In this document: piece after piece, positions 1 to 64,000 of the stretch | Position numbering within the stretch: the stretch's first letter is position 1 | Layout of the letters: each line of letters opens with the position of its first letter | Assembly: GCF_018613725.1 (NCBI RefSeq) | Contig: NZ_JAGGPS010000008.1 | Location: 30,904 to 94,903, forward strand | Reading direction: 5' to 3' | DNA from: Hymenobacter sp. ISL-91 | GTDB lineage: Bacteria > Bacteroidota > Bacteroidia > Cytophagales > Hymenobacteraceae | Length of the DNA stretch: 64,000 nt | Translations under genes and position numbers: made by a program | The notes under the pieces: model-generated | The model's input: the letters and a program-made list of their open reading frames with translations, nothing else | Database searches by the model: none | Told to the model about the DNA's origin: nothing

Positions 1-17
1 TCAGCATGACAGTTCTT
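1..17. repeat. Edge fragment of the GTCAT-type intergenic inverted repeat
   Basis: The first bases read TCAGCATGACAGTTCTT. TCAGCATGAC is the outer right arm of the repeat copies at 24691-24825 and 46652-46750, so the window appears to begin inside another copy, just downstream of the M61 peptidase stop codon. Only the end of one arm is visible. Confidence 0.55.
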
Positions 18-1856
18 CTACCCTTTCAGCAGCGCGTTCTGGAGCTGCTGCTGGGCGGGTGTAGCGGTGGGCAGGGTTTCGACCAGGTTTTTCACTTCCA
101 CCTCAAACTCGCGGGGAGTGGCCTGGCGCTCCTGCACCGGGCCTTTGCCGTGCCTGAACCGGAGGCGCACGGCGGTGGCCGTGGTGGGCTCTACCAGGGG
201 GCGCAGTAGCTGCTCGGCGTTCTGCATGGTTATCGGCTGGCCATCCACGGCCACAATTACGTCGCCCTCGGCCAGGCCAAAGGCGTTCTGGTCGGCCTGG
301 GTCTGGGCGGCCCGAAACTGGTCGAGGCTTTGGTCGTAGGCGAAACCGAGCTTACCAAAGGCCTTAATGCGCGCCGGAGCCACGGGCTCGTAGCGCCAAC
401 CCATTTTGCCGAAGTACTCGGCCAGCGGCAGCGGCTCTGCCCCCTGCACGTAGCGGCGGAAAAACGTCCCGATTTCGGGGCTGGTGAGGGCCACGATTTC
501 GGGGATGAGCGCGTCGTCGTCGAACGAGCGGGTGGGGCCGTACTTCTCGCGCAGGGTCAACAGCACGTCACGCAGAGTTTGGCGGCCCTGGCTCAGTTCG
601 CGCAGCCTGATGTCGAGCAGCAAACCCAGCAGCGCGCCTTTGTTGTACACGTTCTCATACATGTCCTTGTAGGGCGGCTCCAGAATGAGGCGGCTCATCT
701 CGGTAAACGAAACCGGCGGGCCATAGCTGGCGTCCTTGTCTATTTTGCCCTTCATGCGCGCCTGAAACTCGGCGGGCGAAATCAGGCCGGCCTGCACCTG
801 CACCTGCTGGGCCACGTACTCGGTTACGCCCTCGTACAGCCACAGATGCTGCGACATTTTGGGGTTGCGGAAGTCGAAGTCGCCGATTTCGCGCGAGTGG
901 ATGTTGAGCGGGGCCAGCATGTGCAGAAACTCGTGCGAAGCCACTTCCAGCACCATGCTCTGCAAGCGGGCCGGGTCGGGTATTTCGGGCAGAAAGTAGA
1001 GCGAGGAGTAGCTGTGCTCCATGGCCCCGTAGCCGCCGTTTTCGCTGTTCAGGGCCGAATTCTGGCTGGGGAAGTAGAAGAGGAACTGGTAGCGCGGCAC
1101 CGGCATCCGACCAAAGTACTTGGTCAGCGCTTCCGACATAGGCCGTAGCATCCGGCTCAGGTCGGCCGCCTTCACGGCCCCGGTTTCCGAGAGTACCGCC
1201 ACTGAAATGCGGGCCCCGCCAGTGCTGAAGCTGGCCGTATCGGGCCTGGCATACAGCACGGGGCCGTCGGCCAGCGTCACGTAGTCGGGGGCCATAAGCA
1301 CGTCGCGGGTGAGCGAGGCGCGGCGCACGGGCAGGGCGGTGGCTCCGTAGAGGTCGGCGGGCTTCTCAACGGTTACTTCATAGGGCTGCAGCTTGTAACC
1401 CTCGAAGTAGCCGTAGAAACCGTAATGGTTGAGCGTGAAGTTGCGGCCAGCGTCGATATTGGTACCGCCGGGCTGAAAGACGAACTGGTCGTCCTGCTTG
1501 GCATCCCAAGTGTCGTCCACCAGGTATTCGAGGCGGGCCAGTTGGCGGGCGTTGCTAATGACGAACAGGTTGGGGCCGTCGTTGCGTACCTTCAGGGCCT
1601 TGCCGTTCTTATCGAAGGCCTTGAAGCTGGTGATAAAGCGCCCGTAGTCCTTCTTGGAGTACGAACCGGGCACCACCGCAGGCATCACGTAGGTGGCCTG
1701 CTCCTCCTGCAGAACGGGCGTCTGAATAACCACCTTCACTCGGTCGTTGACTACGCGCGCGAAATCGAGGTTGATGCGGTAGCCGGCGGGCTGCTGAGCC
1801 AGCGCCCCCACGGCTGCCACCAGGTTCAGCCCGAGGGCCAATGGCAAAAATTTCAT
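18..1856 (-). CDS. M61 family metallopeptidase with PDZ domain
   Basis: Predicted secreted or periplasmic zinc aminopeptidase of the glycyl-aminopeptidase (M61) family, 612 residues. A signal peptide is visible at the N-terminus (MKFLPLALGLNLVAAVGALA, cleaved before QQP). An all-beta N-terminal domain fills roughly residues 25-200. The catalytic motif HEFLH has its histidines at about 308 and 312, followed by the WLYEGVTEY segment that should supply the third zinc ligand. A PDZ-like domain near residues 490-580 contains GLAEGDVIVAVDGQPI. Length and domain order are usual for the Bacteroidota members. It is transcribed away from the divergent DoxX gene, with a long inverted repeat between them. 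The physiological substrate cannot be told from sequence. Confidence 0.9.
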   Translation of the reverse strand: MKFLPLALGLNLVAAVGALAQQPAGYRINLDFARVVNDRVKVVIQTPVLQEEQATYVMPAVVPGSYSKKDYGRFITSFKAFDKNGKALKVRNDGPNLFVISNARQLARLEYLVDDTWDAKQDDQFVFQPGGTNIDAGRNFTLNHYGFYGYFEGYKLQPYEVTVEKPADLYGATALPVRRASLTRDVLMAPDYVTLADGPVLYARPDTASFSTGGARISVAVLSETGAVKAADLSRMLRPMSEALTKYFGRMPVPRYQFLFYFPSQNSALNSENGGYGAMEHSYSSLYFLPEIPDPARLQSMVLEVASHEFLHMLAPLNIHSREIGDFDFRNPKMSQHLWLYEGVTEYVAQQVQVQAGLISPAEFQARMKGKIDKDASYGPPVSFTEMSRLILEPPYKDMYENVYNKGALLGLLLDIRLRELSQGRQTLRDVLLTLREKYGPTRSFDDDALIPEIVALTSPEIGTFFRRYVQGAEPLPLAEYFGKMGWRYEPVAPARIKAFGKLGFAYDQSLDQFRAAQTQADQNAFGLAEGDVIVAVDGQPITMQNAEQLLRPLVEPTTATAVRLRFRHGKGPVQERQATPREFEVEVKNLVETLPTATPAQQQLQNALLKG

Positions 1857-1907
1857 AGTACGCAGTAGAATAGCAGGCTAACGCCCTCACGAAGGTACGT
1901 AGTGTCT

Positions 1908-2008
1908 GAACGTCATTCAGAGCGCAGCGAAGAATATCGCGTGCTGACGTTGCAACAGTAATCCAGCGTCAGCACGCGAGATTCTTCGCTGCGCTCTGAA
2001 TGACGTTC
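1908..2008. repeat. Intergenic inverted repeat, GTCATTCAGAGCG type
   Basis: Perfect 28-bp arms at 1908-1935 and 1981-2008 begin GAACGTCATTCAGAGCGCAG. Further inner pairing (CGCGTGCTGACG) encloses a loop with TTGCAACAGTAATCC. It lies between two divergent genes, so it is not a simple terminator. TAGCT-like words continue at 2020-2056. It belongs to the same family as the copies at 6.2, 11.8, 24.7, 26.4, 31.6, 39.4, 46.7 and 47.9 kb. Confidence 0.9.
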
Positions 2009-2062
2009 CTTTACGCTCTGCCTAGCTTGCAGCTTGTGGCTGACAGCTTATAGCTCCAACGT

Positions 2063-2422
2063 ATGAACCTCAAAGAAACCGCCCGCCTCGTGCTGGCTCT
2101 ATTTTTCCTCACGGCCGGCATCCTACACTTTCTGCGCCCCGATGGGTTCGTGCGCATCGTGCCGCCCTACCTGCCCAACCCGCTGCTGCTGGTACAGCTC
2201 AGCGGCGCCGCCGAAATAGCGGGGGCGCTGGGGTTGCTGGTTCCCGCCACCCGGCTTTGGGCCGCCTGGGGCCTCATGGCGCTGCTAGTGGCTGTGTTTC
2301 CGGCCAACGTGTACATGCTGCAAAGCCACGGCGCAGGTATGCCCGTGCCCGAGTGGGCCCTCTGGCTACGCTTGCCATTGCAGTTGGGGCTGATGGCGTG
2401 GGTGTGGTGGGTGCGGCGGTAA
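2063..2422 (+). CDS. DoxX-like small membrane protein
   Basis: A 119-residue integral membrane protein with four hydrophobic helices (about 8-24, 44-60, 66-86 and 98-116). LFFLTAGILHFLRPDGFVRI near the start and the P-rich first loop match the DoxX/MauE-like family of inner-membrane proteins, some of which are linked to quinone or thiol redox. A specific function is not known for this type. The gene is divergent from the M61 peptidase and convergent with recJ; the two stop codons are only 11 bp apart, so transcripts may overlap. Confidence 0.75.
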   Translation: MNLKETARLVLALFFLTAGILHFLRPDGFVRIVPPYLPNPLLLVQLSGAAEIAGALGLLVPATRLWAAWGLMALLVAVFPANVYMLQSHGAGMPVPEWALWLRLPLQLGLMAWVWWVRR

Positions 2423-2433
2423 ACCTTTTTGCT

Positions 2434-4161
2434 CTACTCCTCCCAGCGAATATCCTTCAGCTTGAGCTGCAACGATTTCACGCCCCGATACTCGTTGATT
2501 TCGACGTTGTAGCAAACGCTGAACGGTTCGCCCCCCTGGATACGCTCGAGGTGGTCGCCCATACCGAAGCCGATGGCTTCGAGGCGGTGGCGGCCCCCGT
2601 TTTGGGTGAGGGCAATCTTAAGGTGGGAGTTGCCCACGATGCGTGCCGAGTCGGGGGCGGCGGTTACGTTTTCGGAGGCGAAAACCGGGTTGGCGTTGCC
2701 GGGACCGAAGGGCTCCATCTGGTTCAGCAGCTTGTAGAACGAGGGAGTAATATCATGTAAGGCAACGGTGCAGTCGATATCGACGGGCGGAATAAGCTGC
2801 TCGGGCGTGATGCGGCCGGCTACGATGCGCTCGAACTTCTGCTGGAACAGGGCTACGTTTTCGAGCGGCAGCGTGAGGCCGGCGGCGTACATGTGGCCCC
2901 CGAACTGGTCGAGCAAATCGGCACACTCCTCAATGGCCTGGTGCACATCGAAGCCCACCACCGAGCGAGCCGAGCCGGTGGCTTTGCCGTTGCTTTCGGT
3001 GAGGATAACGGTGGGCCGGTAGTATTTATCGATGCAACGCGAGGCCACAATGCCCACTACACCCTTGTGCCAGTCGGGTTTGAAGAGCACGGTGCTGCTG
3101 GCAGCCTGCAGCGCAGCATCATCCTCAATCATAGCCAGCGCCTCCTTTGCGGTACTGGTATCAACGGTGCGGCGTTCCTGGTTGGTTTTGTCGACGACGC
3201 CGGCCTTTTCTTTGGCCTGTTCGGCGGTGCCAGCCAGTAGCATGGCCACGGCGCGCTTGGCGTCGCCCATGCGGCCGGCGGCGTTGATGCGGGGCGAGAA
3301 GCCAAATACCAGGCTGGTAATGCTCAGCTCGGTGTCGCGCAGGCCGGCCAGCTCGCGCAGGGCCTCGAAGCCGGGTCGCTGGGTGCGGGCGCGGTCATTC
3401 AGCAGGCGCAGGCCGTGGAAAGCGAGGGTGCGGTTTTCGCCATAAATGGGCACGATGTCGGCGGCAATGGCCACGGCCACCAGGTCCAGCAACTCGTAGA
3501 GGTCGTCTTCGGGCAGGCCTTGGTGCTCGGTGAAGGCCTGCATCAGCTTGAAGCCCACGCCGCAGCCGCACAGCTCCTTGAACGGGTAGGCGCAATCGGC
3601 GCGCTTGGGGTCGAGCACGGCCACGGCGGCCGGCAGCTCAGCGCCGGGTAAGTGGTGGTCGCAGATGATGAAGTCCACGCCCCGCTCGTTGGCGTAGGCC
3701 ACTTTCTCCACCGATTTCACCCCGCAATCGAGGGCAATGATGAGCTGAAACTTGCTCTCCGTCGCGAAATCAATACCGGCCTCCGATACGCCGTAGCCTT
3801 CTTTGTAGCGGTCGGGAATGTAGTAGTCGATGCGCTCGGGGCCGAAGAAGCGGAGCAGGTAGCTGTACACCAGGGCCACCGAGGTCGTGCCGTCCACATC
3901 GTAGTCGCCGTATACCAGTACCCGCTCGCCGCCGTGCAGCGCCTGCACGAGCCGGGCCACGGCGCGGTCCATGTCGCGCATCAGCAGCGGGTCGTGCAAC
4001 TGGCCGAGGTCGGGCCGGAAGTAGCTGCGGGCCAGTTCGAAGGTACCAATCTCGCGCTGGCACAGCAGCCGCACAATGGCCTCGTTTACGCGCAATGCCT
4101 GGGCCAGGTGCGCCACCTGCTCCGCCTCGGGCGCCGGCTTGCGGATCCATCGTTTCTTCAT
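2434..4161 (-). CDS. recJ: Single-stranded-DNA-specific exonuclease RecJ
   Basis: A 5'-3' single-strand DNA exonuclease used in RecF-pathway recombination, mismatch repair and base excision repair. The ATG at 4161 (MKKRWIRKPAPEAEQ) is preferred, giving 575 residues. The frame stays open upstream to 4260, but that stretch is unlike RecJ. DHH-domain motifs are clear: GDYDVDGTTSVA, DCGVKSVEK and the namesake DHH in IICDHHLPG. The DHHA1 domain has GGHMYAAGL, and a C-terminal OB-fold region ends at LKDIRWEE. Metal-binding Asp and His residues are present. recF is also in this window at 17.6 kb. A possible -7 promoter box lies about 80 bp upstream. Confidence 0.95.
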   Translation of the reverse strand: MKKRWIRKPAPEAEQVAHLAQALRVNEAIVRLLCQREIGTFELARSYFRPDLGQLHDPLLMRDMDRAVARLVQALHGGERVLVYGDYDVDGTTSVALVYSYLLRFFGPERIDYYIPDRYKEGYGVSEAGIDFATESKFQLIIALDCGVKSVEKVAYANERGVDFIICDHHLPGAELPAAVAVLDPKRADCAYPFKELCGCGVGFKLMQAFTEHQGLPEDDLYELLDLVAVAIAADIVPIYGENRTLAFHGLRLLNDRARTQRPGFEALRELAGLRDTELSITSLVFGFSPRINAAGRMGDAKRAVAMLLAGTAEQAKEKAGVVDKTNQERRTVDTSTAKEALAMIEDDAALQAASSTVLFKPDWHKGVVGIVASRCIDKYYRPTVILTESNGKATGSARSVVGFDVHQAIEECADLLDQFGGHMYAAGLTLPLENVALFQQKFERIVAGRITPEQLIPPVDIDCTVALHDITPSFYKLLNQMEPFGPGNANPVFASENVTAAPDSARIVGNSHLKIALTQNGGRHRLEAIGFGMGDHLERIQGGEPFSVCYNVEINEYRGVKSLQLKLKDIRWEE

Positions 4162-4238
4162 CACAGCTAATGCAGATTTTGCAGATGACGCAGAGGCAGG
4201 CGAACCGTTCGGCGGGCCGCTGCCACAACGCAGGATAC

Positions 4239-4246
4239 CAAAAGTA
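4239..4246 (-). promoter_or_regulatory. Possible -7 box for recJ
   Basis: On the minus strand the sequence reads TACTTTTG, matching the Bacteroidota -7 consensus TAnnTTTG, 78 bp before the recJ ATG. No TTG stands at the expected -33 distance, so this is a weak call. Confidence 0.3.
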
Positions 4247-4287
4247 CCCAATAAAAGCACAGATGTTGCAGCAGCAACGCCTAGTCT

Positions 4288-6126
4288 TTACTGCACATCG
4301 CCGCGCAGCTGGCGGAAACGTTTACGGGCCTCGGCTACGTAAATACTGCCGGCGTGCCTGGTGATGAGCTGCTGGTAGAGCAGCTGAGCCTTCTCACGGT
4401 CTTGCAGGCTTTCTTGCTGAATGCTGGCAGCCAGAAACAGGGCGTCGTCGCTGAGCACGTCGTACTTGGGGTTGGCCGTGATGCGCTCCAGGGTGGCCAG
4501 GGCCCCGGCATAGTCGCTGGTGCGGCGCTGCAGCTGGGCTTTCAGGTACCAGGCTTCGTCCTGCAGGGCGTGGCCGGGATACTTCACCAGCAGCGCATCG
4601 AGGCCGCGCAGTGCTTCGGGCAGCTTGTTCTGGAACACGAGCTGCTCGATGGCAGCGTAGTCGCGCAGGGCGACGCCCGAGGTATCCTGGGCCGTATTGT
4701 CGGTGATGAGCAGGCTGAGCTGCATGGCATCGTTGGCAATTTCGCGGGTGGTGGCCTGCTTGAGAATATCGAGGTGCGATTTGGCCAGCTTGAAGTCGCC
4801 GGCGAAGTAGCTGAGGCGGGCGTTGCGCAGCTTGGCATCGTAGCCCAGCGGCGTATCCTTGTGCGACTTCTCGACCTGAGAATACAACAGCGTAGCCTCC
4901 CAGGGCTCGGCCCGCAGCACGTATATGTCGGCCAGGTCGATTTTAGCCTGATCCACCACGTCGGAGCTGGCGCGGGGCATGGCAATTACTTCTTCCAGCA
5001 GCTTCATGGCCGGGGCCTGCTCGCCGAGCTGGAAAGCCAGCAGGGCAGCCATGCTGCGCAGCACGGGCGCCGTTTCGGGCGTGCGGCCCAGGTCGCTGAG
5101 TACCTGCTCGTATTCCTTCAGCAGGCCCCGCAGCTGGGTTTGGTTTACGGGGTAGGTGTTGCGCACCTGGTCTTCGCGGGTTTGCACGAGGCGCTGGCGG
5201 GCCAGGGCATAAAAGGGCTGGCCGGCGTACTCGCGGGCAATGTACTCGAAGCCGGCAATGGCACTTTCGTAGTCTTTGTTGCGGCGGGCAATTTCGGCCA
5301 CTTCCAGCACCCGGCGGCCCTGGCTGCGGCCGCGCCGGTCGAGGGCCTTGGCCTGCACCAGGGCCCCAATAAAGTCGCGGCGCTGCACCTGCAGCCACAG
5401 CAGCAGCTCGCTGTACACGGCGCGGTCGGGGTTGCGCTGCACCTGGGTCAGCAGCTCCTTTTCGAGAGTAGCAAAGGCGGCTTCATCCTGCAGGTTGTTC
5501 TGAAGCATGTTACGCACGAAGGGCAGCTGCTGCTCATCATCCTGCACGAGGCGCAGGGTTTCCACCAGCACCATATCAGTCAGGCCCCGCTGGGTGTAAA
5601 TGCTGATAAGCTGGGGCGCATACTCGGTTTCATTGCCCGCCAGCTGCCGCCCGCGCAGGTAGGTGCGGACCGTCCAGGCGGGCAGGTTGGCCTGCTGAAA
5701 GCTGGTCGCCACGGGCACTACCTGATCGGGGTTGAGCAGCTGCACGACCCGTTCCCACTGCTTAGCAGCCGCCGCCGGGTCGCCGGCCGCGGCCGAAATC
5801 AGGCCCAGCGTTACGCCCAGCGTCTGGTCCTGGGGGCGCTGCTTGATGGCGCGCTTCACCAGCTTCTCGGCGTCTTTAGTGCGCTTGAGGGCCTGGAGGG
5901 CGGCCAGGTAATCGGGCAGCACGTTGGGGGCCGTCTGCTCGTCGGTGCGCAGGCGGCCGAACAGGTAGGCGGCCTTCTCGTGCTCGCCCTTGCGCTCGTA
6001 CTCGCGGGCCAGCTGAATGCTGCCATCATCGGGGGCCTGGGCCCGGGCGGCCGGGACTACGGCCAGCAGCGCCAGCAGGCCGGCGCTGCCTATCAATCCA
6101 CGCATTCCACGCAACGGGTTTTTCAT
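4288..6126 (-). CDS. Secreted tetratricopeptide-repeat protein
   Basis: A 612-residue protein with a signal peptide (hydrophobic stretch about 10-28 ending AARAQA) followed by degenerate TPR helices throughout. Recognisable units include EYERKGEHEKAAYLFGRL near the N-terminus and DEAWYLKAQLQRRTSDYAGA near the C-terminus. TPR arrays are protein-binding scaffolds; in Bacteroidota, long exported TPR proteins of this kind often attach to the outer membrane or assembly machineries. No catalytic motif is seen, so the partner is unknown. The C-terminal part resembles outer-membrane assembly TPRs (BamD/YbgF-like pattern), but only at the level of repeats. It lies between recJ and ppiD on the same strand. 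Confidence 0.8.
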   Translation of the reverse strand: MKNPLRGMRGLIGSAGLLALLAVVPAARAQAPDDGSIQLAREYERKGEHEKAAYLFGRLRTDEQTAPNVLPDYLAALQALKRTKDAEKLVKRAIKQRPQDQTLGVTLGLISAAAGDPAAAAKQWERVVQLLNPDQVVPVATSFQQANLPAWTVRTYLRGRQLAGNETEYAPQLISIYTQRGLTDMVLVETLRLVQDDEQQLPFVRNMLQNNLQDEAAFATLEKELLTQVQRNPDRAVYSELLLWLQVQRRDFIGALVQAKALDRRGRSQGRRVLEVAEIARRNKDYESAIAGFEYIAREYAGQPFYALARQRLVQTREDQVRNTYPVNQTQLRGLLKEYEQVLSDLGRTPETAPVLRSMAALLAFQLGEQAPAMKLLEEVIAMPRASSDVVDQAKIDLADIYVLRAEPWEATLLYSQVEKSHKDTPLGYDAKLRNARLSYFAGDFKLAKSHLDILKQATTREIANDAMQLSLLITDNTAQDTSGVALRDYAAIEQLVFQNKLPEALRGLDALLVKYPGHALQDEAWYLKAQLQRRTSDYAGALATLERITANPKYDVLSDDALFLAASIQQESLQDREKAQLLYQQLITRHAGSIYVAEARKRFRQLRGDVQ

Positions 6127-6202
6127 GCAGAGCTAACGAGATGAAGCGGCCGGAAAGTGCCGGAAGGAAATTCAGGAAGCAATGTTGTTATTCTAAAGAT
6201 AC

Positions 6203-6297
6203 TGTCATCCTGACGAAGGAAGGACCTTACCCTGCAAAACTGAACCAGTATTCTGGTCGGTCTTGCAGGATAAGGTCCTTCCTTCGTCAGGATGACA
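6203..6297. repeat. Intergenic inverted repeat, GACGAAGGAAGGACC type
   Basis: Perfect 27-bp arms at 6203-6229 and 6271-6297 begin TGTCATCCTGACGAAGGAAG and are separated by a 41-base loop with its own CCTGCAA/TTGCAGG pairing. It sits between two codirectional genes (ppiD and the TPR gene). The outer arm is almost identical to the copies at 26438-26531 and 31552-31648. Confidence 0.92.
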
Positions 6298-6339
6298 TGA
6301 CAGGCAGTTCGCACTGCTCCGTCACCTCTGTTCTACGCC

Positions 6340-8475
6340 CTAAAAGAACTTGGCGCGGTTGTCTTTCACGTCGGCGTTCTGCTTGAGGGCTTCAAAGATG
6401 AGGCCATCGGTGCGGGCCGCGCGCTGGGTGGTCAGCTGCTGGCGGGCGGCGGCTACGTCGGTGGTCGGGGGAGCGGGCTGTACGCTGGTGGGCTCTACCA
6501 CGAACACACCTTGCTCGCCGGCAATCGGGGCCGACTTCTGGCCTACTTTCAGCCCGAAGGCCCGACCCACCGCAATTGGCTCGCTACCTACACCGGCAAT
6601 CATGCTCTGCCCCAGTACTACGTTGTCGGCCGTTTTCACCTGAGCGGCGGGGCCGTAGGCCTGCGCCATCTGCTCGAGCGTGCCTTTGGAGGTGCTCAGC
6701 TTCTGCTTGATTTGCTCGGCCTTCAGCTCGTTGCGCACCTGGGCTGTAATTTCGGGCTTGATGCTGGCCAGGTCGGCCGTACCCTTGCTCCGCTCGCCCG
6801 TGAGTACGGCTACTACGTAGGTGTCGCCGATTTCGAAAACGCGCGATACGTCGCCGATTTCTTTAGCACCGGGGCCTTCCGAGTCGTCGGCGCCGTAGGC
6901 CCAGCGCACCAGCGCACGGGCATCCTGGAGGTTGTTTACGGCCTGGTCGCCGCGACCTAGGTTTTTAGCTTCGGTTTTCTGCAGGCTCTTGTCGGCAGCT
7001 ACCGCCTTGCGGAACGACTCCAGGTCGGTGGCCTGGCCTTTTAGCTCCTGGGCCTTGTTGTAAGCCGCGTCGCGGGTGCCCTCGGTGGGCTGAATGCTTT
7101 TCTGCACCGTGGCCACGCGGTAGGTCTGCTTGGTGGGCGCGGCGGTTACCTTGATGATGTGGTAGCCAAACGAGGTCTTCACGAGGTTGGGCAGCAGGCC
7201 GAGCGAAGAAGCGCCGAACACGGCCTTCTCGAACTCGGGCACCATGCGGCCCTGCTGGAACCAGCCCAGGTCGCCGCCGGTAGCGGTGGTACCATCCGAG
7301 CCATACTGGCGGGCCATGGCAGCGAAATCGGCACCGCCCTTAATCTTGCTGAGCACTTCCGTGGCCTTGGCCTTAGCGGCGGCATCGGCCTCAGGCGTGG
7401 TGCCTTCGCTCTTGATGAGGATGTGGCTGGCGCGGGCGGCAGCCTGGTCGCCGGTTTTCTGGCCGGTTACCTTGTACAGCGAGTAGGTGCCGTTTTCGGC
7501 GTAGGGGCCGTATACTTTTCCTTCCTGCAGTGGCAGTTGCTCGCGCAGTTTCTCGGGCATGTCGGCAGCCGTGAGGTAGGCCGGGGCAACCGGATTGTCG
7601 GAGTTGAGCTTCACGAATACCGAGTCGGCGGGGGCGGCGGCAAACTGGGTAGCCAGCTCATTCACCGTTTTACTGATTTCGGTGCTGTCTTCCACCGAAG
7701 CCGTAACCGGAATGGATACGTACTCGATGCTGCGGCCATCTTCTACCTTAAAGCGGCCCTGGTTTTTATCAATATAGGCCTGCAGCTGCTCGTCGGTTAC
7801 TTTCACGCTCGAATCGGAAAGGGCGAAGTAGGGCACGAACAGGTAGCGCAGGTTTACCTGGGCCATCATGCCCTCGTTGAAGCGCTTGGCTTCGGCCGAA
7901 GTTACGTAGGTGCTCATTTTGAGCAGGTTGGTGTACTTCTGGCCCAGGCGCTCGGGGCGCAGGTTCTGCTCGAAGTTGGTGAAGGTGGCCTGTGCCTGCG
8001 GATCTTTATCAAGGTTACGCAGGTAGGTCTGCAAATTTGCTCGGCTGAACTGGCCCGTGGAGTCAGTAAAAGCTTGGCGGATGCTGGGGTGCAAGTTGTT
8101 GATGTTAGTGCCCTGCACCATCTCGTAGATTTCATCGTCCGAAACGGTCAGGCCCAGCTTCTCGAACTGCTTCTGGAAAGCAATGCGGTAGAGCAGCTGG
8201 TTCCAGGCCTGCTCACGCAGGTAGCCCATGGCCTGCTCGTCGGGCTGGCGGCCCTGCTGCTGAATGAAGGCCTGCTTGGCCTGCTCCAGCGTGGCGTTGA
8301 ATTCGTCATAGTCGATTTCCTGCCCTGCAATTTCACCCACCGAGCGGTCGGAGCGGCCAAAGAAGCTGTTCTGCCCCGTAAACAGGTCGCCGCCCACCAT
8401 AAACAGGAGCAGGCCGATGACGATAGCGCCAACTGCCCAGCCCGATTTTTCGCGGATTGTATTAATTAATGCCAT
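6340..8475 (-). CDS. ppiD: PpiD-type periplasmic peptidyl-prolyl isomerase/chaperone
   Basis: A membrane-anchored periplasmic folding factor for newly exported outer-membrane proteins, 711 residues. The ATG at 8475 gives MALINTIREKSGWAVGAIVI, with a single N-terminal membrane anchor, as in PpiD; the frame is open upstream to 8529 but that part is not PpiD-like. A SurA-like N-terminal chaperone region is followed by a parvulin domain near residues 350-450 (ASHILIKSEG, GGDLGWFQQGRMVPEFEKAV, FGYHIIKV). A long helical C-terminal part completes the protein. It is the last gene of the cluster from coaX through OMP and lptC, an order seen in many Bacteroidota, fitting a role in envelope biogenesis. 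Confidence 0.9.
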   Translation of the reverse strand: MALINTIREKSGWAVGAIVIGLLLFMVGGDLFTGQNSFFGRSDRSVGEIAGQEIDYDEFNATLEQAKQAFIQQQGRQPDEQAMGYLREQAWNQLLYRIAFQKQFEKLGLTVSDDEIYEMVQGTNINNLHPSIRQAFTDSTGQFSRANLQTYLRNLDKDPQAQATFTNFEQNLRPERLGQKYTNLLKMSTYVTSAEAKRFNEGMMAQVNLRYLFVPYFALSDSSVKVTDEQLQAYIDKNQGRFKVEDGRSIEYVSIPVTASVEDSTEISKTVNELATQFAAAPADSVFVKLNSDNPVAPAYLTAADMPEKLREQLPLQEGKVYGPYAENGTYSLYKVTGQKTGDQAAARASHILIKSEGTTPEADAAAKAKATEVLSKIKGGADFAAMARQYGSDGTTATGGDLGWFQQGRMVPEFEKAVFGASSLGLLPNLVKTSFGYHIIKVTAAPTKQTYRVATVQKSIQPTEGTRDAAYNKAQELKGQATDLESFRKAVAADKSLQKTEAKNLGRGDQAVNNLQDARALVRWAYGADDSEGPGAKEIGDVSRVFEIGDTYVVAVLTGERSKGTADLASIKPEITAQVRNELKAEQIKQKLSTSKGTLEQMAQAYGPAAQVKTADNVVLGQSMIAGVGSEPIAVGRAFGLKVGQKSAPIAGEQGVFVVEPTSVQPAPPTTDVAAARQQLTTQRAARTDGLIFEALKQNADVKDNRAKFF

Positions 8476-8608
8476 GAACTTGAAAAAAAGCGCGGGTAGA
8501 AAATGGTGAATGAGGCGCAAAATAACCAAAAATGCCGGTCATTTGGTACATTCTCTGTCAGATAGATAAAGCGCCATGCCCTGGCCGGGCACAATAGGCC
8601 CTGGGCTG

Positions 8609-8896
8609 CTATTTCCGCTTCTTGGGCTTGCCGGCTGCTTTGCCGGGTTTGCGGGCCGCTTTTTTAGTTTCGGCCTTCCGGGCATCCTCGGCCCGCAGGT
8701 CGGCCTCCTTCTGGCGCTGGCGCTGATACCGCAGCCAGATAACGCAGCCAAAGGCGACCATATACAGCCAGTAGTTGTCGTAGAGGCCCTCCAGGCCGCC
8801 GGTAGCCAGCGTGCGGTAAGAGGCCACGACAAACGTGAACACGCCGAAAACCAGCAGTATGGTCCGGCTGATGCCAGGGTCCCAGAATCGTTTCAT
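8609..8896 (-). CDS. Small two-helix membrane protein with a Lys/Ala-rich tail
   Basis: A 95-residue protein of unknown function. Two hydrophobic helices (about 9-27 and 41-56) are followed by a very basic, Lys/Ala-rich tail (KKAARKPGKAAGKPKKRK) probably facing the cytoplasm. It starts 2 bp after the lptC stop, so the two are surely cotranscribed and may be translationally coupled. No family can be named with confidence. Its position between lptC and ppiD hints at an accessory envelope role, but this is only context. Confidence 0.7.
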   Translation of the reverse strand: MKRFWDPGISRTILLVFGVFTFVVASYRTLATGGLEGLYDNYWLYMVAFGCVIWLRYQRQRQKEADLRAEDARKAETKKAARKPGKAAGKPKKRK

Positions 8897-8898
8897 GG

Positions 8899-9501
8899 CT
8901 ACGGAGCGGTATCAGTGGGTGGAGCTACGGGGGCGGCCGCCGGGGCGCCTTCCTGCATGGTAAACACGCCGGTGGGGGTTAAAATCCGGTAGCGCGAAAA
9001 GTCCTGGTTGGCCGTCAGGCCCCGGCCGGTAAGCACCTCGGTGGGCGTCGTCACCTTGATTTCGGTTTCGGGCTTGGTGTAAATGCTGGCCTTGTTCTGG
9101 TCGTAGAAAGCCTCCTCGGAATTCATGCGCTGCTGCTTGGGCACGTTGGTTACGCGCACGTCGCCGCGCATAGAGTACAGGCCCTGGTTGCGCTGGTAGC
9201 GGCCGTACTTGCCCGTGATGGTGTTGACAACCGTTTTGCCCGCTTCATCCATGAACGTGAGCTGCACGCCCTCGGGGTAGAGCCGGTCGCCCGACTCAAA
9301 ACTCTGCTCCAGTGGGGCCGTCAGGCGCACGCGCAACCGGGCCGAGTCGCTGACGAGCATGAGCACGTTGCGGGTTTCGATGGTTGGGCCCTGGTAGTCG
9401 ATGGGCTTGGCTACTACCTCGTCGGCTTTGTGGCAGCCAGTGGCCAGCAGCGCCGCTGTGCCCAGCACCAGCCACCCCGGTATGCACTCTGCTGATTTCA
9501 T
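8899..9501 (-). CDS. lptC: LptC-like LPS export lipoprotein
   Basis: A 200-residue protein with a lipoprotein signal (LLATGC, lipidated Cys at about residue 23). The rest is a beta-rich LptC/OstA-like fold: GPTIETRNVLMLVSDSARL, TFMDEAGKTVVNTITGKYGR, LYSMRGDVRVTN and TKPETEIKVTTPTEVLTGRG follow the family pattern in which each repeat describes a strand of the LPS slide. LptC links the LptBFG ATPase to the periplasmic LptA bridge. In Bacteroidota the protein is often a lipoprotein instead of having a transmembrane anchor, as here. It lies in the coaX-OMP-lptC-ppiD cluster. Confidence 0.85.
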   Translation of the reverse strand: MKSAECIPGWLVLGTAALLATGCHKADEVVAKPIDYQGPTIETRNVLMLVSDSARLRVRLTAPLEQSFESGDRLYPEGVQLTFMDEAGKTVVNTITGKYGRYQRNQGLYSMRGDVRVTNVPKQQRMNSEEAFYDQNKASIYTKPETEIKVTTPTEVLTGRGLTANQDFSRYRILTPTGVFTMQEGAPAAAPVAPPTDTAP

Positions 9502-9621
9502 ATCTGGAGGAAATTGAACAAAGGATGAGCGGCAGCGGCGTCAGGTAAGCAAGTACCGGCCAGAAAATTCATCTGGCTCCACTTCTTCTTACTCCCCCGC
9601 CGCTGCACGCTCCTTCTCCGC

Positions 9622-10980
9622 TTACTCAATCCGGCGTTTGATAAACCAACGGTTGTTGAGCGTCACGCCCAGCTGCATCCGGATGTAGCTTTCCTGCACA
9701 TTGCGCTCAGTGGTATTATCGGCGAGCCGGAGCACATCGGTGTTGCCGCGCCGCCCGTAGGTGAAGCCCAGGCTGACGGTGGTGGCATCGAGGGCCGAAG
9801 CCGAGGGCAGCGGCAGGGCAAAACCCCAGCTCACGGCCCGGTCGAGCAACACGTTGCCGCCGGGGCGGTACGGCAGCTGAGCCACGCTAAGGCCCACGCG
9901 GTAAGCAACGCGCTTGAAGTAGTTATCGACCGATGTAGGGTCGGGGGTGTATTCGCCGCCCACCGACCCGCGGTACGTGTCACTGAGCGCAATGTTCGAC
10001 AGCCCGCCTTCCTGGCCAAACGATTTGAAGCGCGACCATTGCTGCAGGCTGCCGTCGAGGTTCAGGCTCCAGTTGCGGTTGTTGTCGAAGCTGATGCCCA
10101 CCTGCGACAGCGCGGGCACCTGGGCTTTGCCCTTCTCGCCGCTGCTCAGTGCATTGGCGTTAATCAGGGCTCCGCTAGCGTCTTCGCGCAGAATATTAGT
10201 GCTTCGGTTGCCGTTGAGCTTGCTCTGGAAGCTGTACACCCCGCCCACGTTGTAGTTGAGCTTGTCATTGAGCTTGCCACGGTAATGCACTCCCGAGCGG
10301 AAGGTGAAATCGGTGTAGCGTACCTGCTGCTCGTAAATAGAGCGGCTGGCCAGCGCCAGGGGCAACGTAGCAGTGCCCACGCGGGTGCTGGCCTGCTGGT
10401 TGATGCTGCCAAACACATAAGCCGCCGACACGCCTACTACCAGGTTTTTACGCAGCCGTACCGCGTGGCTCATGTAGGCCTCGGCCAAGCCACCGTCACC
10501 TCTGTACTGGCGCTCCAGCTGGGCATTTTGGTCGTTGTCCACGCCGTTGTCCACCGTCTTGGACTCGTAGTCTACCGTGCTGTAAGGCTTGAGGCCAATG
10601 GCCCCAGCCCAGCTGCGGCTGATGGGAACTGCCAGGGTTATGTAGCCCAGCGTGCCGGTACCGGTACGCTGGCTGCTTACATTATTGCGTAGCGTTTTGA
10701 ACTGGCCGGTGTACCCGGCCTCGAACGTAGTGCGGTTGGTGTAATACAGCAGCGCCGGGTTCAACTCGTTGACGTTGGTGCCATTTGGCGCCGCGACGCC
10801 CGTGCCGCCCATGCCCATTTGCCGCACGCCACCCAGGTTCTGGCTGGCATCGCCCAGCCCCAGACGCGAATAAGGCGAGTTGCCCAAGCCCTGACCCTGG
10901 CCCAGCGCCCCCGGCGTGGCAGCCAGCAGGCCCAGCAGCGAAAAACCGCCGGCCAGTCCAGCAAAATTAAGTTGCGACAT
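9622..10980 (-). CDS. Outer-membrane beta-barrel protein of unknown substrate
   Basis: A 452-residue exported protein with a signal peptide (ending GALGQ). The mature start SPYSRLGLGDASQNLGGVRQ is typical of the conserved Bacteroidota outer-membrane protein encoded beside coaX. The rest alternates amphipathic strands and glycine-rich turns, consistent with a FadL/OMPP1-like barrel, and ends with the aromatic-rich strand LGVTLNNRWFIKRRIE. Its ATG overlaps the coaX 3' end by 14 bp, indicating coupling. A TATCTTTG element inside coaX (rc of 11029-11036) may add an internal promoter. The transported substrate, if any, is unknown. Confidence 0.75.
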   Translation of the reverse strand: MSQLNFAGLAGGFSLLGLLAATPGALGQGQGLGNSPYSRLGLGDASQNLGGVRQMGMGGTGVAAPNGTNVNELNPALLYYTNRTTFEAGYTGQFKTLRNNVSSQRTGTGTLGYITLAVPISRSWAGAIGLKPYSTVDYESKTVDNGVDNDQNAQLERQYRGDGGLAEAYMSHAVRLRKNLVVGVSAAYVFGSINQQASTRVGTATLPLALASRSIYEQQVRYTDFTFRSGVHYRGKLNDKLNYNVGGVYSFQSKLNGNRSTNILREDASGALINANALSSGEKGKAQVPALSQVGISFDNNRNWSLNLDGSLQQWSRFKSFGQEGGLSNIALSDTYRGSVGGEYTPDPTSVDNYFKRVAYRVGLSVAQLPYRPGGNVLLDRAVSWGFALPLPSASALDATTVSLGFTYGRRGNTDVLRLADNTTERNVQESYIRMQLGVTLNNRWFIKRRIE

Positions 10981-11710
10981 GATGTACTAAAATTCGGTGG
11001 AGCCCAAGTAAAACCAGCTCCGGAACAACAAAGATAGGTCCTTTCAGGCGGGCACGGAAAAATGGTGCGTCGCCGCCGGCCAGCACCACGGCCAGCTTCG
11101 GGTAGCGGGCAGCGTAGGCGGCCAGCAAGCCGGCCACTTCGGCCACTGCCCCGTTCAATACGCCACTGCAGATGGCACTTTCGGTATCGGTACCGGTGAG
11201 GGGCACCTCATGCAGGCCATCGGCCGGCGGGGCTACCAGCGGCAGCCGCCCAGTAAACGCGTGCAGTGCCTTAAACCGCATGGCCAGCCCCGGCGCAATG
11301 CTGCCGCCCCGAAACACCTGCCCGCCTTCTACTACATCAAACTTGATGGCCGTACCGGCATCCACAACTACCACATCGCGCCCCGGCAGCAGCCAAGCCG
11401 CCCCCACTGCCCCCGCTAGCCGGTCGGCTCCAAGGGTATGGGGCGTGGCGTAGGCGTTGGCTAAGGGTATCGGCGTGGAAGCAGGCACAAACTCCAGCAC
11501 CTGGCCCGGTACCAGCGCCCGCAGCTCGGCCGCCCAAACAGCCGTCGGCTCGGCCACCGATGCTACCACTACATGCTCGGGCTGCAGGCGTAGCACCGCC
11601 GCCCGAACCTGCGCGGGGGTCTGGGCACTGGCCCATTCCAGCAGCTCATCCCGCTCAAAGCAGCCGTACTTCACGGCCGTATTGCCAATATCGAGGGCGA
11701 GCGTGCGCAA
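10967..11710 (-). CDS. coaX: Type III pantothenate kinase
   Basis: Phosphorylates pantothenate, the first step of coenzyme A synthesis. The phosphate-binding start LALDIGNTAVKYG, the middle motif TLGADRLAGAVGA, the catalytic segment VVVVDAGTAIKFDVV and RGGSIAPGLAMRF are all diagnostic. The start is uncertain. The only ATG in frame, at 11773, adds 21 un-CoaX-like residues and falls inside the inverted repeat at 11764-11866. A TTG at 11710 places LRTLALDIGN at the usual distance, so I chose it (247 residues). The 3' end overlaps the next gene by 14 bp. Confidence 0.9.
   Translation of the reverse strand: MRTLALDIGNTAVKYGCFERDELLEWASAQTPAQVRAAVLRLQPEHVVVASVAEPTAVWAAELRALVPGQVLEFVPASTPIPLANAYATPHTLGADRLAGAVGAAWLLPGRDVVVVDAGTAIKFDVVEGGQVFRGGSIAPGLAMRFKALHAFTGRLPLVAPPADGLHEVPLTGTDTESAICSGVLNGAVAEVAGLLAAYAARYPKLAVVLAGGDAPFFRARLKGPIFVVPELVLLGLHRILVHHVAT
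11029..11036 (-). promoter_or_regulatory. Possible internal -7 box for the OMP/lptC genes
   Basis: Minus-strand TATCTTTG matches TAnnTTTG inside the end of coaX, 49 bp before the outer-membrane protein ATG. No clear -33 TTG accompanies it. Confidence 0.25.
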
Positions 11711-11763
11711 TGGGAGAAGGAAGAGATTGGAAGCTGAAAGCCAAAAGTAGCGAGAAGCTAAAA

Positions 11764-11866
11764 AGAACGTCATTCAGCGCAAAGCACAGAATCTCGCCCG
11801 AAGCCGTTGGTGTGTTGTTGCAACGGCCCCGAGCGAGATTCTTCGCTTCACTCTGAATAACGTTCT
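11764..11866. repeat. Intergenic inverted repeat, GTCATTCAG type, diverged
   Basis: Imperfect arms: AGAACGTCATTCAGCGCAAAG on the left and its partly mismatched complement ending AATAACGTTCT on the right. The inner stem GAATCTCGC/GCGAGATTC and a loop with GTTGTTGCAACGG resemble the copy at 1908-2008. This is the most decayed copy in the window. It lies between the pseudouridine synthase gene and coaX. Confidence 0.8.
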
Positions 11867-11918
11867 TTCTGGCAGCCGATAACTCCGGGAGCCGGTTTAG
11901 GCCCCCGGGGTTGCCTGC

Positions 11919-13835
11919 TTACATGAAATACTTGAGGCGGATAACTTCCTTCTCGTTGAGGAAGCGCCACTTGCCCCGGGGTAGGTCCTTCTTGGTGAGG
12001 CCGGCGTACTGCACCCGGTCCAAGGCTACTACATCGTAGCCGAGGTGCTCGAAAATGCGGCGCACAATGCGGTTACGGCCAATATGGATTTCCACGCCCA
12101 CAAAGTGCGGGTTGCCGGCCACTACAGCCACGTCGTCCACTTCGGCCTTGCCGTCTTCCAGTTCCACGCCGGCCGCAATCTGGCGCAGGTCCTCTTCCGT
12201 CAAGGGCTTATCCAGTTCCACCTGGTAAATTTTCTTGTTGCGGTGCGAGGGGTGCGAAAGTTTCTGGGCTACTTCGCCGTCGTTGGTGAACAGCAACAGG
12301 CCGGTGGTGTTGCGGTCGAGGCGACCTACCGGGAAAACGCGCTCCTTCGAGGCACTCTTGATGAGCTCCATTACCGTGCGACGGCCTTCGGGGTCGTCGG
12401 TGGTGGTGAGGAAGTCCTTGGGCTTATTGAGCAGCAGGTACACTTGTTTTTCGCGGCTAAGGTTGGTTTTGCCGTACTGCACCGTGTCGGAGGGCTGCAC
12501 CTGGTAGCCCATTTCCGTTACTACTTCCCCGTTCACTTTTATCTCGCCAGCGGCAATCAGCGCGTCGGCGTCGCGGCGCGAGCAGATGCCGGCGTTGGCG
12601 ATGTAGCGGTTGAGGCGCGTCGAGCCTTCGGCGGTGTTGTCCTCCTCTTCGCGGCGGCGCTTGTTGCCCCGGTTTTTATCTTCCTCGTAGTGGCGCAGGT
12701 TCTTGTAGTCGGGTGCTTCGCCGGTTACCTCGCCCCGCTTGCGCTTGCCGGCCTGGTTCGAGTCGGCGGCGGCGGCTGGCGCATCGGGCCGGCCTGGGCG
12801 CTCGTCGTAAGCACGGCGGGGCCGTTCCTCACGCGGCGCACGTCGCTCGTCGCGCCCGAAGGCTCCGCGCGGTGCATCCGCATCATTGCGGCGCGCGGGC
12901 CGGTCAGCACCTGCCGGACGCTCGGAGCGCCGGTCGTCGCGCCGGTCGCGGTCGGGGCGCTCATTGCGGCGCTCGTCGCGGCCAAAGCTGCTGCGCCGCT
13001 CGCCACTGGCTCCTCCCCCGAAGCCAGAGGGCTTTCGGTCAGAATTGTCGCGCTGCTCCCGGCTGCCGGCTTCTTCGGCCCGGCGGGTAGCGCGGTAGGT
13101 GGCGTCATCCGAAAAATCGGGGTGCTGTGGGGCCAGGCTCTCGGGCCGGCGGTTGGGGTCGAAGGCACGGGCCGGGCGTACCGGGCGGTCGGGGCCGTAC
13201 TCGCGCGAGCCCAGATGGTCTTCCTGCGGGCGTGGGCGCGGGGCTTCCCGGCGCGGCTCGTCTACGGCATTCGGGTTCCCCTTAATGAATTTGCGGTTCC
13301 GCTCACCAGGTTCTCCACGGGGCACCGACTGCTCGCCATCTTCCCGCCGGTAGGGCTGGCCTTTCCAGGTTTGCTTGGCTTCGAAGTTGCGTATCGGCCG
13401 CTCGTCGCGCTGGTCGCGGCGGTCGTCGCTCCGGCCGGCACTCCGCGAATCACCGCCAAAGCGGCTGTCACGCGCCGGGCGCTCGTCGCGGCCGCCACCG
13501 AAGCGGTTGTCGCGGGCCGGGCGCTCGTCGCGGCCACCGAAGCTGCCGCCACCGCTGTTGCCAAACTTACGTGGGCCACCAAAGCTGCCACCGCCATTGC
13601 CAAACTTGCGCGGGCTACCGTAGCCACCCTCCGCCGGGCGTCCGCCAAAGGCGGGTCGGTCGCTGCTGCGCCGCGAGTCGTTGCGGCCGGCGCCACCGCG
13701 GGCCTGGTCGCGGTTGGCCCGCTCCTGGCCGGGCTGAATGAATTTGCTGCCCGCGTCGCGGCTCGTAGGCCGGCTGGAGCTGGAGAAGCGGCCGCGGCCC
13801 TTAGGCGCGTCGTCGGAGTGGTGTTTCTTACCCAT
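11919..13835 (-). CDS. RsuA/RluB-family rRNA pseudouridine synthase with a long Arg/Gly/Asp-rich N-terminal extension
   Basis: The C-terminal ~245 residues form a standard RluB/RsuA enzyme that converts uridine to pseudouridine in rRNA. An S4 domain (TRLNRYIANAGICSRRDADA) is followed by the catalytic motif PVGRLDRNTTGLLLFTNDG, whose Asp is the nucleophile, and HIGRNRIVRRIFEHLGYDVV. The first ~390 residues are low-complexity, rich in Arg, Gly, Asp, Glu and Pro, with repeats such as GGGRDERPARDNRFGG and ERPRRAYDERPGRPD. Such tails are common in Bacteroidota homologues but rarely this long; they probably bind RNA. The ATG at 13835 (MGKKHHSDDAPKGRGR) is preferred to 13901 because the added residues do not share the composition. 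It is likely RluB-like, but the target uridine is not certain. Confidence 0.9.
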   Translation of the reverse strand: MGKKHHSDDAPKGRGRFSSSSRPTSRDAGSKFIQPGQERANRDQARGGAGRNDSRRSSDRPAFGGRPAEGGYGSPRKFGNGGGSFGGPRKFGNSGGGSFGGRDERPARDNRFGGGRDERPARDSRFGGDSRSAGRSDDRRDQRDERPIRNFEAKQTWKGQPYRREDGEQSVPRGEPGERNRKFIKGNPNAVDEPRREAPRPRPQEDHLGSREYGPDRPVRPARAFDPNRRPESLAPQHPDFSDDATYRATRRAEEAGSREQRDNSDRKPSGFGGGASGERRSSFGRDERRNERPDRDRRDDRRSERPAGADRPARRNDADAPRGAFGRDERRAPREERPRRAYDERPGRPDAPAAAADSNQAGKRKRGEVTGEAPDYKNLRHYEEDKNRGNKRRREEEDNTAEGSTRLNRYIANAGICSRRDADALIAAGEIKVNGEVVTEMGYQVQPSDTVQYGKTNLSREKQVYLLLNKPKDFLTTTDDPEGRRTVMELIKSASKERVFPVGRLDRNTTGLLLFTNDGEVAQKLSHPSHRNKKIYQVELDKPLTEEDLRQIAAGVELEDGKAEVDDVAVVAGNPHFVGVEIHIGRNRIVRRIFEHLGYDVVALDRVQYAGLTKKDLPRGKWRFLNEKEVIRLKYFM

Positions 13836-13920
13836 AATGGTGAAGCGTGCGTGCCGTATCGCTACGGTACAGATGAATGATTCGGGAGAGCTTACAAACA
13901 AAGCTCCGCGGAAAACAGTG

Positions 13921-13974
13921 CCCGGATTGGTAGCCTGCCCCCGCGCGGGGCGAGGTTCAGGCAGCCAATCCGGG
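13921..13974. terminator. Hairpin upstream of the pseudouridine synthase gene
   Basis: CCCGGATTGG (13921-13930) pairs with CCAATCCGGG (13965-13974); an inner GCCTG/CAGGC extends it. The right arm is followed by CTGGTCTTTTAG, so it may terminate plus-strand transcripts, although both flanking genes are on the minus strand. It could equally be a leader structure. Confidence 0.45.
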
Positions 13975-13984
13975 CTGGTCTTTT

Positions 13985-14064
13985 AGTTGTCAGTTTTTAG
14001 CGGGCCGTTGTCAGGCAATGTTTCGGAGAACAACCTAATGACGGCCCGCTAAAAACTGACAACT
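13985..14064. repeat. Perfect 24-bp inverted repeat behind the TraR/DksA gene
   Basis: Arms at 13985-14008 and 14041-14064 (starting AGTTGTCAGTTTTTAGCGGG) are perfect complements around a 32-base loop. The right arm ends 3 bp from the TraR/DksA stop. It may act as a terminator, having T/A-rich tracts inside the stem. It shares the AGTTGTCAGTT word with the inverted repeat at 60910-61004. Confidence 0.75.
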
Positions 14065-14067
14065 GGT

Positions 14068-14451
14068 TTAGTCGCGACGGGCCATTTTGGCCTCAATCGA
14101 ATGCTGGGTGTGCGGTACGGCGCGCAGGCGTTCCTTCTGGATAAGCTTGCCGGTACCGATGCATACACCATACGTACCGTTCTTGATGCGGACTAACGCG
14201 TTTTCGAGCTGCTGGATGAACTTCATCTGGCGCGACGCCAACTGGTTCATACTTTCCTTCTCAGCCGTGTCGGCGCCATCTTCCAGCACCTTCGATGAAG
14301 AGGCCGTGTTGTCGGTGCCCATGTCGTTTTTGCGGCTCAGGGTCTCCTTGATAAAGGAAACTTCTTTGCGGGCAGCGGTAAGCTTGTCCTGGATAATTTG
14401 CTCGAACTCGGCCAGTTCTTCCTTGGAATAGCGTAGGGGTGCTTCACTCAT
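14068..14451 (-). CDS. TraR/DksA-family regulator with a degenerate zinc finger
   Basis: A 127-residue protein. A long helical coiled-coil N-terminal half contains KEELAEFEQIIQDKLTAARK and is followed by the C-terminal block ALVRIKNGTYGVCIGTGKLI and QKERLRAVPHTQHSIEAK. This aligns with the DksA/TraR C4 finger (CxxCGxxI...RLxAxPxxxxC), but only the first Cys remains; the others are replaced by Gly, Thr or His. Family members bind the RNA polymerase secondary channel and tune transcription with ppGpp. Cys-poor variants are usual in Bacteroidota. Binding to polymerase is inferred. Confidence 0.85.
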   Translation of the reverse strand: MSEAPLRYSKEELAEFEQIIQDKLTAARKEVSFIKETLSRKNDMGTDNTASSSKVLEDGADTAEKESMNQLASRQMKFIQQLENALVRIKNGTYGVCIGTGKLIQKERLRAVPHTQHSIEAKMARRD

Positions 14452-14774
14452 GATGGTAAAGGAAGATTATAGTGAGAGGGAGTGGGAGTGGGGATGCTGG
14501 GAGAAAATGATACCGACCAGCTGGCGCATCTGGTTGCTAAGCCGGCTAAACCGAACAGCAGCCGGGCCGGATTGGTTTGTTCAGTTGCTTTGCCAGAAGC
14601 CTGCTTACACAAGCTCCGCAGCCGCTCAATGCCGGTAATCGGCCGCAAAGCTACGGTTTTGTCGGCGGATTGCGCGCCCACCTGCCTAAATGGCAATGGC
14701 TCGCCCGTAGCGGACTACGCTATTACTCAGGGACAGCCGCCGCCCGGCTCACCGAACCGGCCCGGCATTTGAGC
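14452..14774. other. Gene-free interval with one promoter-like element
   Basis: This 323-bp stretch between the TraR/DksA start and the ribH stop has no convincing ORF, tRNA or repeat. The only signal seen is minus-strand TAGCTTTG at 14646-14653, a TAnnTTTG -7 match about 195 bp upstream of the TraR/DksA gene. The remainder looks like an ordinary, fairly long leader. Confidence 0.4.
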
Positions 14775-15251
14775 TTAGAAACCCAGCATATGAATGGCGG
14801 CCACTGCCCCTTCTACACCCTTATTGCCGTGTTTGCCACCGGCCCGGTCCCAGGCCTGCTCCAGCGTGTTGGTGGTTACGAGCCCGAAGATAACGGGCTT
14901 GTTGAACTTGAGGCCCACGTTGGTGATGCCACTGGCCACGGCGTGGCAAATGTAGTCGTCGTGCTTGGTTTCGCCCTGAATTACCACGCCCAGGCAAATT
15001 ACGGCATCAATCTCGTCGTGCTGGGCCAGCAGCTGCGCCCCCAGCGTCAGCTCGAAGCTGCCGGGCACGGTGTTGCGGAAGATATGCTCGGGTTTGGCGC
15101 CATGCTTAAGCAGTGTATCGTAGGCGCCCTGGGCCAGCGTATCGGTGATTTCGCGGTTCCACTCGGCCACTACCAGCCCAAAGCGCTTCTCGGAGATGTC
15201 AACGAAGTGGTCGGAGGTGTAGTCGCTCAGGTTTTTGAGGGAAGTTGCCAT
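14775..15251 (-). CDS. ribH: 6,7-dimethyl-8-ribityllumazine synthase
   Basis: Penultimate enzyme of riboflavin synthesis; condenses 5-amino-6-ribitylaminouracil with dihydroxybutanone phosphate. The 158-residue length is standard. Conserved parts: VVAEWNREITDTLAQGA (substrate-binding W-N), VPGSFELTLGAQLL, AVICLGVVIQGETKHDDYIC with the catalytic His, PVIFGLVTTNTLEQAWDRAG and GNKGVEGAVAAI. It stands alone rather than in a rib operon. A perfect 38-bp palindrome lies upstream (15429-15466). Confidence 0.96.
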   Translation of the reverse strand: MATSLKNLSDYTSDHFVDISEKRFGLVVAEWNREITDTLAQGAYDTLLKHGAKPEHIFRNTVPGSFELTLGAQLLAQHDEIDAVICLGVVIQGETKHDDYICHAVASGITNVGLKFNKPVIFGLVTTNTLEQAWDRAGGKHGNKGVEGAVAAIHMLGF

Positions 15252-15556
15252 TTGTTTTAAGCTATGGGTTTTTGAACTGTTAGCTATCAGCTGCTAGCTG
15301 TCAGCTTAAGTTCTGCAAGACAATTGTTTATCGAAAAAGCTACGCGCTTTTAATACAGCTTTAGAGCTATGTTAAAGGCGGGGAAACGCCCCATTACAAG
15401 GATAAGTGCATCGATTGGCTGTTTATATAAAGTAGAAAGGCGGCTCTAGAGCCGCCTTTCTACTTTGCAAAGCGTTGGTATCAAATACCTTATGCAAATT
15501 TTTATCCGTTAAGAGGGACGAAAGCTAACAGCTAATAGCTCTCAGCTCAAAAGAAC
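15252..15556. other. Gene-free interval with TAGCT hairpin words and a terminator
   Basis: Holds TAGCT-rich words at 15279-15307 (GTTAGCTATCAGCTGCTAGC and on) and 15521-15546 (AAAGCTAACAGCTAATAGCT and on). These are roughly inverted relative to one another and flank the palindrome at 15429-15466. The middle part is AT-rich. No gene was found. Similar words recur at 43422-43510 and 55335-55370. Confidence 0.6.
15429..15466. terminator. Perfect 38-bp palindrome, likely terminator
   Basis: AAAGTAGAAAGGCGGCTCTA continues into its exact complement, centred at 15447.5. The GC-rich core GGCGGCTC/GAGCCGCC is flanked by A- and T-rich ends, as in a rho-independent terminator working on either strand. 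It would end transcription from the TPR gene before ribH. Confidence 0.75.
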
Positions 15557-16327
15557 CTACTTACCACTCAAACCTTCGGCGCGCGACTTGTACTGCTTGG
15601 CTTCGTTGGCTTCGGCGGCAGCGGGGTAGGCGGTCAGGATTTTGTCGTAGGCCGTGATGGCGCCGGCGTAATCCTTGGCTACTTCGCGGGCCGTACCTTC
15701 CTTGAGCAGGTAAGCGGGCGAGAAGTATTCGTTGGCGTTGTAGTTGGCGGCCTTATTGTAGTAGTCGGCAGCTTCCTTGGGCTGGTTGAGCTCCAGGTGG
15801 GCATCGCCAATCAGCGAGTAGGCACGAGCCTGCACTAGGTAATCGTCGGCGCTGAAATCTTCGAGGTAGTCGATGGCGGCCTTGTACTGGCCTTGCTTGA
15901 GGGCAGCCACACCGGCGTAGAAGCTGGCCAGGTTGCCGGCATCAGACCCGCCATATTCCGAAGCCACACGCTCCAGACCCAAATTGCGGCCGTCACCTTT
16001 CAGCGACTTCTGCAACGAGTCGGCTTCCCAGTAGCTCACTGCCTGGAACATGGCTGCCTGCCCTTTCTCGTTCTGCGAGTTGCGCCACATGTAGTAGCCG
16101 AAGCCACCCGCTACAGCCAGCACCACTACGGCCAGCAGGCCCAACAGCACGTTTTTGTTGCGGCGCACAAAGTCCTCCGACTCCACCAGCCGCATAGCCA
16201 GCGCGTTGGGGTCTTCCATCAGCGGGTGCTCGGGGTTGTAGGCTTGCGCAGGGGCGAGCGGGTCGGTGCTAACCACACGCTGCGGGCGGTTCTGCTGGCT
16301 TTTACCCGTAAAAGGAATCTTGGACAT
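15557..16327 (-). CDS. Membrane-anchored tetratricopeptide-repeat protein
   Basis: A 256-residue protein. A cytoplasmic N-terminus of about 58 residues is followed by one transmembrane helix (NVLLGLLAVVVLAVAGGFGY) and an exported TPR domain with units near ASFYAGVAALKQGQYKAAID, AYSLIGDAHLELNQPKEAAD and KDYAGAITAYDKILTAYPAA. The layout resembles YfgM-type ancillary SecYEG chaperones (one helix plus TPRs), widespread in Bacteroidota as an uncharacterised tetratricopeptide protein. A partner cannot be named. It lies 54 bp downstream of pdhA and may be cotranscribed with it. Confidence 0.8.
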   Translation of the reverse strand: MSKIPFTGKSQQNRPQRVVSTDPLAPAQAYNPEHPLMEDPNALAMRLVESEDFVRRNKNVLLGLLAVVVLAVAGGFGYYMWRNSQNEKGQAAMFQAVSYWEADSLQKSLKGDGRNLGLERVASEYGGSDAGNLASFYAGVAALKQGQYKAAIDYLEDFSADDYLVQARAYSLIGDAHLELNQPKEAADYYNKAANYNANEYFSPAYLLKEGTAREVAKDYAGAITAYDKILTAYPAAAEANEAKQYKSRAEGLSGK

Positions 16328-16381
16328 GGAAGTTGCTCGAAAAAGGGGCCGCTGGATGCGGCCGGAAAATCGTCCGGTTGC

Positions 16382-17557
16382 TTAGTCGCGGATGTATGGG
16401 TAGTCCTGCTGCACGTACACGTCGTGGTAAAGCTCGTCGGCCGTCGGGTAGTCCGACTTCTCGGCAAACTCCACCGACTCCTGCACCTGCGCCTTCACCT
16501 TCTCGTCGATGGCTTCCAGGTCGGCCTCCGTGGCCATGTTGTGCGTGAGGATGGTGTGGCGCACCGCTTCAATGGAGTCGCGCGAGCGGTAGTCCTCCAG
16601 CTCATCCTTGGTGCGGTACTTGGCCGGGTCGCTCATCGAGTGTCCCTTGTAACGGTAGGTTTTGAACTCCAGCAGCGTGGGGCCTTCGCCGGCGCGGGCC
16701 CGCTCGGCAGCGCGGGATACGGCCTCGTGCACTTCCTCCACGTTCATGGCATTCACCGGCTCGGAGGGCATGTCGTACGACTCGCCCAGCGTATACAGCT
16801 CCGTAACGTTGGAGGTGCGCTGCACCGAGGTGCCCATAGCATAACCGTTGTTCTCAATCACGAAGATAATCGGCAGCTTCCAGAGCATAGCCATGTTGAA
16901 GGCCTCGTGCAGGGCACCCTGGCGCACGGCACCGTCGCCCATCGAGCAGACGCACACGTTGCCGGTTTTGTTGTATTTCTCGGCGAAGGCAATGCCGGCT
17001 CCCATAGGTACCTGCGCGCCCACAATGCCGTGGCCACCGATGAAGTTTACTTCCTTATCGAAAATGTGCATCGAACCACCCTTGCCCTTCGAGCAGCCGG
17101 TGGCTTTAGCATACAGCTCGGCCATAATAGCGTTGGGCGAGGTGCCCAGGGCCAGCGGGTGAGCATGGTCGCGGTAAGCCGTAATGTGCTTGTCGTCCTT
17201 GGTCAGGGCCGAGACTGTACCGGCTACGCAGGCCTCCTGACCGATATAGAGGTGACAGAAACCTTTGATCTTCTGCTGGCCGTAGAGCTGGCCGGCCTTC
17301 TCCTCGAACTTACGCATGAGCACCATCTGCTCATACCAGGTCAGGTAGGTTTCCTTTGAGTATTCGGCAGTAGCCGGCGACGAGGCCTTGGGCGCATCGG
17401 TAGCGGCCTTGGCTTCTTTGTTTGCTGCCGTCTTCACGTTCTGGGGCTGCTGAGCGGTTTCCACCTTGGCCTTGCCTTTAGCAGGTGCTTTGGTTGCCGA
17501 CGTTTTCTTCGCCGAATTGGAAGCCTTAGCCGTAGCCTGTACTTTCGTCTCCGCCAT
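16382..17557 (-). CDS. pdhA: Pyruvate dehydrogenase E1 component, alpha subunit
   Basis: Thiamine-diphosphate-dependent subunit of the pyruvate dehydrogenase complex. The ATG at 17557 gives MAETKVQATAKASNS and 391 residues; the frame is open upstream over the recF start, but those residues are not E1-like. The ThDP-binding motif GDGAVRQGALHEAFNMA...NN is intact (SMGDGAVRQG to ENNGYAMGT), as are GGHGIVGAQVPMGAGIAFA and the loop YRYKGHSMSDPAKYR. The first ~70 residues are Ala/Lys/Thr-rich low complexity, longer than in most homologues. The beta subunit gene is not adjacent. It is divergent from recF with 69 bp between starts. Confidence 0.95.
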   Translation of the reverse strand: MAETKVQATAKASNSAKKTSATKAPAKGKAKVETAQQPQNVKTAANKEAKAATDAPKASSPATAEYSKETYLTWYEQMVLMRKFEEKAGQLYGQQKIKGFCHLYIGQEACVAGTVSALTKDDKHITAYRDHAHPLALGTSPNAIMAELYAKATGCSKGKGGSMHIFDKEVNFIGGHGIVGAQVPMGAGIAFAEKYNKTGNVCVCSMGDGAVRQGALHEAFNMAMLWKLPIIFVIENNGYAMGTSVQRTSNVTELYTLGESYDMPSEPVNAMNVEEVHEAVSRAAERARAGEGPTLLEFKTYRYKGHSMSDPAKYRTKDELEDYRSRDSIEAVRHTILTHNMATEADLEAIDEKVKAQVQESVEFAEKSDYPTADELYHDVYVQQDYPYIRD

Positions 17558-17626
17558 CTTAGTTTCGATTGTTCGCGTTTGGGAGGCGAAAGTACGTAAA
17601 AGGATGGCAATGTCCGAACCCCGCGC

Positions 17627-18742
17627 ATGAATCTGGAGAACCTTCATCTGCTCTTCTTCAAGAATTACGAAGAAGCCCAGCTTGCCTTTTCCCCGCACAT
17701 CAATTGCTTTATCGGCGACAATGGCAGTGGAAAAACCAACCTGCTCGACGCCATCCATTACCTCTCGCTGACTAAGAGTGCCTTCACGCAGGCCGATGCC
17801 CAGAGCATCCGGCAGGGGGAGGAGTTTTTTGTGGTGCGGGGCCGGTTTGGGGGTCGGCCTGACGAAGCCCCGGCCGAAACCATCCAGTGCAGCCTGCGGG
17901 TGGGCCAGAAGAAAAGCGTCACCCACGACAAGCAAGCCTATGAGCGGGTGTCCGACCATATTGGGCGCTATCCGGTTGTGCTCATCTCGCCCTACGATAC
18001 CGACCTGATTCGGCAGGGCAGTGAGGAGCGGCGCAAGCACTTCGACAGCCTTATGTCGCAGCTCGACCATGAGTACCTGGAGCTGCTCATTCGGTACACC
18101 CAGCTGCTCAAGCAGCGCAATGCCCTGCTCAAGCTGGCCGCCGACCGCCAGGCTGGCTACGACCGTGACTACCTGCTAACAATTGACAAGCAACTGGCCC
18201 CGCTGGGCGAGCAGCTGGTACAGCGCCGGCAGGAGTTTCTGGTCGGGTTCGAACCGCTCTTCCAGCGCCATTACGCCCAGCTCGCCGATGGCCAGGAGCA
18301 GGTCACGCTACTATATAAGAGCGAGCTGCCAGGTGCCGACTTTGGGAAGCTGCTACGGCTGCAGGAACGCCGCGACCTGACGTTGCAGCGCACCACCATT
18401 GGCCCCCACCGCGACGACTTCACTTTCCTGATGGATGAGAAGCCGGTGAAAGGCTACGGCTCGCAGGGCCAGCAGAAGTCATTTGTTATTGCCCTCAAGC
18501 TGGCCCAGTTTGAACTGCTGGCCGAGCGCCAGCACCAGAAGCCGCTGTTGCTGCTCGACGACATTTTTGACCGTCTTGATGAGAAGCGCATCACGCGCCT
18601 CATGCAGCTGGTAGCCGACCATACCTTCGGCCAGATTTTCCTGACCGATACGCATCTGGAACGCACCGACCGGGTGTTAGCCGAGCTGTCGGAAGATATC
18701 CGCCGGTTCCGGGTAGATGCCGGCACCGTAACGCGGTTGTAG
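17627..18742 (+). CDS. recF: DNA replication/repair protein RecF
   Basis: SMC-like ATPase that helps load RecA at single-strand gaps with RecO and RecR. It has 371 residues, usual length. Walker A GDNGSGKT is at residues 30-37, followed by NLLDAIHYLSLTKS. The signature GSQGQQKSFVIALKLAQ and Walker B KPLLLLDDIFDRLDEKR are intact, followed by the D-loop and QIFLTDTHLERTD. A DUF721 (DciA-like) gene follows 66 bp downstream on the same strand, a common pairing near the replication origin in many bacteria. Confidence 0.96.
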   Translation: MNLENLHLLFFKNYEEAQLAFSPHINCFIGDNGSGKTNLLDAIHYLSLTKSAFTQADAQSIRQGEEFFVVRGRFGGRPDEAPAETIQCSLRVGQKKSVTHDKQAYERVSDHIGRYPVVLISPYDTDLIRQGSEERRKHFDSLMSQLDHEYLELLIRYTQLLKQRNALLKLAADRQAGYDRDYLLTIDKQLAPLGEQLVQRRQEFLVGFEPLFQRHYAQLADGQEQVTLLYKSELPGADFGKLLRLQERRDLTLQRTTIGPHRDDFTFLMDEKPVKGYGSQGQQKSFVIALKLAQFELLAERQHQKPLLLLDDIFDRLDEKRITRLMQLVADHTFGQIFLTDTHLERTDRVLAELSEDIRRFRVDAGTVTRL

Positions 18743-18763
18743 CCGGGGGGCAGGGTATCTTTG
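18737..18763 (+). promoter_or_regulatory. Possible promoter for the DUF721 gene
   Basis: TATCTTTG (18756-18763) matches the -7 box TAnnTTTG, with TTG at 18737-18739, 16 bp upstream; spacing is slightly short for the Bacteroidota -33 element. It begins inside the end of recF and would start transcription about 40 bp before the DUF721 ATG. Confidence 0.4.
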
Positions 18764-18808
18764 TTGCGTTAGGCAGCGGGGCGTTTCTTCGCGCGTTAAC
18801 TTACAGAA

Positions 18809-19132
18809 ATGGCCATTAAAAAACCCTACGCCCCCGAAAATTCCCGCAAGGCCGACATTGTCTCGCTCAAAGACAGTATCACGTCTATGCTGCGTGCTTA
18901 CCGGCTGCAGGGCAAGCTGAACGAGGTGACGGTGGTGGCCAGCTGGGAGAAGGTGATGGGCAAGGCCGTGGCCCTGAAAACCCAGCAGCTCTACGTGAGC
19001 AACAACAAGCTGTTCGTGCGCCTCTCCTCTGCGCCGCTCAAGCATGAACTGGTAATGGCCAAGACCAAAGTGCTGGCCAACCTCAACGCCGAGGTTGGCG
19101 AGGACATCATCAAAGAGGTAGTTTTCCTGTAG
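18809..19132 (+). CDS. DUF721 (DciA-like) protein
   Basis: A 107-residue protein containing the DUF721 core: DSITSMLRAYRLQGKLNEVT, SWEKVMGKAVALKTQQLYVS and LFVRLSSAPLKHELVMAKTK. DUF721 proteins (DciA where studied) help load the replicative helicase DnaB onto DNA. The fold resembles a KH domain, and this short form is typical of Bacteroidota. It follows recF and lies about 25 kb from the candidate oriC. Helicase loading here is inferred from the family, not shown by the sequence. Confidence 0.85.
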   Translation: MAIKKPYAPENSRKADIVSLKDSITSMLRAYRLQGKLNEVTVVASWEKVMGKAVALKTQQLYVSNNKLFVRLSSAPLKHELVMAKTKVLANLNAEVGEDIIKEVVFL

Positions 19133-19465
19133 CCGGGTTACAGAGGCCTGCTTGCTTCACAGCGCCCATTTCTCCACCGCACTGCCTTACAACTGATGCA
19201 CGGCTACCCCAGCCGATAAGGAAGCTATATACGGCATTCGTCTGCTGCTATATCCCCTGCCACGCCGGCACTTTCGCTCTCCCCTCTTCAGATGGCTGAT
19301 GGCTCCCCGTGCCATAATGTATATGCTGTAGCGAGGCACACCTATCGTCAGCAGGACCAGCTACAGGTGCCACGCTTATGAGCAGGATCAGGAGTTGCAC
19401 AATACTAGAACCAAACGGCTCCTTAGCGCAACCCTGCTTCTCCCCTTCTGCTACGCCGTAGCGGC
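19133..19465. other. Gene-free interval
   Basis: The 333 bp between the convergent DUF721 and thioesterase genes show no credible ORF, repeat or hairpin with a T-run. An open frame here (on the minus strand) lacks conserved features and has poor composition. I see nothing definite in it. Confidence 0.5.
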
Positions 19466-20038
19466 TCAACTGCTGTGGTAGACAATGCGGCAACGCTCCC
19501 CATCCAGCAGCGCCATCTGGTCATCGACGGCTAAGCTGGTGCGGGCATTATCAAACTGTTCGCGGTACTGCTGCTGAAACTGCCGCCGCTTGATGGCTTC
19601 CTGGAAGCGGCGCACATCGTCGCGGGTTTCCAGTTCCAGGCCCGGCACCTGTGTAGGCTGGCCGCCTTCGTTTTTAGCCACCATGGTAAAGTAGCTCGTG
19701 TTGGTATGTTTCATCAGGCCGGTGCGCACATCTTCGGCCGTTACCTTAATACCTACCAGCAGCGAAGTGCGGCCTACATAATTGACGGAGGCCAGCAGCG
19801 AAACCAACTCGCCTACTTCCACCGGCTGCATGAAATTCACTCCATCTACGCTCACGGTTACACAGTAGGTACCGGCGTGTTTGGAGGCGGCGGCGTAGGC
19901 CACTTTATCCATTAGGGAGAGTAAAATACCGCCATGAATCTTACCTCCGAAATTGGCATACGACGGTATCATCAGCTCGGTGAGCGTGACGCGCGAGTAG
20001 GAAACAGGGCGGTATTCGGGGAGTACAAATGGGGGCAT
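19466..20038 (-). CDS. Acyl-CoA thioesterase (hotdog fold)
   Basis: A 190-residue enzyme of the YciA/BACH type that hydrolyses acyl-CoA to free fatty acid and CoA. The core motif NFGGKIHGGILLSLMDKVAY follows the family pattern N-x-G-x(3)-GG-x(2)-L-x(3)-D; the Asn and Asp are the expected active-site residues. VTVSVDGVNFMQPVEVGELV and NYVGRTSLLVGIKVTAED form the next hotdog strands. The C-terminal ~60 residues are charged and helical. Chain-length preference is not deducible. Confidence 0.9.
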   Translation of the reverse strand: MPPFVLPEYRPVSYSRVTLTELMIPSYANFGGKIHGGILLSLMDKVAYAAASKHAGTYCVTVSVDGVNFMQPVEVGELVSLLASVNYVGRTSLLVGIKVTAEDVRTGLMKHTNTSYFTMVAKNEGGQPTQVPGLELETRDDVRRFQEAIKRRQFQQQYREQFDNARTSLAVDDQMALLDGERCRIVYHSS

Positions 20039-20332
20039 GAGGCGGCAGGTTAAACGGACTGAAGTTGTACAAAGCTAGTGCTTCCACCATGCTGCCCGGC
20101 TTCTCTCCCACCCTGTCCGGCCTTGTTCACTGTATAGCTATTTAGCCCCCACTTGCTGATTTCAACAAGCCTGCCCGCGCCTAACTGAACCAATCAAACG
20201 AACACAAATGGACAGCTGTACTCCGTGGCGGGTACGCCGCACAAGGCATACCAGTGCCTTGCTTATTCTGTATTGTATCATGGGTGCGCAAGGGACGCGC
20301 AACAGATATGTTTCACGTGGAACACTTCTGTT
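20039..20332. other. Intergenic interval carrying a parS-type site
   Basis: These 294 bp contain no gene. Composition shifts from GC-rich to AT-rich toward the right end. The outstanding element is the 16-bp parS-like palindrome at 20309-20324, 9 bp from the end of the HTH gene. Confidence 0.6.
20309..20324. promoter_or_regulatory. parS: parS-type centromere site (ParB binding)
   Basis: TGTTTCACGTGGAACA matches the bacterial parS consensus TGTTnCACGTGnAACA at every defined position; the only departure from symmetry is at the two n positions. ParB dimers bind such sites and spread on DNA to direct origin segregation with ParA and SMC loading. Chromosomal parS sites cluster near oriC, and the candidate oriC lies 24 kb to the right. 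parA and parB are not in the window. Confidence 0.8.
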
Positions 20333-20731
20333 TTACTTCGGGCCGTACACTTTCAATAACAGCTCATTGTACGCCTCCAGTAAGGCGATATACTTCTGCT
20401 GAAGCAGCATAAGGTCTTTTAGACTATCGGCACCAGCAACTGTTGTAACTGCCGTGCGCGATGGAACACTACTATCGGACACATTTGTTACATTTCTTGC
20501 AGAAGGTGTTACACTAAAGGATATATCAGTTTGTTCTGCAATCGTAAAGTCGTTACTAAAGTCATGTCCGATAATTTCACCTACTCGTTTTACAAAGGTG
20601 TAATCAAGTTCGCGTTCCTTGAACTTGCGATACATTGTCGGACGTGTAATACCCAGGTCGTCTACTATCCGTGTAATAGATATTCCACTGTTTTTAATAG
20701 CATCCTGCAATATTTCGCCCTGGTGTGGCAT
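20333..20731 (-). CDS. Small HTH DNA-binding protein in an AT-rich patch
   Basis: A 132-residue protein with an N-terminal helix-turn-helix: EILQDAIKNSGISITRIVDD followed by LGITRPTMYRKFKERELDYT, resembling the single HTH of TetR/Fis-like or phage-type regulators. A Ser/Thr/Val-rich linker and a short C-terminal helix (LMLLQQKYIALLEAYNELLL) that may dimerise complete it. Codon use is markedly AT-rich compared with neighbours, suggesting acquisition from outside. GTTAC-type inverted repeats upstream could be its own operators. No family name is certain. Confidence 0.65.
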   Translation of the reverse strand: MPHQGEILQDAIKNSGISITRIVDDLGITRPTMYRKFKERELDYTFVKRVGEIIGHDFSNDFTIAEQTDISFSVTPSARNVTNVSDSSVPSRTAVTTVAGADSLKDLMLLQQKYIALLEAYNELLLKVYGPK

Positions 20732-20845
20732 AGATAACGGGTGTAAAGGAGTTCAGGATGTAAATATGTACAATACAATCTGCGTTACCAAAGCGTACGA
20801 ATATGTTATGCTGATATAATGATACAGTTTAACAAAAGTGCACTG

Positions 20846-20920
20846 TGTTACAGCTTACAGACACACTATACGCGGACACATTTTTGTGTTACACATGGTA
20901 CGTTACACATAATTGTAACG
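20846..20920. promoter_or_regulatory. Cluster of GTTACA inverted half-sites upstream of the HTH gene
   Basis: TGTTACA occurs at 20846-20852. TGTG-TTA-CACA is at 20885-20895, and an exact inverted repeat CGTTACA-6-TGTAACG at 20901-20920. They lie 115-190 bp upstream of the HTH start in AT-rich DNA and look like operator sites, perhaps for autoregulation. No binding partner is shown by sequence alone. Confidence 0.4.
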
Positions 20921-20961
20921 CCACAGCTATAAGTGAGTATGCTCCCCTCTGGCACAAAACA

Positions 20962-21813
20962 CTAGCGAAGTGCCAGTAGCCGATCAGGATAGTCGGTGGT
21001 GATACCCCAGGGATTCAGCGCCAGTACAGTCCGTAAGTCGGTCGGCTCGTTCACGGTCCAGGGTACCAGTCGGATTTGCCGTCCGGTCAGTTCTGCGGCC
21101 AGCGTAGGGGTCAGTAGCCGGAAGTCGGGACCAACTACGGCTGGCGTAAAACCCAACGCCGCCAGATGTTCGGCCAGCGGCAGAGCGTCTTCGATGAGCA
21201 GGCACAAGGGTAGCGTGGGTACTGCAGCGCGGGCTAGCTGCAGGATGCGTTTATCGAAGCAGAGCAGCGTGGTGCGAGGCATGATTTGCAGCATCTGCAG
21301 TTCGGCCAAAACCAACGCCAGCAATTGGGCGGGCGGGGGCTGAAACAGGCCGTCGTGGGCCGGCTCGCTTTTGATTTCAACACTGTATTTCACCGGGCCA
21401 CGGCCCAGCTGCCGGGCCAGGTTTTCGAGGTCGGCTACCACTTCGCGTAGCAAGGGCTTAGCGGCCTGCGTGGGTTGCTGCTCCGGAAAACCAGGGTGGC
21501 GCGTCAGGCCGCAGTCGTACTCCCGGATGCGGGCATAGGGCATCTGGTAGAGGTTGTGCTGGTGGGCTTCAGCGGGCACAATGGGTTCACCGGAAGGCAG
21601 CCGGCAGATGGCGGCGGACATCCAGGGCTCGTGCGAAACCACCACCTGCCGGTCGGCCGAAACCACTACATCCAGCTCCACAGCATCAACTCCTAGCCGC
21701 AATGCTTCGCGAAAGGCAGGCAGCGTATTCTCGGGCCGTAGTCCCCGGCAGCCGCGGTGGCCATGAACTTCGGGAAAATGCCCGGACGAAGGCAATAGCA
21801 TAGGCGAAAACAT
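20962..21813 (-). CDS. Glycerophosphodiester phosphodiesterase family protein
   Basis: Hydrolyses glycerophosphodiesters to glycerol 3-phosphate and an alcohol. The 283-residue TIM-barrel enzyme has the GDPD signature HGHRGCRGLRPENTLPAFRE near residue 18 (catalytic His in HRG). Next come DAVELDVVVSADRQVVVSHE (Glu/Asp metal ligands and second His) and KYSVEIKSEP with the conserved Glu-Lys. The end VPWTVNEPTDLRTVLALNPW and GITTDYPDRLLAL matches the family. No signal peptide is evident, so it is probably cytoplasmic. A second ATG at residue 5 is an equally possible start. Confidence 0.92.
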   Translation of the reverse strand: MFSPMLLPSSGHFPEVHGHRGCRGLRPENTLPAFREALRLGVDAVELDVVVSADRQVVVSHEPWMSAAICRLPSGEPIVPAEAHQHNLYQMPYARIREYDCGLTRHPGFPEQQPTQAAKPLLREVVADLENLARQLGRGPVKYSVEIKSEPAHDGLFQPPPAQLLALVLAELQMLQIMPRTTLLCFDKRILQLARAAVPTLPLCLLIEDALPLAEHLAALGFTPAVVGPDFRLLTPTLAAELTGRQIRLVPWTVNEPTDLRTVLALNPWGITTDYPDRLLALR

Positions 21814-21895
21814 AGCACCAACCGCCCAGCGCGGCTGGCCCAGTTGCTTACGCAGCCCGCGCTTCGGCGTAAGTAAATCGGCCTATTTTTACTTT

Positions 21896-22830
21896 GAAGC
21901 TGTTTAGGAAGTAGTCAGTCAGGCGCAAAACAGAAAAGACTCCCACAAAAGCGGGAAATTTGAGGTGCGACCCATCTCCTTTCCCTCCCTCATGGAAGTC
22001 TTGAGCAAAGATATAATTACCCGCTGGATACTGCCCTTGTTGCCGGCCCGTACTGGTGGCCGTCGCGCAACCGTCGACCCGGCTGAGGTGGTGGGCGCCA
22101 TCTGCTACAAGCTCAAAACAGGCTGCCAGTGGCGCTGGCTGCCCGTAAAAGCCTTGTTTACCGGCGAGCCGCTAAGCTGGCAGGGCGTCTACTACCACTT
22201 CAACACATGGGGCAAGCAAGGGGTCTGGAAAACTATCTGGCTCAACAGCTTGCGTCTGCATCGGCGCCTGCTTGACTTATCCAGCATCCAACTCGACGGC
22301 AGCCACACGCCGGCTAAGAACGGCGGGGCGGCCATCGGCTACCAGGGCCGCAAAGCAGCCCGCACGACCAATGCCCTTTTCCTGGCTGATAACCAAGGCA
22401 TGCCGCTGGCCGTGGCCACGCCCCAGGCGGGCAATCAGCATGACACGTTTGACTTGGAGCGCGTGTTTGCCGAACTCTGTGCGCTGCTCGAAGCGGCCAA
22501 CCTGCGCCTGGATGGCTTATTTCTAAACGCCGACAAAGCTTTTGATGTCAACAGGTTGCGGCAGGCCTGCGCGGGCCGTGGTATCGAGGCCAACATCCCG
22601 CGCAACCGACGCTCGGCCGACTGGCAGACCGACGACGACACGCCGCTCGACCCCGAACTCTACCGCCGACGCCTGGTCATTGAGCGCCTCAACGCCTGGC
22701 TTGACGGCTTCAAGACCCTGCTCGTGCGCTACGAAACCAGCTTGCAAAACTGGCTGGCCATGCACTGGTTGGCCTTCACCGTATTGTTGTTGCGCAAAAT
22801 TGCCCCATCTTCTACTTCCTAAACAGCTTC
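21896..22830 (+). mobile_element. IS5-type insertion sequence, about 935 bp
   Basis: Perfect 19-bp terminal inverted repeats, GAAGCTGTTTAGGAAGTAG at 21896-21914 and its complement at 22812-22830, bracket a single intact transposase gene. The right repeat overlaps the transposase stop. TTT flanks both ends (21893-21895 and 22831-22833) and may be a short target duplication, though in T-rich sequence this is weak. It is inserted between the GDPD and DUF2939 genes and appears complete. Confidence 0.9.
21992..22822 (+). CDS. IS5-family transposase
   Basis: A DDE transposase of about 276 residues from the ATG at 21992 (MEVLSKDIITRWILPLLPAR); a GTG at 21965 would add nine residues. An N-terminal IS5 domain (DUF4096-like) contains CYKLKTGCQWRWLPVKALF. 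The DDE catalytic residues appear in QLDGSHTPAKN, LFLNADKAFDVN and the C-terminal block RRLVIERLNAWLDGFKTLLV (Y-R-E-K-type signature). No frameshift or internal stop is seen, so the element may be active. The gene lies within perfect terminal inverted repeats. Confidence 0.93.
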   Translation: MEVLSKDIITRWILPLLPARTGGRRATVDPAEVVGAICYKLKTGCQWRWLPVKALFTGEPLSWQGVYYHFNTWGKQGVWKTIWLNSLRLHRRLLDLSSIQLDGSHTPAKNGGAAIGYQGRKAARTTNALFLADNQGMPLAVATPQAGNQHDTFDLERVFAELCALLEAANLRLDGLFLNADKAFDVNRLRQACAGRGIEANIPRNRRSADWQTDDDTPLDPELYRRRLVIERLNAWLDGFKTLLVRYETSLQNWLAMHWLAFTVLLLRKIAPSSTS

Positions 22831-22873
22831 TTTCTCAATCTTCATTTCCCTTATTGCTTCATCTCTGCAACCC

Positions 22874-23497
22874 ATGAAAAAGCTCCTCATCCTGCTAATA
22901 CTCGCGGCCGTGGGCATTGGCGCCTACCTCTACTACTACAAGGTGCGCACCGCGCCCGAGTACTCGCTCATGCAGGCGTACAAGGCCATCAACGACCATG
23001 ATCCGGCCACCTTTGAGCGGTACGTGGATGTGAACAGCGTTACGGGCAGCCTGGTGGATGAGGTAGCCAAAAACGGCTCGGCCCTGGGCGTGTTGAACCC
23101 CGGCGGCATGGCCATGACCGGAGCCCTGCGTCTGCTGAAGCCCCAGCTAACCCAGGCAGCCCGAAAGGAGGTGCAACGATACATTGAAACCGGCTCGGTA
23201 GAGGCCGCCGCAGCCGCCGCGCCCAACCGGCTGGTGAACGTGTCGATGCTGGGACTGGCCGGCAAGGTGGTGGGCGAGAACAGCAAGTTTCAGGGCATTG
23301 CCTACTCGCGTGAGGAAGGTGAGCAGGCACTGGTGGGCCTGGAGTTTACGCAGCCCCGCTACGATACCACTATGGTGTTGGAGGTGCAAATGCGCAAACG
23401 CGGCGACTACTGGCAGGCCACTGAAATCACGAACACCGGTGCCATTTTGCAACATGTGGCGCGTATGGAAAAACGCCGGCTGGTAGGAGGCAAGTAA
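22874..23497 (+). CDS. DUF2939-like membrane-anchored protein
   Basis: A 207-residue protein with one N-terminal hydrophobic helix (KKLLILLILAAVGIGAYLYY). The following segment APEYSLMQAYKAINDHDPAT and FERYVDVNSVTGSLVDEV matches the DUF2939 pattern (an AI..hD...F..yVD motif). The remainder is an alpha/beta exported domain with no catalytic motif. DUF2939 proteins are uncharacterised periplasmic proteins. A good terminator follows. The IS element lies 44 bp upstream and may have displaced its promoter. Confidence 0.75.
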   Translation: MKKLLILLILAAVGIGAYLYYYKVRTAPEYSLMQAYKAINDHDPATFERYVDVNSVTGSLVDEVAKNGSALGVLNPGGMAMTGALRLLKPQLTQAARKEVQRYIETGSVEAAAAAAPNRLVNVSMLGLAGKVVGENSKFQGIAYSREEGEQALVGLEFTQPRYDTTMVLEVQMRKRGDYWQATEITNTGAILQHVARMEKRRLVGGK

Positions 23498-23526
23498 GTA
23501 CTGCCTACCCCAACAGAACTTCCAAC

Positions 23527-23563
23527 AAAAAGCCCCGCCGTACCGAAGTACAGCGGGGCTTTC
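23527..23563 (+). terminator. Rho-independent terminator after the DUF2939 gene
   Basis: AAAAGCCCCGC and GCGGGGCTTT form the stem around CGTACCGAAGTACA, ending in TTTCTG. It lies between convergent genes and may serve both. Confidence 0.8.
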
Positions 23564-23592
23564 TGTTGTTGGCTGATAAATAACCGGGCTGT

Positions 23593-23880
23593 TTAGGTGC
23601 TGGATTTGCCACGACCTGCGAACAGGAAATAGAGAATCAGACCTCCCAGCGGGAAGAAGAACACAATGGCCGCCCACAGGATTTTCTTGCCAATTCCCCA
23701 GTTCTGACGGAAGATATCGAAAAGAACGAATACGTCGAGGGCCAGGATGATGTAGCCCCAAGTAGCCAGGCTACCGTCGTTGTTGAAGCGGCTACAGGAG
23801 GTGAGCAGCGAAACCGAGAGCAGCGAGAGAAGTAGGCCGGCACCGGGCAGACGTTTGGTGAGCGTGTTGATGGCGTTCAT
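23593..23880 (-). CDS. PLDc_N-domain small membrane protein (lipoprotein-like start)
   Basis: A 95-residue protein. The C-terminal part ILALDVFVLFDIFRQNWGIG, KKILWAAIVFFFPLGGLILY, FLFAGR is the PLDc_N (phospholipase D-nuclease N-terminal) two-helix module that occurs alone in many small membrane proteins. The start carries a lipobox-like SLLTSC after a hydrophobic stretch, so the mature protein may begin at Cys 29. No catalytic domain is present; function unknown. It is convergent with the DUF2939 gene. Confidence 0.75.
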   Translation of the reverse strand: MNAINTLTKRLPGAGLLLSLLSVSLLTSCSRFNNDGSLATWGYIILALDVFVLFDIFRQNWGIGKKILWAAIVFFFPLGGLILYFLFAGRGKSST

Positions 23881-23978
23881 GGCAGGGAAAGGTTAGGATT
23901 AGAGAGATATGCCTCCTTTACGCATTGAACTCAAAATAGATATTTAAAATCGCCTATGAATATACTTAATAAGCTGAT

Positions 23979-24617
23979 TTACAAGTACTTACCTACATAC
24001 AATTGAATCTGTTCCAGAAAAATGCTGGCCGCCCGCGGAATAAGCACCAACGTGAGCACAACTCCATAGAGGGCACCGTAGAAGTGGGCATCGTGGTTGA
24101 TGTTGTCGCCCTGGCGCTGGCCCATGTAGTAGGAATAGCCCAGATATAGGAGGCCAAAAATGAAGCCCGGGATTTCGAAGGGGATGGGGAAGATGTAGAG
24201 ACCAGCCGCCGGGTTGAACAGGATGGCCGAAAACACCACCGCCGACACGCCGCCCGAGGCCCCGAGCGAGCGGTAGTTGGGGTCGTCGCGGTGGCGCAGG
24301 TAAGTAGGCACGCTGGAAACCACGATACCGCCCAGATATAGCAGCAGGTACCACAGCAGCCCCGCCGTAGGCCCGAAGGCATACCCGAAAATGGTTTCGA
24401 CTACCCGACTGAACGAGTAGAAGGCAATCATATTAAACAGCAGGTGCGTGAAGTCGGCGTGCAGGAAGCCCGAGGTGAGGAAGCGGTACCAGTCGTTCTG
24501 GCGCTTCATCCGGTAAGGCTCCATAATCCAGCTTTCCAGAAAGTCGGGATTTGACCAGGCATAAAGAGAAATGCCGACCGTAATAACGGCCAGCACCAGG
24601 GTGGCGGAAATTTCCAT
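23979..24617 (-). CDS. Rhomboid family intramembrane serine protease
   Basis: A 212-residue polytopic protein with six hydrophobic helices. The catalytic serine motif GASGGVSAVVFS and the His-bearing helix HDAHFYGALYGVVLTLVL form the expected Ser-His dyad. HADFTHLLFNMIAFYSFSRV is the usual helix-2 motif. Rhomboids cleave transmembrane helices of partner proteins; the substrate is unknown. It lies in the same direction as the polyprenyl synthase gene and is separated from it by an inverted repeat. Confidence 0.92.
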   Translation of the reverse strand: MEISATLVLAVITVGISLYAWSNPDFLESWIMEPYRMKRQNDWYRFLTSGFLHADFTHLLFNMIAFYSFSRVVETIFGYAFGPTAGLLWYLLLYLGGIVVSSVPTYLRHRDDPNYRSLGASGGVSAVVFSAILFNPAAGLYIFPIPFEIPGFIFGLLYLGYSYYMGQRQGDNINHDAHFYGALYGVVLTLVLIPRAASIFLEQIQLYVGKYL

Positions 24618-24690
24618 TCAGGGGAGTAAGGGGTGATGGGAGAGAATTTGATGGATTGGAGGGTTGGAAAAGAACGGTGAGGGGTAAAAA

Positions 24691-24825
24691 ACGTGTCATG
24701 CTGAGCGCAGCCGGAGGCGAAGCCGAAGCATCTCTACCGCTTCGTTGCAATGGTAATCCGACGATGGGATTAGCATTGCGGTAGAGATGCTTCGACTCCG
24801 CTGCGCTGCGCTCAGCATGACACGT
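24691..24825. repeat. Intergenic inverted repeat, GTCATGCTGAGCG type
   Basis: Outer arms ACGTGTCATGCTGAGCGCAG and the complement ending CTCAGCATGACACGT, with an inner pairing CGAAGCATCTCTACCGC/GCGGTAGAGATGCTTCG. The loop has CGTTGCAATGGTAATCC, like the copy at 1908-2008. The right arm carries an extra GCTGC unit, so the arms are not of equal length. Located between polyprenyl synthase and rhomboid genes. Confidence 0.9.
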
Positions 24826-24860
24826 GCTTTATCCCGTTACCGTTGCTCAGCTGTTTACTG

Positions 24861-25832
24861 CTACTGCTCGCGCTCCAGCAGCTGCAGGGCCAACTGGTGC
24901 AGGGGCTTTTTGCGCGTTTCGGGGGCCGCCACGCGCTCCAGGTGCTGCAGGGCGTCTACGAAGTAGTCGTTGATAAGCGCTTCGGTCTGGAGGCGTATTT
25001 CGAGCTCGTCGTAGATAGCGCGCACGGCCCGGATTTTACTTTCCTCGTCCGATACCGGCTGGCCAACGTGTTGGGACAACGTGGCCTGCTGGGCGGGGCT
25101 GGCCTGAGCCTGAGCGGTGAGCAGCAGGAAGGTCTTTTTATCGGCCAGAATGTCGCCGCCCACACGCTTGCCAAAGGTGGCCGCGTCGCCGTACACATCC
25201 AGCAAGTCGTCGCGCAACTGGAAAGCCAGGCCAACGTCCACACCAAACTGGCGCAGGTGGTCGGCATCTTCTTCGGAAGCGCCGCCGAGCCGGGCGCCCA
25301 GCTCCAGCGCGAAGCCCAGCAGCACGGCCGTTTTCAGCCGGATCATGTCCAGGTACTGGGCAATCGTAATGTCGGTGCGGGTTTCGAACTCCATGTCCCA
25401 CTGCTGGCCCTCGCAGACTTCGGCGGCGGTTTGGGAGAACCGGCGCAGCAGCGGCGCCAGTAGCGGGGCAGGCACATCAAACAGCAGTTCGTAGGCCCGC
25501 ACCAGCATCACGTCGCCGCTCAGAATGGCTACGTTGGGGTTCCACTTTTCGTGCACTGTGGGCTGGCCGCGGCGCAGCGGGGCCTGGTCCATCAGGTCGT
25601 CGTGCAGCAGGGTGAAGTTGTGGAAGACTTCGGTGGCCAGCGCGGGCCGCACCACGGCATCGAGCTCGTCGGTGAACAGGTGGGCACCCATAAGGGCCAG
25701 CACCGGCCGGATGCGCTTGCCCCCAAGGCCCATAATGTAGCGGATGGGCTCGTAGAGGCTCGTCGGCTCCTGCCCGTAGCGCAGGTCGGTGAGGCCAGCC
25801 GTGAGTTTAGCAGTGAAGAAAGAAAGGTCCAT
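24861..25832 (-). CDS. Polyprenyl (all-trans) diphosphate synthase
   Basis: Isoprenoid chain elongation enzyme of the IspA/IspB/GGPPS family. The ATG at 25832 (MDLSFFTAKLTAGLTDLRYG) gives 323 residues; upstream open sequence lies in the tonB promoter region. Both aspartate-rich motifs are present: first LLHDDLMDQAPLRRGQPTVH, second QLRDDLLDVYGD, with GGKRIRPVLALMGAHLF between the start and the first. Product length (for example geranylgeranyl or octaprenyl) is not certain; the two large residues before the first motif (FTLL) leave the question open. It is divergent from the TonB-domain gene. Confidence 0.92.
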   Translation of the reverse strand: MDLSFFTAKLTAGLTDLRYGQEPTSLYEPIRYIMGLGGKRIRPVLALMGAHLFTDELDAVVRPALATEVFHNFTLLHDDLMDQAPLRRGQPTVHEKWNPNVAILSGDVMLVRAYELLFDVPAPLLAPLLRRFSQTAAEVCEGQQWDMEFETRTDITIAQYLDMIRLKTAVLLGFALELGARLGGASEEDADHLRQFGVDVGLAFQLRDDLLDVYGDAATFGKRVGGDILADKKTFLLLTAQAQASPAQQATLSQHVGQPVSDEESKIRAVRAIYDELEIRLQTEALINDYFVDALQHLERVAAPETRKKPLHQLALQLLEREQ

Positions 25833-25912
25833 GCAAGGATTCAGATTGAGCAGGGAAAGGTACGGCGGGTTGCGGGAAGCGGTGCTCCGCCCAACTTCGT
25901 ATCTTCCCTGGC

Positions 25913-26422
25913 ATGAGAACTCAACCCCTGCCCCTGCTGCTTGTTTGGCTGCTACTCCCGACAGTGGCCGTAGCCCAGAACTCTTACAACCGCTGGGATG
26001 CGCGCCCACCCGACCCCATAGCGCCGCTGCCCCGCAAAACCAGCGGCCCGCCGGCTGCTCCCAAACCGGCCGCAGCAGTCCGGGTGCTTCGCGATTCGGT
26101 GGCCCTGACCAGTGGCGGGTATCTGGTGGCGGAGGTGATGCCGATGTTTCTGGGCGGGGCGCAGGCGATGTACGCAGCCATCAGCAGGAACCTAAAACGG
26201 CCCGGTGGCCCCCGGCAGCGCGGGTCGGTGCTGGTGCGGTTCACGGTATTGGCGTCAGGGGCCTTATCGGGCATCGGGGTAGTGCCGGGCCGGAGCCTAA
26301 ACCCGGCCTACGATGCCGCAGCCGTAGCGGCAGTTAGCCGGCTGCCTGCCTCCTTTTCGCCGGGCAAGCGCGGCGGGCAGCCCGTCGATATGGTGCTGAC
26401 GGTGCCGGTAGCGTTTCGGTAG
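25913..26422 (+). CDS. Secreted TonB C-terminal domain protein
   Basis: A 169-residue protein with a signal peptide (about 1-21, ending VAVAQ), a Pro-rich linker and a C-terminal TonB domain (VLVRFTVLASGALSGIGVVP, NPAYDAAAVAAVSRLPASFS and DMVLTVPVAF). Unlike classical TonB it has a cleavable signal and no cytoplasmic anchor. Such free TonB-domain proteins are frequent in Bacteroidota, where they often contribute to envelope remodelling rather than energy transduction. The exact partner is unknown. Confidence 0.85.
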   Translation: MRTQPLPLLLVWLLLPTVAVAQNSYNRWDARPPDPIAPLPRKTSGPPAAPKPAAAVRVLRDSVALTSGGYLVAEVMPMFLGGAQAMYAAISRNLKRPGGPRQRGSVLVRFTVLASGALSGIGVVPGRSLNPAYDAAAVAAVSRLPASFSPGKRGGQPVDMVLTVPVAFR

Positions 26423-26437
26423 CCACCGCGCCCGCAC

Positions 26438-26531
26438 ACCTGTCATCCTGACGAAGGAAGGACCTTACCACGCTAAAACGAACCGTCGTTCTGGCGTGAT
26501 AAGGTCCTTCGCGATGCTCAGGATGACAGGT
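26438..26531. repeat. Intergenic inverted repeat, GACGAAGGAAGGACC type, asymmetric arms
   Basis: Left arm ACCTGTCATCCTGACGAAGG continues to GACCTTA; the right arm has GCGATGCTCAGGATGACAGGT. The two arms come from different variants of the module (GACGAAGG versus GAGCATCGCG), giving an internal mismatch. Lies between convergent tonB-like and rnr genes, where it could act as a two-way terminator. Confidence 0.88.
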
Positions 26532-26542
26532 GGGTTCGGCCG

Positions 26543-29185
26543 CTACCGACGGCGCTTGCCCCCGCCGCCCTTGCTGCCTTTGCGCTCGCTCCGGCTGCTG
26601 GCGCTGTTGCTGCTGTTCTTGCCATCGGCCCGGCCACCGCCACCACCCGATTTGCCACCGCGGCTGCTGCCCCGGGGGGAGCGGCCACTGCCGCCGCCGT
26701 TGTCGCGGCGCTCCTGCTGCTCGCGCTGCTTCACCTCGTCGGGGCGGTCGTCTACCAGCGCAAAATCAATGGTGCGGTCGAGCAGGTTCACGGCCTTCAC
26801 CTCCACCTGCAACTCGTCGCCGAACTGGATGATGCGCTTGCTGCGCTGGCCTACAAGGCGGTAGTTATCCTTGTCGAGCTCGAAGAAGTCGCCGGGAATG
26901 TCGCTGATGCGAATCATGCCCTCGCACTTGTTCTCGGCAATTTCCACGTACATGCCCCACTCGGTAAGGCCCGACACCACGCCGGTGAACTGCTCGCCGA
27001 TGTGGTCCTGCAGGAACTCGACCTGCTTGAACTTGATGCTGGCCCGCTCGGCGCTGGCAGCCAGTTTCTCGCGCTCCGACGAGTGCTTGCACTCCTCCTC
27101 AATCGGCTCTACTTCCACGTTCTTGCCCCCTTCGAGGTAGTGCTCCAACAGGCGGTGGGCCATCATGTCGGGGTAGCGGCGGATGGGCGAAGTGAAGTGC
27201 GAGTAGTGCTCGAAGGCCAGGCCGAAGTGCCCGCGCGGGTCGGTGGTGTAGGTGGCCTTGGCCATGGTCCGGATGGCCAGCGTCTGGAGCACGTTCTGCT
27301 CGGGACGGCCTACCACTTCCACGTTCAGGTCGTTGAGTTCGGTGCTCAGCTTCTGCACATCTTTCAGCTCCAGGTGGTAGCCGAATTTCTTGGCAAACAA
27401 CGCGAAGTTCTGCAGACGCTCGGGGTCGGGCGAGTCGTGCACCCGGTACACCATTGTGAAGCGCGGCTTGGTTTTCTTCAGCTTGAAGACGAACTCGGCC
27501 ACCTTGCGGTTGGCCAGCAGCATGAACTCCTCAATCATCTTGTGGGCGTCCTTGCGCTCCTTCACGTACACGCCCAACGGCTTGCCGTCCTCATCGAGGC
27601 GGAACTTCACCTCCTGCGTTTCGAAGCTGATAGCGCCCTGCTTGAAGCGGGCCGCGCACAGCTTTTTGGCAATGCGGTTCATCAGCTGCACCTCCTGGGT
27701 GTAGTCCGATTCCAGGCCCTCAATCCGCTCCTGGGCATCCTCGTAGGCGAAGCGGCGGTCGGAGTGAATGACGGTTTTGCCCAGCCAGGTAGAGTACAGC
27801 TTGCCATTTTCATCGAGTTCGAACACGGCCGAAAACGTCAGCTTGTCCTCGTTGGGCCGGAGCGAACAGAGGCCGTTACTCAGGTGCTCGGGCAGCATCG
27901 GAATCACGCGGTCCACGAGGTACACCGAGGTGGCGCGGCTGCGGGCCTCGTTTTCGAGGGCCGTATCGAGCTTCACATAGTGGGTTACGTCGGCAATGTG
28001 CACCCCTATTTCCCAGCGTCCGTTTTCGAGCTGCTGAATGGACAGGGCATCATCAAAGTCCTTGGCGTCGGCTGGGTCGATGGTGAACGTGGTGATGTGG
28101 CGGAAGTCGCGGCGGCGGGCAATTTCCTCGGGCGCAATCGTGTCGGACATGGCCTGGGCCTCGGCTTCCACCTCGGCCGGGAACTCAAACGGCAACCCGA
28201 ACTCGGCCATGATGGCGTTGATTTCGGCTTCGTTGCCACCGGCCTGCCCGAAGGTGCGCACCACCACGCCGGCCGGCGAGCGGTCGGAGCCGTCCTCGGG
28301 GAACTCGGTGACGTGCACCAGTACTTTGTCGCCGTGCTCGGCACCGTTCAGGTCGTCCTGGCTCACATACACATCGAAGTACAGCTTGCGGTTGTCGGCC
28401 TTCACGAAGGCTGCATGGTCGCGAATCTGGAGGCGGCCCACCACCTCGGGGCGCTTGCGGTCGAGCACCTCCACCACGTCGCCCACGGGGCGGCCGTCGC
28501 GGGAGCCGCGCAGGCGCAGGCGCACGGTGTCGCCCTGCATGGCAAAGCGCAGGCGGTCGGTAAACACGCGCACGTCGTTTTCCGTCTCCTCGCTAATCAC
28601 GAAGGCATACTTTTCGGTGGCCAGCGCCACGGTGCCCACAATGGTGTCGCCCCCGCTCTCGCGGCGGCGGCGCGGGGCCTGCGGGTCGTCGGCATCGGCA
28701 AAGTCGAAGCCGGCCTCGCGGCGGCGGTGCACCACGGGGTCCTGACCAAATTCGCTTTCCACTACCCGGCCACCGCGGGGTAGCTTTTTGCCAGGGGGCA
28801 ATTCGCCGGGTTCGGCAACGGGCGTTGTAGGAGCTTCGGCTGCTTCCTCGGTTTCGTCTTTCCTGGCCCCCTTCCGACGGCCTTTAGGGGCAGCGGCCAG
28901 TGCCGCCTGCGCTTCGTCGGTCAGGCGGTACTCGTCGTTCTGAATCAGGAGCAGCTGGTTTTGCTGGCGCAGCTCGCGCAGGTGGGCAAACACCACCTCG
29001 CGCTGGTCCTTGGTGGTTACGCCAAGGCGGCGCGAGAGCTGCCGATACGTGAGCACCTTGCCGGGGTTGTCGCGGAAAATCCGCATAATCTGGTCCTGGC
29101 TGATGGGGGCCGCGGCGGCGGCGGACTCGGGGGCAGGGGCCTTCGCGCGGGAGGCGCGGGGGGCCGATGGGGAGGGTTGTTTCAT
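26543..29185 (-). CDS. rnr: Ribonuclease R
   Basis: A 3'-5' exoribonuclease that degrades structured RNA, 880 residues. A winged-helix N-terminal region (IFRDNPGKVLTYRQLSRRLG) precedes the cold-shock domains. The RNB catalytic domain starts ITTFTIDPADAKDFDDALSI with the four metal-binding Asp residues (DPADAKDFDD). HFGLAFEHYSHFTSPIRRYP and DMMAHRLL mark its end. An S1 domain (GEQFTGVVSGLTEWGMYVEI) follows. The last ~70 residues are a basic Gly/Ser/Arg tail ending GSKGGGGKRRR, probably an RNA-binding tail. No ATG downstream fits better. Confidence 0.96.
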   Translation of the reverse strand: MKQPSPSAPRASRAKAPAPESAAAAAPISQDQIMRIFRDNPGKVLTYRQLSRRLGVTTKDQREVVFAHLRELRQQNQLLLIQNDEYRLTDEAQAALAAAPKGRRKGARKDETEEAAEAPTTPVAEPGELPPGKKLPRGGRVVESEFGQDPVVHRRREAGFDFADADDPQAPRRRRESGGDTIVGTVALATEKYAFVISEETENDVRVFTDRLRFAMQGDTVRLRLRGSRDGRPVGDVVEVLDRKRPEVVGRLQIRDHAAFVKADNRKLYFDVYVSQDDLNGAEHGDKVLVHVTEFPEDGSDRSPAGVVVRTFGQAGGNEAEINAIMAEFGLPFEFPAEVEAEAQAMSDTIAPEEIARRRDFRHITTFTIDPADAKDFDDALSIQQLENGRWEIGVHIADVTHYVKLDTALENEARSRATSVYLVDRVIPMLPEHLSNGLCSLRPNEDKLTFSAVFELDENGKLYSTWLGKTVIHSDRRFAYEDAQERIEGLESDYTQEVQLMNRIAKKLCAARFKQGAISFETQEVKFRLDEDGKPLGVYVKERKDAHKMIEEFMLLANRKVAEFVFKLKKTKPRFTMVYRVHDSPDPERLQNFALFAKKFGYHLELKDVQKLSTELNDLNVEVVGRPEQNVLQTLAIRTMAKATYTTDPRGHFGLAFEHYSHFTSPIRRYPDMMAHRLLEHYLEGGKNVEVEPIEEECKHSSEREKLAASAERASIKFKQVEFLQDHIGEQFTGVVSGLTEWGMYVEIAENKCEGMIRISDIPGDFFELDKDNYRLVGQRSKRIIQFGDELQVEVKAVNLLDRTIDFALVDDRPDEVKQREQQERRDNGGGSGRSPRGSSRGGKSGGGGGRADGKNSSNSASSRSERKGSKGGGGKRRR

Positions 29186-29412
29186 GGAATCGGGCCGCCG
29201 GTATTGTCGTTTTCTCAGGCGGCAGAGGTTGAATTGGGTGGAGGCAGTCGATTGATTGCCTCCGGGAAAATGAAAAGGGAAGCGGCTAAGCCGGCTTCGA
29301 AAGATAGTACGGAATATAACGGAGAATAACTATATCAGGGTTGGCGGGGGTAAGTAAACGTCATGCAGAGCATGTGGCGCATCAAGCCAGGGACGAAGCA
29401 TCTTGCGTGCTT

Positions 29413-31497
29413 CTACGCTCGGCTGGCCACGGCGGCGCGGATATCGGCCGGCGAATCGCGCGGGATGGCGGCCAGCAGTTGCCGGGTGTACTCGTGCTGG
29501 GGGTTGGCGTAGATATCGGCGGCGGGGCCGCTTTCTACAATTTGCCCCTGGCGCATCACCAGCAGCCGGTCGCTCATAAACCGGGCCACCGACAAGTCGT
29601 GGGTGATAAATAGATAGGTGATGCCGAACTCGCGTTTGAGGTCGTTGAGCAGGTTGAGGACCTGCGCCTGCACCGACACGTCGAGGGCCGAAACCGACTC
29701 GTCGCAGATGATGCACTTAGGTTGCAGGGCCAGGGCTCGGGCAATGCAGATGCGCTGGCGCTGGCCGCCGCTGAACTCGTGGGGGTAGCGCTGGAAGTGC
29801 TCCTCGCGCAGGCCCACCGTGCGCAGCAGCTCCAGCACTCGGGCCTTTTGCTGCTCGCCGCTGCCGCCTACCCCGTGCACCCGCATAGGCTCCCAGATGG
29901 CCTCGCCCACTGTCAGCATAGGGTTGAGGGCGGCGTAGGGGTCCTGGAACACCATCTGAAAATCGCGCCGCCGCCGCCGCAGGGCCTCAGCCGGCAGCGT
30001 GGCCCAATCGTCGTTGCCAAACAGGATGCGGCCCCCGGTTGGTTCCACCAGCCGCAGCAGCGCCCGGCCCAGCGTGGTTTTACCGCAGCCCGATTCGCCC
30101 ACCAGCCCCACGGTTTCGCCGGGGTAAATGGCGAAGCTCACCCCATCCACGGCCCGCACAAACTCCGGCTTCCGATTGAAAAACCCTTTGCGAATCGGGA
30201 AGTATACCTGCAGGTTTTCGACCTGAAGAAGAGGTGCTGCGGAGCCTAGAGCTCTAGAGGCTATGGAGTGCGCCGTAGTAGTAGCGGCAGTTTCAGGAGC
30301 CTCCTTTGCAGCTGCCTCTCCCCTGCTTGCTTCCCCCTCGCTATCGTGCGAGGTGCCGTTTAGCCCATGGCTTAAGCTTTGGGAAGCCGGCGGCATAAGG
30401 TCCGCTTGGTCTGACTGAGAAGCCGCCGCCAGCGGGTCGGAAGTGAGCGGTAACGGCAGGCCCGATTCGGCCGAGGGCGCCGATTCGAGGCCAAAATGCG
30501 GGGTTTCGGGTCGTGAAACAGAATGTTCCACGGGGAACATTTTGGTAGTATCGGTTCCGCTGGCATGTACTACTCCCGTTTCAGCAGCCATTTCAGCCTC
30601 AAGCACTTGCGCCGTATCGGTTTCAGTGGCAATAAAGCCCCCATCAGCTGTTTCACGCATGAAATCGGCTACTACGGGAAGTTTTTTGCGGCCTACCGAA
30701 AGTTTTGGGCGGCAGGCCAGCAGGCCCTTGGTGTAGGGGTGCTGGGGGTTGGTGAAGATGTCGAGCACCGGGCCCTGTTCCACCACGCGGCCGCGGTACA
30801 TGACCAGAATACGGTCGGCTATTTCGGCTACTACGCCCAGGTCGTGGGTGATGAAGATGACGGCCGTATCGTGCTCCCGGCGTAGCTCGTCAATCAGGCG
30901 TAGCACCTGCGCCTGCACGGTTACGTCGAGAGCCGTGGTGGGCTCGTCGGCGATGAGCAGGGCAGGGTTGCAGGCCATGGCCATGGCAATCATCACGCGC
31001 TGCTTCTGGCCCCCGCTGATTTCGTGGGGGTAGCTGGCGAAGATTTTCTCGGGCCGGGGCAGCCGGGCCATCGTGAACAGCTCGACGGTGCGGGCACGGG
31101 CCTCCTGCTCGGTTAAGCTGGTGTGCAGGCGCAGAGCCTCCACCACCTGGGGGCCGCAGTGGTACACCGGGTTCAGCGAGGTCATGGGCTCCTGAAAAAT
31201 CATCCCAATGTCGTTGCCGCGGACCTGCCGCAGCTGCTCGTCGCTCAGGGTGAGCAAATCCACGTCGCCCAGCGCCGCACTCTGAAACCGGGCCTCCCCT
31301 GCCGCCACCCGGCCGGGCGGCATGGGCACCAGCCCCATCAAAGCCAGCGAGGTAACCGACTTTCCCGAACCCGACTCGCCCACAATAGCCAGCGTCTCGC
31401 CCCGGTGCAGGTCAAACGTAATGCCCTCCACGGCCCGCGTGTTGCCGCGGTGGCTGTGGAAGTCGATGGTCAGGTCGCGGACGGAGAGGATGGGCAT
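29413..31497 (-). CDS. Double ABC-transporter ATPase (Dpp/Opp-type, D and F units fused)
   Basis: A 694-residue protein combining two nucleotide-binding domains like DppD-DppF. Domain 1 has Walker A GESGSGKS at residues 40-47, signature ISGGQKQR and Walker [16 protein letters not shown]. Domain 2 has GESGCGKT, signature FSGGQRQR and [14 protein letters not shown]. The linker of about 155 residues is low-complexity and rich in Ser/Ala/Glu, longer than the short spacers in related fusions (such as GsiA). The first domain ends with the oligopeptide-ABC motif ([17 protein letters not shown]). Permease and binding-protein genes are not adjacent, so the substrate (perhaps peptides) is inferred. A parS-like sequence sits in the linker. 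Confidence 0.9.
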
Positions 31498-31500
31498 AGG

Positions 31501-31535
31501 GAGTAGTGAGTAGTGAGTAGTGAGTAGTGAGTAGT
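31501..31535. repeat. Heptamer tandem repeat, 5 x GAGTAGT
   Basis: Five exact copies of GAGTAGT stand immediately upstream of the ABC ATPase ATG (31497). The array lies where the leader and ribosome-binding region would be. Repeat-number changes by slippage would alter the 5' leader length. Confidence 0.9.
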
Positions 31536-31551
31536 GAAGGAACGAAAACGT

Positions 31552-31648
31552 CTGTCATCCTGACGAAGGAAGGACCTTATCCCGCAAGAAAGGTCGCAAT
31601 AACGACTCATTTCAAGGTGATAAGGTCCTTCCTTCGTCAGGATGACAG
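31552..31648. repeat. Intergenic inverted repeat, GACGAAGGAAGGACC type
   Basis: Perfect 29-bp arms at 31552-31580 and 31620-31648 (CTGTCATCCTGACGAAGGAA and on). The loop CCCGCAAGAAAGGTCGCAAT and on contains a partly paired TTGAAATGAG. It is one of the best-preserved copies. Lies between lspA and the ABC ATPase gene (both minus strand). Confidence 0.93.
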
Positions 31649-31688
31649 GCGGATTTGGTCAACCCTCAATCCAACTGGCAACCGAAAC

Positions 31689-32348
31689 CTACGCTACGCC
31701 CGAAGCCTCCGCGTCGCGGCGGGCCTGGGTGGCTTCTTTGGCAGCGCGCTCCTCGGCTTCGGCGGCTTCGAAATGCTGACCGTAGAAGCGGTTCTGAAAC
31801 AGCAGAATCAGGGCCACGCCCACGAAAATGGCGGCATCGGCAATGTTGAAAATGGGCCAGAGCGAGAGGTGCGAACCGCCCACCAGCGGCCAGGTGGAGG
31901 GCAGGATGCCTTCGTAGATGTCCACGTAGAGCATGTCAATCACCTGCCCGTGCAGCCAGGGCGTGGGTGCCCCAAAGGGCGCGTTGTTGTAAATGACGCC
32001 GTAGAAAATCGAGTCGATGAGGTTGCCGATGGCGCCGCCCAGAATCAGCGAGATGCAGATAATGAGGGCGTTGGGCGCGTGCTGCTTCCAGAGGCGGTAA
32101 ATGTAGTAGGCAATGCCCGTTACGGCCACCAGCCGGAACAGCGTCAGGAACATCTTGCCGAAGGGCTCGGGCAGCTCCACGCCGAACGCCATGCCCGGAT
32201 TGAGCGTGTAGTGCAGCTTGAACCAGTCGCCGAACACGGGGATTTCGCCGGCCATGCCCATGGGCATGTAGCGGTGCACGGCCCATTTCGAGAGCTGGTC
32301 GATGACGATGACGAGCAAGGCCACGAGGTAGTATTTCCAGTACTTCAT
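31689..32348 (-). CDS. lspA: Lipoprotein signal peptidase II
   Basis: Aspartic membrane protease that removes signal peptides from prolipoproteins. The 219-residue protein has four membrane helices. The two catalytic Asp residues are in NLIDSIFYGVIYNNAPFG and FNIADAAIFVGVALILLFQN. LGGAIGNLIDSIFYG and MAGEIPVFGDWFKLHYTLNP are family motifs. The C-terminal ~30 residues after the last helix are charged and Ala/Glu/Arg-rich, an extension seen in related Bacteroidota. Together with ileS upstream, it forms the widespread ileS-lspA order; 263 bp separate them, with a hairpin. Confidence 0.95.
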   Translation of the reverse strand: MKYWKYYLVALLVIVIDQLSKWAVHRYMPMGMAGEIPVFGDWFKLHYTLNPGMAFGVELPEPFGKMFLTLFRLVAVTGIAYYIYRLWKQHAPNALIICISLILGGAIGNLIDSIFYGVIYNNAPFGAPTPWLHGQVIDMLYVDIYEGILPSTWPLVGGSHLSLWPIFNIADAAIFVGVALILLFQNRFYGQHFEAAEAEERAAKEATQARRDAEASGVA

Positions 32349-32571
32349 TTTTTAGAACTGAGAGGTTAGATGTGAGAAGTGAGACTTCGCTCTGACAGGC
32401 TGTCAGCGTTGTTCCCTCCCTCCTCTCGTAGCACAAAGGGACGAAGATTTTTAGACTTAGTCCCGTGGCCTCGGAGCCCGGCTGTCTGCCCGGCGGTATA
32501 TGTTCTGGTGGTCGGTTTGTGCCCTTTTGAGCCGGATTTCGGGGCCGACTCCGGGCTTTATGCGCCGGTGT

Positions 32572-32602
32572 GCCAACCGCCGGTTTGGGGCCGGCGGTTG
32601 GC
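32572..32602. terminator. Hairpin after ileS
   Basis: GCCAACCGCCGG (32572-32583) pairs with CCGGCGGTTGGC (32591-32602) around TTTGGGG. It is 10 bp beyond the ileS stop. There is no run of T after the stem on the minus strand, so it could be a protein-dependent terminator or pause. Confidence 0.5.
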
Positions 32603-32611
32603 GCTTCAGTC

Positions 32612-35600
32612 TCAGGCAGTTGCCACCTGCAACTGCACGGGCACCTGGTAGTCGTCGAATTCGAGCACGGAATCACCGTTCACATCGGCCGCAAAATCGA
32701 GACTCAAGGCCTGGATTTCCTCGCGGATGTAGTCGCCGAAACGCTGCACGGCGGCTTCCAGCTCGGGCTGCCGGCCTAGGATTACGCGGATTTTGTCCTG
32801 CACTTCCAGGCCGCTGTCTTTGCGCAGGTTCTGAAGGCGGTTCACCAGCTCGCGGGCCACGCCTTCCTGGCGCAACTCATCGGTCAGGGTCACGTCGAGG
32901 GCTACCGTGAGGGGGCCGTCGGTGGCCACGAGCCAGCCGGGCAGGTCGTCGGTGCGGATTTCCACGTCGTCGGGGGCCAGGGTGTAGGTTTCGCCGTCGA
33001 TATCCACCGTCAGGCTTCCCTCCTTCTCCAGCTGGCTGATTTCCGGGGCCGTCATCTGCTGAATGCGGGCACCTACTACCTTCAGCTTGGGGCCGTACTG
33101 CTGGCCGAGGCGCTTGAAGTTGGGCTTCACCGACTTCACCAGCACGCCGCTGGTATCGTCGAGGAACTCCACGTGCTTCACGTTCACCTCGGCGCAAATC
33201 AGGTCTTCCACTTTGCCCACCTGTTCGCGGGTACGGTCATTCAGCACCGGCACCAAGATGCGCTGCAGCGGCTGGCGCACCTTCAGCACCGACTTCTTGC
33301 GGAGCGAGTGGGTGAGCGAGGAAATGCGCTGGGCCAGCTCCATGCGCTCCTCCAGCGCCTTGTCGATGCGGGCCTCATCGGCCTGCACCAGCAGCGTCAG
33401 GTGGATGGATTCCGGCTTGTCGGTGGACTGACTTCCAGAATTCAAGTTCTGATACAACCACTCGGCAAAAAATGGTGCGATGGGCGACATAAGCTGGGCC
33501 ACCACTTCGAGGCACTCCTGCAGCGTTTCGTAGGCGGCGCGCTTGTCGGTGGTCAGCTCGCCCTTCCAGAACCGCCGGCGCGAGAGGCGCACGTGCCAGT
33601 TGGAGAGCTGGTCGGTGACGAAATCCTGGATGGCGCGGGCGGCCTTGGTGGGGTCGTAGGCGTCGTAGTGGCCGCGCACTTCCTGAATCAAGGACTGCAG
33701 CTTGCTCAGCACCCAACGGTCCAGCTCGCCCAGCTCGGCGTGCGGCACGCGCGGTTTCTGGCCCGGCCGGAAGCCGTCGAGGTTGGCGTAGAGGGCGTAG
33801 AACGAGTAAGTGTTGAACAGCGTGCCGAAGAAGCGGCGCTGCACCTCCGTGATGCCGTTGAGGTCGAATTTGAGGTTGTCCCAGGGCTGGGCGTTGGCAA
33901 TCATGTACCAGCGCGTGGCGTCGGGACCGTACTGGGCGATGGTGGCAAACGGGTCGACGGCGTTGCCGAGGCGCTTGCTCATCTTGTTGCCGTTCTTGTC
34001 CAGTACCAGGCCGTTGGCCATCACGTTCTTGTAGGCCACCGAGTCTTCCAGCATCACAGCCAGCGCGTGCAGCGTGAAGAACCAGCCGCGGGTCTGGTCC
34101 ACGCCTTCGGCAATGAAATCGGCCGGGAAATTCTGGTGGAATTTCTCGCTGTTTTCGAGCGGATAGTGCCACTGGGCGTAGGGCATGGCGCCGCTGTCGA
34201 ACCAGACGTCAATCAGGTCCGGCTCGCGGTACATGGGCTGGCCGCTGGGGCTCACCAGGAAAATATCGTCCACGTAGGGCCGGTGCAGGTCCACCTTTTC
34301 GCCGTTGGCGTAGGGGTTGTGGGTCATGATTTCGGCCGCTACGGCCTTGTCAATCTCCTGCTTCATCTGCTCGATGCTGCCGATGCAGATTTCCTCCGAG
34401 CCGTCCTGGGTGCGCCAGATGGGCAGCGGCGTGCCCCAGTAGCGCGAGCGGCTCAGGTTCCAGTCCACGAGGTTTTCGAGCCAGTTGCCGAAGCGGCCGG
34501 TGCCGGTGCTGGCGGGCTGCCAATTGATGGTTTTATTGAGCTCGATGAGCCGGTCTTTCACCGCCGTGGTTTTGATAAACCACGAGTCGAGCGGGTAGTA
34601 GAGGACGGGCTTGTCGGTGCGCCAGCAGTGCGGGTAGGTGTGCTCGTACTTCTCCACTTTGAAGGCCGTGCCGTCGCCTTTCATGCGGATGGCAATGCTT
34701 TCGTCGAGGGTTTTGTAGTCGGCGCCGCTCTGGTCGTGGCCGTCGTAGTTCTTCACCCAGCGGCCGCCGAATTCGCCCATCTGGGCCACGTAGCGGCCGG
34801 TGCGGTCCACGATGGGGCCGAGCTTGCCCTCGGCGTCGGCCAGCAGCAGGGCCGGAATACCGTTCTGCTGGGCCACCCGGAAGTCGTCGGCGCCAAACGT
34901 GGGCGAGATGTGCACGATGCCGGTACCGTCCTCGGTCGTCACAAAGTCGCCGGGAATCACGCGGAAGGCATTTTCCTCGCCCTCGAAGGCAGGGAAACCA
35001 GTTTCGTGACCGAAGAGCCGCTCGTAGCGGATGCCGACGAGGTCGGCCCCTTTAATATTTCCCTGAACAGAATAAGGTATTCTCCCTCTGTTGATGAATT
35101 TAGAAAGCTCTTTTTTATCCTCGTCTGAAGCAGACAGTAATGTTTCAGGATTAAGGTTTTCCAACCAAGTTTCTAACACTCCCTGCAAGGCAGTTGAAAG
35201 ACTCTTTTTTTCAATCAAAAAGTCATCCCAGCCAAACAGTTTTTTAACCAAGTTCTGGGCTGCAACAACCAAGATGGGCTGAAGTGTATAAGGATTGATT
35301 GTCCTTATTAGCTCGTAAGTAATGCTCTTACCAACAGCCAAACCCGTGTTAGCGGGTAGCGTCCAAGGCGTAGTTGTCCAAGCCAAAATGAAAGTATCTG
35401 GCTTATAGGAATTAGTGGAGGGAAACAAATTTGCTTTTTCCGACGCCGCATCCCGCACCACCTTGAACTGGGCCACTACCGTCGTGTCTTTCACATCCCG
35501 ATACGTGCCGGGCTGGTTCAGTTCGTGCGAGGAGAGGCCGGTGCCGGCGGCCGGCGAGTAGGGCTGGATGGTGTAGCCCTTGTAGAGCAGGCCTTTGTCG

Positions 35601-36103
35601 TAGAGCTTCTTGAGCAGCGCCCAGCAGCTTTCGATGTACTTGGGCTCGAAGGTGATGTAGGGGTCGTCGAGGTCCACCCAATAGCCCATCTTCTCGGTCA
35701 AGTCGTCCCACTGCGCCTTGAAGCGCATCACGGTTTCGCGGCAGCGCTGGTTGTACTCCTCGATGCTGATTTTCTTGCCGATATCCTCCTTGGTGATGCC
35801 CAGCTCCTTTTCCACCTGCAGCTCGATGGGCAGGCCATGGGTGTCCCAGCCGCCCTTGCGGGGCACCTGCTTGCCCAGCAGCGTCTGGTAGCGGCAGAAG
35901 ATGTCCTTCACCGTCCGGGCCATTACGTGGTGGATGCCGGGGGCGCCATTGGCCGAGGGTGGTCCCTCGTAAAACACGAACGTGGGCTGGCCTTCACGGC
36001 TGCTCACACTCTTCTCAAAGATGCTGTTCTGCTTCCACCACGCCAGGATATCGGTGCCAACCTGGCCGTAATTGAGCGGCTGCTTGTATTCGGGGTAGGA
36101 CAT
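32612..36103 (-). CDS. ileS: Isoleucine-tRNA ligase
   Basis: Class I aminoacyl-tRNA synthetase, 1163 residues, eukaryote-like (type 2) isoform. The HIGH-equivalent is PSANGAPGIHHVMARTVKD, and the KMSKS-equivalent GNKMSKRLGNAVDPF is near residue 705. Editing-domain WTTTPWTLPANTGLAVGK is present, as are DVWFDSGAMPYAQWHYP and the C-terminal anticodon-binding domain. An internal segment coding about residues 220-352 (35048-35440) is strongly AT-rich compared with both flanks; it covers the start of the editing domain. The reading frame is intact across it. The gene precedes lspA. Confidence 0.97.
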   Translation of the reverse strand: MSYPEYKQPLNYGQVGTDILAWWKQNSIFEKSVSSREGQPTFVFYEGPPSANGAPGIHHVMARTVKDIFCRYQTLLGKQVPRKGGWDTHGLPIELQVEKELGITKEDIGKKISIEEYNQRCRETVMRFKAQWDDLTEKMGYWVDLDDPYITFEPKYIESCWALLKKLYDKGLLYKGYTIQPYSPAAGTGLSSHELNQPGTYRDVKDTTVVAQFKVVRDAASEKANLFPSTNSYKPDTFILAWTTTPWTLPANTGLAVGKSITYELIRTINPYTLQPILVVAAQNLVKKLFGWDDFLIEKKSLSTALQGVLETWLENLNPETLLSASDEDKKELSKFINRGRIPYSVQGNIKGADLVGIRYERLFGHETGFPAFEGEENAFRVIPGDFVTTEDGTGIVHISPTFGADDFRVAQQNGIPALLLADAEGKLGPIVDRTGRYVAQMGEFGGRWVKNYDGHDQSGADYKTLDESIAIRMKGDGTAFKVEKYEHTYPHCWRTDKPVLYYPLDSWFIKTTAVKDRLIELNKTINWQPASTGTGRFGNWLENLVDWNLSRSRYWGTPLPIWRTQDGSEEICIGSIEQMKQEIDKAVAAEIMTHNPYANGEKVDLHRPYVDDIFLVSPSGQPMYREPDLIDVWFDSGAMPYAQWHYPLENSEKFHQNFPADFIAEGVDQTRGWFFTLHALAVMLEDSVAYKNVMANGLVLDKNGNKMSKRLGNAVDPFATIAQYGPDATRWYMIANAQPWDNLKFDLNGITEVQRRFFGTLFNTYSFYALYANLDGFRPGQKPRVPHAELGELDRWVLSKLQSLIQEVRGHYDAYDPTKAARAIQDFVTDQLSNWHVRLSRRRFWKGELTTDKRAAYETLQECLEVVAQLMSPIAPFFAEWLYQNLNSGSQSTDKPESIHLTLLVQADEARIDKALEERMELAQRISSLTHSLRKKSVLKVRQPLQRILVPVLNDRTREQVGKVEDLICAEVNVKHVEFLDDTSGVLVKSVKPNFKRLGQQYGPKLKVVGARIQQMTAPEISQLEKEGSLTVDIDGETYTLAPDDVEIRTDDLPGWLVATDGPLTVALDVTLTDELRQEGVARELVNRLQNLRKDSGLEVQDKIRVILGRQPELEAAVQRFGDYIREEIQALSLDFAADVNGDSVLEFDDYQVPVQLQVATA

Positions 36104-36119
36104 TTTATGTTGAGCTATT

Positions 36120-36281
36120 TAGCCTCTAGTCGCCTCACCCCCTAGCCCCCTCTCCAGGGGGAGAGGGGGAACTAGATATAGGTGCAACGAGCTAGCGCTA
36201 GAATTCGAATTCAATTTTTAGACTAGTTCCCCCCTCTCCTTTTTCGGAGAGGGGGCTAGGGGGTGAGGCGACTAGAGGCTA
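36120..36281. repeat. Nested 162-bp inverted repeat (cruciform)
   Basis: Outer 36-bp arms at 36120-36155 and 36246-36281 are perfect complements and start TAGCCTCTAGTCGCCTCACC. Inside, GAGAGGGGGAACTAG pairs with CTAGTTCCCCCCTCTC, except for small mismatches. It lies between ileS and the RND/MMPL gene, both minus strand. The CACCCCCTAGCCCCCTCTCC word is known as a dispersed repeat in several bacterial phyla. Confidence 0.92.
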
Positions 36282-36292
36282 GAAGAAGACGA

Positions 36293-38716
36293 CTAACTCT
36301 TCCGCATCCGTCCCAAATCCAGTTCCAGTTCGTCGTCCTCGGCGTGGTAGTTGTCGTCGTAGTGCTTAATGGCCGACTGGTCAATGGTGGTTTCGTCGGC
36401 CCCGTGCTCGAAGGTAACGAGCAGGCAGGGCAGCAGAATCAGGTTGGAGAAGTTGGTGATGAGCAGGCTGGCCGACATGAGCAGGCCCAGGGCCTTGGTG
36501 CCGCCGAACTCCGAGAAGGCAAACACCGAAAAGCCCAGAAACAGCACAATGCTGGTGTAAATCATGCTGGTGCCGGCCTCGCTGAGGGTGGTGCTGATGG
36601 CAGCCCGTACCCGGCGGCCGTTACTGGCCATTTCCTGCCGGAACTTGGCCAGCAGATGGATGGAGTTGTCGCCATCGATACCCAGCGCAATACTGAAAAT
36701 AAGGGCCGTGCTGGGCTTGAGCGGGATGCCGAAGTAGCCCATAATACCGCCCGTGAGCAGCAGGGTGAAGAAGTTGGGCAGCAGGGCAAAAAACACCGAG
36801 CGCACCGAGCGAAACAGAATCAGCACTACTAGGCCCACTAGAATAAAGGCGTGCAGCAGGCTGTTCTTAAGCGTTCCGATCAGGAACTCGTTGCCCTTGG
36901 TGAAGATGATAGTGGTGCCGGTAAGGCGGGCGGTGAGGTCGGTATCCTTGAAAATCTTGTCAATTTGGGGCCGTATCTTGTTGGTGAGCAGCGTATCGAG
37001 GTTCTGCGAGCCGATGTCGGCAATTTTGAGCGAGATGCGGGCCTCGCGCATCGTCGAGTCGGTGAACGAGCGGAGCAGCTTGCCGGTGAGGTTGCCCTCG
37101 GCCCCGGGCTGGCTTTGCGAGCGGGCCAGGTAGCTGAAGATGTAGTTTTTCTCGGAGTTATCCGGCAGGCGGTAAAACTCGGGGCTGCCGTTGTAAAAGG
37201 CCTGATTCGAGGCCTTCAGGGCCGTCACCACGCTCACCGGGCTCGTAAGCACCGGCAGGGTGCGCAGGTAGTTTTCGAGCCGGTCGATGCGCTCCAGGTT
37301 TTTGAGTTTTAGCAGGCCTTTGGCTTTGCCAGTGTCCACCACAATTTCCAGCGGCATCACGCCATTGAAATGCTGCTCAAAGAACTTGAGGTCGGAATTC
37401 ACCGATGAATCCTTGGGCAGATCGTCCACCATATACGACACCGACTGCACCTTGCTCACGCCCACGGCGGCCAGCACCGACAGTGCCAGCGTGGTCAGGT
37501 ATACCGTGCGGCGGCGCTCCAGCACCAGGTAGTCGAAAAACTCCAGCAGCTTGATGAGCGGCTTGGCCTCCAGGTGGTCCAGCTGCTTGGGCGTGGGCGG
37601 CGGCAGCACGGTGAAGATGATGGGCATCAGAATAAACGACACCAGAAAGGCGACGTAGATATTGATGGTGGCCACCAACCCGAACTGGAACAGAATGGCA
37701 ATGTTGGTGAAGCAGAACACCACGAAGCCAATGGCCGTGGTGGTGTTGTTCATCAGCGTTACGAGGCCGATTTTGCGCACTACGCGCGTCATGGCCAGCA
37801 CCTGGTTGCCCGATTTGCGGTAGTCGTAGTGGTAGCGGCTGAGCAGGTAGGTGCAGTTGGGAATGCCGATAACGATGATAATGCTCGGAATCAGGCCCGT
37901 AAGCAGGTTGATTTTATAGCCCATCAGCACCATGGAGCCGATGCACCAGGTTACCACAATCAGCACAATCAGCAGCGGGAACACCACCGCCGACCACGTT
38001 CGGAAGAACATGAGCAGCGTCAGGGCCATCATCACGATGGTCAGGGCCACAAACAGCTTCATTTCCGAGGCTACCTTGGTCGTCATCGTGGCCCGCACGT
38101 AGGGCAGGCCGGCGTAGTGCAGCCGGATTTCAGTATCCTTCTCGAAGCGGTGGGCGTGGGCCAGAATTTCGGCCATAACGGCCTCTCGCCGGCTCGAATT
38201 GAGGTACTTGGGGTCGAGGGTGAGGGCCAGCAGCGTGGCGCCGGTAGTGGGCGAAATCAGTTGGCCCTTATAAAACTGCTGCTCGTTCACTACCCGCATC
38301 AGCGAGTCGAGGTCGGACTGCGAGCGGGGCGGCCCGCGGAAAATGGGCACGGCCCGGAAGGTGCGGTTGACGGTGTCTTTTTCGAGCCGCGGCAGCCGCG
38401 TCACGCTCAGTACGCCATTTACACCCTCTACCTTGCTCAAGGTATCAGTGAGCAGCCGCAGCTGGTTGAACTTGCCCAGCTGGTACACCGAGCTGTCCTG
38501 CATACCCAGCACGAGCACGTTGCCGTCCTCGCCGAACTGGCGCTTGAACTGCTGGAAGTACACCATGTCCGGGTCGTCGGGCGCCACTACCTGGGCGAAA
38601 TCATAGGTCATTTCGACCTTGCGCGCCTCCCAGGCCATAAACAGGGTAATGGCCGCCAGCAGCCCTACCAGCAGCTTACGGTTCTTAATTACAAACAGGG
38701 CAAGATTCCGCCACAT
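36293..38716 (-). CDS. RND-superfamily (MMPL-type) transporter
   Basis: An 807-residue polytopic inner-membrane protein with twelve predicted helices arranged as 1 + 5 and 1 + 5, each half preceded by a large periplasmic loop (about residues 35-220 and 410-590). KPSTALIFSIALGIDGDNSI in the second half holds the Asp residues expected for proton coupling, and GLIPSIIIVIGIPNCTYLLS is the matching region in the first half. This is the MMPL/SSD group, which exports lipids or hydrophobic compounds; the substrate is unknown. There is no adaptor or outer-membrane channel gene nearby. A -7 promoter box lies 18-25 bp upstream of the ATG. Confidence 0.85.
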   Translation of the reverse strand: MWRNLALFVIKNRKLLVGLLAAITLFMAWEARKVEMTYDFAQVVAPDDPDMVYFQQFKRQFGEDGNVLVLGMQDSSVYQLGKFNQLRLLTDTLSKVEGVNGVLSVTRLPRLEKDTVNRTFRAVPIFRGPPRSQSDLDSLMRVVNEQQFYKGQLISPTTGATLLALTLDPKYLNSSRREAVMAEILAHAHRFEKDTEIRLHYAGLPYVRATMTTKVASEMKLFVALTIVMMALTLLMFFRTWSAVVFPLLIVLIVVTWCIGSMVLMGYKINLLTGLIPSIIIVIGIPNCTYLLSRYHYDYRKSGNQVLAMTRVVRKIGLVTLMNNTTTAIGFVVFCFTNIAILFQFGLVATINIYVAFLVSFILMPIIFTVLPPPTPKQLDHLEAKPLIKLLEFFDYLVLERRRTVYLTTLALSVLAAVGVSKVQSVSYMVDDLPKDSSVNSDLKFFEQHFNGVMPLEIVVDTGKAKGLLKLKNLERIDRLENYLRTLPVLTSPVSVVTALKASNQAFYNGSPEFYRLPDNSEKNYIFSYLARSQSQPGAEGNLTGKLLRSFTDSTMREARISLKIADIGSQNLDTLLTNKIRPQIDKIFKDTDLTARLTGTTIIFTKGNEFLIGTLKNSLLHAFILVGLVVLILFRSVRSVFFALLPNFFTLLLTGGIMGYFGIPLKPSTALIFSIALGIDGDNSIHLLAKFRQEMASNGRRVRAAISTTLSEAGTSMIYTSIVLFLGFSVFAFSEFGGTKALGLLMSASLLITNFSNLILLPCLLVTFEHGADETTIDQSAIKHYDDNYHAEDDELELDLGRMRKS

Positions 38717-38733
38717 AGACCGTTAAAATGCAG

Positions 38734-38741
38734 CAAAGGTA
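38734..38741 (-). promoter_or_regulatory. -7 box for the RND/MMPL gene
   Basis: Minus-strand TACCTTTG matches the Bacteroidota -7 consensus, 18 bp before the transporter ATG (38716). The -33 element is not evident. The leader would be very short. Confidence 0.4.
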
Positions 38742-38951
38742 CGCAACCCGGTTCAGGTAGCCGGACCGAACTAATCAGTAAGTGCCGGACGGACAGCTGC
38801 TTTGAGGAAGAATTATTTCAGAGCAAACATTTTTTATTTGGAATATATGAAACATTTTGCGTCATATTTTCCGTAAAGACAGCTTTTTCAGACGGTTGCA
38901 AATACATTCATTTGCATTATTCAAATAACGTCTTGTTATTTTTAAATTGAC

Positions 38952-39350
38952 ATGGTATTGTACCATTCACCCGATACATCTCTCACCTTCGACTCCGATT
39001 CGGCTACCTTGCTCCTAAGCTACACGGCTACCGGGCTATCGGTTTCATTCGGGCAGGCTTACCAGCTGGCGCTGGAGGAGATGCTGACCCAGAATATTGG
39101 CCGGCTGCTCCTCGACCTTAAGCGTAATGCCCCTTCCACCGACGACCTAGAAGAGTTGCTGGCCCCGCTCGGCGAAGCCGTAGCCAAGCAGCCCGACCAG
39201 ACCCTGTTTATTGCCGCCCTCGTTTCGGAGGGCCAATACCAGTACCAGATTGGCAATTCGCTGGCGTCCTCTTCCCTCCCGCCGGCCCAGGTCGAGTTCA
39301 ACTACTTCACCTCCCGCCACGACGCCACCCAGTGGCTGAGTGAGAACTGA
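38952..39350 (+). CDS. Small cytoplasmic protein, STAS-like fold possible
   Basis: A 132-residue protein of unknown function. The pattern SFGQAYQLALEEMLTQNIGR, LLLDLKRNAPSTDDLEELLA and FIAALVSEGQYQYQIGNSLA, then a C-terminal FTSRHDATQWLSEN, resembles the strand-helix layout of SpoIIAA/STAS-like proteins common in Bacteroidota, where a final [E/D]-W-L motif is frequent. No phosphorylatable Ser can be pinned down. It is read divergently from the RND gene across an AT-rich 235-bp gap, and converges with glyS. Confidence 0.5.
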   Translation: MVLYHSPDTSLTFDSDSATLLLSYTATGLSVSFGQAYQLALEEMLTQNIGRLLLDLKRNAPSTDDLEELLAPLGEAVAKQPDQTLFIAALVSEGQYQYQIGNSLASSSLPPAQVEFNYFTSRHDATQWLSEN

Positions 39351-39368
39351 TTTAGAGAAGCTAGGAGG

Positions 39369-39505
39369 TAGAAGTTAGAATTCCGGCTGTCATCCTGAGC
39401 GCAGCGAAGGACCTTATTACGCTTGAACGACCGTAACAACGATTCGTTTTCACGTGATAAGGTCCTTCGCTTTGCTCAGGATGACAGCCGGAATTCTAAC
39501 TTCTA
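39369..39505. repeat. Intergenic inverted repeat, extended GCGAAGGACC type
   Basis: Arms run from TAGAAGTTAGAATTCCGGCT through TGTCATCCTGAGCGCAGCGA on the left, with a nearly perfect complement on the right (one arm has GCAAAGCG instead of GCGCAGCG). The flank GAATTCCGG and GTTAGAA are also inverted, which makes it longer than the other copies. It lies between the convergent STAS-like gene and glyS. Confidence 0.88.
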
Positions 39506-39521
39506 GCTCTGGTTCTTTCTC

Positions 39522-41045
39522 TTACAACTGCTCGAAAATGCGCGAGAAGCTTACGGCCTCGCCAATGTAGCCGCGCAGCTCCGAGATGGGCATGCGGGTC
39601 TGTTCGCGCGAGTCGCGGTGGCGTACTGTTACGGTATCGTCCTCCAGCGTCTGGCCGTCTACCACGATGCAGAAGGGCGTGCCGATAAGGTCCTGGCGGG
39701 TGTAGCGCTTACCGATGGCGTCGCGCTCCTCCATAATCACGCGGAAATCGTGGCGCAGGCTGTTGAAGATTTCGGTGGCCTTCTCGGGCATGCCGTCCTT
39801 TTTAACCAGCGGGAAAATGGCCGCCTTGATGGGCGCTACGGCCGGATGCAGGCGCAACAGAGTGCGGGTTTTGGTTTGCTGCTGCTCGCCTTCGCCCTCG
39901 GTAATGGTTTCTTCCTGGTAAGCCTGGCACAGCGTGGCCAGAAACAGGCGGTCGGCGCCGGCCGAGGTTTCCACCACGAAGGGCACGTAGTTGCCGTAGG
40001 CCTTCCCGGTTTCGGGGTCAATGTCGGCATCAAAGTACTGCTGCTTCTTCTTGCTCAGAGCTTGGTGCTGGCTCAGGTCGAAGTCGCCGCGCGAATGGAT
40101 GCCCTCGATTTCCTTGAAGCCGAAGGGGAATTCATACTCGATATCGACAGCGGCCTTGGCGTAGTGGGCCAGCTTTTCGTGGTCGTGGAACCGGAGTTTC
40201 TCGGTGGGCAGGCCCATTACCTCGTGCCAGCGGCGGCGCATGGTTTTCCAGTGCTCGTACCACTCGCCCTCGGTGCCGGGGCGAACAAAAAACTGCAACT
40301 CCATCTGCTCGAACTCGCGCATCCGGAAGATGAACTGCCGGGCCACAATTTCGTTGCGGAAGGCCTTGCCGATCTGGGCAATACCGAACGGCACCTTCTG
40401 GCGGGCCGATTTCTGCACGTTCAGGAAGTTGACGAAGATGCCCTGGGCCGTTTCGGGGCGCAGGTATATCTGGCTCGAATCTTCGGCCACCGCGCCTACC
40501 TGCGTGCTGAACATAAGGTTGAACTGGCGCACCTCAGTCCAGTTGCCGGTTTTACTGATGGGGCAAACGATTTTCTCATCAATGATGAGTTGTTTGACGC
40601 CGGCCAGATCCTCAGCCGTCAGCAGGCGTCCCATTTCGGCTAGGAGGGTTTCGGCGCGGGCCAGCTCGCCGTTTTTCTCGTACTCGGCGGCTTTGTCTTC
40701 GAGCAACACGTCGGCGCGGTAGCGCTTCTTGCTGTCGAGGTTGTCAATCATGGGGTCCGAGAAGCCATCGACGTGGCCCGAGGCTTTCCAAGTGAGCGGG
40801 TGCATGAAAATAGCTGCATCGAGGCCCACCACGTTCTGGTGCAGCTGGGTCATGGCTTTCCACCAGAGCTGCTTGAGGTTGTTTTTGAGCTCCACGCCGT
40901 TGGGGCCATAGTCGTACACGGCGGCCAGGCCGTCATAGATTTCCGACGACTGGAATACGAAGCCGTATTCCTTGGCGTGCGACACGATGTTGGCCAGCGT
41001 GCCTTCGGTAGTGGCCGCGGCGGCGGGTTTGGGGGCGTTGCTCAT
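39522..41045 (-). CDS. glyS: Glycine-tRNA ligase (homodimeric type)
   Basis: Class II synthetase charging tRNA-Gly, single-chain alpha2 form. The ATG at 41045 gives MSNAPKPAAAATTEGTLANI and 507 residues; the ORF open to 41132 adds a non-conserved stretch. Motif 2 region FRNEIVARQFIFRMREFEQM, PETAQGIFVNFLNVQKSARQ and the motif 3 equivalent VVETSAGADRLFLATLCQAY are intact. The anticodon-binding domain is at the C-terminus (QDLIGTPFCIVVDGQTLEDD). Divergent from the PiT transporter gene. Confidence 0.96.
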   Translation of the reverse strand: MSNAPKPAAAATTEGTLANIVSHAKEYGFVFQSSEIYDGLAAVYDYGPNGVELKNNLKQLWWKAMTQLHQNVVGLDAAIFMHPLTWKASGHVDGFSDPMIDNLDSKKRYRADVLLEDKAAEYEKNGELARAETLLAEMGRLLTAEDLAGVKQLIIDEKIVCPISKTGNWTEVRQFNLMFSTQVGAVAEDSSQIYLRPETAQGIFVNFLNVQKSARQKVPFGIAQIGKAFRNEIVARQFIFRMREFEQMELQFFVRPGTEGEWYEHWKTMRRRWHEVMGLPTEKLRFHDHEKLAHYAKAAVDIEYEFPFGFKEIEGIHSRGDFDLSQHQALSKKKQQYFDADIDPETGKAYGNYVPFVVETSAGADRLFLATLCQAYQEETITEGEGEQQQTKTRTLLRLHPAVAPIKAAIFPLVKKDGMPEKATEIFNSLRHDFRVIMEERDAIGKRYTRQDLIGTPFCIVVDGQTLEDDTVTVRHRDSREQTRMPISELRGYIGEAVSFSRIFEQL

Positions 41046-41099
41046 GGCAGATGCGGGGTTGAGAGAAGAGTCGTTTCGGGCAAAGCACGTAACGACAGG

Positions 41100-41126
41100 C
41101 AAAAGTAACCAAAGCCTCGCCCGCAA
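41100..41126 (-). promoter_or_regulatory. Possible promoter for glyS
   Basis: Minus-strand TACTTTTG (41100-41107) fits the -7 box, with TTG (41124-41126) 16 bp further upstream. It lies 55 bp before the glyS ATG. Spacing is a little short. Confidence 0.4.
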
Positions 41127-41247
41127 CCGCACCCTGGTGTAAAACGGCTTCTCTGACAGTTGGAAGGCAGATTTCAGCCGTAGTTGGCAATCCTGCGTTT
41201 AGCCCTCCAGCCGGCCAACCAGCCGGGCCAGTAACAATTTCATAACC

Positions 41248-41277
41248 TTGCCCTGCCTGAGGTCCGAAGTACCTTTG
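41248..41277 (+). promoter_or_regulatory. Well-spaced Bacteroidota-type promoter for the PiT gene
   Basis: TTG (41248-41250) and TACCTTTG (41270-41277) are separated by exactly 19 bp, matching the -33/-7 consensus (TTG-N19-TAnnTTTG). Transcription would begin near 41283, about 33 bp before the ATG at 41316. This is the best promoter match found in the window. Confidence 0.7.
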
Positions 41278-41315
41278 GATTTGTTTTTCCCGATTTCTCA
41301 CCCAACTACTCCCTT

Positions 41316-42722
41316 ATGTTTGGCTTAGAGCCTCATGTGCTGCTGCTGCTGGCTGCCTGCCTGATAGCGGCTTGCGCCTTCGAATTCGTGAATGGTTTCC
41401 ACGACACGGCCAACGCCGTAGCCACGGTCATCTACACGAATGCCCTGCGCCCCTGGGTGGCCGTTATCTGGTCGGCATTCTGGAATTTTGTCGGCGTGCT
41501 CACGGGCGGCGTGGCTGTGGCCATGACCATTGTGTACCTGCTGCCCGTCGAAAGCCTCGTAGATGGCAACGTGTACCACGGCATTGCCATGGTGGGCGCG
41601 CTCATTATCGGGGCCATCATCTGGAACATTGGCACCTGGTACTACGGCCTGCCCTCGTCGTCGTCGCACGCGCTTATCGGCTCGATTCTGGGCGTGGGCA
41701 TTGCCTACAGCTTCCTGCCCGGCGTCATCAATTCGGGGGTGAACTGGAGCAAAGCAGGCGACACCGGACTGGCGCTCATCGTAGGCCCGGCCTTCGGTTT
41801 CACGCTCACCATTCTGCTCATGTTTCTGCTGCGGCGGCTTATCAAAGACAAATCCATCTTCAAGGAGCCGCACAAGCATAAGCCACCACCGCTCTGGATC
41901 CGCCTCATTCTGGTGGTTACCTGCACACTGGTAAGCTACTTCCACGGCTCGAACGACGGCCAAAAGGGTGTGGGTCTGATTATGCTCATCCTCATTGGTA
42001 TTGTACCCGCCTATTTCGCCCTCGACCACACCAAAAATCCGCTTGATATGCGCGACTCGTTGGTGCGCGTAGAGCAGGTAATGAGCCGCGTAAACGTACC
42101 CGAGCTAAGCCGGGAAGACCAGAAAACGGTGGCCGAAATCCGGGTGCAGACCAACGCGCTCGACCGGATTTTCGAAGGCAAGAGCAAGGTCGAGCAGATT
42201 CCACAGTCCGACCGTTTCGAAATCCGCAAGGCCATTCTCTTGCTCTCTAATCGCGCCAAGCTTATCCAAGAAAGCGACAAAGTACGCCTGAGCACCCGCG
42301 ACCGGCAGACGCTGGACGATGGGTTGAAAGGCCTGAAATCGTTTACTGACTATGCCCCTACCTGGGTATTCGTCATCGTGTCGCTGTCGTTGGGCATTGG
42401 CACAATGGTCGGCTGGCAGCGCATTGTAAAAACCATTGGCGAGCGGATTGGCAAGGAGCACCTGAGCTATGCCCAGGGAGCCTCTTCTGAACTGGTAGCC
42501 GCCTCCATGATTGGCATCAGCTCGGCGCTGGGCCTGCCGGCTTCCACTACGCACGTGCTTACCTCATCTATTGCAGGTAGCATGGTGGCCAGCCGGGGCG
42601 TGAAGAATGTGAACCCTGTAATGGTGCGCAACATTGCCCTGGCCTGGATACTCACGCTACCGGTTACCATGGCGCTTTCGGGCCTGCTATTTCTGCTGTT
42701 CCGTGCCATTCTGCCGGGCTAA
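41316..42722 (+). CDS. pit: PiT-family inorganic phosphate transporter
   Basis: Low-affinity phosphate/metal symporter, 468 residues, with about ten hydrophobic helices. The duplicated PiT signatures are present: GFHDTANAVATVIYTNALRP in the first half and GSNDGQKGVGLIMLILIG in the middle; the second repeat continues near GASSELVAASMIGISSALGL. Residues ~235-345 form a large soluble loop with heptad-like character. No phoU-like gene is next to it. A strong promoter and a strong terminator bound it as a single unit. Confidence 0.93.
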   Translation: MFGLEPHVLLLLAACLIAACAFEFVNGFHDTANAVATVIYTNALRPWVAVIWSAFWNFVGVLTGGVAVAMTIVYLLPVESLVDGNVYHGIAMVGALIIGAIIWNIGTWYYGLPSSSSHALIGSILGVGIAYSFLPGVINSGVNWSKAGDTGLALIVGPAFGFTLTILLMFLLRRLIKDKSIFKEPHKHKPPPLWIRLILVVTCTLVSYFHGSNDGQKGVGLIMLILIGIVPAYFALDHTKNPLDMRDSLVRVEQVMSRVNVPELSREDQKTVAEIRVQTNALDRIFEGKSKVEQIPQSDRFEIRKAILLLSNRAKLIQESDKVRLSTRDRQTLDDGLKGLKSFTDYAPTWVFVIVSLSLGIGTMVGWQRIVKTIGERIGKEHLSYAQGASSELVAASMIGISSALGLPASTTHVLTSSIAGSMVASRGVKNVNPVMVRNIALAWILTLPVTMALSGLLFLLFRAILPG

Positions 42723-42750
42723 TCTATTTAGCAGTTTATTGGAATAAGAC

Positions 42751-42784
42751 AAAAAGCCACTCCGAAATTCGGAGTGGCTTTTTT
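42751..42784. terminator. Terminator after the PiT gene
   Basis: AAAAAGCCACTCCGA pairs with TCGGAGTGGCTTTTT around AAT, ending in six T (42779-42784). It is a canonical rho-independent terminator, usable in both directions. Confidence 0.92.
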
Positions 42785-42875
42785 AGTCTATTGCTGCTTT
42801 TCAGCCTGGTGTCAGAATGGGACAACTGTCCCATTAGTAAATACTAAAACAGTGAAAATACGGAAAATGAAGAGG

Positions 42876-42918
42876 TTATCAACTTATCAACAGCTAAAAG
42901 GCCGGGGTTTGTGGATAA
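42876..42918. promoter_or_regulatory. Outlying DnaA-box cluster
   Basis: TTATCAACT (42876-42884), TTATCAACA (42884-42892) and TGTGGATAA (42910-42918, minus orientation, perfect) lie within 43 bp. They sit 1.3 kb left of the main DnaA-box cluster and may form part of a bipartite origin, or an independent DnaA-binding site. Confidence 0.6.
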
Positions 42919-42925
42919 CTACAGT

Positions 42926-43408
42926 CTAAGCGGGCCATTGCACTTCTAAATCCTCATCAATAAACACCCCGAAGTTAACGAACTGTAGCTCCTCATCTTC
43001 GAAATACATGTCGATCATTTCCTTCTCATAGGAAATGCGCATCTCCCCGGTGTCCATTTTTTCAATCTCGCTTTGCTCGTGGCCGTGGCGCTGCATCAGT
43101 TCCTGAATCTGCTCGGGGCTGCGGCCATGAATAGCTTCGCCGTAGAGCCGGATGCCAGGGTGGTCGGTTTCGATGCAGCTCAGGCGGTAGTCATCTTCGC
43201 GGTCGAAGTAAAGCGAGTAGCCTTCGTCGAGGTAGTTCCAGGCCTGGTGCTCAAACTCGTCATCGTCTTCCGACTCTTCAATTTCCTCGGGCTCGCCCAT
43301 CAGCGAGCGAACCTCGTCCTGGGAGGCGCCAAACTTGAGCGGCCCCATGCCGGTACCAAGGCGGATTTCGTGTTCGTCGGTGCTGGAGGGTTGGGCAGGG
43401 TGTTGCAT
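42926..43408 (-). CDS. Acidic protein of unknown function
   Basis: A 160-residue, strongly acidic cytoplasmic protein. Near the N-terminus, LGTGMGPLKFGASQDEVRSL MGEPEE resembles the start of small immunity- or SMI1-like proteins; WNYLDEGYSLYFDREDDYRL follows. No catalytic motif was recognised and I cannot assign a family with confidence. It lies between outlying DnaA boxes and the DUF4385 gene, and is flanked by a TAGCT-rich hairpin. Confidence 0.65.
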   Translation of the reverse strand: MQHPAQPSSTDEHEIRLGTGMGPLKFGASQDEVRSLMGEPEEIEESEDDDEFEHQAWNYLDEGYSLYFDREDDYRLSCIETDHPGIRLYGEAIHGRSPEQIQELMQRHGHEQSEIEKMDTGEMRISYEKEMIDMYFEDEELQFVNFGVFIDEDLEVQWPA

Positions 43409-43421
43409 AGTGGTCTGTTTT

Positions 43422-43510
43422 TAAGCTGAGAGCTATCAGCTGCTAGCTGATAGCTTTTGCTGGGTTAACGGTTTTGAAGGTCGAATGGTCAAAGCTAACA
43501 GCTAAAAGCT
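43422..43510. repeat. TAGCT-rich inverted words
   Basis: TAAGCTGAGAGCTATCAGCT followed by GCTAGCTGATAGCTTTT (43422-43457), and AAAGCTAACAGCTAAAAGCT (43491-43510) in the opposite sense. AGCTATCAGCTGCTAGCTGATAGCT is itself a strong hairpin. The same words occur at 15279-15307, 15521-15546 and 55335-55370. Confidence 0.7.
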
Positions 43511-43527
43511 ACCCGCTTTTTCCAAAT

Positions 43528-44019
43528 TCACTTGCCGTAGCGTTCCTGAAACTCGGCGCGCTGCTCCTGGTAGTCGGGGTGGGCGCGGGCCTCGTCCCAT
43601 TTGGCTTTAAAGATGGCGGCCGATTTGGCCTTTACGGGGTCTTCGGGGGCGCGGGGTAGCTCGGGGCGGCCGTGGGCGCCACTCTGGCCTTTTTTGTCGT
43701 CGGGCACGGGGCCATCGTACTTTTTGCCGCCGCGGTGGTTGGCGTAGCGCCGGGCGCGGGTGTAACCCATCTGCAGAAACTTGCGGGCCATGTCGGCCCC
43801 CACAAAGTCGTGGGCCTTCAGGTAAGCCTCAAACAGCCCGTAAATAGTATCGGCCGACTCCCGGGCCACCTCGGGCGTCCGGAAGCGCCAGTGGGGCAGA
43901 ATCTCGCCTTTATAGGGCTGTACCAATAGCACACCCTGCTCGCCCTTGCCCACCCGGTACAGTTCGGGGTGGCGGCGGAAATCCACGGCAGCAAAATCGA
44001 GGGTGTAGTCGAAGGGCAT
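43528..44019 (-). CDS. DUF4385 family protein
   Basis: A 163-residue protein from the ATG at 44019 (MPFDYTLDFAAVDFRRHPEL); the longer frame to 44103 runs into the origin region and looks non-coding. PYKGEILPHWRFRTPEVARE, ADMARKFLQMGYTRARRYAN and HRGGKKYDG are the conserved DUF4385 blocks. The family is uncharacterised, soluble and widely spread. It borders the candidate origin, which may simply be local gene order. Confidence 0.9.
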   Translation of the reverse strand: MPFDYTLDFAAVDFRRHPELYRVGKGEQGVLLVQPYKGEILPHWRFRTPEVARESADTIYGLFEAYLKAHDFVGADMARKFLQMGYTRARRYANHRGGKKYDGPVPDDKKGQSGAHGRPELPRAPEDPVKAKSAAIFKAKWDEARAHPDYQEQRAEFQERYGK

Positions 44020-44190
44020 AGGCGGCAGCCGGGCAACCGCCGGCAAGGAGCAACAGCCCTGTATACGCGGCTTCGCCCGGCGGGGCTGCCCCGGTTGCGG
44101 CAAAACCCGCTAACTGGGCCCTGGCAGCGTGGCGCCGGCTTCCGGCCCGGCACCGGCCGCTAGGCAAGGCGTTTTCTGAAACCGGCCTGC

Positions 44191-44708
44191 TTATCCACAA
44201 GCTTAATAACTTTTGAAATATCTTTTTTTAAATAAATCTTTTTAATCCCCATCGTTAGGGCTGTTGATAAGTGGATAAGAAAAGCAGGTTATCCACGGTC
44301 GGGATAACATGTGCACAAGACCCTACTTATCCACCGTCTGCCAACAGGGTGTGTGGATAATAAACAGCTTATTTACAGATGCTTATAGGAGTTTTTCACA
44401 ATCCACAGGACTTATCCCGATATCCACAATCCACAGCCCGGGACCGATGTGGATTGTGGGATTCTTGGGGGATAGTTATCCACCCTTATCCACCAATGCT
44501 TAGGTGGATAATAGGGCTGTTAGGGCGGCCGGACTACCAAAAAAAGATGTCCGCAACTTCTCCACGCGTTATCCCCATGTTTCCCCATCCTTATCCACAG
44601 GTTATGCGTGCAGATGCTGCAAACGTGGAAAACTATGTGGATTAGCGCCGGTCAGGGGTAACAAAAAGCCACTGGCGCCACCCAACCGCCGTTTTATGCT
44701 GTGGATAT
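44191..44708. other. oriC: Candidate chromosomal replication origin (oriC)
   Basis: Perfect DnaA boxes TTATCCACA lie at 44191-44199, 44352-44360 (minus) and 44591-44599. One-mismatch boxes include 44262-44270 (TGTTGATAA), 44270-44278, 44289-44297, 44327-44335, 44476-44484, 44486-44494, 44503-44511, 44569-44577, 44636-44644 and 44700-44708. An AT-rich stretch at 44208-44250 is a likely unwinding element. A 12-bp inverted repeat (44424-44435/44448-44459) of box-like CCACAATCCACA sits in the middle. No gene occupies the region. This density is typical only of origins. DnaA is not encoded nearby, but mnmG (gidA), often origin-linked, is 3.3 kb away. Confidence 0.85.
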
Positions 44709-44885
44709 CTTTCAGGCCCGCTTCCTATATAGCGCGAAATAGGATTATGGACAGCCAACAACTCATCGGAAGCCGACCGGGCCCGCTGGCCGAGCTGGGG
44801 TAGCAGCCCCACCAACCCATGAGCTAATACGGCCTGCCAGACAGGGATGCGGCCTGCCTACTTCGGCCTACCGGTTCGGCCCCAA

Positions 44886-44926
44886 CGCAAAAGCCCGAAT
44901 CCAGAAGACGGATTCGGGCTTTTGCG
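44886..44926. terminator. Terminator after the Ig-like lipoprotein gene
   Basis: CGCAAAAGCCCGAATCC (44886-44902) pairs perfectly with GGATTCGGGCTTTTGCG (44910-44926) around AGAAGAC. The stem contains an A/T tract that gives U-rich 3' ends on the minus strand. Confidence 0.88.
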
Positions 44927-44950
44927 TGTATGAAGCTATAAAGGGTGGCG

Positions 44951-46573
44951 TCAGAAGCTCAGCGTCTCCACGTTGTCGAAGTTGGAGCGGATGGTAATGG
45001 GCTTCGGAAAGAGGAACACCGGCTCGGGGTCCGCCTTCAGGTCGGGGTCGCCGCCCTGCCAGCGGCCGTCCTGGTTGCTGTCGATGAGCACGCGCAGGCG
45101 GTAGGTGGCCGGCGCGAGGTTGTCGAAGCGGTAGCTGCCTTTGGGCGTATCGAGGCTCGACAGCACCAGGCCCTTTTCGTCGAGCAGTTGCACCCAGTAG
45201 CGCTTGGCCGTGGTTTGAACGGGGCCGCTAAGCGTGCCGGTGGTCGTCTGGTCGACTACGCGCAGCTTGAGCGGCTGCAGCCCCAGCAGCCGGCCCGTAA
45301 CGCTCTGGATGGCGGTGCTGTCGAGCAGCAGCGTAATGGTTTTGCGGGCTTTGGTGTCGAGGTTGACGCTGAGCGTGGTGCGGTCGGGGCTGAGGCTGCC
45401 ATCCTGGGGCAGGCGTAGCGGCCGGCGCTTCAGCGAGTCTTCTACCAGCGTACCAATGGGCTTTTTGGGGTCGATGCGGATAGGCTCGGTGAACACGAAT
45501 TTCACCTGGCCCTGACGGTACACTTCCTTGGGGCTGCCCTCTACGGTATACGCTGGCACTGGCTTGGGAGCCTTGGCGGGCGGCTCGGCAAATTTCACCG
45601 CAATCGTGTCGCGGGCCACGTTGCCGGCGCTGTCGGTGGCGGCCAGCAGGTAGCGGCCTTCAGTGAGGGCGGCCGTACGGTACAACACGGCCGTGCGGTT
45701 GCGCTCGGTTAGCTGCACGGCCTCCTGCAGGGCCGGTGGCGGCGCGGTGGCACTGCCCAGCGGCGCGAGTGTAGCCGTCAGCAGGCCCTCGTTGTAGCTG
45801 ATGCGCTGATCGGTGGGCGCGCTTTTTTGGGTGGTGATGAGGGGGCGGCGGCTGTCGGGCTTGGTCAGCACGAAGCGCAACGTGTCGGGCCGGGGGCCCA
45901 CTGTCAGCAGCTCGCCGCCGGGCCGGTAGGCTACTGCTTCGGGCTCCTCGTAGCGGTTTGTCTGGTTTTTGTCGGCCAGCGCGTAGGCGCGGTAGCGGCC
46001 TTCTTTCAGGTAGCGAAACGCAAAGCTGCCCTGCTTATCGGTACGGGCCAGGTAGGTGGGCACGCCCCGCCGAATGTCGGAAGTATCGGCCTCGGGGTAG
46101 AGCAGCACCGAAACCCCCTCGGCCGGCTGTTGGCTCAGCAAACCCACCACACTGCCCCGCACCGCGCCCGAATCGAGCTGGGCCCCGGTGCTGAAGCTGA
46201 CCGATACGTTGGCCGCCTTGTTCTTCTCGGTGATGTCGCTGATGGCGTCGCCGAAGTTGAACGAGTAGGTGGTGTTGGGCCGGAAGGGCTGCTCGAAGGT
46301 GAGCGTAATGGAGGTGCGGTCTTCGCGGATTTTGTAGGTATTGGCTGGGTCGAGTACCGGAGCTACAAGCAGATTCTTGGCCAGGTCCGTCAGCTGCACC
46401 TGCTCCGAAAACTCCAGCCGCACGCTCTGGCCCGTTACGTTGCGGGCCCCGTTGGCAGGCGTAGAGCTGACGAGCTTGGGCAGCGTCGTGTCGCGGGCAC
46501 CGCCCTCGGGCGAGCTGATGGCCGCGCAGCCGCTCAGGGTTCCGGCCGTAATCAGAAAGAAAGCGATGCGCAT
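44951..46573 (-). CDS. Lipoprotein with Ig-like (Big_5) and carboxypeptidase-regulatory-like domains
   Basis: A 540-residue surface or periplasmic lipoprotein; the lipobox TLSGCAAIS places Cys at residue 16. Residues ~25-130 carry an SbsA-type Ig-like domain (PKLVSSTPANGARNVTGQSV, EFSEQVQL). Residues ~135-215 resemble the CarboxypepD_reg fold (GSVVGLLSQQPAEGVSVLLY, TDKQGSFAFRYLKEGRYRAY). Further beta-rich repeats follow, ending LDTPKGSYRFDNLAPATYRL and RVLIDSNQDGRWQGGDPDLK. This gene is found in the mnmG-methyltransferase neighbourhood of many Bacteroidota. Role unknown, possibly structural. Confidence 0.85.
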   Translation of the reverse strand: MRIAFFLITAGTLSGCAAISSPEGGARDTTLPKLVSSTPANGARNVTGQSVRLEFSEQVQLTDLAKNLLVAPVLDPANTYKIREDRTSITLTFEQPFRPNTTYSFNFGDAISDITEKNKAANVSVSFSTGAQLDSGAVRGSVVGLLSQQPAEGVSVLLYPEADTSDIRRGVPTYLARTDKQGSFAFRYLKEGRYRAYALADKNQTNRYEEPEAVAYRPGGELLTVGPRPDTLRFVLTKPDSRRPLITTQKSAPTDQRISYNEGLLTATLAPLGSATAPPPALQEAVQLTERNRTAVLYRTAALTEGRYLLAATDSAGNVARDTIAVKFAEPPAKAPKPVPAYTVEGSPKEVYRQGQVKFVFTEPIRIDPKKPIGTLVEDSLKRRPLRLPQDGSLSPDRTTLSVNLDTKARKTITLLLDSTAIQSVTGRLLGLQPLKLRVVDQTTTGTLSGPVQTTAKRYWVQLLDEKGLVLSSLDTPKGSYRFDNLAPATYRLRVLIDSNQDGRWQGGDPDLKADPEPVFLFPKPITIRSNFDNVETLSF

Positions 46574-46651
46574 TGCAGGGTGTACAGATGGAAAAGGGTA
46601 CTCGGATTTTGAGAACGGGGAGGAAGGAAACTAATTGCAGCAAATGCTACT

Positions 46652-46750
46652 GTCATGCTGAGCGGAGTGCAACGCAGCCGAAGCATCGCTACCGCTTCGT
46701 TGAATGACTGCTACGAAGCGGTAGCGATGCTTCGGCAAGCTCAGCATGAC
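46652..46750. repeat. Intergenic inverted repeat, GTCATGCTGAGCG type
   Basis: Arms GTCATGCTGAGCGGAGTGCA and the complement ending AAGCTCAGCATGAC are imperfect at their middle, while the inner stem CCGAAGCATCGCTACCGCTT/AAGCGGTAGCGATGCTTCGG is perfect. The loop is GTTGAATGACTGC-like. Between the methyltransferase and the lipoprotein gene. Confidence 0.88.
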
Positions 46751-46789
46751 GTTCTGGTTGTCGGCATTGGCCTTCTGCTTTACCCTCCC

Positions 46790-47683
46790 CTACCGCTTGC
46801 GGGCGACGTACATCACGCTGCTGTACTGGCCCTCGTGGCGGGCAGCATACTGGTTGGAGTTGTAGCCGGTTTTCAGCACCGAAAGCAAGCCTCCGCGCTG
46901 ACTGCCGCGGTGCTTTTCGCTGAGCATGCTTACGTAGTAGGCATCCAGCGGCATGGGCAGCTCCTGCTCTACCTGCAGCTTGTGCTTTTTAAGCAGCAGC
47001 TTCATGGTTTTGGGGCTGAAGTGGTAGAGGTGCCGCGGCACGTCGTAGGCGGCCCAGTCGGGGCCGTAGTGCTGGGCGTCGAGGCTTTCCACGTTGGGCA
47101 CGGCAATAACCAGCAGCCCGCCCGGCCGCAGCAGCCGGATAAGCTGCCGGAGCGTGTCGTTGAGCTCGTGCACATGTTCGAGCACGTGCCAGAGCGTTAT
47201 AGCATCAAATGAAGCCTCCTGAAAATCGACCAATCCGGCCAGACCGATGGACTGGCCTACCCGTCGGCTGGCCTCAGTGCGGGCTCCGGCGTTGGGCTCC
47301 CAGCCGGCTACCTGCCAGCCGTCGGCCTTGGCGGCGGCCAGAAAGTGGCCCGTACCGCAGCCATAATCGAGCAGCTTGCCCCCGCCGGGTACCAGCTTGT
47401 TCAGCAGCCCCACCTTGCGGCGCATGGTAAACACGCGGGCTACCTTATATGCCTGGTTGATGAGCCCACCCGCCCCGCTGTTGTGCGACACATACTCATC
47501 CGACTCGTAATAGCGCCCGATATGCGCCGCGTCGGGCCGGGGGTTGGTGAACTGGAACGTGCAGGCCGCGCACTGCTGAATGGCGAAACTCTCGCGGCTC
47601 ACCGATTTATCCTCCACCACCAGCTTGTTGCGCAGCTCCGTTTTGCCGCACACCGGGCAGGTATCCAAACGCTCGTAAATCAC
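46790..47683 (-). CDS. Class I SAM-dependent methyltransferase with zinc-ribbon start
   Basis: A 297-residue protein. The N-terminal region has CPVCGKTELRNKL and CAACTFQFTNPRP, giving a two-CxxC zinc ribbon. The methyltransferase core follows with the SAM-binding loop LLDYGCGTGHFLAAAKADGW, then ITLWHVLEHVHELNDTLRQL (motif II) and RPGGLLVIAVPNVES (motif III). This is the Methyltransf_23 class; substrate unknown, often linked to polysaccharide or lipid modification. Conserved neighbour of mnmG in Bacteroidota. Confidence 0.88.
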   Translation of the reverse strand: MIYERLDTCPVCGKTELRNKLVVEDKSVSRESFAIQQCAACTFQFTNPRPDAAHIGRYYESDEYVSHNSGAGGLINQAYKVARVFTMRRKVGLLNKLVPGGGKLLDYGCGTGHFLAAAKADGWQVAGWEPNAGARTEASRRVGQSIGLAGLVDFQEASFDAITLWHVLEHVHELNDTLRQLIRLLRPGGLLVIAVPNVESLDAQHYGPDWAAYDVPRHLYHFSPKTMKLLLKKHKLQVEQELPMPLDAYYVSMLSEKHRGSQRGGLLSVLKTGYNSNQYAARHEGQYSSVMYVARKR

Positions 47684-47832
47684 TGATTCTTGCTGATTAG
47701 GTTGATTTCGCTGAGTGCAACGACCGGGTTAGGTCGGGGTGCCAGCTGTAAGACGAAGGTACAAAACCAAACCGGCCGCCGAATCGGAAAGAAACGGCGG
47801 CCAGTTGGCAATACTATAGGAGAGGCTGAAAA

Positions 47833-47964
47833 AGAACGGTCATTCTGAGCGGAGGCGCAGCCGGAGTCGAAGAATCTCTACCACTTCGTTGCCAGTCGGC
47901 TGAGTCACTATTGCGGTAGAGATGCTTCGACTCCGGCTGCGCCTCCGCTCAGAATGACCGTTCT
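47833..47964. repeat. Intergenic inverted repeat with 50-bp arms
   Basis: Arms at 47833-47882 and 47915-47964 match over 50 bp with a single mismatch (AGAATCTCTACC versus AGCATCTCTACC). They begin AGAACGGTCATTCTGAGCGG. This is the longest-armed copy in the window and combines the GTCATTCTGAGCG start with the TCTCTACC inner module of the copy at 24691. It lies between mnmG and the methyltransferase gene. Confidence 0.93.
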
Positions 47965-47984
47965 TCTGGTTTTCGGTTCACGTT

Positions 47985-49853
47985 CTACCGGCCCAGGTAC
48001 ACCATCAGCACCGACACATCGGCCGGGCTGACGCCGCTGATGCGGCTGGCCTGGCCCAGGGTTTCGGGCTGAATTTTGAGCAGCTTTTCGCGGGCTTCGT
48101 GCGAGAGGGCGGGCATGGCCTGGTAGTCGAGACGGCCCTGAATAATGAAGTTTTCCAACTCCTGCATGCGGGCAGCCTGCTGGTGCTCCTTTTCCAGGTA
48201 GGCCTCGTACTTCACCAGAATTTCGGCCTGCTCCAACGCGTCGGGGCGGTAAGGCGCTAGGGCCAGCGCGAGGCCGGGCAGAGCGGCGGCCAAAGCCGGC
48301 AGCTCCACGCCGGGGCGGCGCAGCAGGTTTACGGCCCGGGTTTTCTCGCTGATTTCGGCCGAGCCGATTTCCGTGAGCCAGCCGTTGATGTCGGCGGCTT
48401 CGATGCCGAAGTTCTTCAGCAGCTTAGCTACTTCCTTGGTCTGCTGCTCTTTTTCGCGCACTAGCTGCATGCGCTCCTCCGAGGCCAGGCCCAGTTCGTA
48501 GCCCAGCGGCGTCAGGCGCAGGTCGGCGTTGTCCTGACGTAGCAGCAGGCGGTGCTCGGCGCGGCTCGTGAACATGCGGTAGGGCTCGTCGGTGCCCTTG
48601 TTCACGAGGTCATCAATAAGCACGCCGATGTAGGCCTGGCTGCGCGAAAGCACAAATGGGGCCTCGCCGTGCACCTTGCGGTGGGCGTTGATGCCGGCCA
48701 TCAGGCCCTGGCAGGCGGCTTCCTCGTAGCCGGTAGTGCCGTTTATCTGGCCCGCGAAGTACAGGTTGGCTACCCGCTTGGTTTCCAGCGTGAGGTGAAG
48801 CTGCGTCGGCGGGAAGAAGTCGTACTCGATGGCGTAGCCGGGGCGGAACATCTTGGCATTCTCGAAGCCGGCAATTTTGCGCAGGGCGCGGTATTGCACG
48901 TCTTCGGGCAGGCTGCTCGAAAAGCCGTTCACGTACACTTCCACCGTGCTCCAGCCCTCGGGCTCCACGAAAATCTGATGGCGGTCCTTGTCGGCGAAGC
49001 GGTTGATTTTGTCCTCTACGCTCGGGCAATAACGCGGCCCCAGCCCCTTGATGCGCCCTTGGAACATCGGCGACTTCTCGAAGCCCTCCTTCAGGATTTC
49101 GTGCACTTCGGGGTTGGTGTAGGTGATGTAGCAGGGCCGCTGCTTGGGCAGCGCGGGCGTATCGAGGTAGCTGAACTTGCCGGGCACCTCGTCGCCGGGC
49201 TGCTCCTCCATCTTGCTGTAGTCGAGGCTGCGGCCATCTACACGGGGCGGGGTGCCGGTTTTCATGCGGCCCGCCTCGAAGCCCAGCTCCAGCAGCTGCT
49301 CGGTGAGGCCAGTGCTGCCCTTCTCGGCCATGCGGCCGCCACCAAACTGCTTCTCGCCGATGTGGATGAGGCCGTTGAGGAAAGTGCCATTAGTCAGCAC
49401 CACCGACTTGGCCCGGAAGTCGATGCCGAGCTGGGTTTTCACGCCCACGCACACGCCGTCTTCCACCAGCAGGCCCGTTACGGCCTCCTGCCAGAAGTCC
49501 ACGTTGGGCGTCTGCTCCAGCGCCAAACGCCACTCCTCGGCAAAGCGCATCCGGTCCGATTGCGCCCGTGGGCTCCACATAGCGGGGCCCTTGGAGCGGT
49601 TCAGCATCCGGAACTGAATCATGGTTTTGTCGGTGATGATGCCCGACATGCCGCCCAGCGCGTCCACTTCGCGCACAATCTGCCCTTTGGCCACGCCGCC
49701 CATGGCCGGGTTGCACGACATCTGGGCGATGGTGTTCATGTTCATGGTAACCAGCAGGACTTTGGAGCCCAGCTTAGCGGCGGCGGCGGCGGCCTCGCAC
49801 CCGGCGTGGCCCGCACCCACCACTAGCACATCGTATTCTTCTTGCTGAAACAT
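47985..49853 (-). CDS. mnmG: tRNA uridine-5-carboxymethylaminomethyl modification enzyme MnmG (GidA)
   Basis: FAD-dependent enzyme that, with MnmE, modifies U34 of tRNAs decoding split boxes. It has 622 residues, normal length. The FAD-binding start [40 protein letters not shown] and [35 protein letters not shown] and [20 protein letters not shown] are all characteristic. In many bacteria gidA lies beside oriC; here the DnaA-box cluster is 3.3 kb downstream. A -7 element lies upstream. Confidence 0.97.
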
Positions 49854-49904
49854 AGTTGGTTAATCTGTCTGCGCCTGAAAGAGTTCAACGCAGATTGACA
49901 GCCG

Positions 49905-49912
49905 CAAATTTA
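49905..49912 (-). promoter_or_regulatory. Possible -7 box for mnmG
   Basis: Minus-strand TAAATTTG fits TAnnTTTG, 52 bp before the mnmG ATG (49853). No -33 TTG at the expected distance. Confidence 0.35.
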
Positions 49913-50059
49913 CCGCCTTTTTGCTAGCGGTTGGCTTCCATGAGCGACGTAGGGGCGCAACTTGTACCTGCCCGCAGATGCACCGCTTCAACTTATTCTG
50001 TTCTGCGGCCCGAACGGCGGGCGGGAACGACCGAAGGACAGCGGCGCTAAGCCCCGTCC

Positions 50060-50743
50060 TTACAGGCTCAGCGCCGCGTTCTGGGCGTCCACCCGCTCCC
50101 AAGAAAACGGGTGCCACTCCTCGCGCAGGCAGTCGAATACTTCGGTGGCAGCCGGGCAGGGAAACAGCTTGTAGTCGAATTTGGGGTAGCCGTGGACTAC
50201 GTAGCCGGGGTAGTAGTGCGTGTAGTGGCGGCGGCGGGCTTCCTCCATTTTCAGCAGCATCAGCATTTTGCCGGGGCTGAATTTGCGGTAGTCGGGGTCG
50301 TAGAAGTTCATGATGCCCGCCATCGTCCGTTCGCCGGCATCGAAAATGCCGGCTGCCACCAGCCGGCCCGCCTCGCGCACTTCCAGCACTTCGGTCTGGA
50401 ACACGTTGTGGGTGGCCCCGTTCAGCAGGAAGGTTTCCACCGTGTCGGGCGCGTCGAAGGTGATGCTTTGGCGGTAGCGGGCGTAGAGTTCCTCCAATTC
50501 GTTTGTCAGCTCGAACGGCCGTAGCTGAAGCGTGAACCGCTCGGCCTGGCGCAACAGGCGGCGCTGGGCGGGGCCATACTTCACCTCCGCCAGCACCATG
50601 CGGAGCCAGTGCACCGTGTACACCTCCTCTCCCACCGGCAGAAACAGGCAGGTGAACAGGTCCTGGTGCATGCGGTAGTAGCCCTGGCTGAGGTAGAAAT
50701 CGAGGGCCCGGCCCGGAATGACAAGCGGCGGCGTAACGGACAT
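50060..50743 (-). CDS. Arginyl-tRNA-protein transferase-like (Ate1/GNAT-fold) protein
   Basis: A 227-residue protein starting at the ATG at 50743; an in-frame TTG at 50764 is less likely. HQDLFTCLFLPVGEEVYTVH near the start recalls Ate1/Bpt N-terminal parts. Similarity is stronger in MAGIMNFYDPDYRKFSPGKM followed by HYYPGYVVHGYPKFDYKLF, which matches the conserved G-Y..(P)KF.YK block of aminoacyl-tRNA-protein transferases. Those enzymes conjugate Arg or Leu to protein N-termini for degradation. Whether this homologue is an active transferase is not certain; it lacks the N-terminal CGYC motif. Neighbours are mnmG and ybeY. Confidence 0.6.
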   Translation of the reverse strand: MSVTPPLVIPGRALDFYLSQGYYRMHQDLFTCLFLPVGEEVYTVHWLRMVLAEVKYGPAQRRLLRQAERFTLQLRPFELTNELEELYARYRQSITFDAPDTVETFLLNGATHNVFQTEVLEVREAGRLVAAGIFDAGERTMAGIMNFYDPDYRKFSPGKMLMLLKMEEARRRHYTHYYPGYVVHGYPKFDYKLFPCPAATEVFDCLREEWHPFSWERVDAQNAALSL

Positions 50744-50764
50744 ATGGGGGTGCCGGTAGAACAA

Positions 50765-50792
50765 AAAACGCCCGCGTTTCGGCAGGCGTTTT
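50765..50792. terminator. Terminator between ybeY and the Ate1-like gene
   Basis: AAAACGCC and GGCGTTTT form an 8-bp stem around CGCGTTTCGGCA; the minus strand ends in T-rich sequence. It lies directly after the ybeY stop and just upstream of the Ate1-like start. Confidence 0.65.
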
Positions 50793-50812
50793 CAAATCAA
50801 ATCAAAGGAAGA

Positions 50813-51295
50813 TTAAAACGTGCGGAGCAGCAGGCAGTCGTCTTCCTTTTTGCGCATAGCAGTCTGGCTGAGCAGGTCCTTGTCGGCGTAGCCGAGCAGA
50901 TGCAGCACACCGTGAATCATCACGCGGTGCAACTCGTCGCGGAAAGTAACGCCGTGGACAACGGCGTTTTCGCGCACCCGGTCGACCGAAATAAAGATGT
51001 CGCCTTCGAGGATGTCGGCGTCGTCGGCATTGTCGAAGGTAATGACGTCGGTGTAGGTGTCGTGGTCGAGGTACTCCACGTTCACCTTATGCAGATACTC
51101 GTCGGAGCAGAAGATGTAGGTGAGCTGCACGATTTCGTGCTCGTGCACTTCGGCCACGCGCTCAATCCAGGAGGTCAGTTCGCGGGCGTCGTCGAGCTCA
51201 AAATCCACCTCTTCCACCATAAACTCGATGCCATGCGATTCGGCATCGGGTCCCGGCTCATCTAATGCATCGAACTCGGTGGGCAGGTCGCTCAT
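50813..51295 (-). CDS. ybeY: Endoribonuclease YbeY
   Basis: Zinc-dependent RNase for 16S rRNA 3' maturation and ribosome quality control. The ATG at 51295 (MSDLPTEFDALDEPGPDAES) gives 160 residues. The metal motif HGVLHLLGYADKD keeps the first two His; the third is replaced by Asp in the usual Bacteroidota manner (H-x(3)-H-x(5)-D rather than H). ITFDNADDADILEGDIFISV precedes it as in all YbeY proteins. Codirectional with the HATPase gene. Confidence 0.93.
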   Translation of the reverse strand: MSDLPTEFDALDEPGPDAESHGIEFMVEEVDFELDDARELTSWIERVAEVHEHEIVQLTYIFCSDEYLHKVNVEYLDHDTYTDVITFDNADDADILEGDIFISVDRVRENAVVHGVTFRDELHRVMIHGVLHLLGYADKDLLSQTAMRKKEDDCLLLRTF

Positions 51296-51360
51296 GGCAG
51301 CCGAAAACTGGAGATTGAAAAATTCAGGCAAAAGAAAAGCAGAACCAGCCGGGTTGAAAC

Positions 51361-51834
51361 CTAGTGGGCAGCCGGCGCCTCGGCCCCATTGATGGTCGAA
51401 TGGCGCTCTTCAGCCTCTCCATCGGCCTCCGAACCGGGCAGCAGGAAGGTAAGCAGCACATGGCGGCCGTCCTTGTTGAACTCCACTTCATCGGCGAGGT
51501 GGCGGATGAGGAAGATGCCGCGGCCTCCAGGATTTTCGATGTTTTCGGGTGCTGTGGGGTCAAGCAGGTTGTCGTAGTCGAAGCCGGCGCCTTCATCCTC
51601 AATCTCAAACCGTACCCGATCGGCCTCGACCTGAAGCGAAAGCAGCACGTTTTTATCCTTGTCGAACTTGTTGCCGTGGCGGATAGCGTTGTTGACGGCC
51701 TCCGTGACGGCGACCATAATGTTGCCGTAAATATCGTCGTCGATGTGAAATGTATCCTTCGAGTTGTCGATAAAGCTCTCCACTACGCGGATGTTCTCAA
51801 CGAGCGAAGGAATTTGAATTTTAACCTGCTTCAT
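51361..51834 (-). CDS. RsbW-like HATPase (anti-sigma-factor type ATP-binding protein)
   Basis: A 157-residue GHKL ATPase. The N-box VTEAVNNAIRHGNKFDKDKN, G1 box EIEDEGAGFDYDNLL and G2 box GGRGIFLIRHLADEVEFNKD are all intact. This architecture, without a sensor or phosphoacceptor, is that of RsbW/SpoIIAB-type serine kinases that control partner proteins by phosphorylation. The conserved Bacteroidota member sits between DUF4175 and ybeY; its target is not known. No STAS gene is adjacent, although a STAS-like gene lies at 38952. Confidence 0.88.
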   Translation of the reverse strand: MKQVKIQIPSLVENIRVVESFIDNSKDTFHIDDDIYGNIMVAVTEAVNNAIRHGNKFDKDKNVLLSLQVEADRVRFEIEDEGAGFDYDNLLDPTAPENIENPGGRGIFLIRHLADEVEFNKDGRHVLLTFLLPGSEADGEAEERHSTINGAEAPAAH

Positions 51835-51885
51835 ACGGGGTAAAAAAGAGAAGGGCGGCGGGTAAAGGGTAAAAATAGCAGAACG

Positions 51886-54800
51886 CTACTTCATTTGCTG
51901 AAAATACTCGCTCACCTTGCGCTGATAGTAGGGGGTGAGGGTGGGCGGTACGGCGCGAAGTAGTTCGGTCTGACGGGTTTGCTGACGCTGGTACTGCTGG
52001 AAAGCGGGTGGAAAAACAGGTGGTCGTTGCTGAGCCGTCTGGGCTTCGCGCTTGTCGTCCTGGTCACGTTCGCGGGCCGATTTCTCGGCTTCGAGCAAAC
52101 GGGTCAGGATTTGGCGCTGACGCATGACCGTCTGCTCCGTTAGCCGCTTGTTTACGAGGTCGGTTTCGGTTTGTTCCATCATTTTCTTGATGTCGCCGAG
52201 GCCACCGGCACCACCCTGGCCCTGGCCGTCCTTGTTCGAGCCAGGCTTGCTACCGTTGGGCTTACCCTGCATGCGCTCCAGTTCCTGCATGGCCTGGCGC
52301 AGCATCTGCTGCTGGCCGGCCAGCTTGGCCAACTCCTCGGACAGGGCCCGGCCGGTTTTGCCGCTCTGCTGGAGCTGCTGAATCTGTTGGTTGAGCTGCT
52401 GCTGCATACGTCCCATCTGGCCCTCGCCGGCCGAAGAGCCCTTTTTCTTCTTGCGGCCCGGCTTGCCACCGCCCTGCATCTGCTGCTGACTCTGGCTTTC
52501 GCGCTGCTGTTGCTGCATCTGTTGCAGGGCATCATTAAGCATCAGAGCTAAGTTGTTCATGCTAGTCATGGCCTGCTGCTGGGTGCTGGTGGCGCGGCCC
52601 ACGTTGCGGTCTTTTATGTGGCCCAGGGCCTCATCCATCCGGCCGTTCATCTCGCCCACCTCGCGGGTTACAAAGCTCTGAATCTGGGAAACGCGGTTGG
52701 CCAGCGCGTACAGCGAATCCTGCACCACCCGGGCGTCGTCCTTGAGTTTACGCTGGGTCTGGCCGAGCTGCACAAAGCGCGGGTCGCTCTGGTCTACCTG
52801 CCGGAACTGCTGCATCAGGTTTTCCTCATCGAAGCTGAGCTTGAGCAGATTTTCGAGGATGTTGCGCAGGTCGTCGATGTTTTCCTGCTGCTGGTCGGCT
52901 TCCTCCTGGTCCATCTGCTGCTGCATCTGCTGGGCCATCTGCTGCATCTTCTGGGCGGCCTGGCGCTGGCTCTGGCTGGCTTTCTGGTTTTGATTTTTGC
53001 CCAGCTGCTGCTGGCTCTGCTGCTGCTGCTCGTCTACCTGCTGCTGCTCCTGCTTCATCTCGTCGGCCCCGTTTTCGCCGTCGAGCTGCTTATCCATTTC
53101 CTTGAGGTCTTTGAGGTCTTCCTTCACCTCCTCAAACTTCTGCTGCTGCTCGGTCTGCTGGTTTTTAAGGTCTTCGTTCTTGGCTTTCTGCTGCTCGTTG
53201 CTGAGCTTGTTATCGGGGTTCTGCTTGTCGTTCTTCTCGGTTTGCTCGGCCAGCTTCTGCTGCTCCTGGGCCAGCTGCTGAAGCTTTTCGAGGGCCTGGT
53301 CCTGCTTCTGCTCGAACTGCAGCTGCTTGAACATTTCGAGGGCGCGCTCCAGCTCCTTCTGCAGGGTGTTTTCCTTGTTTTCGAGCTGCTGCAGTAGTTT
53401 CTGGATGTCGGGCTGGTTTTGGTCTTCCTGTTGCTCCAGCAGCTTGCGCAGCTCCTCATACAGCTTCTTGGTTTCGGGGTCGAGCAGGTCGTCCATCAGC
53501 TTCTGCAGCTCCTTGGCCTTCTCGGCCAGCTCCTCGTTTTTCTGGGGGTCGAGCTGGTTTTGCTGCTCCTGTAGCTGCTCGAACTGCCGCTTGAGGTCTT
53601 CCAGGGCCTGGTCCAGTTGCTGTTTGCCCTCCAGCATGTCCTTGAGCTGCTTGCGGTCCTGGAAGTTGAGGTCGCGCTTCACTTTCAGCTTGTCCTGGGC
53701 TTTGGCCAGCTCGCGCTCCATTTTCTTCGATTCCTGGGCCGCCTGGCTCATCTGGCTTTGCATGGCCTCGCTCTGGGAAGCCAGCTGCTGGCGCTGCTCG
53801 GTGCGCGAGGGCAGCCGGAATTCGGCCACCCGGCTGCGGCCCGGCTTGGCGCCGTTCACGCCGTCGTTGTCCCAGGCCTGCACAAAGTATTCGAGCCGGT
53901 CGCCGGGCTTCATATTCAGCCGGCGCACGTCCCAGGCGTAGGCATAGCTCTGGCTGGGGCCCGCGCCCAGCGGCAGGGCACGGGTCTGGTAGGCGGCGTT
54001 GGGGGTATTTTTGCCGAGGATGCGGTAGTGTAGCTGCAGGCGCGAGAAGCCGTAGTCGTCGCGTAGGTTGCCGCCCAAAGCCAGAAACTGGCGGGCTGTG
54101 GTATCCTGGAAACTCTCCAGCGTTACTTCGGGCACGGCGTCGGCCAACACGGTCAACTGGTACTCAATAGGGTCGCGGTTGGGGCTAGCGGCGTTGCGCA
54201 GGCGCACGGCGTAGTTCTGGCTCCGGCGGGCCCGGCGGCGCACGTAAAACTGGCCGGCGGCAGCCTCATCGGGCGTGGCGGCCACGGTTTCATTGGGATT
54301 TTGGAAGTGGAGCTGCAACTGGTCGGTGGCTTCGGTCTGGAACTCCCAGCGCAGCTCCGTGCCCTCGGGCACTGTAAGGTTGCCGGTGTTGCGAATCGTT
54401 TCGTTGGGTCGGCCCACGTAGGCCGGGTACACGGCCCGAACGGCGAAGTCGCGCAGGTTGGGCCGCGCCTTCACTTTCAGCTCATATTCGTCCGACGAAA
54501 AGCCGGCCGCTGCCAGCTGGAAGTCCACGTTCCGGCGCAGCTGCCGGAAATCGTAGCGGAAACGGTTGCCGGATTCGCGCGTCAGGCGGCGCTCCTTGCC
54601 CTCATACTGTATGCTGATTTCGTTGGGCAGCACCTCCCCTTCCACCGTCACATTCAGGCTGAAATCTTCGCCCTTGAACGCTGTGAGGCTTTTATTCTCC
54701 ACCACGAACGTAAACGGCGCGGGCGGACTATACTTCTGGTTGTAGTTGAGAATGCGGCCGGTGCCCTGCACGAAGAAGGCCGGGTAAGCCAGCAGCAGCA

Positions 54801-55323
54801 CCGCCACCACGGCCGCAGGCACGGCCACGTACTTCCACAGCGGCCGGCTCTGGCGCTGAATATCAATACCCCGCGAAAACTCGACGCCCCGCAGCTGCCC
54901 GGCCCGTTGCTCCAGGCTGGCGGCCAGCAGCGCATTTTCCTGGGCCTGTCCGCGCAGTTGCAGCGCGTTCAGCAGCTTGTCCTGCACCTCCGGAAACAGT
55001 TCGCCTACCCGACGGGCAGCCTGCTCGTCGCTCAGCATGCGGCGCAGGTGCGTAAGGGCTGCCAGCGGCTGCCAGATCCAGCGCACGAACGCGTACACCA
55101 TGCCCCCCACAAACCCGAACAGCAACCCGGCCCGCACCCAGGTGGGCAGGTACAGGAAGTATTCGAGCAGGCTGAATACCAGGAACACACTCAGCAGCAG
55201 GCCGCCGGCCACTAGGGCCCCGCGCACCAGCAGGCTGAGGTAAAACTTGCGCTTAAACGCATCGAGCCGGCCCAGCACCTCGTCCAAAGCCCGGGTCGTC
55301 GCGGGGTCTTGCTCCACTCCCAT
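51886..55323 (-). CDS. DUF4175 family giant membrane protein, Gln-rich
   Basis: A 1145-residue protein. Three N-terminal hydrophobic helices (about 29-55, 60-85 and 160-180) are followed by a large extracytoplasmic part. Residues ~190-470 are beta-rich. Residues ~500-920 are a long coiled-coil region very rich in Gln, Lys and Glu (for example QQLDQALEDLKRQFEQLQEQ and QQMAQQMQQQMDQEEADQQQ). The C-terminus has LGDIKKMMEQTETDLVNKRL. The family is called DUF4175; function unknown, perhaps envelope-spanning. Its repeats give spurious long open frames on the other strand. Confidence 0.9.
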   Translation of the reverse strand: MGVEQDPATTRALDEVLGRLDAFKRKFYLSLLVRGALVAGGLLLSVFLVFSLLEYFLYLPTWVRAGLLFGFVGGMVYAFVRWIWQPLAALTHLRRMLSDEQAARRVGELFPEVQDKLLNALQLRGQAQENALLAASLEQRAGQLRGVEFSRGIDIQRQSRPLWKYVAVPAAVVAVLLLAYPAFFVQGTGRILNYNQKYSPPAPFTFVVENKSLTAFKGEDFSLNVTVEGEVLPNEISIQYEGKERRLTRESGNRFRYDFRQLRRNVDFQLAAAGFSSDEYELKVKARPNLRDFAVRAVYPAYVGRPNETIRNTGNLTVPEGTELRWEFQTEATDQLQLHFQNPNETVAATPDEAAAGQFYVRRRARRSQNYAVRLRNAASPNRDPIEYQLTVLADAVPEVTLESFQDTTARQFLALGGNLRDDYGFSRLQLHYRILGKNTPNAAYQTRALPLGAGPSQSYAYAWDVRRLNMKPGDRLEYFVQAWDNDGVNGAKPGRSRVAEFRLPSRTEQRQQLASQSEAMQSQMSQAAQESKKMERELAKAQDKLKVKRDLNFQDRKQLKDMLEGKQQLDQALEDLKRQFEQLQEQQNQLDPQKNEELAEKAKELQKLMDDLLDPETKKLYEELRKLLEQQEDQNQPDIQKLLQQLENKENTLQKELERALEMFKQLQFEQKQDQALEKLQQLAQEQQKLAEQTEKNDKQNPDNKLSNEQQKAKNEDLKNQQTEQQQKFEEVKEDLKDLKEMDKQLDGENGADEMKQEQQQVDEQQQQSQQQLGKNQNQKASQSQRQAAQKMQQMAQQMQQQMDQEEADQQQENIDDLRNILENLLKLSFDEENLMQQFRQVDQSDPRFVQLGQTQRKLKDDARVVQDSLYALANRVSQIQSFVTREVGEMNGRMDEALGHIKDRNVGRATSTQQQAMTSMNNLALMLNDALQQMQQQQRESQSQQQMQGGGKPGRKKKKGSSAGEGQMGRMQQQLNQQIQQLQQSGKTGRALSEELAKLAGQQQMLRQAMQELERMQGKPNGSKPGSNKDGQGQGGAGGLGDIKKMMEQTETDLVNKRLTEQTVMRQRQILTRLLEAEKSARERDQDDKREAQTAQQRPPVFPPAFQQYQRQQTRQTELLRAVPPTLTPYYQRKVSEYFQQMK

Positions 55324-55639
55324 AAACGTATCAGTAAGCTGCTAACTATCAGCTACTAGCTGTTAGCTTTGTTCTGGCTGACAACAAATTACACGGTCTT
55401 TTGTGCAAGAGACGCCAGTTTGGTCTTTTAGCTGCCCAATTCAGGTCCGGGAAAGATACAACTTTCACTCCGTCAGGCAGTGCAAGATGGACAACGGAAA
55501 CGGGGTAACAGGTTCCTTTTTGCTGAGTTGTCGGTCGATGGGTTCCTGCTCTGAAAAAGCGCCAACCGCTACCAGCGCTGCGCCAACAGTTCAACATAGG
55601 CGTACCTTTGGCCACTTCCTAATTTGTTTCTCCCGGCTC
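55324..55639. other. Divergent intergenic interval between DUF4175 and PAP2 genes
   Basis: Contains a TAGCT-type hairpin at 55335-55370 (AAGCTGCTAACTATCAGCTA and on) and a -7 box at 55603-55610. Open sequence upstream of the PAP2 gene has in-frame ATGs at 55403 and 55538, but both lie before the promoter, so I treat the region as non-coding. Confidence 0.55.
55603..55610 (+). promoter_or_regulatory. -7 box for the PAP2-like gene
   Basis: TACCTTTG matches the Bacteroidota -7 consensus, 29 bp before a GTG codon at 55640. This argues for the GTG start and against upstream ATGs. No -33 TTG is seen. Confidence 0.5.
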
Positions 55640-56266
55640 GTGCCCCGACTGTTAGCCACGGTATTATCGGCGGTGTTTCATCCGTTGCTGGTGCCGCTTT
55701 ATCTGTTCTACATCGTGTGCTACCAGCTGCCGGGCGTAGCAGCGCACCCGGTCCTGCCGGGCCGCGGGCTCGTGTTGGCCCTGGTGGCCGCCGGCACGCT
55801 GGGCCTGCCCGGACTGGGCACCGCCTTACTCGTGTGGCTGGGCTACGCCGATTCGGTGGAGCTGCGGCAGCGCCGGCAGCGCACCGCGCCCCTGTTGCTG
55901 GCCGCGCTCAGCTTCGGTGCTACGGCCGCGTTGCTCCACCAGTCTCAGCAGCCCGACTCGCTGCTTTTCCAGATGATGGCGGGCATGACACTGGCCGTCC
56001 TGCTGACACTGCTCATTACGCTCCGCTGGAAAATTTCGGCCCATGGTGTAGGCATGGGCGGCGCGTTCGGCCTGCTGTTGCTCCTGAACTTCGGCGGCGC
56101 GGCTGGCGCCCCGGGGGCTTGGTGGCTGGTGGGCGGCGCGGTTTTGGCCGCCGCCGTAAGCCACGCCCGGCTGGTGCTCGATGCCCACACGCCCGCCCAG
56201 GTGTGGGCCGGGCTGGCGCTTGGCTTGGGCGTGGCGTTAGGTATCGGGGCCGTAAGCGCGCTGTAG
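55640..56266 (+). CDS. PAP2-superfamily-like membrane protein
   Basis: A membrane protein of about 208 residues from a GTG at 55640 (VPRLLATVLSAVFHPLLVPL), with six hydrophobic helices. KISAHGVGMGGAFGLLLLLN and SHARLVLDAHTPAQVWAGLA correspond to the second and third phosphatase motifs of the PAP2 superfamily (S-x-H...; H-TP-x-Q-V-x-x-G). The first Lys-x6-Arg-Pro motif is not clear, so catalytic competence is uncertain. Candidate roles include lipid phosphatase or related. Divergent from the DUF4175 gene. Confidence 0.75.
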   Translation: MPRLLATVLSAVFHPLLVPLYLFYIVCYQLPGVAAHPVLPGRGLVLALVAAGTLGLPGLGTALLVWLGYADSVELRQRRQRTAPLLLAALSFGATAALLHQSQQPDSLLFQMMAGMTLAVLLTLLITLRWKISAHGVGMGGAFGLLLLLNFGGAAGAPGAWWLVGGAVLAAAVSHARLVLDAHTPAQVWAGLALGLGVALGIGAVSAL

Positions 56267-56328
56267 AAAGTTTACGTTGCTGCCCCGGCGGAACGGTAAT
56301 TCGGTCGTATCAGCAGGCAGGGAATACG

Positions 56329-56434
56329 AAAGCCCCAGCGGGGCGACACAACGGTTGAACGATTGGTGTCGCCCCGCTGGGGCTTTAACGTCGGATAGTT
56401 GCTGGTTGCTACCGGTATGCCGCCCCGCTGGGGC
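56329..56434. repeat. CCCCAGCGGGGC inverted repeats
   Basis: AAAGCCCCAGCGGGGCGACA at 56329-56349 and its exact 21-bp complement at 56366-56386 form a hairpin; a third unit CCGCCCCGCTGGGGCTA lies at 56419-56435. Spacer sequence in between (for example AACGATTGG) is not conserved. The motif is known as a frequent intergenic repeat in Bacteroidota. Confidence 0.85.
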
Positions 56435-56497
56435 TATGGGTAGCAGTTTTTTGATACTTCGAAACCTCCAGAAATCAACTAGAAAAACCACCAAAAA

Positions 56498-56531
56498 GAG
56501 AGGTCCCGCAACAACCGTTGCGGGACCTCTC
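56498..56531. terminator. Strong terminator at the end of gcvP
   Basis: GAGAGGTCCCGCAAC (56498-56512) and GTTGCGGGACCTCTC (56517-56531) are perfect complements around AACC, preceded by an A-rich stretch (CCAAAAAGAG), which gives a T-run on the minus strand. It can terminate gcvP. Confidence 0.88.
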
Positions 56532-56540
56532 ACATACATT

Positions 56541-56568
56541 CTAAGCTCTAAGCTCTAAGCTCTAAGCT
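56541..56568. repeat. Heptamer tandem repeat, 4 x CTAAGCT
   Basis: Four exact CTAAGCT units run directly into the gcvP stop codon (TAG on the minus strand at 56569-56571). Slippage here would alter the 3' end of gcvP by changing sequence just beyond the stop codon. Confidence 0.88.
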
Positions 56569-59484
<2,916 letters not shown>

Positions 59485-59532
59485 AAAGGGGTGGATGAGG
59501 GTGGCAGCGAAAGGCTTGGGTAGTAGCTCCAA

Positions 59533-59540
59533 CAAAGGTA
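59533..59540 (-). promoter_or_regulatory. -7 box for gcvP
   Basis: Minus-strand TACCTTTG, 49 bp upstream of the gcvP ATG (59484). Matches TAnnTTTG exactly, but no TTG at the -33 position was found. Confidence 0.45.
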
Positions 59541-59674
59541 GCGCGAAAAGGCTTCACCCTTAAACCGATAAGCGGGCAAAAGTTTGCTGCGCCAAACCCG
59601 CAGAGACATAATGGGTCGCGTCTCTACGGCAGGGCTTGCTACCTTTAAGCCCCATCCTACCCAACTGCTACCGT

Positions 59675-60892
59675 ATGCCTCCCCTTACCATTGGCCTGCT
59701 GCGCGAAGGCAAAACGCCCCCCGACAAGCGCGTACCGCTCACTCCTAAAAAGTGCATCGAGGCCCAGGACCAGTTCCCAGGCCTGAAAATAGTGGCTCAG
59801 CAAAGCGAAATACGCGCTTTTGCCGACCAGGAGTACCGCGACGTGGGCCTGGAGGTGCGCCCCAGCGTGGTCGACTGCGACGTGCTGATGGGCGTGAAGG
59901 AGGTGCCGGTGGCCGAGCTGCTGCCCAACAAAACCTACTGCTTTTTCTCCCACACCATCAAGAAGCAGCCCGCCAACCGCGAGCTGCTGCGCCAGGTGCT
60001 GGCCCGCAACATCACACTTATTGATTACGAGCTGCTCACCGACGAGCAGGGCCAGCGCATTGTAGCGTTTGGGCGCTGGGCGGGCATTGTGGGCGCCTAC
60101 AACGGCCTGCTCACCTACGGCCGCAAGCACGACCTGTTCCAGTTGAAGCCCGCCTACGAGTGCGTGGATATGGAGGACATGCAGGAGGAGTTTTTCAAGG
60201 TGAAGAAGCTGCCGCCCATTAAACTGGTGGTTACCGGCACCGGCCGCGTGGCCCAGGGCGCGGTAGAGGTGCTGGAGCTGATGGGCATCCGGCGGGTGAG
60301 CGTGTACGATTACCTCTACCTCGATTTCAATGAGCCGGTGTATACCCAGTTGCGCTCCTCCGACTACAACCGCCGCCGCGACGGCCGCGTGTGGGATACG
60401 CCCGATTTCCACCGCAACCCCCAGGAGTACGAAAGCACGTTCCACAACTTCCTGCCCGTAACCGACCTACTGATTGCCTGCGCCTACTGGCACCCCCAGG
60501 CCCCGCGCCTGTTTGCCGAAGAAGACACGCGCCGCCCTGGTTTCCGCATCAATACCATTGCCGATGTTACCTGTGATATTGACGGCTCGGTGCCCACCAC
60601 CCGCCGCAGTACCACCATTCAGGCGCCTGCCTACGACTACAGCCCCGCTACCGGCGAGCTGCACGCGGCTTATTCAGCGCCGGAGCATATCACCGTAATG
60701 GCCGTGGATAACCTGCCCTGCGAGCTGCCCCGCAACGCCTCGCGCGATTTCGCCCGCCAGCTCATCTCCCACGTGCTGCCCCACCTGCTGGCCGCCGGCG
60801 GCCCCGACGAGGTGATTGAGCGCGCCACCATTGCCCGCGCCGGCCAATTGCTGCCCCGCTACCAGTACCTGGCCGACTACGTGGCCGATTAG
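59675..60892 (+). CDS. Alanine dehydrogenase/saccharopine dehydrogenase-like NAD(P) enzyme
   Basis: A 405-residue protein from the ATG at 59675 (MPPLTIGLLREGKTPPDKRV). The N-terminal domain matches the AlaDh/PNT-N fold with the lysine and arginine of LREGKTPPDKRVPLTPKKC. The Rossmann part has LVVTGTGRVAQGAVEVLELM (G-x-G-x2-A-x3-A-like) and MGIRRVSVYDYLYLDFNEPV. DVTCDIDGSVPTTRRSTTIQ and VDNLPCELPRNASRDFARQL follow the lysine-forming saccharopine dehydrogenase/alanine dehydrogenase pattern. Which substrate it uses is not certain. Common in Bacteroidota as an NAD(P)-dependent oxidoreductase. Confidence 0.85.
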   Translation: MPPLTIGLLREGKTPPDKRVPLTPKKCIEAQDQFPGLKIVAQQSEIRAFADQEYRDVGLEVRPSVVDCDVLMGVKEVPVAELLPNKTYCFFSHTIKKQPANRELLRQVLARNITLIDYELLTDEQGQRIVAFGRWAGIVGAYNGLLTYGRKHDLFQLKPAYECVDMEDMQEEFFKVKKLPPIKLVVTGTGRVAQGAVEVLELMGIRRVSVYDYLYLDFNEPVYTQLRSSDYNRRRDGRVWDTPDFHRNPQEYESTFHNFLPVTDLLIACAYWHPQAPRLFAEEDTRRPGFRINTIADVTCDIDGSVPTTRRSTTIQAPAYDYSPATGELHAAYSAPEHITVMAVDNLPCELPRNASRDFARQLISHVLPHLLAAGGPDEVIERATIARAGQLLPRYQYLADYVAD

Positions 60893-60909
60893 GCTGGTTG
60901 TCAGTTGTC

Positions 60910-61004
60910 AGTTGCTCGTTGTCAGTTGTTAGTCGTTCGTTGCTGGCCGTTCGTTTGTAGGTCCTGTAATCTTCCCAACAACTGATGACTGACAACGAGC
61001 AACT
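60910..61004. repeat. Inverted repeat of GTTGTCAGT words
   Basis: AGTTGCTCGTTGTCAGT (60910-60926) and its exact complement (60988-61004) flank TAGTCGTTCG-type sequence; short GTTGTCAGTT direct words occur on both sides. It lies between convergent genes and may act as a terminator. It shares words with the repeat at 13985-14064. Confidence 0.75.
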
Positions 61005-61022
61005 AACTAACTAACAACTAAA

Positions 61023-61853
61023 TCAGATTTTCAGGACCGGATACTTGGCCTGTACCAGCATGTAAAGGCCGTACGCCATCAGGCCCAGGGCTACTATGCC
61101 CAGCACTACCGGCCCCATGCTGGCCAGCAGGTCGAATGCCTCATCGGTGCTGCCAACAGCAGCGGCCCGCGACTGTTGGCCGGCCTGAACGAAGAAATAG
61201 CCGATGATACCTAGCACGACGCCCCGGGCCGTGTAGCCTAGCTGCCCGAGCCGGTACACGGTGTTCTGCTGGCCGCCCGGAATGTCGCTGCCCTGCACAT
61301 GCTTCTGAAATTTGCCGGAATACGCCTGGTAAAACTGGTAGAAGCCGACCCCGATGGTAACTACCCCTACCAGCATAATGATCCAGTCGCCACCGGGCCA
61401 GGCCAATACCCGGGCCGTGAGGGTTTGCTGGGTGTTGCCGCCGCTGTCGGCCGAGCCACTTAGGGCCAAACTGGCAGCGTACCAGGCCAAGCTGGTGTAC
61501 AGCAGGCCACTGGCGGCGTAGCCCAGGCGCCGCGCAACACCGGTCGTGTCATTGCCCTTGTCTTCGGTGTCGCGCACGGCCTGTACCAACCGCCACGCAA
61601 TGTAGGCCAGCAGCCCCAGCGCAATCAGGCCCAGCAATACCGGGCCGCCGGGCAGGCCCTGCAGCGTCTGAACAGCCTGCTTCTTATCGGCCGTCTGGCC
61701 CTCTTGCTGTCCGGTGGCCGCCAGCAGAGCCAGCAGGCCCATCAGCCCATAAACGGTGCCTTTGGCGGCGAATCCTACGCGTGCCAGCGTCCGCAGGCCC
61801 CCCGATTTGGCGTTGGCGGGCAGGGTGTTCGAAAGCGTGTCGGAAAGTGTCAT
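61023..61853 (-). CDS. DUF1206 membrane protein
   Basis: A 276-residue integral membrane protein with six helices arranged as three repeats. Each repeat has the DUF1206 pattern LARVGFAAKGTVYGLMGLLA / RRLGYAASGLLYTSLAWYAA / LGQLGYTARGVVLGIIGYFF (G-Y/F-A-A-x-G followed by a long helix). No catalytic residues are known for this family. Convergent with the dehydrogenase gene. Confidence 0.9.
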   Translation of the reverse strand: MTLSDTLSNTLPANAKSGGLRTLARVGFAAKGTVYGLMGLLALLAATGQQEGQTADKKQAVQTLQGLPGGPVLLGLIALGLLAYIAWRLVQAVRDTEDKGNDTTGVARRLGYAASGLLYTSLAWYAASLALSGSADSGGNTQQTLTARVLAWPGGDWIIMLVGVVTIGVGFYQFYQAYSGKFQKHVQGSDIPGGQQNTVYRLGQLGYTARGVVLGIIGYFFVQAGQQSRAAAVGSTDEAFDLLASMGPVVLGIVALGLMAYGLYMLVQAKYPVLKI

Positions 61854-61961
61854 GCGTTAGCTGCTTGCTGAGGTGGGAGTGCCCATAGGGCCGTTGTCGA
61901 AGCAGCAGGAACAACAAAGCCTGCCTGTGCCCGGCTACCCGACCTCTTACGGCAGCAAACG

Positions 61962-62537
61962 CTAAAAGGTGGCCCGGCGGCTGTTGTTCAGCAACCCATC
62001 GGGCTGGTACACGCGCACACCCGGGTGGGCCAGCGCCGCGTTACCGGGTATATCGAGCGTGAACAGCGGCTTGTCGCGCACCATGGTATCGGTCATCAGC
62101 TGCGCCAAGTTGCCGCCAGGGGCCATATAAGGAATGAAAAAATCGTCGGCCATATCGGCCAGCAGCAGGTTGCGGATAGTAGCCGTTTCCAGGCTCACGG
62201 CATTCACCTCGGGCTCGAAGGGCGTGATGAACAGCAGATAGCCCCGCTTCAGATCGGCCTCGTGCTCAAAGGCCGTGTTTGGCTGAAGGCCCCGCCCCAG
62301 CACGTACAAAATAGGCTGCTCGGGTCCCTGGCGCAGAAAATGATACACCGTTTGCTCCAGCCGCGAATGAAACCCCGACGCAATGCAGCGCCGCTGCTGG
62401 CGCTGCTCCATGGCCCAGCGGTAGGTGTCGCGCTCAATGGCTGCCGGGTAAGCGCGGGAACACAGAAAGACCGTTTTAGGCAGTGCCAGCAAAGCCGGGC
62501 TACCAAGGGTGCGCAGTTCTTCCGGCAGCGTCAGCAT
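61962..62537 (-). CDS. DprA/SLOG-like nucleotide-binding fold protein
   Basis: A 191-residue protein. KTVFLCSRAYPAAIERDTYR, RCIASGFHSRLEQTVYHFLR and PILYVLGRGLQPNTAFEHEA resemble the DprA Rossmann/SLOG core (..GSR..P.......; G..VVSGgArGID..AH; IAVLG.Gld), with the AR-G-D centre replaced by FHSRLEQ. SLOG proteins bind nucleotides or DNA; the family includes DprA and components of defence systems. I infer the fold only; I cannot show function. The next gene downstream is the DUF1206 gene; the BLUF gene lies upstream on the same strand. Confidence 0.6.
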   Translation of the reverse strand: MLTLPEELRTLGSPALLALPKTVFLCSRAYPAAIERDTYRWAMEQRQQRRCIASGFHSRLEQTVYHFLRQGPEQPILYVLGRGLQPNTAFEHEADLKRGYLLFITPFEPEVNAVSLETATIRNLLLADMADDFFIPYMAPGGNLAQLMTDTMVRDKPLFTLDIPGNAALAHPGVRVYQPDGLLNNSRRATF

Positions 62538-62578
62538 CTAAAGAAAGGAACTTTTTGTTATTGATAAAGTTAAATAAT

Positions 62579-62597
62579 ATATTGATAAAATCAATAT
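62579..62597. promoter_or_regulatory. Operator-like inverted repeat upstream of the DprA/SLOG-like gene
   Basis: ATATTGAT (62579-62586), three bases, then ATCAATAT (62590-62597) form a perfect 8-bp inverted repeat in an AT-rich block, 42 bp upstream of the ATG at 62537. It might be an operator or a terminator for the BLUF gene. Confidence 0.35.
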
Positions 62598-62652
62598 ACA
62601 GATAAAGAAATTCTCCGGACTGGTTATTCGTGCAGCTTGCATAGATATGCCG

Positions 62653-63105
62653 CTATACTGCTGCTGTGCTATCCGTACTGGGCGAAGACGGAGAGCCAAA
62701 AACAGCATCTCGCACTATATTCAGTACCAGCGCATCCGACATGCTCAGCGACGCCGGATTCTGGCCTATTTCGCTTGGCAGAAAAAAGCCTTCTAGCTGG
62801 GCAAAACCCGCCTCATCCAATGGATGAAAGGCCATCGACCACTCCGCGAAGCTGCGCTGTGCAATGGTTTTATGGGCCATTTTAACCACATTGATATGCC
62901 GCGTATCGCTGCTTATTTTTTCGTAGAGCGGCTCTACCACATCCGCCTCGCCCTCCAGAATCTGAGCGATATGGCCATTGCTGTAAAACAGCATTCCGGT
63001 AATGCCACGGGCGGTATTGTAATGCCGGTATTTGTCGAGCATAGCCCTTAGCTCAAGATCATCAATATCCTGCGCAGCTACGCTCATATAAACAAGGTGA
63101 ATCAT
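62653..63105 (-). CDS. BLUF-domain blue-light photoreceptor protein
   Basis: A 150-residue single-domain flavin photoreceptor. The FAD-binding Tyr-Asn-Gln triad of BLUF proteins is present: Tyr 6 (MIHLVYMSVA), Asn 30 (RHYNTARGITGMLFYSNGHI) and Gln 48 (AQILEGEADVVEPLYEK). The signature ITGMLFYSNGHIAQILEGEA is unmistakable; R-SFAEWSMAF follows with the Trp. No effector domain is fused, so output must go through partner proteins. The DprA/SLOG-like gene downstream is a possible, unproven partner. Confidence 0.92.
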   Translation of the reverse strand: MIHLVYMSVAAQDIDDLELRAMLDKYRHYNTARGITGMLFYSNGHIAQILEGEADVVEPLYEKISSDTRHINVVKMAHKTIAQRSFAEWSMAFHPLDEAGFAQLEGFFLPSEIGQNPASLSMSDALVLNIVRDAVFGSPSSPSTDSTAAV

Positions 63106-63506
63106 GGCGACGGAGCCAGTGGAGGCAATGGTTTTTACGTGTCGCTTACCGACGGGTTTGACGAGCAGGCCCTACGTAGGTGGACTATAGCGCGAACTGC
63201 ACTACCGGCAGCTAACGCATTGAATTCGCATCTTAGTTCTGGATTTCACTAGTTAAATCCAATTCTGCTCTAAGTGGGTGCTGCGTTGTGGTTTGCGTTG
63301 CAAGGGCCCGGTCCGCACAGGCTGTTTTGCGTAAATTTCAAACGTATTCACTCTTCTACCTAATCTGCAAAGCCGGGTTCGGCAAGTTACTGCGCGCCGG
63401 CAAACCGTTCTGCAGCTTCGGTTACCCGTTGCACCTAGGCATATGCACAACCGCCCGGTACACTCGGGGTGTATCGGGCGGTTGTGCGTACTGCAAGTAG
63501 GCGAGG
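63106..63506. other. Gene-free interval upstream of BLUF and downstream of csbD
   Basis: About 400 bp without a credible gene. The right end holds the csbD terminator (63445-63487). Elsewhere I see no repeat or promoter with confidence; the segment near 63106 is the leader of the BLUF gene. Confidence 0.5.
63445..63487. terminator. Long hairpin after csbD
   Basis: GCACAACCGCCCG (63445-63457) pairs with CGGGCGGTTGTGC (63475-63487), extended inward by GTACAC/GTGTAT with one G-T wobble to a 19-bp stem and 5-base loop. Located 20 bp beyond the csbD stop. Confidence 0.8.
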
Positions 63507-63725
63507 CTAGAATGTGCGCCGGAACCAGTTCTTAATGTCGTCCATCGTTTCGCCGGTTTTCTGCTGCAGGCTGCCTAGCCACTCGTCCTGCTTGCCTTCT
63601 TCGTAGTCGAGGTCGTCGTCGGTGAGGTTGCCCCACTTCTGCTTGGTCTGGCCTTTGATTTCGTTCCAGTTGCCGCGGGCGCGCAGCTCGGTGTTGTCGT
63701 CGATACCGTTGTTATTGAGGTCCAT
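63507..63725 (-). CDS. csbD: CsbD family stress-response protein
   Basis: A 72-residue hydrophilic protein with the CsbD core GNWNEIKGQTKQKWGNLTDD and DLDYEEGKQDEWLGSLQQKT. CsbD-type proteins are small, soluble general-stress proteins; molecular role unknown. The length is normal for the family. A strong hairpin follows the gene. Confidence 0.9.
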   Translation of the reverse strand: MDLNNNGIDDNTELRARGNWNEIKGQTKQKWGNLTDDDLDYEEGKQDEWLGSLQQKTGETMDDIKNWFRRTF

Positions 63726-63801
63726 GATCGTAGGGTTAGGGGTGGAAGATACCCGCTTTACGCACCAGCTTGCAGTAGGGTTGAAACCCCGGCCCCAAAT
63801 G

Positions 63802-64000
63802 CTAAAAATGGCTGGTCGAGCTGAGTAATATGGCTACCAGAACTGTCGTCACGACGACCAGCGTTCCGGCCCCTACCCCCAAACCTGCGGCGGCCTTGCC
63901 CAGCTTGCGGTTCTGGGCCTGCCGGCTGTAGCCGTCGTAATAGGCGGGGTCGTTGAGCAGGTCGGGCTGGGGAGCGGTCAGGTTATAGCGTTTGGGTGGC
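63802..64000 (-). CDS. C-terminal part of a small membrane protein (truncated by window edge)
   Basis: The minus strand encodes an open frame entering from the right edge and stopping at 63802-63804: at least 65 residues, including PQPDLLNDPAYYDGYSRQAQ and RKLGKAAAGLGVGAGTLVVV. It ends with one hydrophobic helix (VGAGTLVVVTTVLVAILLSS). The NDPAYYDGYSRQAQNRKLGK pattern followed by a C-terminal helix is often found in Bacteroidota small membrane proteins. The start is outside the window and the family is not assigned. Confidence 0.6.
   Translation of the reverse strand, partial: PPKRYNLTAPQPDLLNDPAYYDGYSRQAQNRKLGKAAAGLGVGAGTLVVVTTVLVAILLSSTSHF

Follow-up and report, generated by a model that had tools for sequence, protein, structure and literature searches.

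Does a dense group of DnaA boxes that lies far from dnaA mark the chromosomal origin of replication in Hymenobacter, and which of the sequences around it take part? The question is raised by a 64,000-nucleotide stretch of the Hymenobacter sp. ISL-91 genome (here called the window), in which an earlier note had proposed a candidate oriC with about 13 DnaA boxes in both orientations, 3 of them perfect and about 10 with one mismatch. Counting matches to TTATCCACA with at most one mismatch, we found 14 in the cluster, of which 3 are perfect, at 44191 (+), 44352 (-), and 44591 (+), and 11 carry one mismatch. Among 500 dinucleotide-preserving shuffles of 44104-44950, the same count had a mean of 0.18 and a maximum of 3. 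The cluster is therefore a dense group of DnaA boxes in noncoding DNA, slightly larger than first described. The 12-bp inverted repeat reported within it was also recovered, and in the genus alignment its arms are more conserved than its loop. The features discussed below are collected in Table 1.

Table 1. Coordinates of features at the candidate origin and its surroundings (window positions; strand given where one applies)
Feature	Positions	Strand	Description
Satellite DnaA module	42876..42918	+	Tandem double box and an inverted single box separated by 17 bp
160-aa protein gene, no Pfam match	42926..43408	-	End lies a few bases from satellite
DUF4385 gene	43528..44103	-	Between satellite and candidate oriC
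DnaA-box cluster of candidate oriC	44191..44708		14 boxes in both orientations, none with more than one mismatch
Perfect DnaA box	44191..44199	+	Far side of putative unwinding element, which it faces
AT-rich putative DNA unwinding element	44208..44250	+	T-rich on the + strand
Tandem double DnaA box, 8-bp step	44262..44278	-	TTATCCACTTATCAACA, directed toward putative unwinding element
12-bp inverted repeat with two box-like arms	44424..44459		Arms CCACAATCCACA / TGTGGATTGTGG
Inverted repeat	44888..44928		Between 3' end of Big_5 gene and candidate oriC; seen in the sequence
Big_5 (Ig-like) protein gene	44951..46573	-	Between candidate oriC and mnmG
mnmG (gidA)	47985..49853	-	PF01134, E value 1.8e-166

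The genome to which the window belongs (4.03 Mb in 54 contigs) contains 9 perfect boxes, and 4 of these 9 fall within 1.7 kb at this locus, the fourth being part of the satellite module described below and not of the cluster. One-mismatch matches to TTATCCACA number 472 in the same genome, and no second dense cluster was found among roughly the first 100 of these places. A search for groups of at least 4 boxes per 600 bp, which covered the examined stretches of this genome outside the window, returned one further group, with 4 boxes in 80 bp, one of them perfect (C27:63193-63272, or L015 10193-10272); there is no cluster of oriC size at that place. Judged by eye, this smaller group lies upstream of an open frame resembling nrdB, which encodes the small subunit of ribonucleotide reductase. 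Because E. coli nrdA also has double boxes upstream, according to the accessible sections of PMC11317965, the two species may have DnaA control of nrd genes in common.

The gene setting agrees largely with the previous description: the DUF4385 and Ig-like genes flank the cluster, mnmG lies 3.3 kb away with its end at 47985, and dnaA is not adjacent but on a separate contig (C2). The length of the gene-free interval, given as 930 bp, holds if DUF4385 begins at an internal ATG near 44019 (MPFDYTL), which leaves about 931 bp, and shrinks to 847 bp with the listed TTG start at 44103. The setting had also been called unusual, and here a survey of mnmG loci led to the opposite view. A MnmG scan of genome contigs yielded 587 loci, of which the best 80 were retained and their organisms named; they come from Hymenobacter, Solirubrum, Rufibacter, Pontibacter, Adhaeribacter, Algoriphagus, Dyadobacter, and others, with a few from outside the Cytophagales (e.g., Saprospiraceae), and the MnmG of the window is up to 97 percent identical to its neighbors among them. 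Three of the 80 loci were too short, leaving 77 to be scored. At least 6 boxes per 600 bp occur within 6.5 kb downstream of mnmG in 53/77 loci, compared with 0/77 in the control stretch from the locus start to the mnmG end, where a single locus reached 5. A cluster that lies downstream of mnmG and not near dnaA is thus the common arrangement among the best 80 of 587 loci, whose counts are not independent because the loci are related.

Gene order beyond mnmG is also widely kept in this set. A Big_5 relative was found in 74 of the 80 loci, after mnmG where it could be placed, and the DUF4385 gene and the 160-aa gene come next in most Hymenobacter, Pontibacter, and Adhaeribacter loci; the three Rufibacter loci have the 160-aa gene without DUF4385. 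The 24 scored loci lacking at least 6 one-mismatch boxes include Solirubrum and all 12 from Rufibacter, Adhaeribacter, and Pontibacter. These 12 (L116 to L118 and L120 to L128) have few one-mismatch TTATCCACA boxes, yet 10 of them carry a double box with an AT-rich block. The box consensus of these three genera may be shifted from TTATCCACA.

The putative unwinding block noted earlier is borne out at the sequence level: it adjoins DnaA boxes, 35 of its 43 positions are A or T (A14, T21, C7, G1), and it is aligned across the genus. The tandem double box stands before it, as a box or box pair stands before the unwinding site in a basal unwinding system (BUS). Since the step is 8 bp, the two 9-mers of this double box share one base; the double DnaA boxes of E. 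coli are likewise closely spaced pairs but are 2 to 3 bp apart in the account available from PMC11317965. In an alignment of 25 sequences, box 44270 of the pair is the best conserved of all 14 (0.96) and box 44262 reaches 0.84. At least three DnaA-trios (NAN) within 16 bp were found on the box strand in 25/25 sequences (shuffled, 0.67) and on the other strand in 1/25 (shuffled, 0.28), the strand to be read being ambiguous.

A double box followed by AT-rich DNA was detected in 65/77 mnmG loci from the best 80 of 587, comprising 18/19 from Hymenobacter and Solirubrum, 10/12 from Rufibacter, Adhaeribacter, and Pontibacter, and 37/46 others. The form sought was loose (at most 2 mismatches, with the shared base and some variable positions left free), and the 70 bp after the double box had to exceed the region in A+T by at least 0.10. 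An equal stretch upstream of mnmG gave 0/77 on the same strand and 1/77 on the other strand. Because the form was modeled on the results of a first scan, these counts describe the loci and do not amount to a blind test. The top-scoring double box does not adjoin the AT peak in L114 and L115. Among the one-mismatch boxes of these regions, 8 bp is the most frequent tandem step up to 40 bp, with 33 pairs (satellites included), and the runner-up is 22 bp, with 29 pairs. As a sequence arrangement, the 8-bp-step tandem double box facing an AT-rich block is new here.

The locus is conserved within the genus. A blastn search with 44150-44760 matched 24 of 39 genomes, once each, these being the genome itself and 23 of 24 same-genus relatives; 0/14 genomes from other families of the order were matched. 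In G012, the only same-genus genome without a match, boxes are clustered downstream of mnmG, at 3458347-3459073. The region thus occurs once in each matching genome and at a conserved place relative to mnmG. In the 25-sequence alignment (columns up to 44620), identity to the window is 0.82 in box columns versus 0.62 in non-box columns; boxes 44270, 44591, 44476, and 44327 are best kept (0.90 to 0.96), and box 44503 is not kept (0.31). Three loci have an extra close box pair or trio, absent from the window, between the oriC cluster and DUF4385 (L108 15717-15742, L109 16021-16054, and L229 14056-14065). In a genome of the same order but another family, three perfect boxes lie about 2.9 kb downstream of mnmG (G028 C1:3670435-3670501).

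GC skew, which had been suggested as a check, favors the cluster over dnaA in three sampled relatives and shows no switch on the contig of the window. Skew was sampled in 20 stretches of 20 kb per genome in three relatives (G020, G012, and G006, the last unevenly at its end) and compared with a model that places the terminus opposite the origin; C3 of G006 was treated as a circle although that assembly consists of 4 contigs. The best skew origin of G020 is at 880 kb, with the cluster at 891 kb, and in G012 and G006 the raw skew maximum falls at the cluster. Permutation P values at the cluster were 0.11 (G020), 0.013 (G012), and 0.010 (G006) for raw skew and 0.083, 0.051, and 0.028, respectively, after regression on gene orientation, so that one of three raw tests and two of three corrected tests exceed 0.05. 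Along contiguous stretches, the two sides of the cluster have skews of -0.004 and +0.007 in G020 and of -0.017 and +0.009 in G006, which is the right sense but a small difference, and local skew tracks gene orientation. On the 225-kb contig that contains the window, no skew switch was found at the cluster, including in the 4-fold skew split by gene strand; the support from skew is for this reason moderate and comes from relatives only.

That missing switch would suit a locus that titrates DnaA or resembles datA, in which case the true origin would be elsewhere (e.g., at dnaA). The distance between cluster and dnaA is large, at 2.1 Mb in G020, 1.2 Mb in G006, 1.0 Mb in G012, and 1.1 Mb in G002, and the skew statistic is lower at dnaA than at the cluster in all six comparisons made in G020, G012, and G006. 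In the 20 kb sampled around dnaA, no 600-bp stretch has more than 2 one-mismatch boxes. The AT-rich block of the cluster faces a conserved double box. A titrating role for the whole cluster with an origin elsewhere is therefore very improbable. The dnaA locus was itself considered as the origin and rejected for the few boxes in its sampled 20 kb and its lower skew statistic in the three relatives.

Box density, conservation in the genus, the place downstream of mnmG, the double box with AT-rich DNA, and the sampled skew of relatives together lead us to read 44191-44708 as the very probable chromosomal oriC of Hymenobacter, with a probability of roughly 0.9, and the earlier proposal gains support from conservation, position, and the relatives' skew. 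Sequence, conservation, spacing, copy number, position, and agreement of skew in three relatives are direct observations; from them we infer DnaA binding and melting. DnaA would fill the cluster and the double box directed at the AT-rich block; this block would then melt, and the helicase would be loaded. For the mnmG loci of a bacterial order, this would supply an origin position that can be tested and, at the presumed melting site, a double-box layout common to them, and chromosomes of the genus numbered from dnaA would not begin at the origin.

Like this locus, E. coli oriC combines a box cluster and an AT-rich unwinding region near gidA (mnmG). The two are compared by layout, and the window differs in that two genes, Big_5 and another, separate mnmG from the cluster, with DUF4385 flanking the other side. 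For C. hutchinsonii, oriC plasmids have reportedly been built. The E. coli origin is placed between gidA and mioC (PMC10225481, as far as its text is available). Linkage to mnmG is already known as a prediction in other Bacteroidota: in Mariniflexile and Algorimicrobium, origins beside mnmG were predicted with Ori-Finder and checked against GC skew, which the Mariniflexile dnaA did not fit (PMC11278836 and PMC12843772). Those organisms are Flavobacteriaceae, and the accessible parts of both reports describe neither a double box nor a satellite.

The more novel part of the locus is the satellite, a 43-bp module that lies about 1.3 kb from the candidate oriC, outside the coordinates considered before, where it had been missed. 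Its pattern is TTATCMACTTATCMACA-N17-TGTGGATAA, and the copy in the window reads TTATCAACTTATCAACA-N17-TGTGGATAA. The inner part (box-N17-box) has no other place in the same genome at up to 2 mismatches. Allowing up to one mismatch, 117 of 120 same-genus genomes have the full pattern at a single site, G119 with two overlapping matches, one per strand. Two of the three misses have the satellite at 2 mismatches, and the third, an 81 percent complete genome, has none at 3. The reversed pattern, used as a control, gave no match in the 120 genomes. In a sample of the order, the satellite was present in 10/148 genomes, all 10 from the genus, and in 0/138 genomes outside it, only one of which belongs to the same family. 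Among the best 80 of 587 mnmG loci, none of the named loci of other genera has a satellite with the 17-bp gap, and looser box pairs at other gaps occur in L132, L142, and L170.

When 23 distinct copies are aligned, hardly any variation is seen in the three boxes, and what is kept of the spacer is mainly that it begins A-rich and ends rich in T or A. At the inner left box, 12 copies have TTATCCACA, 10 have TTATCAACA, and 1 has TTTTCCACA; at the right box, 22 have TGTGGATAA. Because the genome-wide pattern itself fixes the 17-bp gap, the preference for that gap rests on a free-gap scan (5 to 44 bp) of convergent box pairs in 18 named Hymenobacter and Solirubrum loci, in which 17 bp was commonest, with 18 cases, followed by 25 bp, with 12. 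In all 25 genomes for which both coordinates were available, the satellite occupies the unwinding side of the cluster, has the same relative strand, and is 1,078 to 1,531 bp from the matched oriC stretch (from the box cluster in G012). The flank did not reach the satellite in 2 of 23 relative loci, and the whole-genome pattern scan finds it in both of those genomes. In the window, the satellite is situated between the convergent PHO4 and 160-aa genes, an order shared by those named Hymenobacter loci that extend this far; lying between two 3' ends, it is not at the place expected of a promoter operator. A terminator-like hairpin of 15 pairs (42751-42783) lies between PHO4 and the satellite.

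As an inverted repeat where two genes converge, the satellite could also be a transcription terminator or an RNA element of those genes. Yet it is absent from the terminator scan, PHO4 has a terminator-like hairpin of its own, no Rfam match reaches the gathering threshold, and the conserved outer box lies outside the stem. The left box moreover varies without a matching change in the right box, and a left box that varies while the right box stays constant fits protein binding better than an RNA stem. The terminator scan, Rfam, and the uncompensated left-box changes make such a role highly unlikely.

The satellite is a second DnaA-box region at a distance from the first, as in bipartite origins. 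We read it as a candidate distal DnaA-binding element, which would serve either as loop partner of oriC or in the manner of DARS; looping, a reading by analogy that we put a little short of an even chance, is the likelier of the two. In that case DnaA bound to the satellite would contact the orisome, with the 1.3 kb between them looped out. The constant side, constant strand, and narrow range of distances fit this reading. The origins of B. subtilis and H. pylori are bipartite (PMC8235120), and in B. subtilis a distal box was functional 462 bp away, with helical phasing that was taken as looping (PMC6669920), a distance that the 1,078 to 1,531 bp observed here exceed. To the extent that these sources are accessible, such origins resemble the window in having two box regions split by a gene, one of them with an unwinding element. 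They differ in that dnaA separates their two regions, whereas the DUF4385 and 160-aa genes do so in the window, and in that their second region is a cluster and not a single 43-bp module.

It is less likely, although conceivable by analogy, that the satellite is a reactivation site similar to DARS, in which opposed boxes would keep ADP-DnaA in a head-to-head arrangement and stimulate nucleotide exchange; exchange at the satellite would then set the initiation potential beside oriC. The DARS sites of E. coli lie far from oriC, unlike the satellite, which stays 1.1 to 1.5 kb from it on one side in 25/25 genomes. In favor of such a role, two of the three satellite boxes are opposed across a fixed gap, and each genome has one site. 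The cores of E. coli DARS1 and DARS2 likewise consist of three uniquely arranged DnaA boxes, of which I and II are opposed, in the available text of PMC8682772. The likeness is one of layout; the satellite differs in its linkage to oriC, and it has an 8-bp step and a 17-bp gap.

More doubtful still is the idea that the satellite merely titrates DnaA or serves as a reserve cluster without precise geometry. In E. coli, boxes concentrate near oriC and titration was measured there, according to the accessible part of PMC12371093. Titration requires neither a fixed gap nor a set orientation, and 17 bp was the commonest gap when the gap was left free in 18 loci.

Returning to looping and to nucleotide exchange by DnaA, we tentatively propose a two-part Hymenobacter origin of new layout, in which an mnmG-linked oriC and a single-copy, spacing-locked module would control initiation by one or the other. 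On this proposal the oriC and the module, 1.1 to 1.5 kb distant, would be separated by genes without a known replication role, and the satellite would repeat the layout of the melting core (double box, gap, opposed box), with 17 bp replacing the AT-rich element. Looping and any regulatory role are what we infer here. The satellite could represent a new type of element for origin control; if it works, it would show that exact spacing and orientation can tie a dedicated DnaA control element to oriC with no dnaA between them. Under the same condition, its 43 bp would make a small target for studies of how DnaA boxes at a distance exert their effect. A search confined to the open literature in PMC found no paper on Hymenobacter DnaA boxes and no entry naming the module.

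Two further features of the neighborhood deserve mention. The long inverted repeat between the Big_5 gene and the candidate oriC is perhaps a terminator and could shield the origin from transcription; its Rfam matches are weak and below gathering, and it is absent from the terminator scan. A class II aminoacyl-tRNA synthetase gene also lies near the origin (39522-41132), and the start of its product looks like that of a glycyl-tRNA synthetase.
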